36,987 bases of DNA from positions 1 to 36,987 of the forward strand of contig MCBE01000300.1 of the NCBI GenBank assembly GCA_001723845.1, written 5' to 3'. The notes under the pieces were generated by a model. The model searched no databases, was not told where the DNA came from, and saw nothing but the letters and a program-made list of their open reading frames with translations. The number at the start of each line of letters is the position of its first letter. The stretch's first letter is position 1. The position numbers and the translations under genes were made by a program. Shown one piece after another: positions 1-36,987 of this stretch. The DNA comes from Candidatus Altarchaeales archaeon WOR_SM1_SCG (GTDB lineage Archaea > Altiarchaeota > Altiarchaeia > IMC4 > WOR-SM1-SCG).

Positions 1-42
1 AAAAAAATTAAAATAAATTAAAATAAATATCTAATTATTATT

Positions 43-237
43 ATGACAAAAAACTTTAACGCATTTACGGCACTTGAAAAGTCAAGATATAAAGGGGAGT
101 ACATAATAATGATAGATGGGGAGGTCGTAGAAGACGGCAAGGACATAGAAAATATGCTCCGGAGAACAAGAGAAAGATATCCTGACAAAACACCCCTTGT
201 TGCAAAAATACCAGAAGAAGAGGTGATGGTGCTATGA
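43..237 (+). CDS. DUF5678-like small protein
   Basis: ORF MTKNFNAFTALEKSRYKGEYIIMIDGEVVEDGKDIENMLRRTRERYPDKTPLVAKIPEEEVMVL matches my recollection of the archaeal DUF5678 pattern (Y-x-G-E-Y-I... V-V-x-x-G-K-D...). It overlaps the next gene by 4 nt (ATGA). Confidence 0.7.
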   Translation: MTKNFNAFTALEKSRYKGEYIIMIDGEVVEDGKDIENMLRRTRERYPDKTPLVAKIPEEEVMVL

Positions 238-641
238 TTACATTCAAATATCAAAGGGAAAAATCTCCGATAGGAACGGTCCATAGACCCGTTGCAGAGG
301 TGATATTAGAAGTTGACAACTATAAGGTGGAAGTTCCGAGGTATATAGATTCGGGCGCAGATATAACACTGATTCCATTCAGATTCGGCAGAGCATTGGG
401 CTTTAAAGAGGATTCAAGTAAAGTCATGGAAATGAAGGGCATATCAGGTAGTGGCGTCCCATATATAATCAAAAAAGTTAAGATGATACTTAAGGGTATT
501 GAATTAGAGGTGAGAATTGCATGGGCACTTATAGAAGAGGTACCTCCATTACTTGGAAGAATGGATATATTTCCGTTATTCAGAATAACTTTTGATGAAG
601 CAGAAAAAATTATTGAGTTCAATAACATCCAGAATATTTAA
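234..641 (+). CDS. retropepsin-like aspartic protease
   Basis: Single DSGA motif (YIDSGADITLIPFRFG) and a downstream LLGRMDIF segment, typical of retropepsin-like folds. Coupled to the upstream small ORF. Confidence 0.75.
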   Translation: MITFKYQREKSPIGTVHRPVAEVILEVDNYKVEVPRYIDSGADITLIPFRFGRALGFKEDSSKVMEMKGISGSGVPYIIKKVKMILKGIELEVRIAWALIEEVPPLLGRMDIFPLFRITFDEAEKIIEFNNIQNI

Positions 642-676
642 AATTAATTAAAATATAAAATAATATCAAAATAAAC

Positions 677-1231
677 ATGAATCAAACCATTAAACTATTC
701 CGGGACGATGAATTAAAAAACAGGATAATCAAAAAAACGGGCGGTGAACTGCTTAAATGCTATAACTGCGGAACATGCACCGCGGGCTGTCCTGTCTCTC
801 AAATCCGGGATTTCAACCCGAGAAGGGTCTTGAGGAAAATTAACCTCGGTCTTAATGTGGATGAAGACATCTGGCAGTGTGTTTCGTGTTTCACCTGCAA
901 TGCCCGCTGTCCCAATGGGATTGATATTGCAAAGGTCATGGATGCGCTGAGAATAGAGATTCAAAAAGATAAAAGAGCAGGGAAGCATGCGAATGTTATC
1001 TTTAACAGGGCATTTCTTGAAACCGTGGAAAACTACGGGCAGCTTTATGAACTTGGAATGCTTATGAAATATAAAATAAAATCAGGGAATTTGTTCCAGG
1101 ACATTGAGTTCGGTCTCCCGTTAATGCTGAAAGGGAAAATGGGTCTGCTTCCTCATAAGTCAGGGAATGCAAAAGCAGCAAGGGAAATATTCAGGAGGGT
1201 GAGGGAAATTGAAGAGAGGGATGAGAAGTAA
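677..1231 (+). CDS. hdrC: CoB--CoM heterodisulfide reductase subunit C-like (HdrC), two CxxCxxCxxxCP clusters
   Basis: CYNCGTCTAGCPV and CVSCFTCNARCPNGIDI 4Fe-4S motifs. HdrB-like gene follows downstream. Confidence 0.85.
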   Translation: MNQTIKLFRDDELKNRIIKKTGGELLKCYNCGTCTAGCPVSQIRDFNPRRVLRKINLGLNVDEDIWQCVSCFTCNARCPNGIDIAKVMDALRIEIQKDKRAGKHANVIFNRAFLETVENYGQLYELGMLMKYKIKSGNLFQDIEFGLPLMLKGKMGLLPHKSGNAKAAREIFRRVREIEERDEK

Positions 1232-1331
1232 TTTAAATGAAAATAATAAAATATCAAAAAATTCAAAACAAAATGAAACCAAAAAATTATTAAAAAAATT
1301 TCATTTATAAATCAAAATATAAATTATAATT

Positions 1332-1541
1332 ATGGAAACCATAACTCACAACCAGATGTATGCTCTTTTGCAGGAGATGAATCATCGGCTGAAAACAATG
1401 GAAATAGAAATTCATGAATTAAGAAAAGAGCCGGAGGTGAGAGTAGAGTATATTGAAAAATTGAAACAGATTGAGAAAGAAGATGAATTCCAGACTTATG
1501 GTTCAATGGATGATTTGATAGCCGAGATAGAACAAGAATGA
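1332..1541 (+). CDS. putative antitoxin of RelB type
   Basis: Small acidic helical ORF overlapping the downstream RelE-like ORF by 4 nt. Confidence 0.6.
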   Translation: METITHNQMYALLQEMNHRLKTMEIEIHELRKEPEVRVEYIEKLKQIEKEDEFQTYGSMDDLIAEIEQE

Positions 1542-1807
1542 CATACAAACCAGGAATCGGGAGGAAATTAAAGGTAGTATTGCGAAAGGTGTACAAGAAA
1601 GACAGGAAACAATGGAACGGGATTAAGGGAAAGATGGATGAAATTGTAGAAAATCCACATCATTATAAGCCGCTGAGCAATAAACTAAAGAACAGGCGGA
1701 GAGTGCAAATCGGCTCGTATGTTTTGGTTTTCAAAATATATGAACAAGAAAAGGTTGTGAAATTTATTGATTACGACCATCACGATAACATCTATAAAAA
1801 GGGATAA
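1538..1807 (+). CDS. RelE/ParE-superfamily toxin
   Basis: MDEIVENPHHYKPLSNKLKNRRRVQIGSYVLVFKIYEQEKVVKFIDYDHHDNIY fits the RelE fold pattern (K-L-R-x-R-x-G-x-Y-x-V-x-F... D-H-H-D-x-I-Y). Confidence 0.8.
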   Translation: MTYKPGIGRKLKVVLRKVYKKDRKQWNGIKGKMDEIVENPHHYKPLSNKLKNRRRVQIGSYVLVFKIYEQEKVVKFIDYDHHDNIYKKG

Positions 1808-1876
1808 AATTCCAAAAAATCTAATAAAAATATAAGCGAAATTAAATCGGAAAATCACGAATAATAAATTAATAAA

Positions 1877-2755
1877 ATGATTACCAGAGGATACTACTCC
1901 GGGTGTTCCGCTAAGGGAACCGCAAAGGAATATGACATGTCTGTAAAAAAGGTCTATGAAGCGTTAGGTATAAACCTGCAAGAATTAAAGGATTATTTAT
2001 GCTGCGGCTCGTCTCCGGCACACAGTTCATCACTTCTTCTTGCAGATGCTTTAGCACTTAAAAACCTGTCTCTTGCAAAGGAACAGGGACTTAAGGAATT
2101 AATTATCCCCTGCATGGGATGCTATTCAAGATTTGAGTCCGCGCATTATGACTTGCAAAACGATAAAGAGCAGAGGAAAAAGGCAGAGGAAGCAGCCGAT
2201 GTAAAATACGATGCTGCAATTAAAAAAATTAAAATAATACACCCATTGACCCATCTAAATGAAAATATAAATTTAATTAAAGAAAAATTAAAAAAGAAAC
2301 CTGATGGTTTGAAGGCGGTTTGTTACTACGGCTGCGTTTTTACAAGACCGCCGGATGTTACAGGCGTTGATAATTTTGAAGACCCGCAGGAGATGGACAA
2401 TCTCCTTAAAGCAATGGGTGCCAGCGTGTTGGAGTGGAATTCAAAGACAAAATGCTGCGGGGCTGCTTATTCAATAACAAACCAGGACATATCGTTTGAG
2501 TTATGCAGAAAAATACTTTCCAATGCAAGAGAGGTCGGTGCGGAAATAATTGTTACTGCATGCCCTCTCTGCCAGGGAAACCTTGACATGCGGCAGAAGC
2601 AGATTGAAGAAAAATTCAATGAAAAATTCAATATTCCCGTGGTTTACATTACACAACTGATCGGGCTTGCCCTTGGGTTTTCGTATAAGGAAGTCGGGCT
2701 TGCCGGGGAATTCGTGGACGCCGGGGAACTGCTTAAATCAAAGGGTCTGGCTTGA
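1877..2755 (+). CDS. hdrB: CoB--CoM heterodisulfide reductase subunit B-like (HdrB)
   Basis: CCG-domain motifs: LCCGSSPAHSSS with PCMGCYSRF, and KCCGAAYSITNQD with ACPLCQGNLD. Confidence 0.88.
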   Translation: MITRGYYSGCSAKGTAKEYDMSVKKVYEALGINLQELKDYLCCGSSPAHSSSLLLADALALKNLSLAKEQGLKELIIPCMGCYSRFESAHYDLQNDKEQRKKAEEAADVKYDAAIKKIKIIHPLTHLNENINLIKEKLKKKPDGLKAVCYYGCVFTRPPDVTGVDNFEDPQEMDNLLKAMGASVLEWNSKTKCCGAAYSITNQDISFELCRKILSNAREVGAEIIVTACPLCQGNLDMRQKQIEEKFNEKFNIPVVYITQLIGLALGFSYKEVGLAGEFVDAGELLKSKGLA

Positions 2756-2817
2756 ATTAAAATTACAATCAAAATAAAATTTAAATTAATAATACTTAAC
2801 AAAATAACAAACAAAAA

Positions 2818-3474
2818 ATGATTACCGCACAAAGAAAACCAATGGAGGACATAGTCAAAAACCTGCTTGACAAAAAAAAAGTGCTTGTCGTGGGCTGCAA
2901 CGGCTGCACCGCATTTCACCGGGTCGGCGGGGAGAAACAGGTAGGAGAATTTGCAAAACTGCTTAAAATTAATACGAAATTAAAGGATAAAGATATTGAA
3001 ATTATTGAGTCATGCGTTGAGGAGCAGTGCGGAAAGGAACTTGTTGAAGATGCTTTAAACGAAGTTATAAAGGGATGCGATGCCGTTGTCTCTCTTGCCT
3101 GCGGCGCGGGTGTCCAGCAGATAGCGGAAATCTATGACACAATTCCCGTTTACCCTGCAAATGACACTTTTCTTGTCGGCATTGAAAACAGGAAGGAATC
3201 AATACTGAGCGAGGTCTGCAAGGGCTGCGGGGATTGCATACTTGATGAAACCGCAGGGATATGCCCTAAAACAAGATGTATGAAAGGTTTATTGAACGGA
3301 CCGTGCGCGGGAGTTCATGACGGGTTGTGCGAACTCTCGACAAAAAATAATAAGATTCCATGCGGCTGGATGGAGATATATGATAAAATGGTCCGGCTGG
3401 GTACGGTAGATAAATTACTGGAAGTGAAAATGCCGAATGTTAATAAAAGAATGGTGCAGTTAGGGGATAGGTAA
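2818..3474 (+). CDS. metV: methylenetetrahydrofolate reductase C-terminal-domain protein (MetV-like)
   Basis: CNGCTAFHRVGGEKQV N-terminus, and CKGCGDCILDETAGICPKTRCMKGLLNGPCAGVHDGLCEL...CGWMEIYDKM C-terminus typical of MTHFR-C. Next to metF. Confidence 0.8.
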   Translation: MITAQRKPMEDIVKNLLDKKKVLVVGCNGCTAFHRVGGEKQVGEFAKLLKINTKLKDKDIEIIESCVEEQCGKELVEDALNEVIKGCDAVVSLACGAGVQQIAEIYDTIPVYPANDTFLVGIENRKESILSEVCKGCGDCILDETAGICPKTRCMKGLLNGPCAGVHDGLCELSTKNNKIPCGWMEIYDKMVRLGTVDKLLEVKMPNVNKRMVQLGDR

Positions 3475-3550
3475 TGATAATGATAAAATTTATAAATTTA
3501 TAAATTATAAAAATAATCGCAAAAAAATAAAATAAACCAATAAACTAAAA

Positions 3551-4471
3551 ATGAGTCTATTAAGAGATAATTTTGGAAAGAAGTTTATAGCAACAGGGGA
3601 AGCATCCCCTCCTCCAGGTCCTGATATGACAGAATTTGCTCATGAAGTTGCGGAGATGAAGCCGATGATGGATAAAATTGAAGGCGTGAATGTAGTTGAT
3701 ATCCCCGGAGCAAGGGTTCTTATGTCGTCTCTCGGTGCAAGCATATACATGATGCAGCAGGGCGTTGAGCCGATATTCCAGATGACTGTTAGGGATAGAA
3801 ATATGCTGGCACTCCAGGCGGATTTAATTTCGGCGGCAACATTCGGGATAGAAAATGTACTATCGCTGGCAGGAGACCACCCTGCGTGCGATGCAGCCGA
3901 CCACAAGGGAGCAAAGCCCGTCTATGACCTTGATTCAACCACGCTTATAACGACAATGAAGATGATGAACGATGGAAAGATGCTCAACGGCTCGGACATG
4001 AACGGCAAGACAAATTTCTTTATGGGGGCGGCAATCGGACCGACATCATCTCCTCTTGACGGCGAGGTCTATAAGACAAAGCGTAAGTTAAACGCGGGTG
4101 CTGATTTCTTCCAGACGCAGGGCATTTTTGATGTTGAGCCGATGCAGAATTTTTTAAATCTTTATGATAAATTAATCGGCGAGGACATAGCATCAAAAAC
4201 ACTTGTCGGGATTGTTCCCATAAGAAGTTACGGCATGATGATGTATTTGCTTTCAATGCCGGGCGTCGTAATTAAAGACGCGGTTGTAAATTCGGTGAAA
4301 AAAGCACAGGACGAGCAGAAAAAGACAGGCAAGAAAGGAATCATTGAAGATGCGGGAATAGATTTGTGCATTAACCTGGTGGATGATATAAAAGGACTCG
4401 GAATGAAGGGAGTTCACATCATGCCTGTCGGGAATGTAAGGGCGCTTAAGGCGATTGTTGGCAGCTTGTGA
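3551..4471 (+). CDS. metF: methylenetetrahydrofolate reductase (MetF-like)
   Basis: MTHFR TIM-barrel features: FIATGEASPPPGPD, VLSLAGDHP, FFQTQGIFDVE, VGIVPIRS, GVHIMPVGN. Confidence 0.85.
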   Translation: MSLLRDNFGKKFIATGEASPPPGPDMTEFAHEVAEMKPMMDKIEGVNVVDIPGARVLMSSLGASIYMMQQGVEPIFQMTVRDRNMLALQADLISAATFGIENVLSLAGDHPACDAADHKGAKPVYDLDSTTLITTMKMMNDGKMLNGSDMNGKTNFFMGAAIGPTSSPLDGEVYKTKRKLNAGADFFQTQGIFDVEPMQNFLNLYDKLIGEDIASKTLVGIVPIRSYGMMMYLLSMPGVVIKDAVVNSVKKAQDEQKKTGKKGIIEDAGIDLCINLVDDIKGLGMKGVHIMPVGNVRALKAIVGSL

Positions 4472-4504
4472 ATTAAATAAAATATTTTAAAATAATAAAT
4501 AAAA

Positions 4505-4945
4505 TTGAAAAGACCTTCGTGGGATGAATATTTTGCAAAAATTGCAGAGGATGTAGCAAGACGCTCAACCTGTGTACGCCACCGGTTTGGTGCGGTTATC
4601 GTAAATGACAGGAAAGAGATAGTCTCAACAGGGTACAACGGACCTGTCCGGGGCGCTGTGCACTGTATAGAAGTGGGTTGCTTGAAGGATAAGAAAGGAA
4701 TTGCATCAGGAACAGGACATGATATATGCCAGGCGGTTCACGCAGAGCAGAATGCGTTACTCCAGGCAGGAAAATTAAGCAGGGCTTCAACCCTGTATGT
4801 GAATGCTTTCCCGTGTAAAATTTGCGCGAGATTAATTGTAAATTCGGGAATCGCAAGGGTTGTCACAAGCGGAAGCTACACGGACGAGGAAGGGCTGAAG
4901 ATATTAAGGGATGCAGATATTGTTGTTGAGCATATTGATTTGTGA
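4505..4945 (+). CDS. dCMP deaminase / cytidine-deoxycytidylate deaminase family (TTG start)
   Basis: HAEQNALLQA and PCKICARLIVNSGI zinc motifs; TGYNGPVRGAVHC. Predicted start codon is TTG. Confidence 0.85.
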   Translation: MKRPSWDEYFAKIAEDVARRSTCVRHRFGAVIVNDRKEIVSTGYNGPVRGAVHCIEVGCLKDKKGIASGTGHDICQAVHAEQNALLQAGKLSRASTLYVNAFPCKICARLIVNSGIARVVTSGSYTDEEGLKILRDADIVVEHIDL

Positions 4946-5147
4946 TTGCTGCTCTGAATTTTTATAGATTTACATTCTGAAGAAGTATATTAGATAAACT
5001 TAAAATTTGAATTTTATTTATTTATATACTTTTAATTCCTATTAACATAACCTCCAGAATAAAGGATATTGGAAATCGAATTCGGATATAATTTAGTTAT
5101 GAAATTGGCTACTGACGCCTTTTAAAACGATATAAAACAAAAAAGAA

Positions 5148-6344
5148 ATGTTATCAATTGACGAAATAAGAGCGATGATGAAAGATTTGGAATCTGACAG
5201 AGTAGAAAGAACCATTTCTTTCAGAGAAGATAAATTGGGTCCGGCTACATGTGCATTTTCAAACGACTTCCCCAATCATAAAAAGCCAGGGTATATTTTG
5301 CTTGGAGTAAATGATGATGGAACGGTAAACGGAATGACCATAGGGGATGAAGAACTGCAAAAAATAGGCAACATAAAATCAAATGGAAACGTATTACCTC
5401 AACCATCATTAGTAGTAAGCCCGGTGCATAATATAGACGGCGGCGATGTTGTAGTCGTAGAAGTTCAACCTTCTCCATACCCTCCGGTGCGATATGACGG
5501 CAGGTGTTGGATTAGAATTGGTCCAAGAAAAGGAAAAGCAACAATAGGAGAAGAGAGAATTCTTACAGAGCGAAGAGCTTCCTATGCAAGAACATATGAT
5601 TTAGTGCCTGCTTTAGGAGCATCTCTTTCTGATATTAGCATTGAATATTTTAAATCAAATTACCTTTCTATTGCTATAGATAAAGAAACATTAAGCGAGA
5701 ATAGAAGAACAATTGAAGAACAGCTTGCTTCTTTAAGATTTTATGATACAAAAGAAAAATGTCCGACTAATGCAGGAATTATAATATTTGGTATCAATCC
5801 GGAATTTTATCTACCTGGTGATTACATTCATTACATTAAATTTAAAGGAAATGAAATGACCAGTGATGTTGAATTTGAAAAGAAATTTTCAGGGGCAATG
5901 ATAACTGAATTGAATTCAATAGACGACTTTATTAAAAATAATATCATTAAAGAAAGACCGGTAAGACAAGATTCCTTTCAAGAACAGATTATTAGGAATT
6001 ACCCATATTGGGCATTACGGGAGTTAACAATGAATGCTATTATGCATCGTAGCTACGAATCAAATGCACCTATTTATATTTATGAGTTCCCAAACCGTAT
6101 TGAAATTCTTAATCCGGGGGGTTTATTTGGTGATGTGAATGCAGGTAATTTTCCCGACGCCAGTGATTACCGAAATATTGTTTTAGCAGAAGCAATGAAA
6201 ATCTTAGGTTATGTAAACAGGTTCAATTGTGGAATTCGAAGAGCAAAAGAAGAATTTAAAAAAAATGGAAACCCAGAACCTGAATTTGATATTACACTTG
6301 TTACAAAATTTAAAGTTTCAATTCCAATAAATACAAAATGGTAG
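5148..6344 (+). CDS. AlbA_2 (Schlafen-like)/HATPase_c_4 RecG-like putative DNA-binding regulator
   Basis: ERTISFREDKLGPATCAFSNDFPNHKKPGYILLGVNDDGTVNGM (AlbA_2) and ALRELTMNAIMHRSYESNAPIYIYEFPNRIEILNPGGLFG (HATPase_c_4). Confidence 0.8.
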   Translation: MLSIDEIRAMMKDLESDRVERTISFREDKLGPATCAFSNDFPNHKKPGYILLGVNDDGTVNGMTIGDEELQKIGNIKSNGNVLPQPSLVVSPVHNIDGGDVVVVEVQPSPYPPVRYDGRCWIRIGPRKGKATIGEERILTERRASYARTYDLVPALGASLSDISIEYFKSNYLSIAIDKETLSENRRTIEEQLASLRFYDTKEKCPTNAGIIIFGINPEFYLPGDYIHYIKFKGNEMTSDVEFEKKFSGAMITELNSIDDFIKNNIIKERPVRQDSFQEQIIRNYPYWALRELTMNAIMHRSYESNAPIYIYEFPNRIEILNPGGLFGDVNAGNFPDASDYRNIVLAEAMKILGYVNRFNCGIRRAKEEFKKNGNPEPEFDITLVTKFKVSIPINTKW

Positions 6345-6345
6345 T

Positions 6346-7317
6346 ATGAGAACAATAACATTTTTTAATAACAAAGGAGGCGTAGGTAAAACTACAACAG
6401 TGTATCATGTTGCATGGATGTTGTCGCAATTAGGGATAAAAACTATTGCTGCAGATTTAGACCCGCAATCAAACCTTACATCAATGTTTCTTAGTACGGA
6501 AAGACTTGAGGAAATATATGAGAATGAATTAAATCTTACCATTTTAGATTCAATAACGCCGGTTGCATCTGGTGACCCATACATACCAATACATGTTGAA
6601 CAGATTACCGAAAACCTTGGTTTGGTTATTGGCAATTTATCATTATCAACATTTGAAGACAAATTAAGTAGAGCATGGTTAGAATGTTTGGGGGGCGATA
6701 GTCTTGCATTTAAAATTACCGGCATTTTTAATACAATCATAAATGATGCTGCCAAACAGCAAAATGCAGATATAGTATTAATTGATGTAGGACCAAATTT
6801 AGGAGCAATAAACAGGGCTGTTACGATAAGTTCGGATTATATTATAATGCCGGTAGCATCCGATTTGTTTTCACTTCAGGGGATAAAAAACCTCGGCATT
6901 ACATTAAACAACTGGAAAATAGATTGGCAGGATAGAATTGCAAGAAAACCGACATCCTTAAATTTTGAAATTCCAAAAGGAAAAGAGTTGCCCGCAGGAT
7001 ATATTATAATGCAATACACCGCTAAAGAAAGCAGACCTGTAAAATCATATTTAAAATGGGCAAATAGGATACCTTCTGTTTATTCTGAATATGTTTTAAA
7101 GAATAATTCAACGGTTCAAACAGTTGAAGAAGACAATAATTGCATTGCATTGTTAAAACATTATCGCAGCTTAGCGCCAATGTCTATGGAAGCGCACAGA
7201 CCTATGTTCATGCTAAAGCCGGCAGATGGTGCAATAGGTGCACATGTGTATGCAGTTCAAAAATGTTATGAAGATTTTGAAACAATCACAAAAAAAATCA
7301 TTTCTATTTGCCAATGA
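6346..7317 (+). CDS. ParA/Soj-family ATPase
   Basis: FFNNKGGVGKTTTVYHVAWMLSQLG (deviant Walker A), AADLDPQSNLTSMFL, VLIDVGPNLGAINRAV. Starts 1 nt after the previous stop. Confidence 0.85.
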   Translation: MRTITFFNNKGGVGKTTTVYHVAWMLSQLGIKTIAADLDPQSNLTSMFLSTERLEEIYENELNLTILDSITPVASGDPYIPIHVEQITENLGLVIGNLSLSTFEDKLSRAWLECLGGDSLAFKITGIFNTIINDAAKQQNADIVLIDVGPNLGAINRAVTISSDYIIMPVASDLFSLQGIKNLGITLNNWKIDWQDRIARKPTSLNFEIPKGKELPAGYIIMQYTAKESRPVKSYLKWANRIPSVYSEYVLKNNSTVQTVEEDNNCIALLKHYRSLAPMSMEAHRPMFMLKPADGAIGAHVYAVQKCYEDFETITKKIISICQ

Positions 7318-7414
7318 AAAGACATCACTGATATTTTGGCACATTATTATTTTATAGTGATATACCATAAACAACCATCTGCAACTCCACGTTAATCGTA
7401 AGTGATATAAAAAT

Positions 7415-7571
7415 TAAAAATCATTAGATTTTTAGACAGTGCCGTATGGGGATTCCACCCATTTCTATTCGTTTGAACGCCGCACTTGGGACATGCGGGT
7501 GGTGTTCGTTGACGAAATATCCCGTCAGCAGTAAATTCAAAGTTGTTATCATAAGCATCGAACATTGATTG
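7415..7571 (-). pseudogene. possible transposase N-terminal remnant with CPKCG zinc motif
   Basis: MFDAYDNNFEFTADGIFRQRTPPACPKCGVQTNRNGWNPHT resembles transposase N-terminal CPxCG segments. No rest of the gene follows. Confidence 0.35.
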
Positions 7572-7656
7572 AAATTTCAATTTAATTAAAATTCATTAAA
7601 TCGTCCTTCTAATTCTTAATATAAACAGGGAAATATAAAAATAAATTTAAGTTACT

Positions 7657-7715
7657 ATGGCACAATCCGAATACCACATTGATTTTTTCAAAAATAACGA
7701 CTTTAAGAGAAGAAA
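7657..7715 (+). pseudogene. alaS 5'-end remnant (about 20 codons)
   Basis: MAQSEYHIDFFKNNDFKRRN matches the start of the intact AlaRS at 13678 (MTQSEYNLDFFKNNDFKRRK). Differences are concentrated in a few codons, several of them synonymous. Confidence 0.85.
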
Positions 7716-7726
7716 TACCACTGTCA

Positions 7727-8284
7727 ATGAAAATGACCGAACATAAATCATCTGATACGATAAACATCAAGGAACTGCGGATTGAAAAACTCTCGGAGAA
7801 TAACCTTAAGTTCACGGAAGTGTTTGACTGCGGAGATGATGACCTTAACGAATTTTTAAAAGACGACGCATTTCACTACCAGAAAGGAAAAATTGCAGTC
7901 ACATACCTGTGTTTTTACATGAATGTATTGGTTGGTTACTATTCCTTGTCAAATGATGCTATTGAAATCAAAGGCAAAGCAAAAAAGATACTGGATAAAT
8001 TAAAAAAGAGGCAGAGGACATACCCTGCAATTAAAATCGGAAGACTTGGAATAGATAAAAACTTCTCAAGGATTGGGATCGGGACTAAAATAATTGATGT
8101 GATTGTCGGATGCGCACGGGTACACTCCAATAGTGTGGGGTGCAGGTATGCCAGTGTTAACGCGTACAATCAACCGGAGGTAGTTGCATTCTATAAGAAA
8201 AACAATTTCAAGATATTAAAGATAACGGGAGGTGAAGAAGGCGATACCCTGTTAATGTATCGCGACATCATTGAATCCGGTTAA
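7727..8284 (+). CDS. GNAT-family N-acetyltransferase
   Basis: GYYSLSNDAIEI, PAIKIGRLGIDKNFSRIGIGTKIIDVIV, RYASVNAYNQPEVVAFYKKNNFKI. The tabled ORF start (7679 TTG) lies inside the alaS remnant; ATG 7727 or 7733 is more likely. Confidence 0.8.
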   Translation: MKMTEHKSSDTINIKELRIEKLSENNLKFTEVFDCGDDDLNEFLKDDAFHYQKGKIAVTYLCFYMNVLVGYYSLSNDAIEIKGKAKKILDKLKKRQRTYPAIKIGRLGIDKNFSRIGIGTKIIDVIVGCARVHSNSVGCRYASVNAYNQPEVVAFYKKNNFKILKITGGEEGDTLLMYRDIIESG

Positions 8285-8451
8285 ACAGCCCCCACCTGCC
8301 TCGCAAGTTTTTCACAGTATTCAAAGTATCTCTTTCTTTCTTTATATTCCCTATCCGTCGGCTTCAGAGACTCTATTCTATCCATTTCATCTAAAAACCT
8401 TACTGCATCATCTCCTTTAAGTTTCACCCCCAGTTCAAGCGGTCTTGCCAT
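8281..8451 (-). CDS. small conserved-looking protein (56 aa), tail-to-tail with the GNAT
   Basis: Manually translated below the ORF-track cutoff: MARPLELGVKLKGDDAVRFLDEMDRIESLKPTDREYKERKRYFEYCEKLARQVGAV*. Its stop overlaps the GNAT stop. Confidence 0.5.
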   Translation of the reverse strand: MARPLELGVKLKGDDAVRFLDEMDRIESLKPTDREYKERKRYFEYCEKLARQVGAV

Positions 8452-8568
8452 TTTAAAATCAGGTTAAGTTAAAGTTAAAATTAATCTAATTAAATATTAA
8501 TTTCAATTCTTTAAATTTAAAAAAATTGATTAAAGCACTTTTCTAATTTCTAACATAATCATCAAGAA

Positions 8569-8908
8569 ATGCTCAAGGATAAAAGTGTGAAATATTTGGT
8601 GTATGCGGATATTTTAGGGTTTGAAGAACTGGCAAAGGAAGTTGCAGGGGAAACAGGAGTAGATGAAGATTCGGTAAGGGAAAATTATCTCTCAAATCCT
8701 TTGAAAGATAAAATAGATGAAATAAAAAAAGATAAAGAAACAGAGGTCTGCACGGGAAGGGACGATTACCTGCTTTTCATTGACAATTTCCAAAAAAACA
8801 TTAGAAGTCATTAATGCACTTTCAAGTATCAAGATTCCGATAAAAAATTATGATTATATTCCTGTTGAAATCGCAGTCGGAGTAAAGGAATTTAAGGAAT
8901 GCGCAAAC
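8569..8908 (+). pseudogene. 5'-end duplicate of the cyclase-like/STAND/HEAT gene, frameshifted and truncated
   Basis: Near-identical to about 10311-10636 (YLVYADILGFEELAKE..AGETGVDEDSVRENYLSNPLKDKIDEIKKDKETEVCTGRDDYLLFIDNFQK). An extra A in the ccaaaaaaacatt run breaks the frame near 8800, and homology ends near 8908. Confidence 0.85.
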
Positions 8909-9009
8909 TAAATTTAAATATAATCACATAAGGACATCATCAGGTATGATATCTCATAACTCTACACGACACAATCAACCAAAACCCAAAATCCATAACA
9001 TAAGTATTT

Positions 9010-9053
9010 ATTTTGACAAGTTTAATATATAATCTGTCAAAGTTGTCAAAAAT
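9010..9053. repeat. left inverted repeat of the ATPase cassette (TTTTGACAA ... TGTCAAAGTTGTCAAAA)
   Basis: attttgacaagtttaatatataatctgtcaaagttgtcaaaaatt aligns with the reverse complement of 10216-10260. The 17-mer TGTCAAAGTTGTCAAAA is exact. Confidence 0.8.
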
Positions 9054-9070
9054 TAAGAGATTAAATTAAG

Positions 9071-10222
9071 ATGCGTAATATAAACCCGTATATACCACAA
9101 ACAGGAAGTATTCCCCCATACTTTTCCGGAAGAAACAATGAGTTAAAATTATTTGAAACAAGGATACAAACCGCGAAAGAAGGGGGCAACATAGGACATT
9201 TAGCAATAATTGGGGGATGGGGTATTGGAAAAACCTCGCTTCTAAAAGAATTGAAGACAATTGCTGCGGAAAATAAATGCGAATCAAAATTGGTGGTCTG
9301 TCCGGAGATTAAAGATTCCAATGAATTTTCAGAGTTTATCATAGGCAAGGTTATTTCACCCACGGAGAGAATAAAAATAAAGAGTGTGAATATAATGGGC
9401 AGCGGCGGTGAGATAGATCGAGAAGTACCACATAAACATCCGCAAGTAAGATTGGTTGATGCACTATCCGAAAAATGGAATAATATAAAAGAAGAAACAA
9501 AACTATATGCGTTGATGGTGGATGATATTGATAAACTGTTGTCTGCGGAGAATGCGCTCACAACGCTTAGAAGTACATTTATAGAACTTTCAATGGAATA
9601 TGAATGCAGATATATGCTTATAGTGACCGGAGCAGAAGATCTCTTTGACAGATTTGCCGAGTATGGTATGACTGAACCATTAACACGATTTTTTGAACCG
9701 ATAATATTAAGAAGATTGAACAAAGAAGAAACAAGAGCAGCCATACTTAAACCCCTTGAAAAAACAAGTATAGAATTTGAAAATGAAGTCGTTGATAAGA
9801 TAGTAAATATAAGTGAAGGGCATCCCTACTATATCCAATTACTCTGTCATAGAATCTACGAGAGAACCGTAGATAAGGCAATAGATAAAGCAGATATGAG
9901 AGTATATGAGGACTCATTTGAAGATGCAATAAATGATATATCTGTGACAAGATTCAATAAAATTTATCCTAAATCAGAGATTGAAAAGACAATTCTTGAA
10001 ATACTTTCAGTTTCAGATGAACCACTCTCACATGCAGAAATAGCAGTTGAAGGGTTAAAAAGGAACATAAAAAGTTCGTCTATAGGAAAACCACTGCGCA
10101 GGTTATTGGATAAAAAATTAGTAAAGCAGATGGAAATAGGCGATAAAAAAGGAAAATATAAAATTTTCGATAATTTTTTTAATGAATATGTGCGACTAAA
10201 AGATCAATTACAAACATTTTGA
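9071..10222 (+). CDS. AAA+/STAND-type archaeal ATPase with C-terminal winged-helix-like region
   Basis: SGRNNELKLFETRI, GGWGIGKTSLLKEL (Walker A), YALMVDDIDKLL (Walker B), RYMLIVTGAEDLF (sensor), C-terminal AEIAVEGLKRNIKSSSIGKPLRRLLDKKLVKQ. Resembles the archaeal ATPase/Orc1-Cdc6-like group. Confidence 0.75.
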   Translation: MRNINPYIPQTGSIPPYFSGRNNELKLFETRIQTAKEGGNIGHLAIIGGWGIGKTSLLKELKTIAAENKCESKLVVCPEIKDSNEFSEFIIGKVISPTERIKIKSVNIMGSGGEIDREVPHKHPQVRLVDALSEKWNNIKEETKLYALMVDDIDKLLSAENALTTLRSTFIELSMEYECRYMLIVTGAEDLFDRFAEYGMTEPLTRFFEPIILRRLNKEETRAAILKPLEKTSIEFENEVVDKIVNISEGHPYYIQLLCHRIYERTVDKAIDKADMRVYEDSFEDAINDISVTRFNKIYPKSEIEKTILEILSVSDEPLSHAEIAVEGLKRNIKSSSIGKPLRRLLDKKLVKQMEIGDKKGKYKIFDNFFNEYVRLKDQLQTF

Positions 10223-10260
10223 CAACTTTGACAAAATTGATATACATATTGTCAAAAATA
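10216..10260. repeat. right inverted repeat of the ATPase cassette, overlapping the ATPase stop codon
   Basis: attttgacaactttgacaaaattgatatacatattgtcaaaaat. See left repeat 9010-9053. Confidence 0.8.
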
Positions 10261-10298
10261 AAATAATTAATTCAAAATTCAAATCAGCGAATGAATTT

Positions 10299-13200
10299 AT
10301 GATGGTTGAAAATAAAAGTGCAAGGTATCTGGTGTATGCGGATATTTTAGGGTTTGAAGAACTGGCAAAAGAGATTGCAGGGGAAACAGGAGTAGATGAA
10401 GATTCGGTGAGGGAAAATTATCTCTCAAATCCTTTGAAAGATAAAATAGATGAAATAAAAAAAGATAAAGAAACAGAGGTCTGCACGGGAAGGGATGATT
10501 ACCTGCTTTTCATTGACAATTTCCAGAAAACATTAGAAGTCATTAATGCACTTTCAAGTATCAAGATTCCGATAAAAAATTATGAAAATATTCCCGTTGA
10601 AATCGCAGTCGGAGTGAAAGAATTTCAAGAATGCGATTACATAAAAAACAGCATAAACAAAACCAAAACAATAGAATTTCTCAAAGATGATATTGTAAGC
10701 CCGTATAAAAAGAAATACAAAAAAGAGCATGACGGAGAAGCAATTAAAGAAACATTTATCCTTCTCACGGGAGATGTTTTTGGAGAACTTGAAGGGGTTG
10801 ATAAAAAATCATGTGAAGAGATTTCTTATGGTGGGAAGCGGTTTTATTTGATGGACAAAGAAATGATTGAAACCAAAGTTAAAGTTCTTAAGTTTCTTGA
10901 GAAAATAGGGCATCCAAATAGTGACTATTATAAAAACATAAATGATGTTTTTGTTCCTCCAGATCACTATGGAAAAATAAAAAGGGATTTGGAAAATCAA
11001 CACATCGCTTTAATAGTTGGCACACCAGAATATGGAAAAACATACACTTCAGTAAGAATTTTATGGGAGTATTTCAATAAAGAAAATTACACTCCCATAT
11101 GGTTTGCTGGAGGCGATGAAAGAGATGATTCAGCAGAAAGATTAAAAAAGATTGGCGATGAATTAAAGCAAAAGCACATTATTTACTTTGAAGATCCGTT
11201 TGGAAAAACAAAATATAAAAGCAGATATGATTTAAGAAGACAAATCGGGTTTATTGTAAATAAAATTAAACAAACGGGCGATGCGTATGTTATAATCACA
11301 TCAAGAAACGATGTTTTTGAAGAATTTGAAAAAGAAAAATTATCCGAGCAGGAACTGGATGATTTTAAAACAGAATTAAATATATCAATCCCTTCTTATG
11401 GTTATGAAAAAAGGTGTGAAATTCTTTCTGAATGGGGAGAAAGTAAAGGGTGTAAATGGCTTGAGAATAATAAACTGAAAGATTTTGCTTTTAAATGTAT
11501 TAAAGAAGAAAAACTTCCAACACCTTTAAGCATCCATAATTTTACAGGTGAATCAAAAAATATCCTGAAAAAGGAGGAATTAAAGAAAAGTATTGATGAA
11601 CACTCAAGAGAAACAGCAAGAGTTTTTGCAGATGGAATCAAAGAACTTCCCGAAGACTGGATTTTATTTTTATCTTTTCCATTTATTTCTGAAGATTTTG
11701 ATATAAATTTCATTAAAAGAAAATACAACGATCTAACGAAAATTTTAGATATAAAATATCCAAACGATTTTGATAAAATTTTAAGTACGGATGATAGAGT
11801 TGATAAATATAAATCCCACTCAGAGAAAAATAGTATAAAATTTGTTCATCCCTCTTATTATGAATCGCTTCCGTATGCTTTAGATGAAAAAAAAGTAAAG
11901 AAAATATTTTGCAGTTTTTTATTAGAATTATCAAAGGATGAAAGTCAATTTGTTAGATTTAGGGTTGCTTATGCAGCCGCTAACAATTTCAATAAATTTC
12001 CTGAGACTGCCGAAAAGTTAATAAAGGAGTTATCAAAGGATGAGAACCCAGAGGTTAGGTGGAGGGTTGCTTATGCAGCCGCTAACAATTTCAATAAATT
12101 CCCTGAGACTGCCGAAAAGTTAATAAATGAGTTATCAAAGGATGGGAACCTAGAGGTTAGGTGGATGGTTGCTTATGCAGCCGCTAACAATTTCAATAAA
12201 TTTCATGAGACTGCCGAAAAGTTAATAAATGAGTTATCAAAGGATGGGAACCTAGAGGTTAGACGGAATGTTGCTCATGCAGCCGCTAACAATTTCAATA
12301 AATTTCCTGAAACTGCCGAAAAGTTAATAAAGGAGTTATCAAGGGATGGGAACCCAAAGGTTAGAGGGAGGGTTGCTCATGCAGCCGATAACAATTTCAA
12401 TAAATTTCCTGAGACTGCCGAAAAGTTAATAAAGGAGTTATCAAAGGATGAAAACCCAGAAGTTAGATGGAGGGTTGCTTATGCAGCCGCTAACAATTTC
12501 AATAAATTCCCTGAGACTGCCGAAAAGTTAATAAAGGAGTTATCAAAGGATGAAAACCCAGAAGTTAGATGGAGGGTTGCTCATGCAGCCGCTAACAATT
12601 TCAATAAATTCCCCGAGACTGCTGAAAAATTAATAAAGGAGTTATCAAAGGATTGGAACTCAGAAATTAGATGGAATGTTGCTTATGCCGCTGCTAACAA
12701 TTTCAATAAATTCCCCGAGACTGCTGAAAAATTAATAAAGGAGTTATCAAGGGATGGGAACCCAAAGGTTAGACGGAATGTTGCTTATGCAGCCGCTAAC
12801 AATTTCAATAAATTTCCTGAGACTGCCGAAAAATTAATAAAGGAGTTATCAAAGGATGAAAACCCAAAGGTTAGAGGGAGGGTTGCTTATGCAGCCGCTA
12901 ATAATTTCAATAAATTCCATGAGACTGCCGAAAAGTTAATAAATGAGTTATCAAAGGATGGGAACCCAGAAGTTAGAGGGAGGGTTGCTTATGCCGCTGC
13001 TAACAATTTCAATAAATTCCCCGAGACTGCTGAAAAATTAATAAAGGAGTTATCAAAGGATGGGAACCCAGAAGTTAGAGGGAGGGTTGCTTATGCAGCC
13101 GATAACAATTTCAATAAATTCCCCGAGACTGCTGAAAAGTTAATAAAGGAGTTATCAAAGGATGGGAACCCAGAAGTTAGAGGGAGGGTTGCTTATGCAG

Positions 13201-13616
13201 CCGATAACAATTTCGATAAATTCCCTGAGACTGCTGAAAAATTAATAAAGGAGTTATCAAAGGATGAGAACCCAGAAGTTAGAGGGATGGCTGCTCATGC
13301 AGCCGATAACAATTTCGATAAATTCCCTGAGACCGCTGAAAAATTACTAAAGAACTTATCAATGGATGAAAACCCTGATGTGAGAGGGAGGGTTGCTTAT
13401 GCCGTCGCATATGATTTTAATAAATTACCCGTTGAAGTCCAAAATCTACTTGACGGGCTTCAGAAAGAATTAGTATCAGAAATTGAGAAATTATCAAAAT
13501 CAAGACATAATCAGAATAGAGAACAAGTGATTGATGTACTTTTAAACGCAAAATCAAAACTGCTAAAAGAATCTGCAATCAAAATTTTTGACAAAATTAT
13601 CAAAAGACGAAAATAA
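10299..13616 (+). CDS. large protein: class III cyclase-like N-terminus, STAND-like NTPase, 15 HEAT repeats
   Basis: N-term YLVYADILGFEELAKE...GRDDYLLFIDNF...IPVEIAVGVKEF; P-loop IALIVGTPEYGKTYTSVRIL; Walker B-like HIIYFEDPFGKT; VIITSRNDVFEEF. C-term tandem 34-aa units ELSKDxNPEVRxxVAYAAxNNFNKFPETAEKLIK. Confidence 0.75.
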   Translation: MMVENKSARYLVYADILGFEELAKEIAGETGVDEDSVRENYLSNPLKDKIDEIKKDKETEVCTGRDDYLLFIDNFQKTLEVINALSSIKIPIKNYENIPVEIAVGVKEFQECDYIKNSINKTKTIEFLKDDIVSPYKKKYKKEHDGEAIKETFILLTGDVFGELEGVDKKSCEEISYGGKRFYLMDKEMIETKVKVLKFLEKIGHPNSDYYKNINDVFVPPDHYGKIKRDLENQHIALIVGTPEYGKTYTSVRILWEYFNKENYTPIWFAGGDERDDSAERLKKIGDELKQKHIIYFEDPFGKTKYKSRYDLRRQIGFIVNKIKQTGDAYVIITSRNDVFEEFEKEKLSEQELDDFKTELNISIPSYGYEKRCEILSEWGESKGCKWLENNKLKDFAFKCIKEEKLPTPLSIHNFTGESKNILKKEELKKSIDEHSRETARVFADGIKELPEDWILFLSFPFISEDFDINFIKRKYNDLTKILDIKYPNDFDKILSTDDRVDKYKSHSEKNSIKFVHPSYYESLPYALDEKKVKKIFCSFLLELSKDESQFVRFRVAYAAANNFNKFPETAEKLIKELSKDENPEVRWRVAYAAANNFNKFPETAEKLINELSKDGNLEVRWMVAYAAANNFNKFHETAEKLINELSKDGNLEVRRNVAHAAANNFNKFPETAEKLIKELSRDGNPKVRGRVAHAADNNFNKFPETAEKLIKELSKDENPEVRWRVAYAAANNFNKFPETAEKLIKELSKDENPEVRWRVAHAAANNFNKFPETAEKLIKELSKDWNSEIRWNVAYAAANNFNKFPETAEKLIKELSRDGNPKVRRNVAYAAANNFNKFPETAEKLIKELSKDENPKVRGRVAYAAANNFNKFHETAEKLINELSKDGNPEVRGRVAYAAANNFNKFPETAEKLIKELSKDGNPEVRGRVAYAADNNFNKFPETAEKLIKELSKDGNPEVRGRVAYAADNNFDKFPETAEKLIKELSKDENPEVRGMAAHAADNNFDKFPETAEKLLKNLSMDENPDVRGRVAYAVAYDFNKLPVEVQNLLDGLQKELVSEIEKLSKSRHNQNREQVIDVLLNAKSKLLKESAIKIFDKIIKRRK
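11925..13454 (+). repeat. tandem 102-bp coding repeats (15 HEAT units; 14 regular plus 1 degenerate)
   Basis: Counted unit by unit in the translation. Units begin at 11925, 12027 ... 13353 with no indels between regular units. Confidence 0.9.
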
Positions 13617-13677
13617 AAAGGCGCGAGAAAAAGCCCTCTCCGCCCTAAAACAATTTCAATAAAATTTAATACCTAAA

Positions 13678-16563
13678 ATGACTCAATCCGAATACAACCT
13701 AGATTTTTTCAAAAACAACGACTTCAAAAGAAGAAAATGCAAATCCTGCAACCGCCACTTCTGGACTCAATCCGACAAAGAAATCTGCGGCGAACCCCCC
13801 TGCGAAGAATACACTTTCATCGGGCGCTCCCTGATGAATAAAAAATTAAATTTACATGAGATGCGGGAAGCATACCTATCATTCTTTGAGAGAAACGGGC
13901 ATACACGGATTGCAAGGTATCCCATCACGGCAAGATGGCGTGATGATGTCTTCTTCACCCAGGCATCAATCTATGATTTCCAGCCGTGGGTTATAAATAG
14001 AACCGTTGAGCCGCCTGCAAATCCCCTGACGATTTCGCAGACCTGTGTCCGGTTTAATGACATTGACAATGTCGGCAAAACCGGGAGGCACTTCACGATG
14101 TTTGAGATGATGGCTCACCATGCCTTTAACACTCCCGGAAACGAGATTTACTTTAAGGAAAGAACACTTGAATTATGTCATAATTTACTTACAAAAGACC
14201 TTGGGATTGACCCGATTGAAATTTCATACATCGAGGATGCCTGGGCTGGCGGCGGGAACTCCGGACCGTGCTTTGAAACAATGGTCGGAGGGGTTGAACT
14301 TGCAACGCTTGTTTTCATGATGTACGAGGAAACGCCTGCGGGAAAGAAAAAAATGGACATGCAGGTCGTTGACACGGGCTACGGGCTGGAGAGGTTTGCA
14401 TGGATGTCGCAGGGGACATCATCTGCTTATGAAGCGGTATTCGGAAGCGTTCTTGAGAAATTGAAAAAAGAGTCGGGAGTTCAAACGGCAAGTGACGATA
14501 AAATCCTGGGTGAATATTCAAAGGTCGCAGGGTTTTTGAATGTTGAAACCGAAGGCGATTTGCGAGAACTCAGAAAGAAAGTTGCAGACCGTCTGAACAT
14601 CACCGTCCCTGAACTTGAGAAACACACAAATCCTTCGGAGAATTTATATGCAATATGCGATCACACGCGGGCTTTGATGTTTATGTTAAATGACGGTGTT
14701 GTGCCGTCTAATGTAAAGCAGGGTTACTTTGCCCGTCTTCTTGTGAGGCGGACGATGAGGGCTTTAAAATCCCTTAACCTTAGCATCCCGATTTCAGAGA
14801 TTACGGGAATGCAGATAGATTATTTCAAAAACGACTTCCCTGATGTTTCAGAAAATAAATGCGAAATTTTAAATTTAATTAACATTGAAGAAGAGAAATA
14901 CAAAAATACAATCAAGCGGGGCAGGGGAATTGTAAAACGGGTTGAATGCGACATCCTGAAAAAAGGCGGCAATAAACTCGGAATTAATGATTTAATTGAC
15001 CTTTACGACTCGCACGGTTTAATCCCGCTCGCGGTTAAGGATTTCGCATCACTCGGTGTTGAAATTCCCGATGATTTTTACATACGGGTTGCTGCAAAAC
15101 ACGAGGGAACGGAAATTGAAGCAGAAGAGAAAGTCGCAGTCCCCGGTGATATTTCTGACACGGAACTTAAATACTACAAAATTGTTTCTCAATTCAGTGC
15201 AAGGGTCTTAAAGATTGATTACGAAAATAATTATATAATTCTTGACAGGACACACTTTTACCCTGAAGGCGGCGGGCAGGAAGCGGATACCGGAAGGATC
15301 GGGAATGCTCGTGTAGTTGATGTTCAAAAAATTAATTCCGTTGTTATTCATAAATTTAAAATTAAAGAAAATATTAAAATCAATTTCAGTGAAGGCGAGG
15401 ATGTTGAATGCGAAATTGACTTTAACAGGAGAAAACAGCTTACCCAGAATCATACGGCGACGCACATAATAAACGGTGCGGCAAGAAAAGTTTTAGGCAA
15501 TCATATCTGGCAGAGCGGGGCGCATAAAAGCGAGGACATTGCACGCCTTGATGTCACGCACTACGCATCACTTACGGATTTTGAGACGGAAGAAATTGAG
15601 AGGCAGGCAAACAGAATTATTGCCGAGAACAGGAAGATTGAAATTTTCACGCTCCCGAGAAACGAGGCGGAAAAAAGATACGGCTTTCGGCTGTACCAGG
15701 GAGGGGCTGTTCCCGGAAGAGACATAAGGATTGTTGACATAAAAAACTGGGATACCGAAGCATGCGGGGGAACGCACTGCGCGGGTGACAGATTTACAGG
15801 TAAAACCGGGGATGTTGAAGTGATAAAACTGATTCGCTCAAAAAGAATACAGGACGGCGTTGTAAGATTGGAATTTGTTGCAGGAGAGGCAGCGAGAAGA
15901 AACATAAGAAAGCAGGAGGAATTGTTTGAAAATTCACTTGCACCCATGCAAGAGTATTCGGGATTGAAAATTGAAATTCCCCTGGATTCGTATAATGTCA
16001 CAAGGGAACTGAAAGGTTCAGCCGACGCTCTTTCCGTTCCATTGGAGCAATTAGCGAAAACAACCCTGCGATTTGCGGGGGAATGTAAAAAAGCCAGGGA
16101 AGAGATAAAAGAACTTGAAGGAGACATCCCGGAATCAAAACTAAAGAACGCAAAAACATTATCAGATGCGTGTAAAATCCTCTTTGAAGAATGGAAATTA
16201 CTTGGTAAAGAAGTTGAAAAATTGAAGAAAAATTTAAAAAATAATGTTTATGAAAATTTAAATGAAAAATTCAAAACAAATAATTTTGTGAAATATATTG
16301 CTCACGGGCTTCCCGTAAAAGATGCAATAAGTTTAGCAAAGGAATTTACGGAAGGGAAAAATAGAATTTTAATTTTAATTAATGTTTCGGGAGGGAAGGC
16401 AAATGTTGTTTGTGCTTCTTCAAACCCTGAGGTTAATGCGGGGGATGCTGTACGGAAAATTTCAAATAAATTAGGGGGTGGGGGGCATGGTGATGTGAAA
16501 CTTGGGGTTGGCGGCGGGAAGGCAAAAGGCGTTGAGAAGGTTCTGGAAGGGTTTGAGATTTGA
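13678..16563 (+). CDS. alaS: alanyl-tRNA synthetase (archaeal type)
   Basis: FFERNGHTRIARYPITARWRDDVFFTQASIYDFQPWV, HTATHIINGAARKVLG, WDTEACGGTHCAGD, C-terminal DHHA1 domain with LGGGGHGD. Confidence 0.97.
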   Translation: MTQSEYNLDFFKNNDFKRRKCKSCNRHFWTQSDKEICGEPPCEEYTFIGRSLMNKKLNLHEMREAYLSFFERNGHTRIARYPITARWRDDVFFTQASIYDFQPWVINRTVEPPANPLTISQTCVRFNDIDNVGKTGRHFTMFEMMAHHAFNTPGNEIYFKERTLELCHNLLTKDLGIDPIEISYIEDAWAGGGNSGPCFETMVGGVELATLVFMMYEETPAGKKKMDMQVVDTGYGLERFAWMSQGTSSAYEAVFGSVLEKLKKESGVQTASDDKILGEYSKVAGFLNVETEGDLRELRKKVADRLNITVPELEKHTNPSENLYAICDHTRALMFMLNDGVVPSNVKQGYFARLLVRRTMRALKSLNLSIPISEITGMQIDYFKNDFPDVSENKCEILNLINIEEEKYKNTIKRGRGIVKRVECDILKKGGNKLGINDLIDLYDSHGLIPLAVKDFASLGVEIPDDFYIRVAAKHEGTEIEAEEKVAVPGDISDTELKYYKIVSQFSARVLKIDYENNYIILDRTHFYPEGGGQEADTGRIGNARVVDVQKINSVVIHKFKIKENIKINFSEGEDVECEIDFNRRKQLTQNHTATHIINGAARKVLGNHIWQSGAHKSEDIARLDVTHYASLTDFETEEIERQANRIIAENRKIEIFTLPRNEAEKRYGFRLYQGGAVPGRDIRIVDIKNWDTEACGGTHCAGDRFTGKTGDVEVIKLIRSKRIQDGVVRLEFVAGEAARRNIRKQEELFENSLAPMQEYSGLKIEIPLDSYNVTRELKGSADALSVPLEQLAKTTLRFAGECKKAREEIKELEGDIPESKLKNAKTLSDACKILFEEWKLLGKEVEKLKKNLKNNVYENLNEKFKTNNFVKYIAHGLPVKDAISLAKEFTEGKNRILILINVSGGKANVVCASSNPEVNAGDAVRKISNKLGGGGHGDVKLGVGGGKAKGVEKVLEGFEI

Positions 16564-16588
16564 TTGAAAGTAATACCCAACTACATTT

Positions 16589-18742
16589 TTAATTTTTAGA
16601 AGAATTTTCAGGACTATGTTTTTGCGCGGGTGGGTCAAATGGATCAAAATTATACCTCTCTTTTAAAATGTTATTTAAATATGTAAATGAATATGCTATG
16701 TCAATGGTGAGTTTTTCCGGGAGCATAAATTGGTATTTTACATTCTCTTGTATTCCTTCTTCTATCCCCTCTTGTATTCCTTCTTCTATCCCCTCTTGTA
16801 TTCCTTCTTCTATCCCCTCTTGTATTCCTTCTTCTATCCCCTCTTGTATTCCTTCTTCTATCCCCCCCTGTATTCCTTCTTCTGTCCCCTCTTGTATTCC
16901 TTCTTCTATCCCCCCCTGTATTCCTTCTTCTGTCCCCTCTTGTATTCCTTCTTCTATCCCCTCTTGTATTCCTTCTTCTGTCCCCTCTTGTATTCCTTCT
17001 TCTATCCCCTCTTGTATTCCTTCTTCTATCCCCTCCTCTATTCCCGTGTAATATACGTCTAATTGTTTGCCCCTGTCTTTTATTTTATATGAACTAACCC
17101 CAGTTTTTATTTCCCAGCTAATCAAATCTATTTTTGAGATTTTTGTATCTTTGAATAGAAAGTAATCATTATCTTCGAAAACTTCTATCAGTTTCTTATT
17201 AACTTTCTTTTCCTTTAGATATTGTTTATATTCTGGTTCCAAACTAAACAAATAATTTTCATCTATTTTATATAAAGGATAATCACAAAGTAAATCTGCA
17301 TTTATTTTTAGTTCGTTGTCGCTCTCATCTATTGATTTGACTATTAATGGCCACTTTTTACCAATAGCATCTAATACTGCGTCCTCAAATTGGGAGGGAG
17401 TTTTTGTTGTTATATTTATTCTTTTAAGCCACATTAACCATTTATTTGTGTGTAAACCCATCTCCTCTAACTTTTCATTTATTCCTTTATCAATTAATTC
17501 AAGCATGTTTAAAAGATCTGGATAGTCAGTTTCTATTTTAAACACACCAATTAAACGATATTGAAGTCCCTCTATGCTCATAATTTCTAAATACTTAATT
17601 TCATTTGTTATTTCCCTCAACTTTTCTACAACATCCTTAATATTTTCTGGGCTTGCGTCTACTTTAAAATGAATTTCAATCTCATCAATAATTAATTTTG
17701 GTTTAAACGGTGTATGTTTTATCTTTTTACGTATTGTGTCTGGAATAAAATCAAACATATTTGCTAAAATATACGGAGATGCATGTATATCGATACCTCT
17801 TGATAGGGCATATAATAAATTGAAAATATCACTATTTTTATCTATCTTATTTATTAATAAAGACTTTAGAGTATTGTCAAGTGATTGCTCATCCACATTT
17901 CTCGGAGATAATTCTTTACATACATCTATAACCCTTCCTTTGTTTACATATTCACTAATATTTTTCCATTCTGATAAAAAACCATGGGTCAGTGCAACTT
18001 GGAGTATAGACTGTTGCCATCTTTTTTTGCCATCCCTTTTATCTTTTATTGATAGTGCCAGTATATGCGACAGTATATTTAATCCGATACATTCGGTATG
18101 AAATTCACAATTTTTGAAATCAATTTCATGAGATTCTTTAATACTCCACCCTAATTCCTTTAAATAATTGCGAAGTCCTACATCACCTGCCCAATTATCT
18201 TTTAGGGAACTACTGCTAATGTAACATATCAATTGCTTTTTGTATACATTTAACTGGTCATTTGCCTCTTCTATTATATAACCCCCCTCTTGCCCCTTTA
18301 TCTTCCAACTTTTATTACCTATCCTGCAGACTCTTGTGCCATTAGATAACCGGATATTATTATATTTAAATATTTCCTTCAATTGCTCATTAATTTCGCC
18401 AATCTTCAAGTATTTTCTGTAGTCTATACTTAAGTTAAACAAATATGGTCCGTTACATGTCCTAAATGGCCACAATCCAAACACATTCATATTTCTTAAA
18501 TTTGGTCCTACAGTAATAAAAAGAAAATCGCCATTATCATTAATTTTATGTATCGACATGATTCGTCTTTTACGCAATGCATACTCTTTCATTTTCTGCA
18601 GACTCATTTCATCATACCCACATGCAATGCCTATACAACCCATAATGCCATTATCAATTTGTAGGGGATACCAATAAACCCTATCAAATTCCAACTCGAT
18701 ATCGCTCATGCTTTTTTCCGGTTCCAATAAAAATTTAAACAT
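16589..18742 (-). CDS. uncharacterised 717-aa protein with two copies of a ~60-aa domain and a C-terminal GIEEGIQEG repeat
   Basis: Long ORF. KYLKIGEINEQLKEIFKYNNIRLSNGTRVCRIGNKSWKIKGQEGGYIIEEANDQLNVY aligns with QYLKEKKVNKKLIEVFEDNDYFLFKDTKISKIDLISWEIKTGVSSYKIKDRGKQLDVY. Confidence 0.75.
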   Translation of the reverse strand: MFKFLLEPEKSMSDIELEFDRVYWYPLQIDNGIMGCIGIACGYDEMSLQKMKEYALRKRRIMSIHKINDNGDFLFITVGPNLRNMNVFGLWPFRTCNGPYLFNLSIDYRKYLKIGEINEQLKEIFKYNNIRLSNGTRVCRIGNKSWKIKGQEGGYIIEEANDQLNVYKKQLICYISSSSLKDNWAGDVGLRNYLKELGWSIKESHEIDFKNCEFHTECIGLNILSHILALSIKDKRDGKKRWQQSILQVALTHGFLSEWKNISEYVNKGRVIDVCKELSPRNVDEQSLDNTLKSLLINKIDKNSDIFNLLYALSRGIDIHASPYILANMFDFIPDTIRKKIKHTPFKPKLIIDEIEIHFKVDASPENIKDVVEKLREITNEIKYLEIMSIEGLQYRLIGVFKIETDYPDLLNMLELIDKGINEKLEEMGLHTNKWLMWLKRINITTKTPSQFEDAVLDAIGKKWPLIVKSIDESDNELKINADLLCDYPLYKIDENYLFSLEPEYKQYLKEKKVNKKLIEVFEDNDYFLFKDTKISKIDLISWEIKTGVSSYKIKDRGKQLDVYYTGIEEGIEEGIQEGIEEGIQEGTEEGIQEGIEEGIQEGTEEGIQGGIEEGIQEGTEEGIQGGIEEGIQEGIEEGIQEGIEEGIQEGIEEGIQEGIEEGIQENVKYQFMLPEKLTIDIAYSFTYLNNILKERYNFDPFDPPAQKHSPENSSKN
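16751..17038 (-). repeat. 12 x 24-bp tandem repeat encoding G-I-(Q/E)-(E/G)-G-(I/T)-E-E
   Basis: Unit tattccttcttctatcccctcttg (plus strand) repeated 12 times with point changes (tctgtc, cccccc). Confidence 0.95.
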
Positions 18743-18887
18743 TTTTTATCAAATATTATTCCTTTTTTTATCATTAAAGTAACCTATAAATAATTTTTAA
18801 TGATATGGTACAACCATTGATGGAATATGTGGTGTTTTTTGAAAGTGTACTCCACTGATTATAAAATTCTGTGTGATACTATAAATC

Positions 18888-19409
18888 TCATCTTTTAATT
18901 TCAAATTTAACATCTCTTATTATAGAGTACTTCTTTATCGCATCTTCTGAAAACTCAAATGCTGCTTTCTCAATTATTTTTTTATCCATCATTTCCAATG
19001 GATAGTCAAAATTAATCTCTTCTTCATCTATTGTCATAGAAGGAATCTTCCTTCCATACTTACTATTCGGTGTATTTAATTGTCCATTTTCATCAATAGA
19101 AATGCCCTGCTCAATGAGCCACGCACTATCCACATCAATTGAATGTGGATCAATAAAACGAATTGCATGATCCCTTGCTTCTAATCTCTCTTTAATCTTT
19201 TCTATGACATTTTTTATTATATACTCTTGAGGGGGATTATGTTGTACTATGGAAAACTCACCATCTTTAACTGCAACAAATGGTTGCGTCCCTTTATAAG
19301 GGGTTTCAACCAAAAAAGGACTCCAGAAAATCTCAGGGTCATCAATTACCCACACATCAAATACTGTCCAAAATCCATCGATTCCAAACATTCTGATTAC
19401 AGGGTGCAT
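18888..19409 (-). CDS. hypothetical protein
   Basis: ORF with ordinary-looking composition. The same frame is open and protein-like upstream of the first ATG (IIDGCIREEFDRLLYDLKP). Confidence 0.55.
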   Translation of the reverse strand: MHPVIRMFGIDGFWTVFDVWVIDDPEIFWSPFLVETPYKGTQPFVAVKDGEFSIVQHNPPQEYIIKNVIEKIKERLEARDHAIRFIDPHSIDVDSAWLIEQGISIDENGQLNTPNSKYGRKIPSMTIDEEEINFDYPLEMMDKKIIEKAAFEFSEDAIKKYSIIRDVKFEIKR

Positions 19410-19462
19410 TGGTTTTAAATCGTATAAAAGACGATCAAACTCCTCGCGTATACACCCATCTA

Positions 19463-19915
19463 TTATCTCGCGTTGATCTTTAAAAGATTGTCAGCACCTT
19501 TATCTCTCGCATTCTCTAACATATCTTCATTTGCCGGAACTGCCATCTGAAAATTATAAGTCAAACCAATTCTTGCATCAGTTGGTATAACAAAGACAGG
19601 AAGATTCAATTCCCGTGCTATATTCCCAATTAGATGACCTTCCACTTTCTTATATAACCCAATAAGAGGAGTGAGGGTGAATTTTTGTTTTAACTCATGT
19701 TGTATTATCACCTCTGCTACATTTTTAAGAGGACCTGCTTTAATATATTCCGCAAGCAACGACTTTCTTAAATCTTCATCCATTTCCCCAAGAAAAGCAT
19801 TTAAATATCTGCTTCTAACCTGTACCCTATCTTCTATACTCTCCACTCTAAAGGGTATTTCTGGTTTCTTAAAAAAATACTGTTCCTGATAATCAATTGG
19901 TTTATTGGAGTTCAT
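19463..19915 (-). CDS. hypothetical protein
   Basis: ORF of 150 aa, collinear with neighbours, 42 nt downstream of the HEAT protein gene in transcription order. Confidence 0.55.
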   Translation of the reverse strand: MNSNKPIDYQEQYFFKKPEIPFRVESIEDRVQVRSRYLNAFLGEMDEDLRKSLLAEYIKAGPLKNVAEVIIQHELKQKFTLTPLIGLYKKVEGHLIGNIARELNLPVFVIPTDARIGLTYNFQMAVPANEDMLENARDKGADNLLKINAR

Positions 19916-19956
19916 ATTATCTTATTTTTTTATTTATGTATTTATTAGTCTTTTTA

Positions 19957-21114
19957 TTAATCGAGTTCTCCTAATGCCCATTTCGCACTCGTTCTCACTT
20001 CTTCATACTCATCCTCTTCTAATAGTGATAATACATGTATAGTATCTCCCCTCATGTTTTCGGGTATTTCATCCCCCATATTGCCAATAATCCATGCTAA
20101 TATGGACTTGACTTTAGTGTCACTATCGTTTCTTAATTCCAATATATTTTCTATAACTACTCCCCTATACTCATGGGGGATAACAGTTCTTATCCTCCCT
20201 ATAGCCCATGATGAAAGACGTCTTACGCGCCAGTGGCCATCCTTAACTAACTCCAATAATCTTTCCACCACACCATTCATACTATCTTCCGGGATGTTAT
20301 CTCTCATTTTTCCCATAGCCCATGCCACATCACGCTTTCCCCGAAAGTCAGTAGTTCTACTAAATTCTAACAGACCATTTATAAACTCGTTTATCATATC
20401 CTCTGGAATAACATCCAATATTCTGTCTAAATTTTGTATTACACTACGCCTTACTACCCAATCAGAATCTGTGCATAACTCTAATAATCTATTTACAACA
20501 TCTACTCTTAGATCTTCGGGAATTAAATCCCATAATACATTTAAGGAATTCACTGTGGATTCTTTTACGATCCATGCGTTATCACCACTTAATTCTATCA
20601 GTACATTAACCACATCATTGATAGTTTCTGGTGTGATTATCCTTTTTAGTTTCCTTAATGCACGTACTGCAGACTCGCGTACTTCTTCTTTTTTGTATCT
20701 ACAGGTAGTGACTAATGTTCTAATTACATCTGCGCTATTAGTTTGTGGAATTACGGTTTCCAACCGTCCAAGCGATAGGACCGAAGAAGCGACTACAGTA
20801 TATTGTTCATTTTCATCCGTGCAAATTGTTGTTAAACGATTTATAACAGAGGATATTTTATCATTGGGTATAAAATTACCTAATTTACCTAATGACATAC
20901 ATGCAGATCGTTTCACGATCGCATTTCCATCTTTACTAAATTCAATTAATTGCGTTATAATTTCATCTTTTAAATCCTGTGGGATTATATTATATAACCG
21001 ACTATCTAAGTTCCCCAGATTACGTATTGAAATTGCTCTTACTGGTGGTGCGCGGGCTGTTGTTTTTGCTTCCAATAACTCTCCTTGTACCCAATGTTCT
21101 ATATCAATTGACAT
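19957..21114 (-). CDS. HEAT-repeat protein
   Basis: Repeated units such as DVVNRLLELCTDSDWVVRRSVIQNLDRILDVIPED and GVVERLLELVKDGHWRVRRLSSWAIGRIRTVIPHE. Confidence 0.8.
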   Translation of the reverse strand: MSIDIEHWVQGELLEAKTTARAPPVRAISIRNLGNLDSRLYNIIPQDLKDEIITQLIEFSKDGNAIVKRSACMSLGKLGNFIPNDKISSVINRLTTICTDENEQYTVVASSVLSLGRLETVIPQTNSADVIRTLVTTCRYKKEEVRESAVRALRKLKRIITPETINDVVNVLIELSGDNAWIVKESTVNSLNVLWDLIPEDLRVDVVNRLLELCTDSDWVVRRSVIQNLDRILDVIPEDMINEFINGLLEFSRTTDFRGKRDVAWAMGKMRDNIPEDSMNGVVERLLELVKDGHWRVRRLSSWAIGRIRTVIPHEYRGVVIENILELRNDSDTKVKSILAWIIGNMGDEIPENMRGDTIHVLSLLEEDEYEEVRTSAKWALGELD

Positions 21115-21388
21115 TTGAATTGTTTTGGATTATTAAGATTTAATAAAATTAATTATGTTGTTTAAAAGTGTTGAAAATGTCCTCCCTAAAAAATTAATTA
21201 GTTTTCTTGACAGATTTCAACACAATTATATTAAATATATAGATTCATTCTTTATATATTAATTTTTTAAATGCAGGTTTTGCGACATTTTTTTGTCGCA
21301 AAGATAAAAATAATCCTATTTTTACAACTTTTTATTTTATTTCTGGAAAAGCATTAAAAGTCAACATTTTCAAAATATAACTAAAATT

Positions 21389-21437
21389 CTAAGTGGGCTA
21401 AAAGCCCGCTATTTCTCGTCGGGAAACTCCGACTGAG
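21389..21437 (-). mobile_element. possible IS200/IS605 right-end / omegaRNA-like hairpin remnant
   Basis: Reverse complement ctcagtcggagtttcccgacgagaaatagcgggcttttagcccactt contains two stem-loops like those at the 3' end of archaeal IS605 tnpB elements. No tnpB is present. Confidence 0.45.
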
Positions 21438-21812
21438 GAATGGAAATTACTTGGTAAAGAAGTTGAAAAATTGAAGAAAAATTTAAAAAATAATGTTTAT
21501 GAAAATTTAAATGAAAAATTCAAAACAGGTAATTTTGTAAAATTTATCTCGCACGGGCTTGAAGTAAAAGATGCAATAAGTTTAGCAAAGGAATTTACGG
21601 AAGGGAAAAATAGAATTTTAATTTTAATTAATGTTTCCGGCGGGAAGGCAAATGTTGTCTGCGCTTCTTCAAACCCGGATGTTAATGCGGGGGGTGCTGC
21701 AAAAAAAATTTCAAATAAATTAGGGGGTGGGGGGCATGGTGATGAGAAACTTGGGGTTGGCGGCGGTAAGGCGGAGAGCGTTGAGGATGTCCTGGCGAAG
21801 TTTGAAATTTGA
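21438..21812 (+). pseudogene. alaS 3'-end fragment (DHHA1/C-Ala domain), frame intact
   Basis: Same length as and gap-free with 16189-16563. First ~95 nt essentially identical, more divergent toward the 3' end. Ends in LGGGGHGDEKLGVGGGKAESVEDVLAKFEI*. Confidence 0.9.
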
Positions 21813-21983
21813 TTTCATTAACATAATTGGAATTCTTATAGACAGTTATCGGGATTATATTCCTGGGCGTAATCATGTTTTATTTTATATTGGTTGAATT
21901 CAGGATGTTTGCACAAATCTATAAAGAATCAAAAGAAAAATTAATTGAAACCGCACCTTTATAATCCAAATTTAATTTAATTT

Positions 21984-22364
21984 ATGAAAGAATTCCTGAT
22001 AAAAACAAAAATCGTGTTTGACCGCGGGAAGTACTGGCTCGGCTATGTGACATTTCTCATGATGGCGTTTGTCACTGTAACCAGCATGAAAGAGTACGCT
22101 TATTTTGAATTTTTGCGGGGCGGGTACTGGCTTGTAATTGTTATCGGCGCAGCCCTTGGAGGCATGCTCCTGCTCGGTTATATTGAACTAAAACATCTTA
22201 AAACATACCAGAAGGAAATAGAAGTTTTGTCAAAAATCAACCCGATACAGCAGAAGGTTTTTGAAAATCATGATAAAATTTTAAATAAATTAAGCGAACT
22301 GGAAAGTAAGGTTGATGAATTGTCAGGGAAGAAAAAAGAAGTAATTAAAAAAATTAATCAATAA
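21984..22364 (+). CDS. hypothetical membrane protein with C-terminal coiled coil
   Basis: Two hydrophobic segments (GYVTFLMMAFVTVTS, YWLVIVIGAALGGMLLLGYI), then a charged heptad-like tail. Confidence 0.6.
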   Translation: MKEFLIKTKIVFDRGKYWLGYVTFLMMAFVTVTSMKEYAYFEFLRGGYWLVIVIGAALGGMLLLGYIELKHLKTYQKEIEVLSKINPIQQKVFENHDKILNKLSELESKVDELSGKKKEVIKKINQ

Positions 22365-22366
22365 AA

Positions 22367-22789
22367 ATGTCAGATATAATGTATGACCTTTATGGACCGG
22401 AAGCGAGGAAAAGGGAGGAGGAAAAGGAAAAAAAAGGAAAATCAAGGGAAGTGGAAAAGGGGAAGACCGAGCAGATCACAACGGAGAACGAAATTAAATT
22501 AATGACTCTGGTGGGGATACCAAATGGAATCATCTCTATGAAAATGTGTACGATAGCAACTATTATTTGTATTATTAGTTTTATTGGTGGACTTTCATCT
22601 GGTGCAAAACTTTTCATTATTCCACTTATAATTGGGGCAATCGGGTATATTGTTGGGATTGTTTTTGGAATTCTCGGACTTTTTACCGATCAAAATAAAA
22701 TTCCGGCCATAGTAGGTTTAATAATTAATGTTTTATTTATGTTTTGCTTCATAGGGATTTGGATAGGGTTGGCGGGGGTGGTTGGTTAA
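22367..22789 (+). CDS. small membrane protein (DUF4190-like)
   Basis: Glu/Lys-rich N-terminus followed by three hydrophobic helices rich in Gly/Ile. Confidence 0.55.
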   Translation: MSDIMYDLYGPEARKREEEKEKKGKSREVEKGKTEQITTENEIKLMTLVGIPNGIISMKMCTIATIICIISFIGGLSSGAKLFIIPLIIGAIGYIVGIVFGILGLFTDQNKIPAIVGLIINVLFMFCFIGIWIGLAGVVG

Positions 22790-22823
22790 TATTTTATATT
22801 ATGGATAAATTTAAAATTCAATT

Positions 22824-23312
22824 TCATAAACTAATCTTCAGCCGCTCAACTTCATTATCAAAAAACTCCGCACCGTCTTTTTTAAATATCTTTAAAATTA
22901 TGTGCGTGTTCGTTCCGACAACATCTTTTTTCGGTGCAAGCTTGTCTGTTGTGAAATCGCTGATTTCGTCTATGTTATTGCCGCATACATAAACCATTAA
23001 ATCGTATTCCCCGCTTGCGACATAAACGCCTACAACCCTTGAATCATTTGAGATTTCCTTTGCAATCCTTGCAAAACCCGCCCTCTCCTGCGGTACAACC
23101 TTAACCTGTATTATTGCGTAAACCTTCTCAACGCCCGCGCGCTTCCAGTCAATTATCGTGTTGAATTTTCTTATTATTTTGTTTTTTTTCAGGGCATCTA
23201 TTCTTGCATTAACCTCGTCTTCCGGGATGTCAAGCATCACGGCAAGGTCTTTTACAGGCGCCCTTGCATCCTTTTCCAGTACCTTTAAAATCTCTGTGTC
23301 TTTTGAGTCCAT
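22824..23312 (-). CDS. Lrp/AsnC-family transcriptional regulator
   Basis: MDSKDTEILKVLEKDARAPVKDLAVMLDIPEDEVNARIDALKKNKIIRKFNTIIDW plus RAM-like domain GVYVASGEYDLMVYV. Confidence 0.92.
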   Translation of the reverse strand: MDSKDTEILKVLEKDARAPVKDLAVMLDIPEDEVNARIDALKKNKIIRKFNTIIDWKRAGVEKVYAIIQVKVVPQERAGFARIAKEISNDSRVVGVYVASGEYDLMVYVCGNNIDEISDFTTDKLAPKKDVVGTNTHIILKIFKKDGAEFFDNEVERLKISL

Positions 23313-23396
23313 AATTGTTGTATTTTGTTTTTAAATTAATTGTTAAAATTAAGATTAAATTTAATAATTCATATATTAAAAATTAAAAAAGAAATA

Positions 23397-24560
23397 ATGA
23401 ACAATAATATGATTTCAGAAAGAGTTAAAAATGTCCCGTTTTCAGGGATAAGGAAGTTTTTTGAACTTGTGCAGGAGACAGAAGGAGTCGTTAGTTTAGG
23501 CGTGGGCGAGCCGGATTTCCCGACGCCTGAGCCGATAAAAGATGCGGGCATAAGGGCAATTGAGTCGGACCTGACAGCATATACATCAAACTACGGCATT
23601 CCTGAACTCAGGCAAAAAATTTCGGAAAAATTAAAAAATGAAAATAATATTTCAGCCGACCCGAAATCGGAGATTTTAATAACAACGGGAACAAGCGAAG
23701 CACTTGACATTGCGGTGCGTGCGATTTTAAATCCCGGCGAAGAAATTATAATCCCTGAGCCGAGTTATGTTGCTTACGGTCCGACAATCTGGTTTGCATC
23801 GGGAAATCCCGTTTCAATTCCAACAACCGAAGAAAACGAATTCAGCGTCCAGCCGGGCGACATAGCAGAAAAAATCACGGGAAAAACAAAAGCGGTGCTT
23901 ATCGCATCCCCGAACAACCCGACAGGAAGCATCATCCGGAAAAAAGATCTTGAAGAGATTGCAGACCTCGCGATTGAACATAATTTAATTATTATTTCCG
24001 ATGAAATTTACGAGAAATTAATTTACGATGATGAGAAACACTACAGCATCGCATCATTTAACGGCATGAAAGAGAGAACAATCACGATAAACGGGTTTTC
24101 AAAGTCGCACGCTTTCACTGGCTGGCGTATCGGTTATTCCTGCGCAAACCCGGAGATTACCGAAGCCATGATGAAAATCCACCAGTATGCAATGCTCTGC
24201 GCACCTTCAATTTCACAGCACGCCCTTCTAAAAAGTTTTGAATGCGGCGACTATGTTAAAGACATGATGAAGTCATACAACAGAAGGCGCCGCCTGCTTG
24301 TCGCGGGCTTGAATGATATACCTAAAATTTCATGCATCATGCCAAAGGGAGCGTTTTATGCTTTCCCGAACATAAAGGAAACAGGTTTAACTTCGGATGA
24401 ATTTGCAGAGAAATTATTAAAAGAGGTTGGAGTTGCGGTTGTTCCCGGAAGCGTGTTTGGAAAAAGCGGTGAAGGTTACATCAGGTGTTCTTATTCCGTT
24501 TCCAGAGAGACGATAAACGAGGCATTGAAAAAAATTCGTGAATTTGCTGAAGGGTTATGA
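23397..24560 (+). CDS. PLP-dependent class I/II aminotransferase
   Basis: SLGVGEPDFPTPEPI, SPNNPTGSI, SDEIYEKLIYD, NGFSKSHAFTGWRIGY. The ATG at 23397 is preferred over the tabled start. Confidence 0.92.
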   Translation: MNNNMISERVKNVPFSGIRKFFELVQETEGVVSLGVGEPDFPTPEPIKDAGIRAIESDLTAYTSNYGIPELRQKISEKLKNENNISADPKSEILITTGTSEALDIAVRAILNPGEEIIIPEPSYVAYGPTIWFASGNPVSIPTTEENEFSVQPGDIAEKITGKTKAVLIASPNNPTGSIIRKKDLEEIADLAIEHNLIIISDEIYEKLIYDDEKHYSIASFNGMKERTITINGFSKSHAFTGWRIGYSCANPEITEAMMKIHQYAMLCAPSISQHALLKSFECGDYVKDMMKSYNRRRRLLVAGLNDIPKISCIMPKGAFYAFPNIKETGLTSDEFAEKLLKEVGVAVVPGSVFGKSGEGYIRCSYSVSRETINEALKKIREFAEGL

Positions 24561-24562
24561 AA

Positions 24563-25747
24563 TTATGTCACAATTTTCTCAAGACAATTTTTCCCGGGAG
24601 CATTTTTATCTTTCTCAATTGCATTTTTAATTTCCAATGCAACCCTCTCGCCGACACTCATCGTGTCCTTATACAGGTATCCTGAATAAGGCGTGAATTT
24701 CGTTCCCGGCGATCCTTGAACGCGCATGCTTATGTCAAAACAGACGAACTTCTCCTTTGGAGGTCCGGGGGTTAAAGCACACTGTAAAGCAAAAGGTCCG
24801 ATAATTCCCGGGGGGTATTCCTGTTTCGCAATTTTTACAAATTTCTCGCCTAATTCAAAGACCTGCTCAAGAAGTGATTCCTTGATTGTGCAGGCGATGT
24901 GACCTGCTTCAATTGCCTGGATTCCTTTGTATTCCAGCAATTCTTTTTGCTGGGGTGCGGGAAGCCGCAAAATGCCATCAAGATTGGTCTGCCTCCGGGT
25001 GTCTGTTCCAAGCAGTTCAAGTTCGTCATTTACGGGAGAATAGAAAAAATTTAAATTAAATTGGGCGCCGTCAATGAATTCTTCAATTACTGCTTCTTTT
25101 AATGCTTCTTTGGTTATTTTCCCCTCTTTTATCATTTCTCTTGATTTATCTTTATATTCAGCATAAGATGATGCAAAAAAGAATGCCCTCTCGTAAGTTC
25201 TTTCTGCTTCAGCAACTTTAACAATAACCAACCTATCAATAGGTTCAGTTTCAAATTGCCAGTTCTGGTATGGATCCCTATGAATAAGGTCATAAGTTTT
25301 CGGGTAAGGAATCCCCCCCTTCTCCATTAAATCATACTGGTTGTTTTCAACATATCTTTCCTCTGCCCTCAGCATACTTCTTGATCCAAATAACGGAACC
25401 TTAAATTCATTTTCAATTTTTTCAAACCCGACATAGACCTCAAACGACCTGTGCGGGAGAAAAATTGTGTTTTTATTTTGCATCCGTTCAATAACTTCGG
25501 GGTTTGTGATTTCAGAGAATTTATTTAAAATTATTGTTTCGTCAACAACGCCTTTTCCTTCTCTTGACTTAAAGTATTTATCGTAGGTTTTCTCTCTTCC
25601 CTTCTGGCATACGACAAGCGTTTTAAAGCCGTGTTTTTTTGCCCCGCTGCAAATGTCAAGCGCGGAATGGGAGCCTAAAATCCCTATTGTTATGTTGCTT
25701 TTGTCGTATTTTTCCAGGATTTCATCTATTTCTTGTTTTTTAATCAT
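24563..25747 (-). CDS. purP: formate-dependent FAICAR synthetase (PurP family)
   Basis: ILGSHSALDICSGAKKHGFKTLVVCQKGREKTYDKYF, AEERYVENNQYDLMEKGGIPYPKTY, FDISMRVQGSPGTKFTPYSGYLY. Confidence 0.88.
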   Translation of the reverse strand: MIKKQEIDEILEKYDKSNITIGILGSHSALDICSGAKKHGFKTLVVCQKGREKTYDKYFKSREGKGVVDETIILNKFSEITNPEVIERMQNKNTIFLPHRSFEVYVGFEKIENEFKVPLFGSRSMLRAEERYVENNQYDLMEKGGIPYPKTYDLIHRDPYQNWQFETEPIDRLVIVKVAEAERTYERAFFFASSYAEYKDKSREMIKEGKITKEALKEAVIEEFIDGAQFNLNFFYSPVNDELELLGTDTRRQTNLDGILRLPAPQQKELLEYKGIQAIEAGHIACTIKESLLEQVFELGEKFVKIAKQEYPPGIIGPFALQCALTPGPPKEKFVCFDISMRVQGSPGTKFTPYSGYLYKDTMSVGERVALEIKNAIEKDKNAPGKNCLEKIVT

Positions 25748-25762
25748 TTTTCATTATTTCAA

Positions 25763-25836
25763 CGGACCCGGCGGGATTTGAACCCGCGATCTCCGGATTA
25801 GAAGTCCGGTGCCCTATCCAACTAGGCTACGGGCCC
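25763..25836 (-). tRNA. tRNA-Arg (anticodon TCT)
   Basis: Reverse complement gggcccgtagcctagttggatagggcaccggacttctaatccggagatcgcgggttcaaatcccgccgggtccg folds as a cloverleaf; anticodon loop CTTCTAA. CCA not encoded. Confidence 0.93.
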
Positions 25837-25950
25837 TTGCAATTAAATTATCATTTTCCTGTTTATTATTAAAATTAGATTTTCAATAATTTATTAAAGA
25901 AATTTATTGATTGATTTGTAATTTCTAATAAGTAACTGTTATTTTTCTAC

Positions 25951-26024
25951 GGGCCCATAGGGTAGCCTGGATATCCTTGGGGACTTCGGATCCCCAGACC
26001 CGGGTTCGAATCCCGGTGGGTCCG
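25951..26024 (+). tRNA. tRNA-Arg (anticodon TCG)
   Basis: gggcccatagggtagcctggatatccttggggacttcggatccccagacccgggttcgaatcccggtgggtccg; acceptor GGGCCCA/TGGGTCC, anticodon loop CTTCGGA, T arm CCGGGTTCGAATCCCGG. Confidence 0.88.
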
Positions 26025-26247
26025 TAGTAATTATTATATAATTCATAAGTGGGTTGAACATTAAGTGAAAATACGCTCCGCGCTCGTCGGGAGCGTGACC
26101 CGACGGGGACTTCGGATCCCCAGACCCGGGTCCGAATCCCGGTGGGTCCGTAGTAATTATTATACAATTCATAAGTGGGTTGGGGCGAGGCGAAAATACG
26201 CTCCGCGCTCGTCGGGGGGATCCGGGTTAGAATCCCGGTGAGTCCGT
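25979..26247 (+). repeat. tandem repeats of the tRNA-Arg(TCG) 3' portion plus ~80-bp spacer (unit 126 bp between the first two copies)
   Basis: ggggacttcggatccccagacccgggt(t/c)cgaatcccggtgggtccgtagtaattattata at 25979 and 26105; degraded third copy ccgggttagaatcccggtgagtccg at about 26222-26247. The spacer motif aaaatacgctccgcgctcgtcggg occurs twice. Confidence 0.9.
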
Positions 26248-26392
26248 AAATTAATAATACAATTCCATTAGTTGATTACTTTAAATAGTTTCAATATTAA
26301 TGGTATTAAAGGGAAGAAATATTCGTTTTACCCGAGTGATGACATTTGGCTCGGTTAATCTCTTATTTAGCCGATAGTTATGTATTGAACTT

Positions 26393-26992
26393 ATGGATTA
26401 TTATAATTATGATATATCTGAAATGCACTTAGAATTAAGTATCTCAGAACTCAGAGAGAAACTAAAAGGAATTGAAGAGGGTTCAATTGTATTGTTGAAT
26501 TTTAATTCCCTGGATTATTCCGATCTAACTTTTGAAGCATTAGATTTCATGATAAATGAAAAAGGCGCGGGCATAACATATATTACGGCAAGCCGCCCTT
26601 ACAATTATCTTGCAAGTATTCTTGAGAATAAAAAAATTGATAAAGAAAATTTATTTTTTATTGACTGCATTACCCACATGGCAAATATCATGCCTGAAAA
26701 GAATGAAAAATGCGTTTTTATTGAAAACCCCGCCTCTCTTGAGGAAATGGGCATGCATACGGAGAGATTACTCGGGCAGCTTAAAACAGAAAATAAGTTC
26801 TTATTTATTGATTCGCTGTCAACGCTTTTGATGTATAACAACACGAACTCGCTGAAAGAATTTTCACATTTTTTAACCACCCGGCTGAGAATTAACGGCA
26901 TCGGCGGAATTTTTGTCGCGATAAAGGGGCTTTCGGATGAAGATGTCATTGAAACAATTGCGATGATGTGCGATAAAGTAATAGAAATATAA
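26393..26992 (+). CDS. KaiC/RAD55-like P-loop-deficient protein (DUF7504-like)
   Basis: GSIVLLNFNSLDYSDLTFEALDFMINEKGAGITYITASRPYNYL and KFLFIDSLSTLLMYNN, resembling degenerate RecA-family proteins of archaea. Confidence 0.55.
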   Translation: MDYYNYDISEMHLELSISELREKLKGIEEGSIVLLNFNSLDYSDLTFEALDFMINEKGAGITYITASRPYNYLASILENKKIDKENLFFIDCITHMANIMPEKNEKCVFIENPASLEEMGMHTERLLGQLKTENKFLFIDSLSTLLMYNNTNSLKEFSHFLTTRLRINGIGGIFVAIKGLSDEDVIETIAMMCDKVIEI

Positions 26993-27009
26993 TAAAAATT
27001 AATACCGGT

Positions 27010-27393
27010 ATGAAAGATTCAATAACCATTGTAACAGGGAAAAAAACAGAATTTGTTAACATAACACACAAAATTAATGAAATTATTGATTTTCCCGAAG
27101 GTGCGGTCTTAATTTTTACAAGGCACACAACAACCGGGCTTACGGTAAATGAAAATGAGAAGGGGCTTCTCTCTGATATGGAAAAATTTCTCATTAATTC
27201 AGTTCCTGAAGGAAATTACCTGCACAACAAAATAGATAATAATGCAAGTTCGCATCTTCGTTCCCTGCTGCTTGAGTGCAGTTTGGTTCTGCCGGTAAAA
27301 AACAGCAAACTTGACATTGGAACATGGCAGAGCGTTTTTCTCGCGGAACTTGACGGTCCGAGAACAAGAAGTGTTGTTGTCAGGAAATTTTAG
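27010..27393 (+). CDS. YjbQ/UPF0047 family protein
   Basis: VLIFTRHTTTGLTVNENEKGLLSDMEKFL, LRSLLLECSLVLPV, LDIGTWQSVFLAELDGPRTRSVVVR. Confidence 0.9.
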   Translation: MKDSITIVTGKKTEFVNITHKINEIIDFPEGAVLIFTRHTTTGLTVNENEKGLLSDMEKFLINSVPEGNYLHNKIDNNASSHLRSLLLECSLVLPVKNSKLDIGTWQSVFLAELDGPRTRSVVVRKF

Positions 27394-27446
27394 TTAATTT
27401 TTGTAAAATTTTGACTTTAATTTAAATTAAATAATAATTATTTATT

Positions 27447-28105
27447 ATGAAAGCAAACACCATAATTCAAAAAATTATTGACGGCAACAATGAATTTATG
27501 GAAAAACACGACAAAGATTATTTTGATTCCCACGGGGACTCCCAGCACCCGTTCATAACACTTGTTTCATGCTCGGATTCAAGAGTCCAGCCGGATGTGC
27601 TGCTGCCCGATGCAATAAATAAGATATTTGAAATTGAAAACATCGGCAACCAGATCTGTCAGGCGAGGGCTCGGTTGATTACGGTGTTTTGCACCTGAAA
27701 ACCCCGGTACTCATGGTTCTCGGGCATTCTGACTGCGGGGCAATAAAAGCAGTTATGGCGGGGTATGAAAATGAGCCGGAGAGCATTAAAACCGAACTTG
27801 ACAACCTGAAGCCTGCTCTTTTGTCAGCCGGTTCAAAAGATGATTTTGAAAAAGCACTGGTCGGAAATATCCGGAAAAATGTTGATTTCCAGATTAATGT
27901 TGCTGTTGGAAAATACAGGGATTTAATTAAAGAAGAAAAACTTACGGCTATAGGAGCGTTCTATGACTTCAAGAATGACTTTGGTAAAGGACGAGGCAAA
28001 CTCTTAATAATGAATGTCAACGGCAAGACAGATGAAAATAAAATCAAAAATTCACATGTTTTTGAAGATGTACGCGAGGAGGATATTATAGTGAGGAGGG
28101 TTTAA
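27447..28105 (+). pseudogene. beta-carbonic anhydrase split by a frameshift near 27660
   Basis: First ORF carries SCSDSRVQPD. The second frame continues GEGSVDYGVLHLKTPVLMVLGHSDCGAIKAVMAGYEN. Both halves carry conserved zinc/active-site motifs. Confidence 0.8.
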
Positions 28106-28173
28106 GATTAAAATCATATCCTGATTAAAATATCCGGAAAAATTTTTTCAACGCTTTCATCTAATATTATTTA

Positions 28174-29292
28174 ATGACACCCACTCTTACCGAAATCCAA
28201 GAAGGAACAACAAAACTCCTCGTTCCCGTTGAAGAGAAGTTATTGAAGAAAAATCCTGTTTTTTATAATCCCGAGATGGAGTTCTCAAGAGACATTTCGG
28301 TTGCTGCGACAAGAGTTTTAAAGCCGGAAAATTTCTGTGATTTGCTCTGTGCGTCAGGTGCAAGGGGTGTTAGAATTGCGAACGAAACAGGAACACCTGT
28401 TATTGCCAATGATATAAATCCTCTTGCTTATGAATTAATTAAAAAAAATATTTCCTTGAATAATTTAAATGATACGAAAATTATTGCATCAAACCTGAAC
28501 GCTCAAGAACTTCTCACCGGGAAAAATTACGACTTCATTGATGTTGACCCCTTCGGAAGCCCGGTGCATTTTACGGACTCGCTCTTTCGTTCAATAAAAA
28601 ACAGGGGAACACTTGCAATTACCGCGACAGACACAGCCGCCCTGTGCGGGACATACCCCAAGGCATGCAGGCGAAAATACGACTCGCAAATTTTTCACAC
28701 CGAATATTACAATGAACTCGGGCTGCGTGTTTTAATTGGTTTTGCTACAAGAAATTCATTGAAATACGACACCGGGATTACGCCGTTATTTTCACACTGC
28801 ACAAGGCACTATTTCAGGATGTATTTAAGAGTGCGGCGCGGCAGTAAATATGTAAATGAAAATTTAAAAAATATAAAATATATTCAGCACTGCTTTTCCT
28901 GCCTGAAAAGAGTTTACAGGAATTTAGATGAACTAAAAGAAAATTGTTCCTGCGGCGGAAAATTTAATACGGCAGGACCGCTCTGGTCAGGTAATTTTGC
29001 AGATGCAGAATTTTGCGAGGACCTGGCAGCAGAAATTGAAAGCGGAATTTTCAATACAAAAGGCGAGGCACAAAAAATAATTTCAAAAATTAAAGAAGAG
29101 CAGGAAATCCATGTTCCTTACTATGACATTCATAAAATCTGCAAGAAATTAAAAGTTCCTTCCCCGGGAATGGAAAAATTAACGCAAAATTTCAGGGAAA
29201 ATAATTTTAAAATTTCAAGAACGCATTTTTCAGGCACGGGAATCAGGACGGATGCAGGAATCAATGAAATTAAGGAATTTATAATAAATTAG
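28174..29292 (+). CDS. trm1: tRNA (guanine(26)-N(2))-dimethyltransferase
   Basis: EGTTKLLVP, NPEMEFSRDISVAA, DFIDVDPFGSPVHFTDS, TATDTAALCGTYPKACRRKY. Confidence 0.95.
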   Translation: MTPTLTEIQEGTTKLLVPVEEKLLKKNPVFYNPEMEFSRDISVAATRVLKPENFCDLLCASGARGVRIANETGTPVIANDINPLAYELIKKNISLNNLNDTKIIASNLNAQELLTGKNYDFIDVDPFGSPVHFTDSLFRSIKNRGTLAITATDTAALCGTYPKACRRKYDSQIFHTEYYNELGLRVLIGFATRNSLKYDTGITPLFSHCTRHYFRMYLRVRRGSKYVNENLKNIKYIQHCFSCLKRVYRNLDELKENCSCGGKFNTAGPLWSGNFADAEFCEDLAAEIESGIFNTKGEAQKIISKIKEEQEIHVPYYDIHKICKKLKVPSPGMEKLTQNFRENNFKISRTHFSGTGIRTDAGINEIKEFIIN

Positions 29293-29788
29293 CGATTTTT
29301 TCAAAAATCCCTGACAAGCCGATTAATAAAACCAATAGCGTTGCCATAAGAACAATTGGCAGGAAGGGATACGCCTTCTTTTTAAGCCCCCTGAACTTGC
29401 CGGAAAGAACGGGAGCAAGAATTTTATCCGTGAGGTAGAGAATTATATAATAAATTACGATGTAGAACGGATTTAGCAGTGCGGCGGCGGCAGAAATTGC
29501 GGCAACATCCGCTTTTGCAAGCGAAAATATTTTACCGACTTTTCGCGAGGATAAGACAGCAAAGCCCGCGATAAGAATCCATTTCAGGGCAAGAATGTTC
29601 GGGTCGCTTTTAGTGTAAACATCATATAAAAACATTATCAATATGAAACCGAGCCAGACCTCAAGAAATTCCCGCTGTGCAGAAAGCCGCTTAAGGTCGC
29701 TTAACGATGCAACCGTGAATGTACCAAGCAGGAAAAATAAACCGTAAATTTGCGCTGCTGCCAGGTGGATTGAAAGGTATTCAAGCAT
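29279..29788 (-). CDS. A24-family prepilin peptidase-like membrane protein
   Basis: VASLSDLKRLSAQREFLEVW and SLAKADVAAISAAAALLNPF Asp-containing motifs; multiple TM segments. Confidence 0.65.
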   Translation of the reverse strand: MLEYLSIHLAAAQIYGLFFLLGTFTVASLSDLKRLSAQREFLEVWLGFILIMFLYDVYTKSDPNILALKWILIAGFAVLSSRKVGKIFSLAKADVAAISAAAALLNPFYIVIYYIILYLTDKILAPVLSGKFRGLKKKAYPFLPIVLMATLLVLLIGLSGIFEKIANLL

Positions 29789-29963
29789 TTTAATTAATTT
29801 TTATTTAATTCTTAAATTTTGATTTTATTAAACAATGCTTACGCTAATCAACATTCAAAAATTCATATTATTCTTAAAAAATTATGGACAATCTACCGGA
29901 CAATTATCTGCGGTTTCTCCACGCTCGCAGTTATAGTTTCCACAGCATGCTTTCTCGCAATTT

Positions 29964-31640
29964 TTACCAGCAATCCGGGCAAGTCGCATCTTCCTTTATT
30001 AGATTACATTTACCATTACATACACCCTTGAAACAGTTGAGGCACGGATCCGCTTCTGGACAGTCTACATCTGTTTTACTGGTACATTCCGGTCCACAAC
30101 ATCCATCATTCAAACCACAATCTTTCCATATATTGCTACACAAAGCTGAACACGTTCCTCCAGAGAAACAAGTGTCTACTGTACATTCATTTATGTCATC
30201 ACAGCCCAATTCTTCTGTACAAGCCGCCGCACTACATACTCCTCCACAACAAATTCCTCCTGTGCATGCGGTATCATCTGCGTTTGTATTTTCACAATAA
30301 GAAATGGTCGTTCCCGGATTTACACAAGCATCTGTTGTACATTCATTAGCATCGTCACATTCCGTGTCTGAGGAACAAACTACAGTAGGTACATAGTAAT
30401 TAACTGCACCATAAGCATCAACTATTCCTGCTCCATAGTTATCAGATGTACAATCAACCACACCTATCCAATACATTGGCCCTCTTTTTTTCACAACACC
30501 ATAGCATGTGGATTCTGGATTAATAGGGTCTGCTGTTTCATAAAGTGCTGTCTTTATTTGATCTACCGTTAAACTGGAATCACGTTGTAACATCAATGCT
30601 ACTGTTCCTGAAACATGTGGTGTTGACATTGATGTTCCCCCCCAATAATCATATCCATCAATTATTGATGAATAAATAATTACTCCTGGAGCCACTATAT
30701 CTAATGAAGGTCCAAAATTGCTGAAATCTGCCATAAGACCATTTTTATCAACTGCGCCAACTGCTATAGCTCCCGATGCACATGCTGGGCTGCTAACAAA
30801 AAATCTGTCATTTCCTGATGCTACTGCCACAGTAATTCCCTGATTTACTACCCAATTCACTTTAGCTGCTAATGGATCACTATCGCAGTTTTCTCCTGCA
30901 AAGTTTCCACCACCTATGCTAATGCTCATCACTTTTGCATCTGTCAATACTGCTGATTCCATCGCTGCCATCATGTCACTTTCATAACATGAGCCACCTG
31001 CACTGCATACCTTATACATGTAGATTCCTGCACCAGGTGCTACACCTTTTGCATTAGCATCCACACCATTTGCTGTTATTATCCCTGAAACATGTGTTCC
31101 ATGTCCATGGTCATCTTCACAAGCTGTTGGTCCGGCTACACATGCTGCGTCTATACATGATTCACATCCTACAATACTGTCAATTAGTTCAGGATGGTCA
31201 GTGTCAATTCCTGTGTCTAGAACAGCTACATTTACTCCTGTTCCATCAATACCTTGTGCCCAGGCATCATCAGCATGTATCTGTACATCCGCTCCTAAGT
31301 CTACTATGTGAAATATCCTGTCTTCTCTAACATTTTTTAATCCTGTAGATACGCCTGCTGGACATTTCAACACTGTTGCATCATTCAATTCATGCACAAT
31401 CTCACACCCCTTCAATCTAAAAATAAGTTTGTCTATGATAGAAGTTGTTGGTGCTATCACTCTTTCAATCACTGGAAAAGAATCTATAGCGTGTTCTGAC
31501 ACTTCAACTGCTGTATTGGACGGTATAACTATTGCATCTTCTTTGATCACGCCTCCTGCAATTGTAATCCCACAAACCATCAAAACCGCTATTAATAAAC
31601 CCAAAACCACATAATTAATTTTTGTTTTCATTTTTTTCAT
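29964..31640 (-). CDS. secreted subtilisin-like (S8) serine protease with cysteine-rich C-terminus
   Basis: Signal-like N-terminus; catalytic VAVLDTGIDTDHPEL, DDHGHGTHVSGII, GGTSMSTPHVSGTVALML. C-terminal DxNECTxDxC-type Cys repeats. Confidence 0.93.
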   Translation of the reverse strand: MKKMKTKINYVVLGLLIAVLMVCGITIAGGVIKEDAIVIPSNTAVEVSEHAIDSFPVIERVIAPTTSIIDKLIFRLKGCEIVHELNDATVLKCPAGVSTGLKNVREDRIFHIVDLGADVQIHADDAWAQGIDGTGVNVAVLDTGIDTDHPELIDSIVGCESCIDAACVAGPTACEDDHGHGTHVSGIITANGVDANAKGVAPGAGIYMYKVCSAGGSCYESDMMAAMESAVLTDAKVMSISIGGGNFAGENCDSDPLAAKVNWVVNQGITVAVASGNDRFFVSSPACASGAIAVGAVDKNGLMADFSNFGPSLDIVAPGVIIYSSIIDGYDYWGGTSMSTPHVSGTVALMLQRDSSLTVDQIKTALYETADPINPESTCYGVVKKRGPMYWIGVVDCTSDNYGAGIVDAYGAVNYYVPTVVCSSDTECDDANECTTDACVNPGTTISYCENTNADDTACTGGICCGGVCSAAACTEELGCDDINECTVDTCFSGGTCSALCSNIWKDCGLNDGCCGPECTSKTDVDCPEADPCLNCFKGVCNGKCNLIKEDATCPDCW

Positions 31641-31834
31641 CTCTTTAAATTTTAAATTTTATAAATTTTTATTGTTGTTATATATAATATTATATATTCC
31701 ATCTTATTAAATAGTTTTAGAATTTTTACCTATTTTTTAATAATTTTATCAATTTCAAAGTATAAATTATATTATATTATATATTTCATCTTAATAAATA
31801 TAATTTAAATTTTAAGAGAAATTTCAATTTAGTT

Positions 31835-33520
31835 TTATTCGGAAGCATCTCCAGAAACTTCGCCCTTAATCCTCTCCTCAATTGAAACATTTAAATTACT
31901 GTAAATTTCCGCTTCATTCTTTCCTGTTATCGCCGCAAGTGCTGATGCAAGTTCCCCGGAGTATTTCAAAAGCGTTTTCCTGCGCATTTCTTTTTCATGA
32001 GCCCGCTGCTTTTTTGAATGAAACCTGGCAAATTTTCTTCCCGCTTCCTGGATTGCAATTTTAATTTCTTTTATAATTTCTTTTTCAACAGCAACACTCT
32101 GCTTTCCTGCGGAAGTATACGGTATGTGGGTGGAACTTAAATTTACAACCACGGTAAGAGGAGCAGTTTCAAAATTCTTTATGTTGTATCTCTTCCAGTC
32201 AATTTCATTTACCGCCTTTGTGATCCCGCATCCTCCGGCGTCAAATAAAAGCGGGGTCCTGTTTGCAAACCGCATAATCTCGCTGCTTATTTTAAAGCCC
32301 TTTTCCTCTTTTTTATCCGAGATTTTCCTTCCCGACTTTCCGCCGTAGGCAACCGCCACTTCAACCTGGAAGGGTATTCCGCCATAGACGGTCGGCTTTC
32401 TTGTAAGAACAACCTCAAATTCCGGCTCTAAAACATTTAAAATAGCACCTCTTATCTGTTCCTCGCCGATGGGTCTCAAGCCCTCGGTTGACGGTGCAAG
32501 AAAAGTTACTTTGCCAAACGCGTTTATGATTTCCTCGCATTCGCTCCAGGAAAGTTCCCGCGGCTTTTTTTTCTTTAAATCAAAACTCAGGTGTTCCTGT
32601 ATCTCGCGAACCTTTTTTTCACTTACTCTCGCAAGTTCGTGGCTCAGGAAATGGCTTGCCTTTTTTACCCTTGTAAATTTTGACATATTTATCAGGTCAT
32701 CAATGCCCAACCCGCAAGGATGCGGCTTTACTTCTTTCGGGGGTTTCGGGACAACCTTGTCCGAACGCTCAAAAATAATTTTATTATCATTCGGGTCAAT
32801 GAAAGTGATTTGTGCATGCGGGTTTGTTATCGCCGTTCTTCTTAAATACTCATAGACGCTTCTCTCGCCCGCGTAATACATCACCCCCTTCATTTCGCAT
32901 TCAACCTCCGTTCCTTTCCAGTAATCGCTGTATTCTTCCTCGCCGATAATGCTCGCATTATTTTTTGCAACATCAATCATTAAATTAATTTCATTAACCT
33001 TCCCGCTTCCTGTTGAAGTTGTAATCTTTACCGGCTTTCCTGTTGTAATCTGTGAAAACATCGTGACACCCGCAACGCCGATTCCCTGCTGTCCTCTCAG
33101 CTGGATATTCCTGTGAAATTTAGTTCCGGCTAACATCTTTCCAAATACGGAAGTTATGTGTTTTTTCGGGATTCCAGGACCGCTGTCCCGCTCAATTACC
33201 CGGTAGTGTTCCTTTCCGAGTTCCACGATTTCAACAATAATATTCGGTAAAATTCCCGCTTCCTCGCATGCGTCAAGAGAATTTGTGACAAGTTCGTGAA
33301 TTGCAGTTGTAAGTGACCTTAATTTCCCGCTGTAGCCAAGGTGAGATTTGTTCTTGCGGAAAAATTCAGTTACGGATACCTCCTTGAATTCTTCAAATAA
33401 TTTTTCCGCCTTTATTTCAGTTCCGGAAGTTTCCCGGGGTTTTTCTTCAAGATTTTTCAGCCGGCTGTTTATTTCACCGTCTTCTTTTGATGCTTCCTGT
33501 AATGTTTTTTGCTCGCTCAT
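31835..33520 (-). CDS. top6B: DNA topoisomerase VI subunit B
   Basis: GHKL motifs: IHELVTNSLDACEEAGILP, RDSGPGIP, GKMLAGTKFHRNIQLRGQQGIGVAG. Confidence 0.96.
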   Translation of the reverse strand: MSEQKTLQEASKEDGEINSRLKNLEEKPRETSGTEIKAEKLFEEFKEVSVTEFFRKNKSHLGYSGKLRSLTTAIHELVTNSLDACEEAGILPNIIVEIVELGKEHYRVIERDSGPGIPKKHITSVFGKMLAGTKFHRNIQLRGQQGIGVAGVTMFSQITTGKPVKITTSTGSGKVNEINLMIDVAKNNASIIGEEEYSDYWKGTEVECEMKGVMYYAGERSVYEYLRRTAITNPHAQITFIDPNDNKIIFERSDKVVPKPPKEVKPHPCGLGIDDLINMSKFTRVKKASHFLSHELARVSEKKVREIQEHLSFDLKKKKPRELSWSECEEIINAFGKVTFLAPSTEGLRPIGEEQIRGAILNVLEPEFEVVLTRKPTVYGGIPFQVEVAVAYGGKSGRKISDKKEEKGFKISSEIMRFANRTPLLFDAGGCGITKAVNEIDWKRYNIKNFETAPLTVVVNLSSTHIPYTSAGKQSVAVEKEIIKEIKIAIQEAGRKFARFHSKKQRAHEKEMRRKTLLKYSGELASALAAITGKNEAEIYSNLNVSIEERIKGEVSGDASE

Positions 33521-33560
33521 CTTAAAATTGTAATAATATTAAAAATTAGAAGTAGAGTAA

Positions 33561-33700
33561 ATTGTAATTAAATGGAAATTTATTTAAAAATTCTTCTATT
33601 ATTTCTTTGTCTTCTTTCCCCGGACCATATAACTCATAAACAGGTTTATTGATTATTCCGTCTGTGTCATTAATTTCTTTTCCAATTTTTTGATTTCAAT
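33561..33700 (-). pseudogene. C-terminal tail remnant of an Eco57I/TaqI-type R-M methylase
   Basis: Reverse translation EINDTDGIINKPVYELYGPGKEDKEIIEEFLNKFPF* is a degenerate version of EIDKLVYELYGLAEGEIKIVEE. Confidence 0.5.
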
Positions 33701-34050
33701 CTTACTGTTGATTGTTTCACCTGTGCAGGCGCCGGGTTTTAGAATTCCGGGTAGGTTGCTATTTTTGAACTTACAACTTACCTATGGCAGACAATAGTTT
33801 CAGATGTCCTTTTACAAGATGATTGAACTTATTTATCTCATCAATAACTATCCTGCTCTTTTCACCATCTCTTAAATGGTCTGATTTCTCCGTTTTTGAT
33901 CCGGTTTCTGATTTCATCGTGCGAATAATAATTTTCCCTGATGCCCACCATAACTTTAGCATAACCAGGTTCATCTTTTATTTTAAACTTTCCATTATTC
34001 TCTTTTATGAAGTACTTTGATATTTAGTATTAAAAAATTAAATTAAAATT

Positions 34051-34340
34051 CACTTCCCTTCAATCAGTCCCATCTCCTCATCCGTCAACCCGTAAAGTTC
34101 ATAAACAAGTTTATCAATCTCTCTTTCTGCCCCGGAACCGATTTTGACCTTTTTGTTGATGTCAACAAAATGGTCTTCAATGTTTGCCCCCCGAGTTTTT
34201 GCACGATTCTTTTGCTTTATTTAGAACCAATATGAAATTTATCCATTGCGTGTATCCCAATAATACCTGTAAATCCCTGGCAAACCGGAATTCAACACCT
34301 TCCACTTTATTTACATAATCTTCAAATGTTATTTTTCTTT
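34051..34340 (-). pseudogene. DinD-like N-terminal segment fused to an R-M methylase tail, frameshifted
   Basis: KITFEDYVNKVEGVEFRFARDLQVLLGYTQWINFILVLNKAKESCKNSG, frameshift at a GGGGGG run, then ANIEDHFVDINKKVKIGSGAEREIDKLVYELYGLTDEEMGLIEGK*. Confidence 0.7.
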
Positions 34341-35185
34341 ATTTTGCTGTTTAATCTGTTTTGCTTTTTTTCCTGTTAAATGGAGGTAATTTCCGTTTGA
34401 GATAATGGACTTACCTGTTTTTTGCTCAATTTCTTTTCGTGTATTTTTTGCAATTGTTCCTCCTTCAACAGCCGAATCCCTGCATTCCACAAATCCTTCC
34501 GAGTCCTTTGAAATTGTGATGTCGGTTGTTGCTTTCTCACCGATCATGGTTAAAATCAACTCCCAGTCATTCATGTGATCTCTCAGGTTTTGATTTTTGA
34601 ATTTCGGGTCAAGTCCTTTTATTTTTTATGTTCCTTGATTGATATATCAAATGTTGCTTTTGAAATTTCGTTTGTAAGGATTGCGTAGTCCTTTTGTTCT
34701 TCAATTCCCCTCCTGCTCCATTCGTCTGTCAATTCCTGTCTTATGGCAATTCCTCTGAGCCGTTTTTCAATCCAGTCCTTTGGATAACCTTTAAGTTCAT
34801 AGTACTTTTTTGCCCGCTCCTGTGCAAGTTCGGGGTTTTCTATTTCCCGGATTCGCTCGTAGCCGACCCTTGCAAGCCATCTCTTGAATGGTTCCGCTTT
34901 CTTTGAGGGGATGGACTGGATAATCCTGAAAGTGTTTTCTGTGTTTGTACAATCTGTTTTGTATTTTTTACCGTCTGCTGCTGCTAATTTCAGTTGTACC
35001 CAAATTGGGGACAACTCAAGTTTTTTAAACTCCCGGTCTTTAACTTTACCCCAGTATTGCCTTGGTGTGGGACTATCAGTCAAGACCTCCATAACATCAA
35101 CAACCGAGAAATACCATTCCCCATCATGCCATGTTCTCCTGATTCTCTTTCCTTGAAATACTACTAATGCTTTATCCGGGTTCAT
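34329..35185 (-). pseudogene. BRO-N/phage-antirepressor-like protein, split by frameshift near 34619
   Basis: MNPDKALVVFQGKRIRRTWHDGEWYFSVVDVMEVLTDSPTPRQYWGKVKDREF...; after EHKK* the alternate frame reads KGLDPKFKNQNLRDHMNDWELILTMIGEKATTDITISKDSEGF into ORF 34329..34574. Confidence 0.75.
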
Positions 35186-35221
35186 TTTTTGATTAAATTA
35201 AAATTCAATAATTATCAAAAT

Positions 35222-35452
35222 TTATCCCCCCTCAATAATTTTAATCTCCCCCTCCGCCAGCCCGTAAAGTTCATAAACTAATTTGTCAATCTCTCTTTCT
35301 GCCCCGGAACCGATTTTGACCTTTTTGTTGATGTCAACAAAATGGTTCTCAATTACCTGTAAATCCCTGGCAAAGCAGAGTTCAATGCCATCCGCTTCAT
35401 TTACATAATCTTCAAATGTTATTTTAAGTTTTGTGATTATTTCTTTTTTCAT
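35222..35452 (-). CDS. chimeric small ORF: internally deleted DinD-like segment fused to an R-M methylase C-terminal tail
   Basis: FEDYVNEADGIELCFARDLQV|IENHFVDINKKVKIGSGAERE|IDKLVYELYGLAEGEIKIIEGG. Same fusion as at 34051-34340, lacking the LLGYTQW..NSG segment. Confidence 0.55.
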   Translation of the reverse strand: MKKEIITKLKITFEDYVNEADGIELCFARDLQVIENHFVDINKKVKIGSGAEREIDKLVYELYGLAEGEIKIIEGG

Positions 35453-35496
35453 TTTCGGTTATTTTTCTTTATTGCAACCTTCTGAAAGGTTGATCA

Positions 35497-36375
35497 TCAG
35501 ATGCCATCTTCGCTTCGCTTGATGACATTATGAATTTTTGATTTTGATTTTTCCAGTGTCATTAAAAATCTCATAAATGTCCCGGTCAAATATATCATAA
35601 ATTCAATTTCTTCCTCTTTGATTTTATCTTCATGTTTTACATAACGATTCTGGTAGTCAGTGTAACGCCCCAATAATGTATGATACATACCCCCTATTTC
35701 CGTTGTAACGCATTTATCTTTTAGGTATTTTCCTAATTCATTTTTTTGGTTTTCTATGCTTTTCTCGTTTCCGAGAATACTCTTTAACAAAAATTCTAAA
35801 GATAATCTCAAATCATCAACCAAATTTCTTTCATAATGTCTATTTTCATACTTCTCCAAAGCACTCCTGAAGTTTTTGTGTACTTTTGGATATTTACTTA
35901 TCCAATCAAGAACATCATCAACTACTTTTTCATCTAATAATTTTGCACCGGCAGGATAAAAGAGGTATTCGTCTTTTACTTTTACTAAGTTGATTTGTAA
36001 ACGAGAACAATCAATGTCATGTTTAAAATGCTCAAATAATTTTGGATTTATCCTTAAATTTCTAATCATAAGGTCTATCCAGAATAATACTTGCAGATAA
36101 AAAATATATTTAGTGGGATTTTTTTCTTTGTTCAAAAGACAATAAATTTTTGTTTTGTTAAAAGATTCAACTAGTGAGAGCAAACCTCTTTTAGGTATTC
36201 TCGCTCCAACGATACCTAAAAAGTCATCTTCGATACTGTGTGGTACTCTTGCGTTCCCAAAAATTTTATTAATTGAGTTCATTGTTCTGTTTTTAAATTC
36301 TCTAAATTTTTCTTCGTCATCTACTTGAACTTTCCATATTTTATCAAATTTTTTTCTTTTGTCTTGTAAATCCAT
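35497..36375 (-). CDS. uncharacterised 292-aa protein, possible Abi/HEPN-type defence protein
   Basis: Long ORF with a helical, charged C-terminus (YENRHYERNLVDDLRLSLEFLLKSILGNEKSIENQ...). Located among R-M remnants. Confidence 0.5.
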   Translation of the reverse strand: MDLQDKRKKFDKIWKVQVDDEEKFREFKNRTMNSINKIFGNARVPHSIEDDFLGIVGARIPKRGLLSLVESFNKTKIYCLLNKEKNPTKYIFYLQVLFWIDLMIRNLRINPKLFEHFKHDIDCSRLQINLVKVKDEYLFYPAGAKLLDEKVVDDVLDWISKYPKVHKNFRSALEKYENRHYERNLVDDLRLSLEFLLKSILGNEKSIENQKNELGKYLKDKCVTTEIGGMYHTLLGRYTDYQNRYVKHEDKIKEEEIEFMIYLTGTFMRFLMTLEKSKSKIHNVIKRSEDGI

Positions 36376-36405
36376 TTTAGTTATTTGTTTTTAAAAATAA
36401 AATTT

Positions 36406-36830
36406 TTATGACTCTTCAACAATTTTAATCTCCCCCTCCGCCAGCCCGTAAAGTTCATAAACAAGTTTATCAATTTCTTTATCCGTCTCTCTAATCTCCT
36501 TCTCTATCCTTGCTTTTTCAGCCAAGTCATCTTGTATTTCTTTAAGACGCTCATTGAGAGAAAGCATTTTATCTGCGAGTTCTATGAAGGGTTTTTGCTC
36601 TGAAAAAGAAATCTTTTTAATCGGCAATCTTTTAAAATCATCAGGATAAAAATAATATTCAATTCTATGCCTTCTTATTGTGTTGAGATAGAATTTAGCG
36701 AATTTTGAATTTAGTATAGCTAGGATATATTTCAGGTCAAAGTTTAAAGAAATTTCTTCTAATTCCTTTCTGGTTTTAGATGTCCATTGCTTCTAATCAA
36801 TTTCAAACTTCTTTCAATAAATGGAATGAA
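36406..36830 (-). pseudogene. C-terminal fragment of Eco57I/TaqI-type R-M methylase
   Basis: Frame open upstream of the tabled ATG to 36789: QWTSKTRKELEEISLNFDLKYILAILNSKFAKFYLNTIRRHRIEYYFYPDDFKRLPIKKISFSEQKPFIELADKML...EIDKLVYELYGLAEGEIKIVEES. A different-frame piece (ERSLKLIRSNG) lies just upstream. Confidence 0.7.
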
Positions 36831-36847
36831 CAAATCCCATTTTTCAT

Positions 36848-36987
36848 AAAGGGTTCGGTACCGATATAAACTTTGATGATGCTTTTGAGAATATGGAATT
36901 ATTGGGTAATGTCTGTTTTATAAGTTATGGTTTAAGACCAAATAGTGATGAACGATATTGGAAGGGTGAATTTAAGAAAGATGATTT
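36848..36987 (+). pseudogene. opposite-strand fragment of an R-M methylase specificity region, truncated by window end
   Basis: Plus-strand frame FGTDINFDDAFENMELLGNVCFISYGLRPNSDERYWKGEFKKDD resembles TaqI-like target-recognition regions of Eco57I-type enzymes. Confidence 0.55.

Follow-up and report, generated by a model that had tools for sequence, protein, structure and literature searches.

The DNA analysed here (the window, 36,987 nt) is an entire contig of an archaeal genome assembly of 2.55 Mb, which comprises 300 contigs and is 74% complete. It contains three pieces of alaS on the same strand (Table 1). The intact gene described at 13678-16563 in an earlier note is indeed full length: it aligns over its whole length, end to end, with the alaS genes of relatives at 54-59% identity and is the sole full-length alaS in the assembly, as far as its 74% completeness extends. 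The 59-nt 5′ remnant at 7657, also reported there, is real as well, since self-BLAST aligned positions 7657-7715 with 13678-13736 at 86.4% identity over 59 nt (E 4e-13, 8/59 differences). The 3′ fragment is gap-free and on the same strand, as had been noted; its extent had to be revised from 375 nt starting at 21438 to 381 nt (21434-21814), which align ungapped with 16185-16565 at 90.6% identity (E 6e-150, 36/381 differences). Four minus-strand genes lie between the intact gene and this fragment, one of which (173 aa) had no match in the 100 other genomes searched. The nearest relatives available for comparison belong to other families within the same order, and none of the genes beside alaS in these relatives match its neighbours in the window. 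Neither an empty site nor a circular form was seen.

Table 1 Features of the alaS region and of the tRNA-Arg region in the window. R, two-hairpin repeat; D1 and D2, upstream and downstream copies of a duplicated gene end.
Feature	Start	End	Strand	Remarks
alaS 5′ remnant	7657	7715	+	Begins at ATG; no R adjoining
GNAT acetyltransferase-like gene	7724	8284	+	Directly after the alaS 5′ remnant; PF13508, 21.9 bits, below cutoff
5′ fragment of STAND-HEAT gene	8579	8903	+	Frameshifted; 94% vs 10312-10635
nSTAND1 ATPase gene between 41-nt inverted repeats	9011	10257	+	Gene at 9071-10222
nSTAND3 and HEAT-repeat protein	10299	13616	+	1105 aa; 102-bp tandem repeats
Intact alaS	13678	16563	+	961 aa; tRNA-synt_2c match, 1e-126
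D1, putative replacement 3′ end	16185	16565	+	Now terminus of intact alaS; D1/D2 relation same at other R loci
Cargo ORF	16589	18742	-	717 aa; 24-aa tandem repeats
Cargo ORF	18888	19409	-	173 aa; no family
Cargo ORF	19463	19915	-	150 aa; no family
Cargo ORF, HEAT-repeat protein	19957	21114	-	385 aa
R, right end of the element	21383	21433	+	About 51 nt; covariance-model score 69-71 bits
D2, putative displaced alaS 3′ end	21434	21814	+	About codon 837 to stop +2; open frame
tRNA-Arg(TCG)	25950	26025	+	Second R-type target in the window
R variant after tRNA-Arg	26039	26104	+	Hairpin GTCGGG...CCCGAC
Putative displaced tRNA-Arg 3′ half and flank	26105	26216	+	

The alaS 3′ fragment starts at the base directly 3′ of a short repeat, R, which ends at 21433. 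In an alignment of dispersed copies, R comprises AAAATTCTAAG, hairpin 1, whose sequence and loop vary, CTCATTCTC, and hairpin 2 (GTCGGGAATTTCCGAC). Its right edge is sharp, with the copies terminating in ...TTTCCGAC or ...CCCGAC before the sequence becomes variable, and the left end of the elements showed no conserved sequence apart from an AT-rich stretch. The two-hairpin structure, evaluated on 25 copies, is 95% paired, and hairpin 1 covaries, showing 36 two-sided compensating changes (0/500 shuffles).

A search with the hairpin-2 pattern, in which up to 3 mismatches were allowed, returned 43 matches in the genome versus 3 for a reversed control. With a covariance model (E up to 0.001), we obtained 39 hits in the same genome and 17 across 8 other Altiarchaeales; an earlier version of the model gave 0 hits among 32 genomes of archaea outside the class. 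R had no match in Rfam 15, and two exact patterns detected none in viral contigs. No description of R was found in the literature covered, which left out most subscription journals, and the R-ended elements apparently represent a family that had not been described previously.

The position of the alaS fragment relative to R is shared by many other loci. A same-strand copy of an upstream segment, starting no more than 10 nt after R, was found at 28 of the 43 loci in the same genome and at 11 of 18 in relatives. In most cases, and in several genomes, this downstream copy (D2) starts within 3 nt of R. Among 1500 random positions, 62 had such a start within 3 nt and 80 within 15 nt, these cut-offs being slightly unlike those of the R test. 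About one third of the R copies have no detectable D, some of them on very short contigs, and several are no further than a few hundred bases from the end of a contig.

At the loci with a duplication, the gene upstream of R is intact and is completed by the upstream copy (D1), while D2 is a stub; no function is expected of the one left by alaS. In nearly all cases, D extends to the gene boundary: in most genes co-oriented with R, D1 stops no more than about 25 nt from the stop codon, and in genes opposed to R, where some start codons are uncertain, it usually stops near the start codon; the D1 ends at L121, L130 and L177 fit the gene boundary more loosely. D is up to 524 bp long, and the interval from D1 to R ranges from zero to several kb. 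In the smallest element (L170), copies of a 149-bp gene end, 98.7% identical, flank just a 52-bp hairpin element. Other elements carry cargo, such as a type II restriction endonuclease and the cognate methyltransferase at L120 (D 93 bp, 98.9% identical) and a Swt1-like HEPN protein at L177. Replacement of gene ends is a recurrent pattern and not a peculiarity of alaS.

The target genes are conserved and encode UbiA, an M42 peptidase, Mtd (methylene-H4MPT dehydrogenase), Memo, a TrmI-like methyltransferase, MoaA, MCM (with an intein), an MFS transporter, SAICAR synthetase (purC), FolE2, inositol monophosphatase and GyrA. R also occurs within or against tRNA genes, including those for tRNA-Val, tRNA-Glu and the tRNA-Arg of the window. 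These make up seven or so of about 60 loci. As tRNA genes account for an estimated quarter of a percent of such genomes, they are targeted far above chance on that estimate. The displaced half of the window tRNA-Arg gene is followed by a second R-like hairpin and then by a third and shorter copy of the tRNA 3′ end, which stops at about position 26249, so that this gene bears two accreted R-type elements (26039-26249). Such tandem D-R-D-R-D arrays were also found at L171 and L127.

These observations point to mobile cassettes that end in R, integrate site-specifically and carry replacement gene ends, and we consider the alaS 3′ duplication to be probably the footprint of one of them. The earlier note had suggested that a replacement end restores the target gene and displaces its original end. 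For the 3′ side this idea is well supported, as the same relation recurs at many R loci; on the 5′ side it finds a counterpart in the architecture, with no R. The element most likely extends only from D1 at 16185 to 21433 and not over the whole 13.7 kb.

The divergence between D1 and D2 bears both on how the second gene end arrived and on the strongest competing explanation. A very long duplication of the target site (50-500 bp) might instead accompany the insertion of R, with or without cargo, so that D1 and D2 would be the same at insertion and D2 would decay later. Widely staggered nicks, primed copying or strand slippage would give the same anatomy, and young D copies are nearly identical (L170, 98.7%; L120, 98.9%; L215, 100%), although such pairs are uninformative on whether the replacement end was carried in. 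Decay of D2 from an initially identical copy would make about two thirds of the coding differences nonsynonymous and would leave frameshifts in D2. In the pooled pairs, 143 of 356 coding differences are nonsynonymous versus 231 expected under decay of the stub in place (P~3e-21). The pooled pN/pS is 0.19, which shows purifying selection in the diverged pairs, dS reaches about 1.2, the D2 frames are open and coding pairs show almost no indels.

The differences are mostly synonymous, and therefore both copies diverged as the ends of working genes in different lineages. Since they diverged before they met, one end arrived with the element: the replacement end is a diverged homologue that was carried in and not a fresh duplicate. 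A long target-site duplication is further disfavoured by D ends that track gene boundaries and by a genome, 74% complete, in which neither RVT_1 nor a Y1 transposase was found; as the older loci already contradict it, we regard this explanation as unlikely.

The alaS pair follows the same tendency (dN/dS 0.30, open frame), but with 19 of 35 differences nonsynonymous (P 0.11) it does not on its own reject decay. In this pair the differences are unevenly spread, leaving stretches of 90 and 74 nt without a change, and this pattern suggests that some conversion has taken place between the two copies.

In young pairs, the mismatches are concentrated directly after R, with 24/126 in the first 9 nt versus 9/795 beyond (P 3e-15); at L167, for example, 6 of the 9 bases after R differ and the next 57 are identical. 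Judging from the sequences, this cluster resembles an overlap with mismatches, or a coupling region, of the kind seen in site-specific recombination.

A different explanation would be the arrival, within a resident alaS, of one unit of about 13.7 kb (7716-21433) that brought a complete foreign alaS and left both remnants. The two remnants are indeed similarly diverged from the intact gene (8/59 and 36/381). Against this, other R elements join the intact gene at the base matching the start of D2 and carry a gene end only; the unit would also require an additional deletion of resident codons 20-836, and its 5′ junction has neither R nor another end. Such a unit is not needed to explain the data, and we hold it to be distinctly improbable.

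For the cassette reading, the 5′ remnant needs an event separate from the R element. No R or other recognisable end was found at this remnant, which is followed by the GNAT-like gene, whose open reading frame extends from 7679, with an in-frame ATG at 7724. The 5′ fragment of the STAND gene likewise has no adjoining R or recognisable end. From their layout, both show the architecture to be expected from a 5′-end replacement, and one insertion per end of alaS is plausible. The same architecture, again with no R, was also found at L124 (two copies of a RuBisCO 5′ end with a HEPN gene in between) and L123 (a trpA 3′ end). These may represent separate families of elements that behave in the same way.

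Unequal recombination of the ordinary kind, or a tandem duplication of alaS that decayed afterwards, with R as a bystander, could draw on the many unrelated partial duplications in the sampled contigs; it is nevertheless very improbable, given that D2 mostly lies within 3 nt of R in several genomes versus 4% of random positions, and that several loci are much too diverged at synonymous sites to have arisen locally. An assembly chimera of mixed strains might be suspected in a fragmented assembly (300 contigs, 74% complete) with IS-like repeats at contig ends, but misassembly cannot account for the pattern, and hardly deserves consideration, because dozens of loci share the identical architecture, including loci in independent assemblies of other Altiarchaeales.

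In the model that we propose for the R-ended cassettes, the order from left to right would be D1 (the terminal part of the target gene), optional cargo and R. A circular form, [R-o-D1-cargo], would enter the same gene in a recipient by recombination at a short overlap, o. That gene would adopt the end supplied by the element, and its own end would be displaced behind R. New gene ends might be acquired by recombination between R and an o-like site in an upstream gene. In the window, the cassette would consist of D1, the four minus-strand genes and R (16185-16565 and 21383-21433 for its two outer parts), inserted at about codon 837 of alaS. The overlap would measure 8-9 nt. On the target side of the junction, we observed a weak preference for G at +3 and for A at +5, +7 and +12, which the model would assign to the overlap; to the left of the junction, positions -12 to -1 held almost no information on a conserved target motif.

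The combination of a mismatched overlap with tRNA targets led us to infer a tyrosine-recombinase-like reaction at R, and the catalyst would likely be an enzyme of this type acting in trans. Neither the window element nor the small and minimal R elements contain a recombinase gene, and no integrase was found in the window. The genome has six tyrosine recombinase matches. The one candidate examined, a XerA/integron-integrase-like gene on contig C49, was rejected as the R enzyme because the distribution of its family across the phylum differs from that of R. An apparent link of the integrase-like family to R at L224 proved to be merely an IS end shared at contig ends. At L245 and L172, fragments of int lie close to R.

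The genome (74% complete) gave no match to RVT_1, to a Y1 transposase or to a TnpB zinc ribbon. In view of its two hairpins, R was also considered as a TnpB/omega-RNA end; this was rejected for want of a TnpB or Y1 transposase, a left target motif and an Rfam match. Retroposition with long target duplications was discarded as well, given that RVT_1 was not found in the genome and that the selection patterns contradict it.

More tentatively, the cassettes may constitute a new class of mobile DNA in Altiarchaeota, integrase-less and with a single folded end. They would pick up the terminus of an upstream gene and home to the same gene in other cells at the 8-9 nt overlap, so that essential genes could become docking sites that are safe and can be used repeatedly, and defence cargo might spread along with foreign gene ends. 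Essential single-copy genes are usually considered poor insertion sites. Here, one element family occupies many of them without breaking them, because the element supplies a gene end in trade. The target genes become chimeric, and phylogenies based on alaS, gyrA or MCM markers in these archaea would therefore be misled. In addition, cargo of uncultivated archaea, such as restriction-modification and HEPN genes, can be sought with a simple signature, R followed by a displaced gene end. A recombinase able to act from a single folded end, through a short overlap that tolerates mismatches, would merit isolation.

Several known systems share features with the R elements. In Tn916-like elements, coupling sequences are a few mismatched bases that come from an earlier site and lie beside one end, much like the mismatched bases next to R; unlike R elements, however, they carry no replacement gene ends. 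Elements of the IS200/IS605, PATE and REP/RAYT types are likewise short and dispersed, with terminal hairpins and a sharp right edge. The R elements differ from them in lacking a conserved left target motif and in duplicating a gene end, and neither a Y1 transposase nor a TnpB zinc ribbon was found in their 74% complete host genome.

Integrons with gene cassettes and attC sites occur in archaea (PMC9668308), and integron insertion at attG sites has been treated by Loot et al. 2024 (as cited in PMC11023631). Like integron cassettes, R elements have one structured, covarying site per cassette with a variable hairpin loop, carry varied cargo including defence genes, and insert beside short degenerate sites. 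In contrast to attC, the edge of R has no R-box GTTRRRY; no attI array or IntI-specific domain was seen, and R elements carry and replace gene ends.

In the way they would work, the R elements resemble gene-restoring integrative islands in tRNA genes, which use tyrosine integrases (Islander, PMC4383910; archaeal integrases, PMC8371274). As in these islands, the copy brought by the R element regenerates the intact gene, and the far end carries a displaced fragment in the same orientation; the existence of 3′ as well as 5′ versions, tandem accretion, and the use of tRNA anticodon or T arms as sites are further shared features. Unlike the islands, the smallest R units consist of about 53 bp plus a gene end, with no integrase inside. 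R elements also use many different protein genes, with D reaching the length given above, and their single end is a covarying two-hairpin structure.

Besides the first tRNA-Arg(TCG) gene in the window, ARAGORN called a second tRNA-Arg at 26079-26151, which appears to be a chimera of a hairpin and a displaced tRNA half. R, the ~51-nt two-hairpin repeat that forms the right end of the proposed mobile cassettes, was also found at L211, outside the window, within a tRNA anticodon loop, the usual intron position in archaea. No copy of D, the duplicated gene-end segment, was present at this R, which may be spliced out as an intron or located inside one. The 5' end of the intein-bearing MCM helicase gene (L130) was an additional target of these cassettes.

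Gene ends were also duplicated without R: none was found at the junction of the trpA duplication or at the RuBisCO duplication, whose copies enclose three genes: one for a HEPN protein, one that is nucleotidyltransferase-like and one encoding 376 aa.

Repeat-associated and duplicated features
Feature	Locus	Positions	Remark
nSTAND1 ATPase gene	window	9011-10257	flanked by 41-nt inverted repeats, 80% complementary
102-bp tandem repeats	window	11925-13429	near-identical; STAND-HEAT gene
72-bp tandem repeats	window	16745-17044	near-identical; 717-aa ORF
tRNA-Arg(TCG)	window	25950-26249	positions include two R-like hairpins and two displaced tRNA 3' pieces downstream of the gene
Direct repeats, three sets	window	34016-36478	72-168 nt, 77-89%; close to contig end
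trpA 3' end, duplicate	L123	15158-18706	435 bp, 96%; flanking small gene insert
RuBisCO large-subunit 5' end, duplicate	L124	11796-15239	96%
MCM helicase gene	L130	15588-19379	intein
R in tRNA anticodon loop	L211	685-850	antisense to tRNA gene

Within the window, the similarity of the tandem copies suggests recent repeat expansion in both the STAND-HEAT gene and the 717-aa ORF carried by the proposed alaS-inserted element. The direct-repeat sets surround a BRO-like gene and a 292-aa gene. Finally, the nSTAND1 gene and its flanking inverted repeats have a layout like that of a small mobile unit.

Follow-up and report, generated by a model that had tools for sequence, protein, structure and literature searches.

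The gene at positions 10299 to 13616 (plus strand, as are all protein features below) of the window, the whole 36,987-nucleotide stretch of archaeal DNA analyzed here, encodes a 1,105-aa protein composed of a cyclase-like domain, an nSTAND3 NTPase, a linker/winged-helix-like region, and 15 HEAT units. In our judgment, the chances are about even that it acts as an archaeal STAND immune receptor of the Avs/NLR-like kind, in which the repeats would sense and the cyclase-like head would make a nucleotide signal on oligomerization. The three-part architecture, the cyclase-like fold, an intact putative two-metal site alongside the NTPase motifs, and the amplification of the repeats are apparent from sequence or models.

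Architecture of the protein and its central NTPase

The gene is a single intact open reading frame with an ATG start and zero internal stops, and the three segments singled out in the sequence-only reading, YLVYADILGF, DDYLLFIDNF, and VEIAVGV, were all found in the N-terminus of its translation. The P-loop GTPEYGKT and the Walker B-like IIYFEDP named there correspond to residues 241 to 248 (11019 to 11042) and 294 to 300 (11178 to 11198), respectively; G246, K247, and T248 are conserved in 10/10 aligned proteins, and E298 and D299 in 9/10 each. The proposed central STAND NTPase was borne out by a Pfam match to nSTAND3 (PF20720) over residues 218 to 377 (10950 to 11429), with an E value of 9.4e-19 and 68.1 bits against a curated cutoff of 27.2. 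The same profile scored above the cutoff in both genes of L017 and in L038, L043, L059, and L061. An HPSY motif lies 3' of the NTPase (residues 517 to 520, 11847 to 11858), with H517, S519, and Y520 present in all 10 aligned proteins.

No Avs model matched the protein in a PADLOC scan up to an E value of 0.1. Judged by profile, the protein is not an Avs family member, though the effector-STAND-repeat order is present. The general plan of cyclase, STAND-type NTPase, and repeats is not itself new, being known from human soluble adenylyl cyclase and from certain cyclases of mycobacteria. The sequence-only reading knew of no characterization of the exact combination, and no description of it was found in the portions of the open-licence literature searched, that on nSTAND3 included; a STAND-bearing variant shown in a figure of PMC12669027 may overlap with the window protein.

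A predicted class III cyclase-like head

The cyclase-like character suggested for the N-terminus was recovered in structure models: residues 8 to 188 (10320 to 10862) are predicted to take a full-length class III cyclase fold, as judged from AF2 models, fold matches, and conservation. Residues 3 to 188 of a 554-residue AF2 model aligned with the adenylyl cyclase Ma1120 (4wp9) with a Z score of 11.9 and an rmsd of 4.3, over 156 of 165 target residues. Foldseek gave a probability of 1.00 to guanylate cyclases, with cyclase E values of about 2e-3. With a smaller AF2 model, class III cyclases were the best matches, and mCpol (9pd0) and a Cas10 palm were also among them, in a weaker comparison that returned no Foldseek E value below 0.001. 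The confidence of the models was moderate (pLDDT 58.7 and 68.1, the latter for the model compared with 4wp9), their input alignment held 4 sequences, and AAA+ proteins made up most entries in the fold list of the 554-residue model.

Profiles for class III cyclases (Pfam Guanylate_cyc and similar) matched none of seven N-termini, searched alone or in the whole protein, and no usable family label for this region came out of sequence searches against Pfam, NCBIfam, PADLOC, and PDB. A Tad8 match to the N-terminus (E value of 0.0037, 17.4 bits against a cutoff of 27) was treated as chance, and the ferredoxin-like HemQ, of lower probability among the Foldseek rows of the smaller model, was set aside.

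Conserved residues of the head

Conservation was counted in 10 aligned proteins, with identity down to about 27 to 46% over the N-terminus; the frameshifted L062, the pseudogene L042, and the fragments L041, L044, and L018 were excluded, and L043 was kept separate. The catalytic residues had been left as a point to check, and the two aspartates of the putative metal site proved invariant in 10/10: D15 within YADILGF (10341 to 10343), the putative first ligand, and D66 (10494 to 10496), the putative second, in the turn between strands E59-63 and E67-72 of the AF2 model. Their role as metal ligands is suggested by their place in the predicted fold. Also invariant are E101 of the EIAVG strand (10599 to 10601), G105, and T157. 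The canonical class III N-x3-R signature was not visible in the N-terminal alignment; the long helix that seems to replace the class III Asn/Arg-pair helix carries Y136 (10/10) and K141 (9/10) instead (10704 to 10721). The frameshifted L062 keeps both aspartates and has Ala at E101.

In L043, which has about 175 extra N-terminal residues, the positions of D15, D66, E101, Y136, T157, and K141 are occupied by G, N, K, C, A, and S, respectively, whereas the Walker A and B, TSR, and HPSY motifs are all retained. Loss of the head set with intact NTPase motifs is what would be expected if the set were catalytic and had been freed once another N-terminal region took over. The L043 version without the aspartates, together with the canonical transition-state residues not being visible, may also be taken to mean that the cyclase-like head is catalytically dead and serves as nucleotide binder or as oligomerization or adaptor module, with the immune output elsewhere; inactive cyclase domains are described in conflict systems in the part of Kaur et al. 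2020 (PMC7159879) available. We consider a dead head rather unlikely, given that D15, D66, E101, and Y136 are invariant in the 10 other proteins down to such low identity and that the sole exception gained another N-terminal region.

The HEAT repeat array

The 15 C-terminal HEAT units counted in the sequence-only reading were confirmed exactly, each of 34 aa, at residues 543 to 1052 (11925 to 13454), and they form a probable sensor array. The HEAT_2 profile matched it with an E value of 1.2e-57, and on DNA, TRF reported a period of 102 bp with 14.1 copies, 92% matches, and a score of 2226 at 11961 to 13402. The PADLOC OloA and NCBIfam AvrBs3 hits fell mainly inside this array and were discounted as matches to the repeats.

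The changes between the window repeats are unevenly spread, with pN of 0.125 and pS of 0.162 at unit positions 4 to 19, against 0.029 and 0.323 at positions 20 to 34. Of 20,000 column sets drawn at random, 194 were as extreme as positions 4 to 19, and among 34 circular shifts the window value was reached by 3, which makes for a moderate selection signal in the repeats. Over the whole array pN/pS is 0.34, and positive selection is therefore not indicated overall. In the sibling array of L018, pN was 0.218 versus a pS of 0.088, and the variable positions -9, -8, and -5 are common to both arrays; their entropy profiles showed no significant correlation (rho 0.25, p 0.24). The repeats look recently amplified, with amino acid changes apparently gathered on one helix face, and the arrays are hypervariable and differ strongly in copy number.

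Relatives and their genomic context

Relatives were found in a total of 14 genomes, from Altiarchaeota and from methanogen/ANME lineages, and their occurrence was patchy in each genome set (3/29, 7/392, and 7/237 genomes). Searches of phages, plasmids, and viral contigs revealed no relative of the head; one plasmid match covered the NTPase region only, at 27%. As to whether homologs sit in housekeeping contexts only, they do not: 3 of 10 loci lie in CRISPR III-F, CRISPR III-C, or type I restriction-modification operons. L038, the first gene of its operon, adjoins Cas10f/Cas5_IIIf/Cas7_IIIf/Cas11f/Cas6b and a CRISPR array (III-F); L039, the last gene of its operon, follows the Cmr3 gene of a III-C set at a distance of 68 bp; and L061 sits between hsdS and hsdR. 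The other 7 loci, the window's included, have no such operon, and with this limit the idea of an archaeal STAND system with a cyclase-like head is supported at the computational level.

The L038 and L039 proteins are sister rows (support 99/100) despite their III-F and III-C loci, and both linked Cas10 proteins retain HD and lack all ten GGDD-type motifs searched. Types III-C and III-F are described as without cyclase motif and without known effectors in the part of PMC11229360 available, and these 2/10 loci would fit a protein that serves cyclase-dead type III CRISPR systems as their own accessory, the head or the whole receptor replacing the lost Cas10 signal. Such a role for the family is very unlikely in our estimate. 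Only 1 of 18 Cas10c genomes in the surveyed class held a relative, and none was found at the 18 Cas10c loci of the remaining 17 genomes, in a neighbor scan whose positive control recovered all five known members. No RAMP genes were seen in the window's own genome (74% complete), and the position in the operon differs between L038 and L039. Because of the 1/18 in this control survey, with type III present at 2/10 loci, CRISPR linkage as a rule was rejected.

Neighborhood of the window gene

The surroundings of the window gene are ordinary, with alaS 61 bp downstream and MTHFR upstream, and no messenger receiver is evident next to it. A 383-aa ATPase (nSTAND1/ATPase_2-like) with a C-terminal winged-helix-like part is encoded 76 bp upstream (9071 to 10222, plus strand) and is possibly a regulator. 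Just 5' of the gene lies the inverted pair TTTTGACAA-N23-TTGTCAAAA (10217 to 10257), which covers an AT-rich, TATA-like stretch and may act as an operator; its second copy stands upstream of the ATPase ORF (9011 to 9051), and the genome sequence analyzed contains only these two. The 5' part of the gene occurs a second time, in degraded form, at 8579 to 8903 (plus strand), with 94% DNA identity and a frameshift.

The putative operator common to the gene and the nearby ATPase, the ordinary neighbors, and the 7/10 loci outside defense operons would suit a role in non-immune signaling. The protein would then be a cyclase under the control of its STAND-type NTPase and repeats, comparable to soluble adenylyl cyclase or to regulators of the MalT type, and would respond to a protein or metabolite of the cell itself; the plan of cyclase, NTPase, and repeats does exist in housekeeping signaling. 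This alternative is unlikely: against it stand the patchy distribution, the members within III-F, III-C, and type I restriction-modification operons, the broken or fragmentary copies, and the hypervariable arrays of strongly differing copy number.

Proposed mechanism and comparison with known systems

For the immune receptor, we infer ligand sensing, oligomerization, catalysis, a product, and an antiviral effect in the following order. The HEAT array would bind a foreign or infection-linked molecule, and binding would free the nSTAND3 NTPase for nucleotide exchange and oligomerization, which would gather the N-terminal cyclase-like domains. In class III cyclases the active site is formed between two protomers, and clustering would therefore switch the heads on. 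They would then produce some nucleotide second messenger, which would act on a receiver.

In the STAND immune receptors known so far, death or arrest of the cell is brought about by an effector that is part of the protein, for example a nuclease or an NADase. A cyclase-like head would instead make the receptor a signal generator, joining Avs/NLR-type sensing to cyclic-nucleotide immunity, and the near-identical HEAT arrays would parallel, in archaea, the rapidly evolving repeats found in fungal NLRs. It is conceivable, but distinctly unlikely, that these proteins make up a class of receptors whose protein-sensing STAND switch acts directly on a divergent nucleotide cyclase and thereby turns invader recognition, within a single polypeptide, into a diffusible nucleotide alarm, one clade having been recruited to III-C/III-F loci with a Cas10 that lost the cyclase motif, where it gives a signaling branch back to systems believed to lack one. 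A STAND-cyclase adjoining III-C/III-F would be a concrete candidate for the functions that these types lack.

Among known systems, Avs (AVAST), and especially Avs5, with a SIR2-nSTAND3-repeats layout in which SIR2 is the built-in effector, shares the order of effector, STAND NTPase, and C-terminal repeats as well as the Pfam NTPase family, according to the available part of PMC12931631. The window protein differs from Avs5 in its cyclase-like rather than SIR2 head, its HEAT-type repeats, the missing PADLOC Avs match, and its archaeal origin. Fungal NLRs of the HET-E/HNWD type also combine an NTPase with near-identical amplified repeats whose variable residues lie on one face (PMC4986451, in the part available), whereas the NTPase class, the repeat, and the head are different here and whole-array pN/pS is below 1. 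Class III adenylyl and guanylyl cyclases (Ma1120 and soluble guanylate cyclase) resemble the head in the predicted full-domain fold and in two aspartates at the expected strands, but the head lacks a sequence-profile match, and its Y136...K141 helix seems to take the place of the canonical N-x3-R helix. The palms of mCpol/Panoptes OptS, GGDEF, and Cas10 proteins share a palm-type fold with the head and were among the fold matches; however, the alignment was shorter (101 columns for 9pd0), the head has no GGDEF/GGDD, and its later half is closer to class III cyclases. STAND NTPases beside Cas3-less I-E CRISPR, as presented in the available parts of PMC6452270 and PMC12231136, likewise pair an activity-lost CRISPR module with a STAND gene; those loci are bacterial, whereas the present ones are archaeal III-C/III-F, with a cyclase-like head and an nSTAND3 NTPase.

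Domain architecture

The open reading frame at 10299-13616 on the forward strand is intact and encodes a product of 1,105 amino acids, in which the motifs quoted in the sequence-only reading were recovered: DILGF at residues 15-19, a GRDDY turn around residue 66, EIAVG at 101-105, Walker A GTPEYGKT at 241-248 and Walker B IIYFEDP at 294-300. The central STAND NTPase proposed there was matched in Pfam by nSTAND3 (residues 218-377, E 9.4e-19), and the 15 C-terminal HEAT units were found to be 15 units of exactly 34 amino acids (residues 543-1052), covered by HEAT_2 (Pfam, E 1.2e-57) and corresponding to a 102-bp DNA repeat with 92% matches. The three-part architecture, the NTPase motifs and the repeat amplification are directly supported, as are defence operons at a minority of loci.

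Predicted fold and conservation of the N-terminal head

Profile searches (Pfam, NCBIfam and PADLOC) gave no family name for the N-terminus. AlphaFold2 models built from an input of four sequences reached a pLDDT of 58.7 for residues 1-214 and 68.1 for residues 1-554. The cyclase-like N-terminal fold suspected earlier was predicted in the longer model for residues 3-188, which superposed on Ma1120, a mycobacterial adenylyl cyclase of class III (4wp9; Z 11.9, rmsd 4.3, 156/165 residues); Foldseek returned guanylate cyclases at probability 1.00, yet with E about 2e-3. Fold matches of the shorter model also included GGDEF domains, one mCpol and one Cas10 palm. The head is called cyclase-like because the class III fold is predicted but no profile matches. 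In the longer model, the NTPase part (about 195-446) aligned with AAA+ ATPases (Z about 13).

D15, G18, F19, D66, E101, G105, Y136 and T157 were each present in all ten aligned proteins, and K141 in nine; relatives L062, L042, L041, L044 and L018 were left out of this count, and an eleventh, L043, was treated apart. L062 kept both aspartates, not E101. L043 carries G, N, K, C, A and S at D15, D66, E101, Y136, T157 and K141, respectively, together with about 175 additional N-terminal residues without clear family, and retains Walker A, Walker B, TSR and HPSY. The loss of these residues together, in the only protein carrying such an N-terminal extension, is the strongest hint that they may jointly form an active site. 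The head combines a predicted cyclase-like fold with a conserved putative metal site; its substrate and product are not predictable, since the canonical class III N-x3-R pair was not seen in it. The head of the restriction-modification-linked relative contains two DDW stretches (L061:8702-9300), as if partly duplicated.

Amplification and variation of the HEAT repeats

Repeat copy number ranged from about 2 to 20 across relatives. Units 2-14 of the window array share a mean identity of 90%, with an overall pN/pS of 0.34. Nonsynonymous change was focused at unit positions 4-19 (pN 0.125, pS 0.162) and almost absent from positions 20-34 (pN 0.029, pS 0.323), a concentration equalled by 194 of 20,000 random column sets and 3 of 34 circular shifts. 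Variation at residues 12 (W/G/R), 13 (R/N/M), 16 (Y/H) and 19 (A/D) follows the spacing that would be expected of a single helix face. A sibling array is carried by L018, a C-terminal fragment from a different genome within the phylum. Its corresponding region had pN 0.218 versus pS 0.088 and hot spots at -9, -8, -5 and -1; three of these positions coincide with hot spots of the window array, but the entropy profiles of the two arrays showed no significant correlation (rho 0.25, p 0.24). With pN well above pS, this array (L018:4362-6119) is a candidate for diversifying selection.

Local genetics of the window

Two copies of an inverted pair, TTTTGACAA-N23-TTGTCAAAA, flank the neighbouring ATPase ORF: one (9011-9051) lies immediately upstream of that ORF and the other (10217-10257) immediately upstream of the gene. 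No further copy occurs in the 2.55-Mb genome assembly. The pair may be an operator common to both genes, to which the ATPase might bind through its winged-helix-like part, or may instead delimit a small insertion. The stretch just ahead of the ATPase ORF (8579-8903) is a degraded duplicate of the gene's 5' end, with 94% DNA identity and a frameshift. Extra copies are not unique to the window, as a Candidatus Altarchaeum contig (L023) has two copies in tandem.

Fragments of alaS (13678-16563) also occur in the window, its start at 7657-7715 (86%) and its end at 21434-21814 (91%), and toward the window end (34016-36478) there are several repeats related to one another, each about 70-170 bp long (77-89% identity). 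In both the window and the Altarchaeum relative, MTHFR and its C-terminal-type gene (2818-4471 and L017:35-3790, respectively) lie upstream of the STAND gene, no more than about 8 kb away, marking a common location or a hot spot.

Distribution and genomic neighbourhoods

The family was present in 3 of 29 genomes of its own phylum, 7 of 392 of the phylum and 4 of 58 of the class of L024, a Methanophagales contig with a relative, and 7 of 237 of the class of genome G169; these sets overlap and yield 14 distinct genomes, the window genome included. No head homologue was found in the phages, plasmids and viral contigs searched. The window genome also encodes another STAND-repeat receptor, a 1,285-aa NACHT protein bearing an extended HEAT array (L020:5328-9185, contig C44), and three large paralogues in which HEAT-type repeats precede TPR-like and coiled-coil-like stretches (L019:2903-6166, L021:3222-6443 and L022:2107-4851), in whose sequence a STAND domain was not noticed.

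Ten loci in which the gene is intact or nearly so were compared (window, L023, L024, L038, L039, L040, L043, L059, L060 and L061). At three, L038, L039 and L061, the gene lies within a defence operon; at the remainder, the window included, no defence operon was seen among inspected ORFs and the scanned subset of neighbours. At L038, the gene is separated by 136 bp from cas10 of a set comprising Cas10f (8e-93), Cas5_IIIf, Cas11f, Cas7_IIIf and Cas6b; the gene's opposite side is occupied by a long CRISPR array, in which one listed repeat family has 73 copies. At L039, it follows Cmr3 by 68 bp in a III-C set of Cas10c (1e-154; also Csx11 in NCBIfam), Cmr6, Cmr4, Cmr5 and Cmr3, and at L061 it is flanked by hsdS and hsdR in a type I restriction-modification operon.

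The L038 and L039 proteins are sisters (99/100 support), and their Cas10 proteins retain HD near the N-terminus and contain none of ten GGDD-type motifs searched. Hoikkala et al. describe III-C and III-F as having neither cyclase sites nor known effectors (PMC11229360). Cas10c was found in 18 of 237 genomes of the G169 class; the link is only occasional, since 18 loci from the other 17 genomes lacked a relative.

At L024, the gene is followed after 345 bp by a HepT-like gene and, farther along, by one of NB-ARC-TPR type; two HepT-like (HEPN) genes are close to this relative (2638-3090 and 8306-8680). About 3.9 kb upstream of the L060 relative, a DUF6602/NucC-like PD-(D/E)xK nuclease is encoded (L060:3781-4605; PADLOC NucC-type model, 1e-15). 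As NucC is a nuclease activated by cyclic nucleotide, it is a possible receiver, with four genes intervening.

Proposed mechanism and comparison with known systems

The array would sense, the NTPase would drive oligomerisation, and dimer formation would activate the head to yield a nucleotide product, with immunity as the outcome. We consider the entire chain evenly balanced between holding and failing; it is probable that the protein is some type of immune STAND receptor whose head derives from a cyclase.

No account of this combination of head, NTPase and repeats was found in the open papers searched; a STAND-bearing variant named in one published figure may overlap with it. The protein is not classed as Avs because the PADLOC scan gave no Avs profile match. 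The head shares its predicted fold with class III cyclases and lacks their sequence-profile match. STAND genes next to defective I-E CRISPR loci were already known (PMC6452270, PMC12231136). The repeat pattern described above resembles that of fungal NLRs, whose repeats are likewise conserved internally (PMC4986451), and Avs5 belongs to the same NTPase family as the window protein (PMC12931631). The proposed working mode is like that of Avs and NLR receptors.
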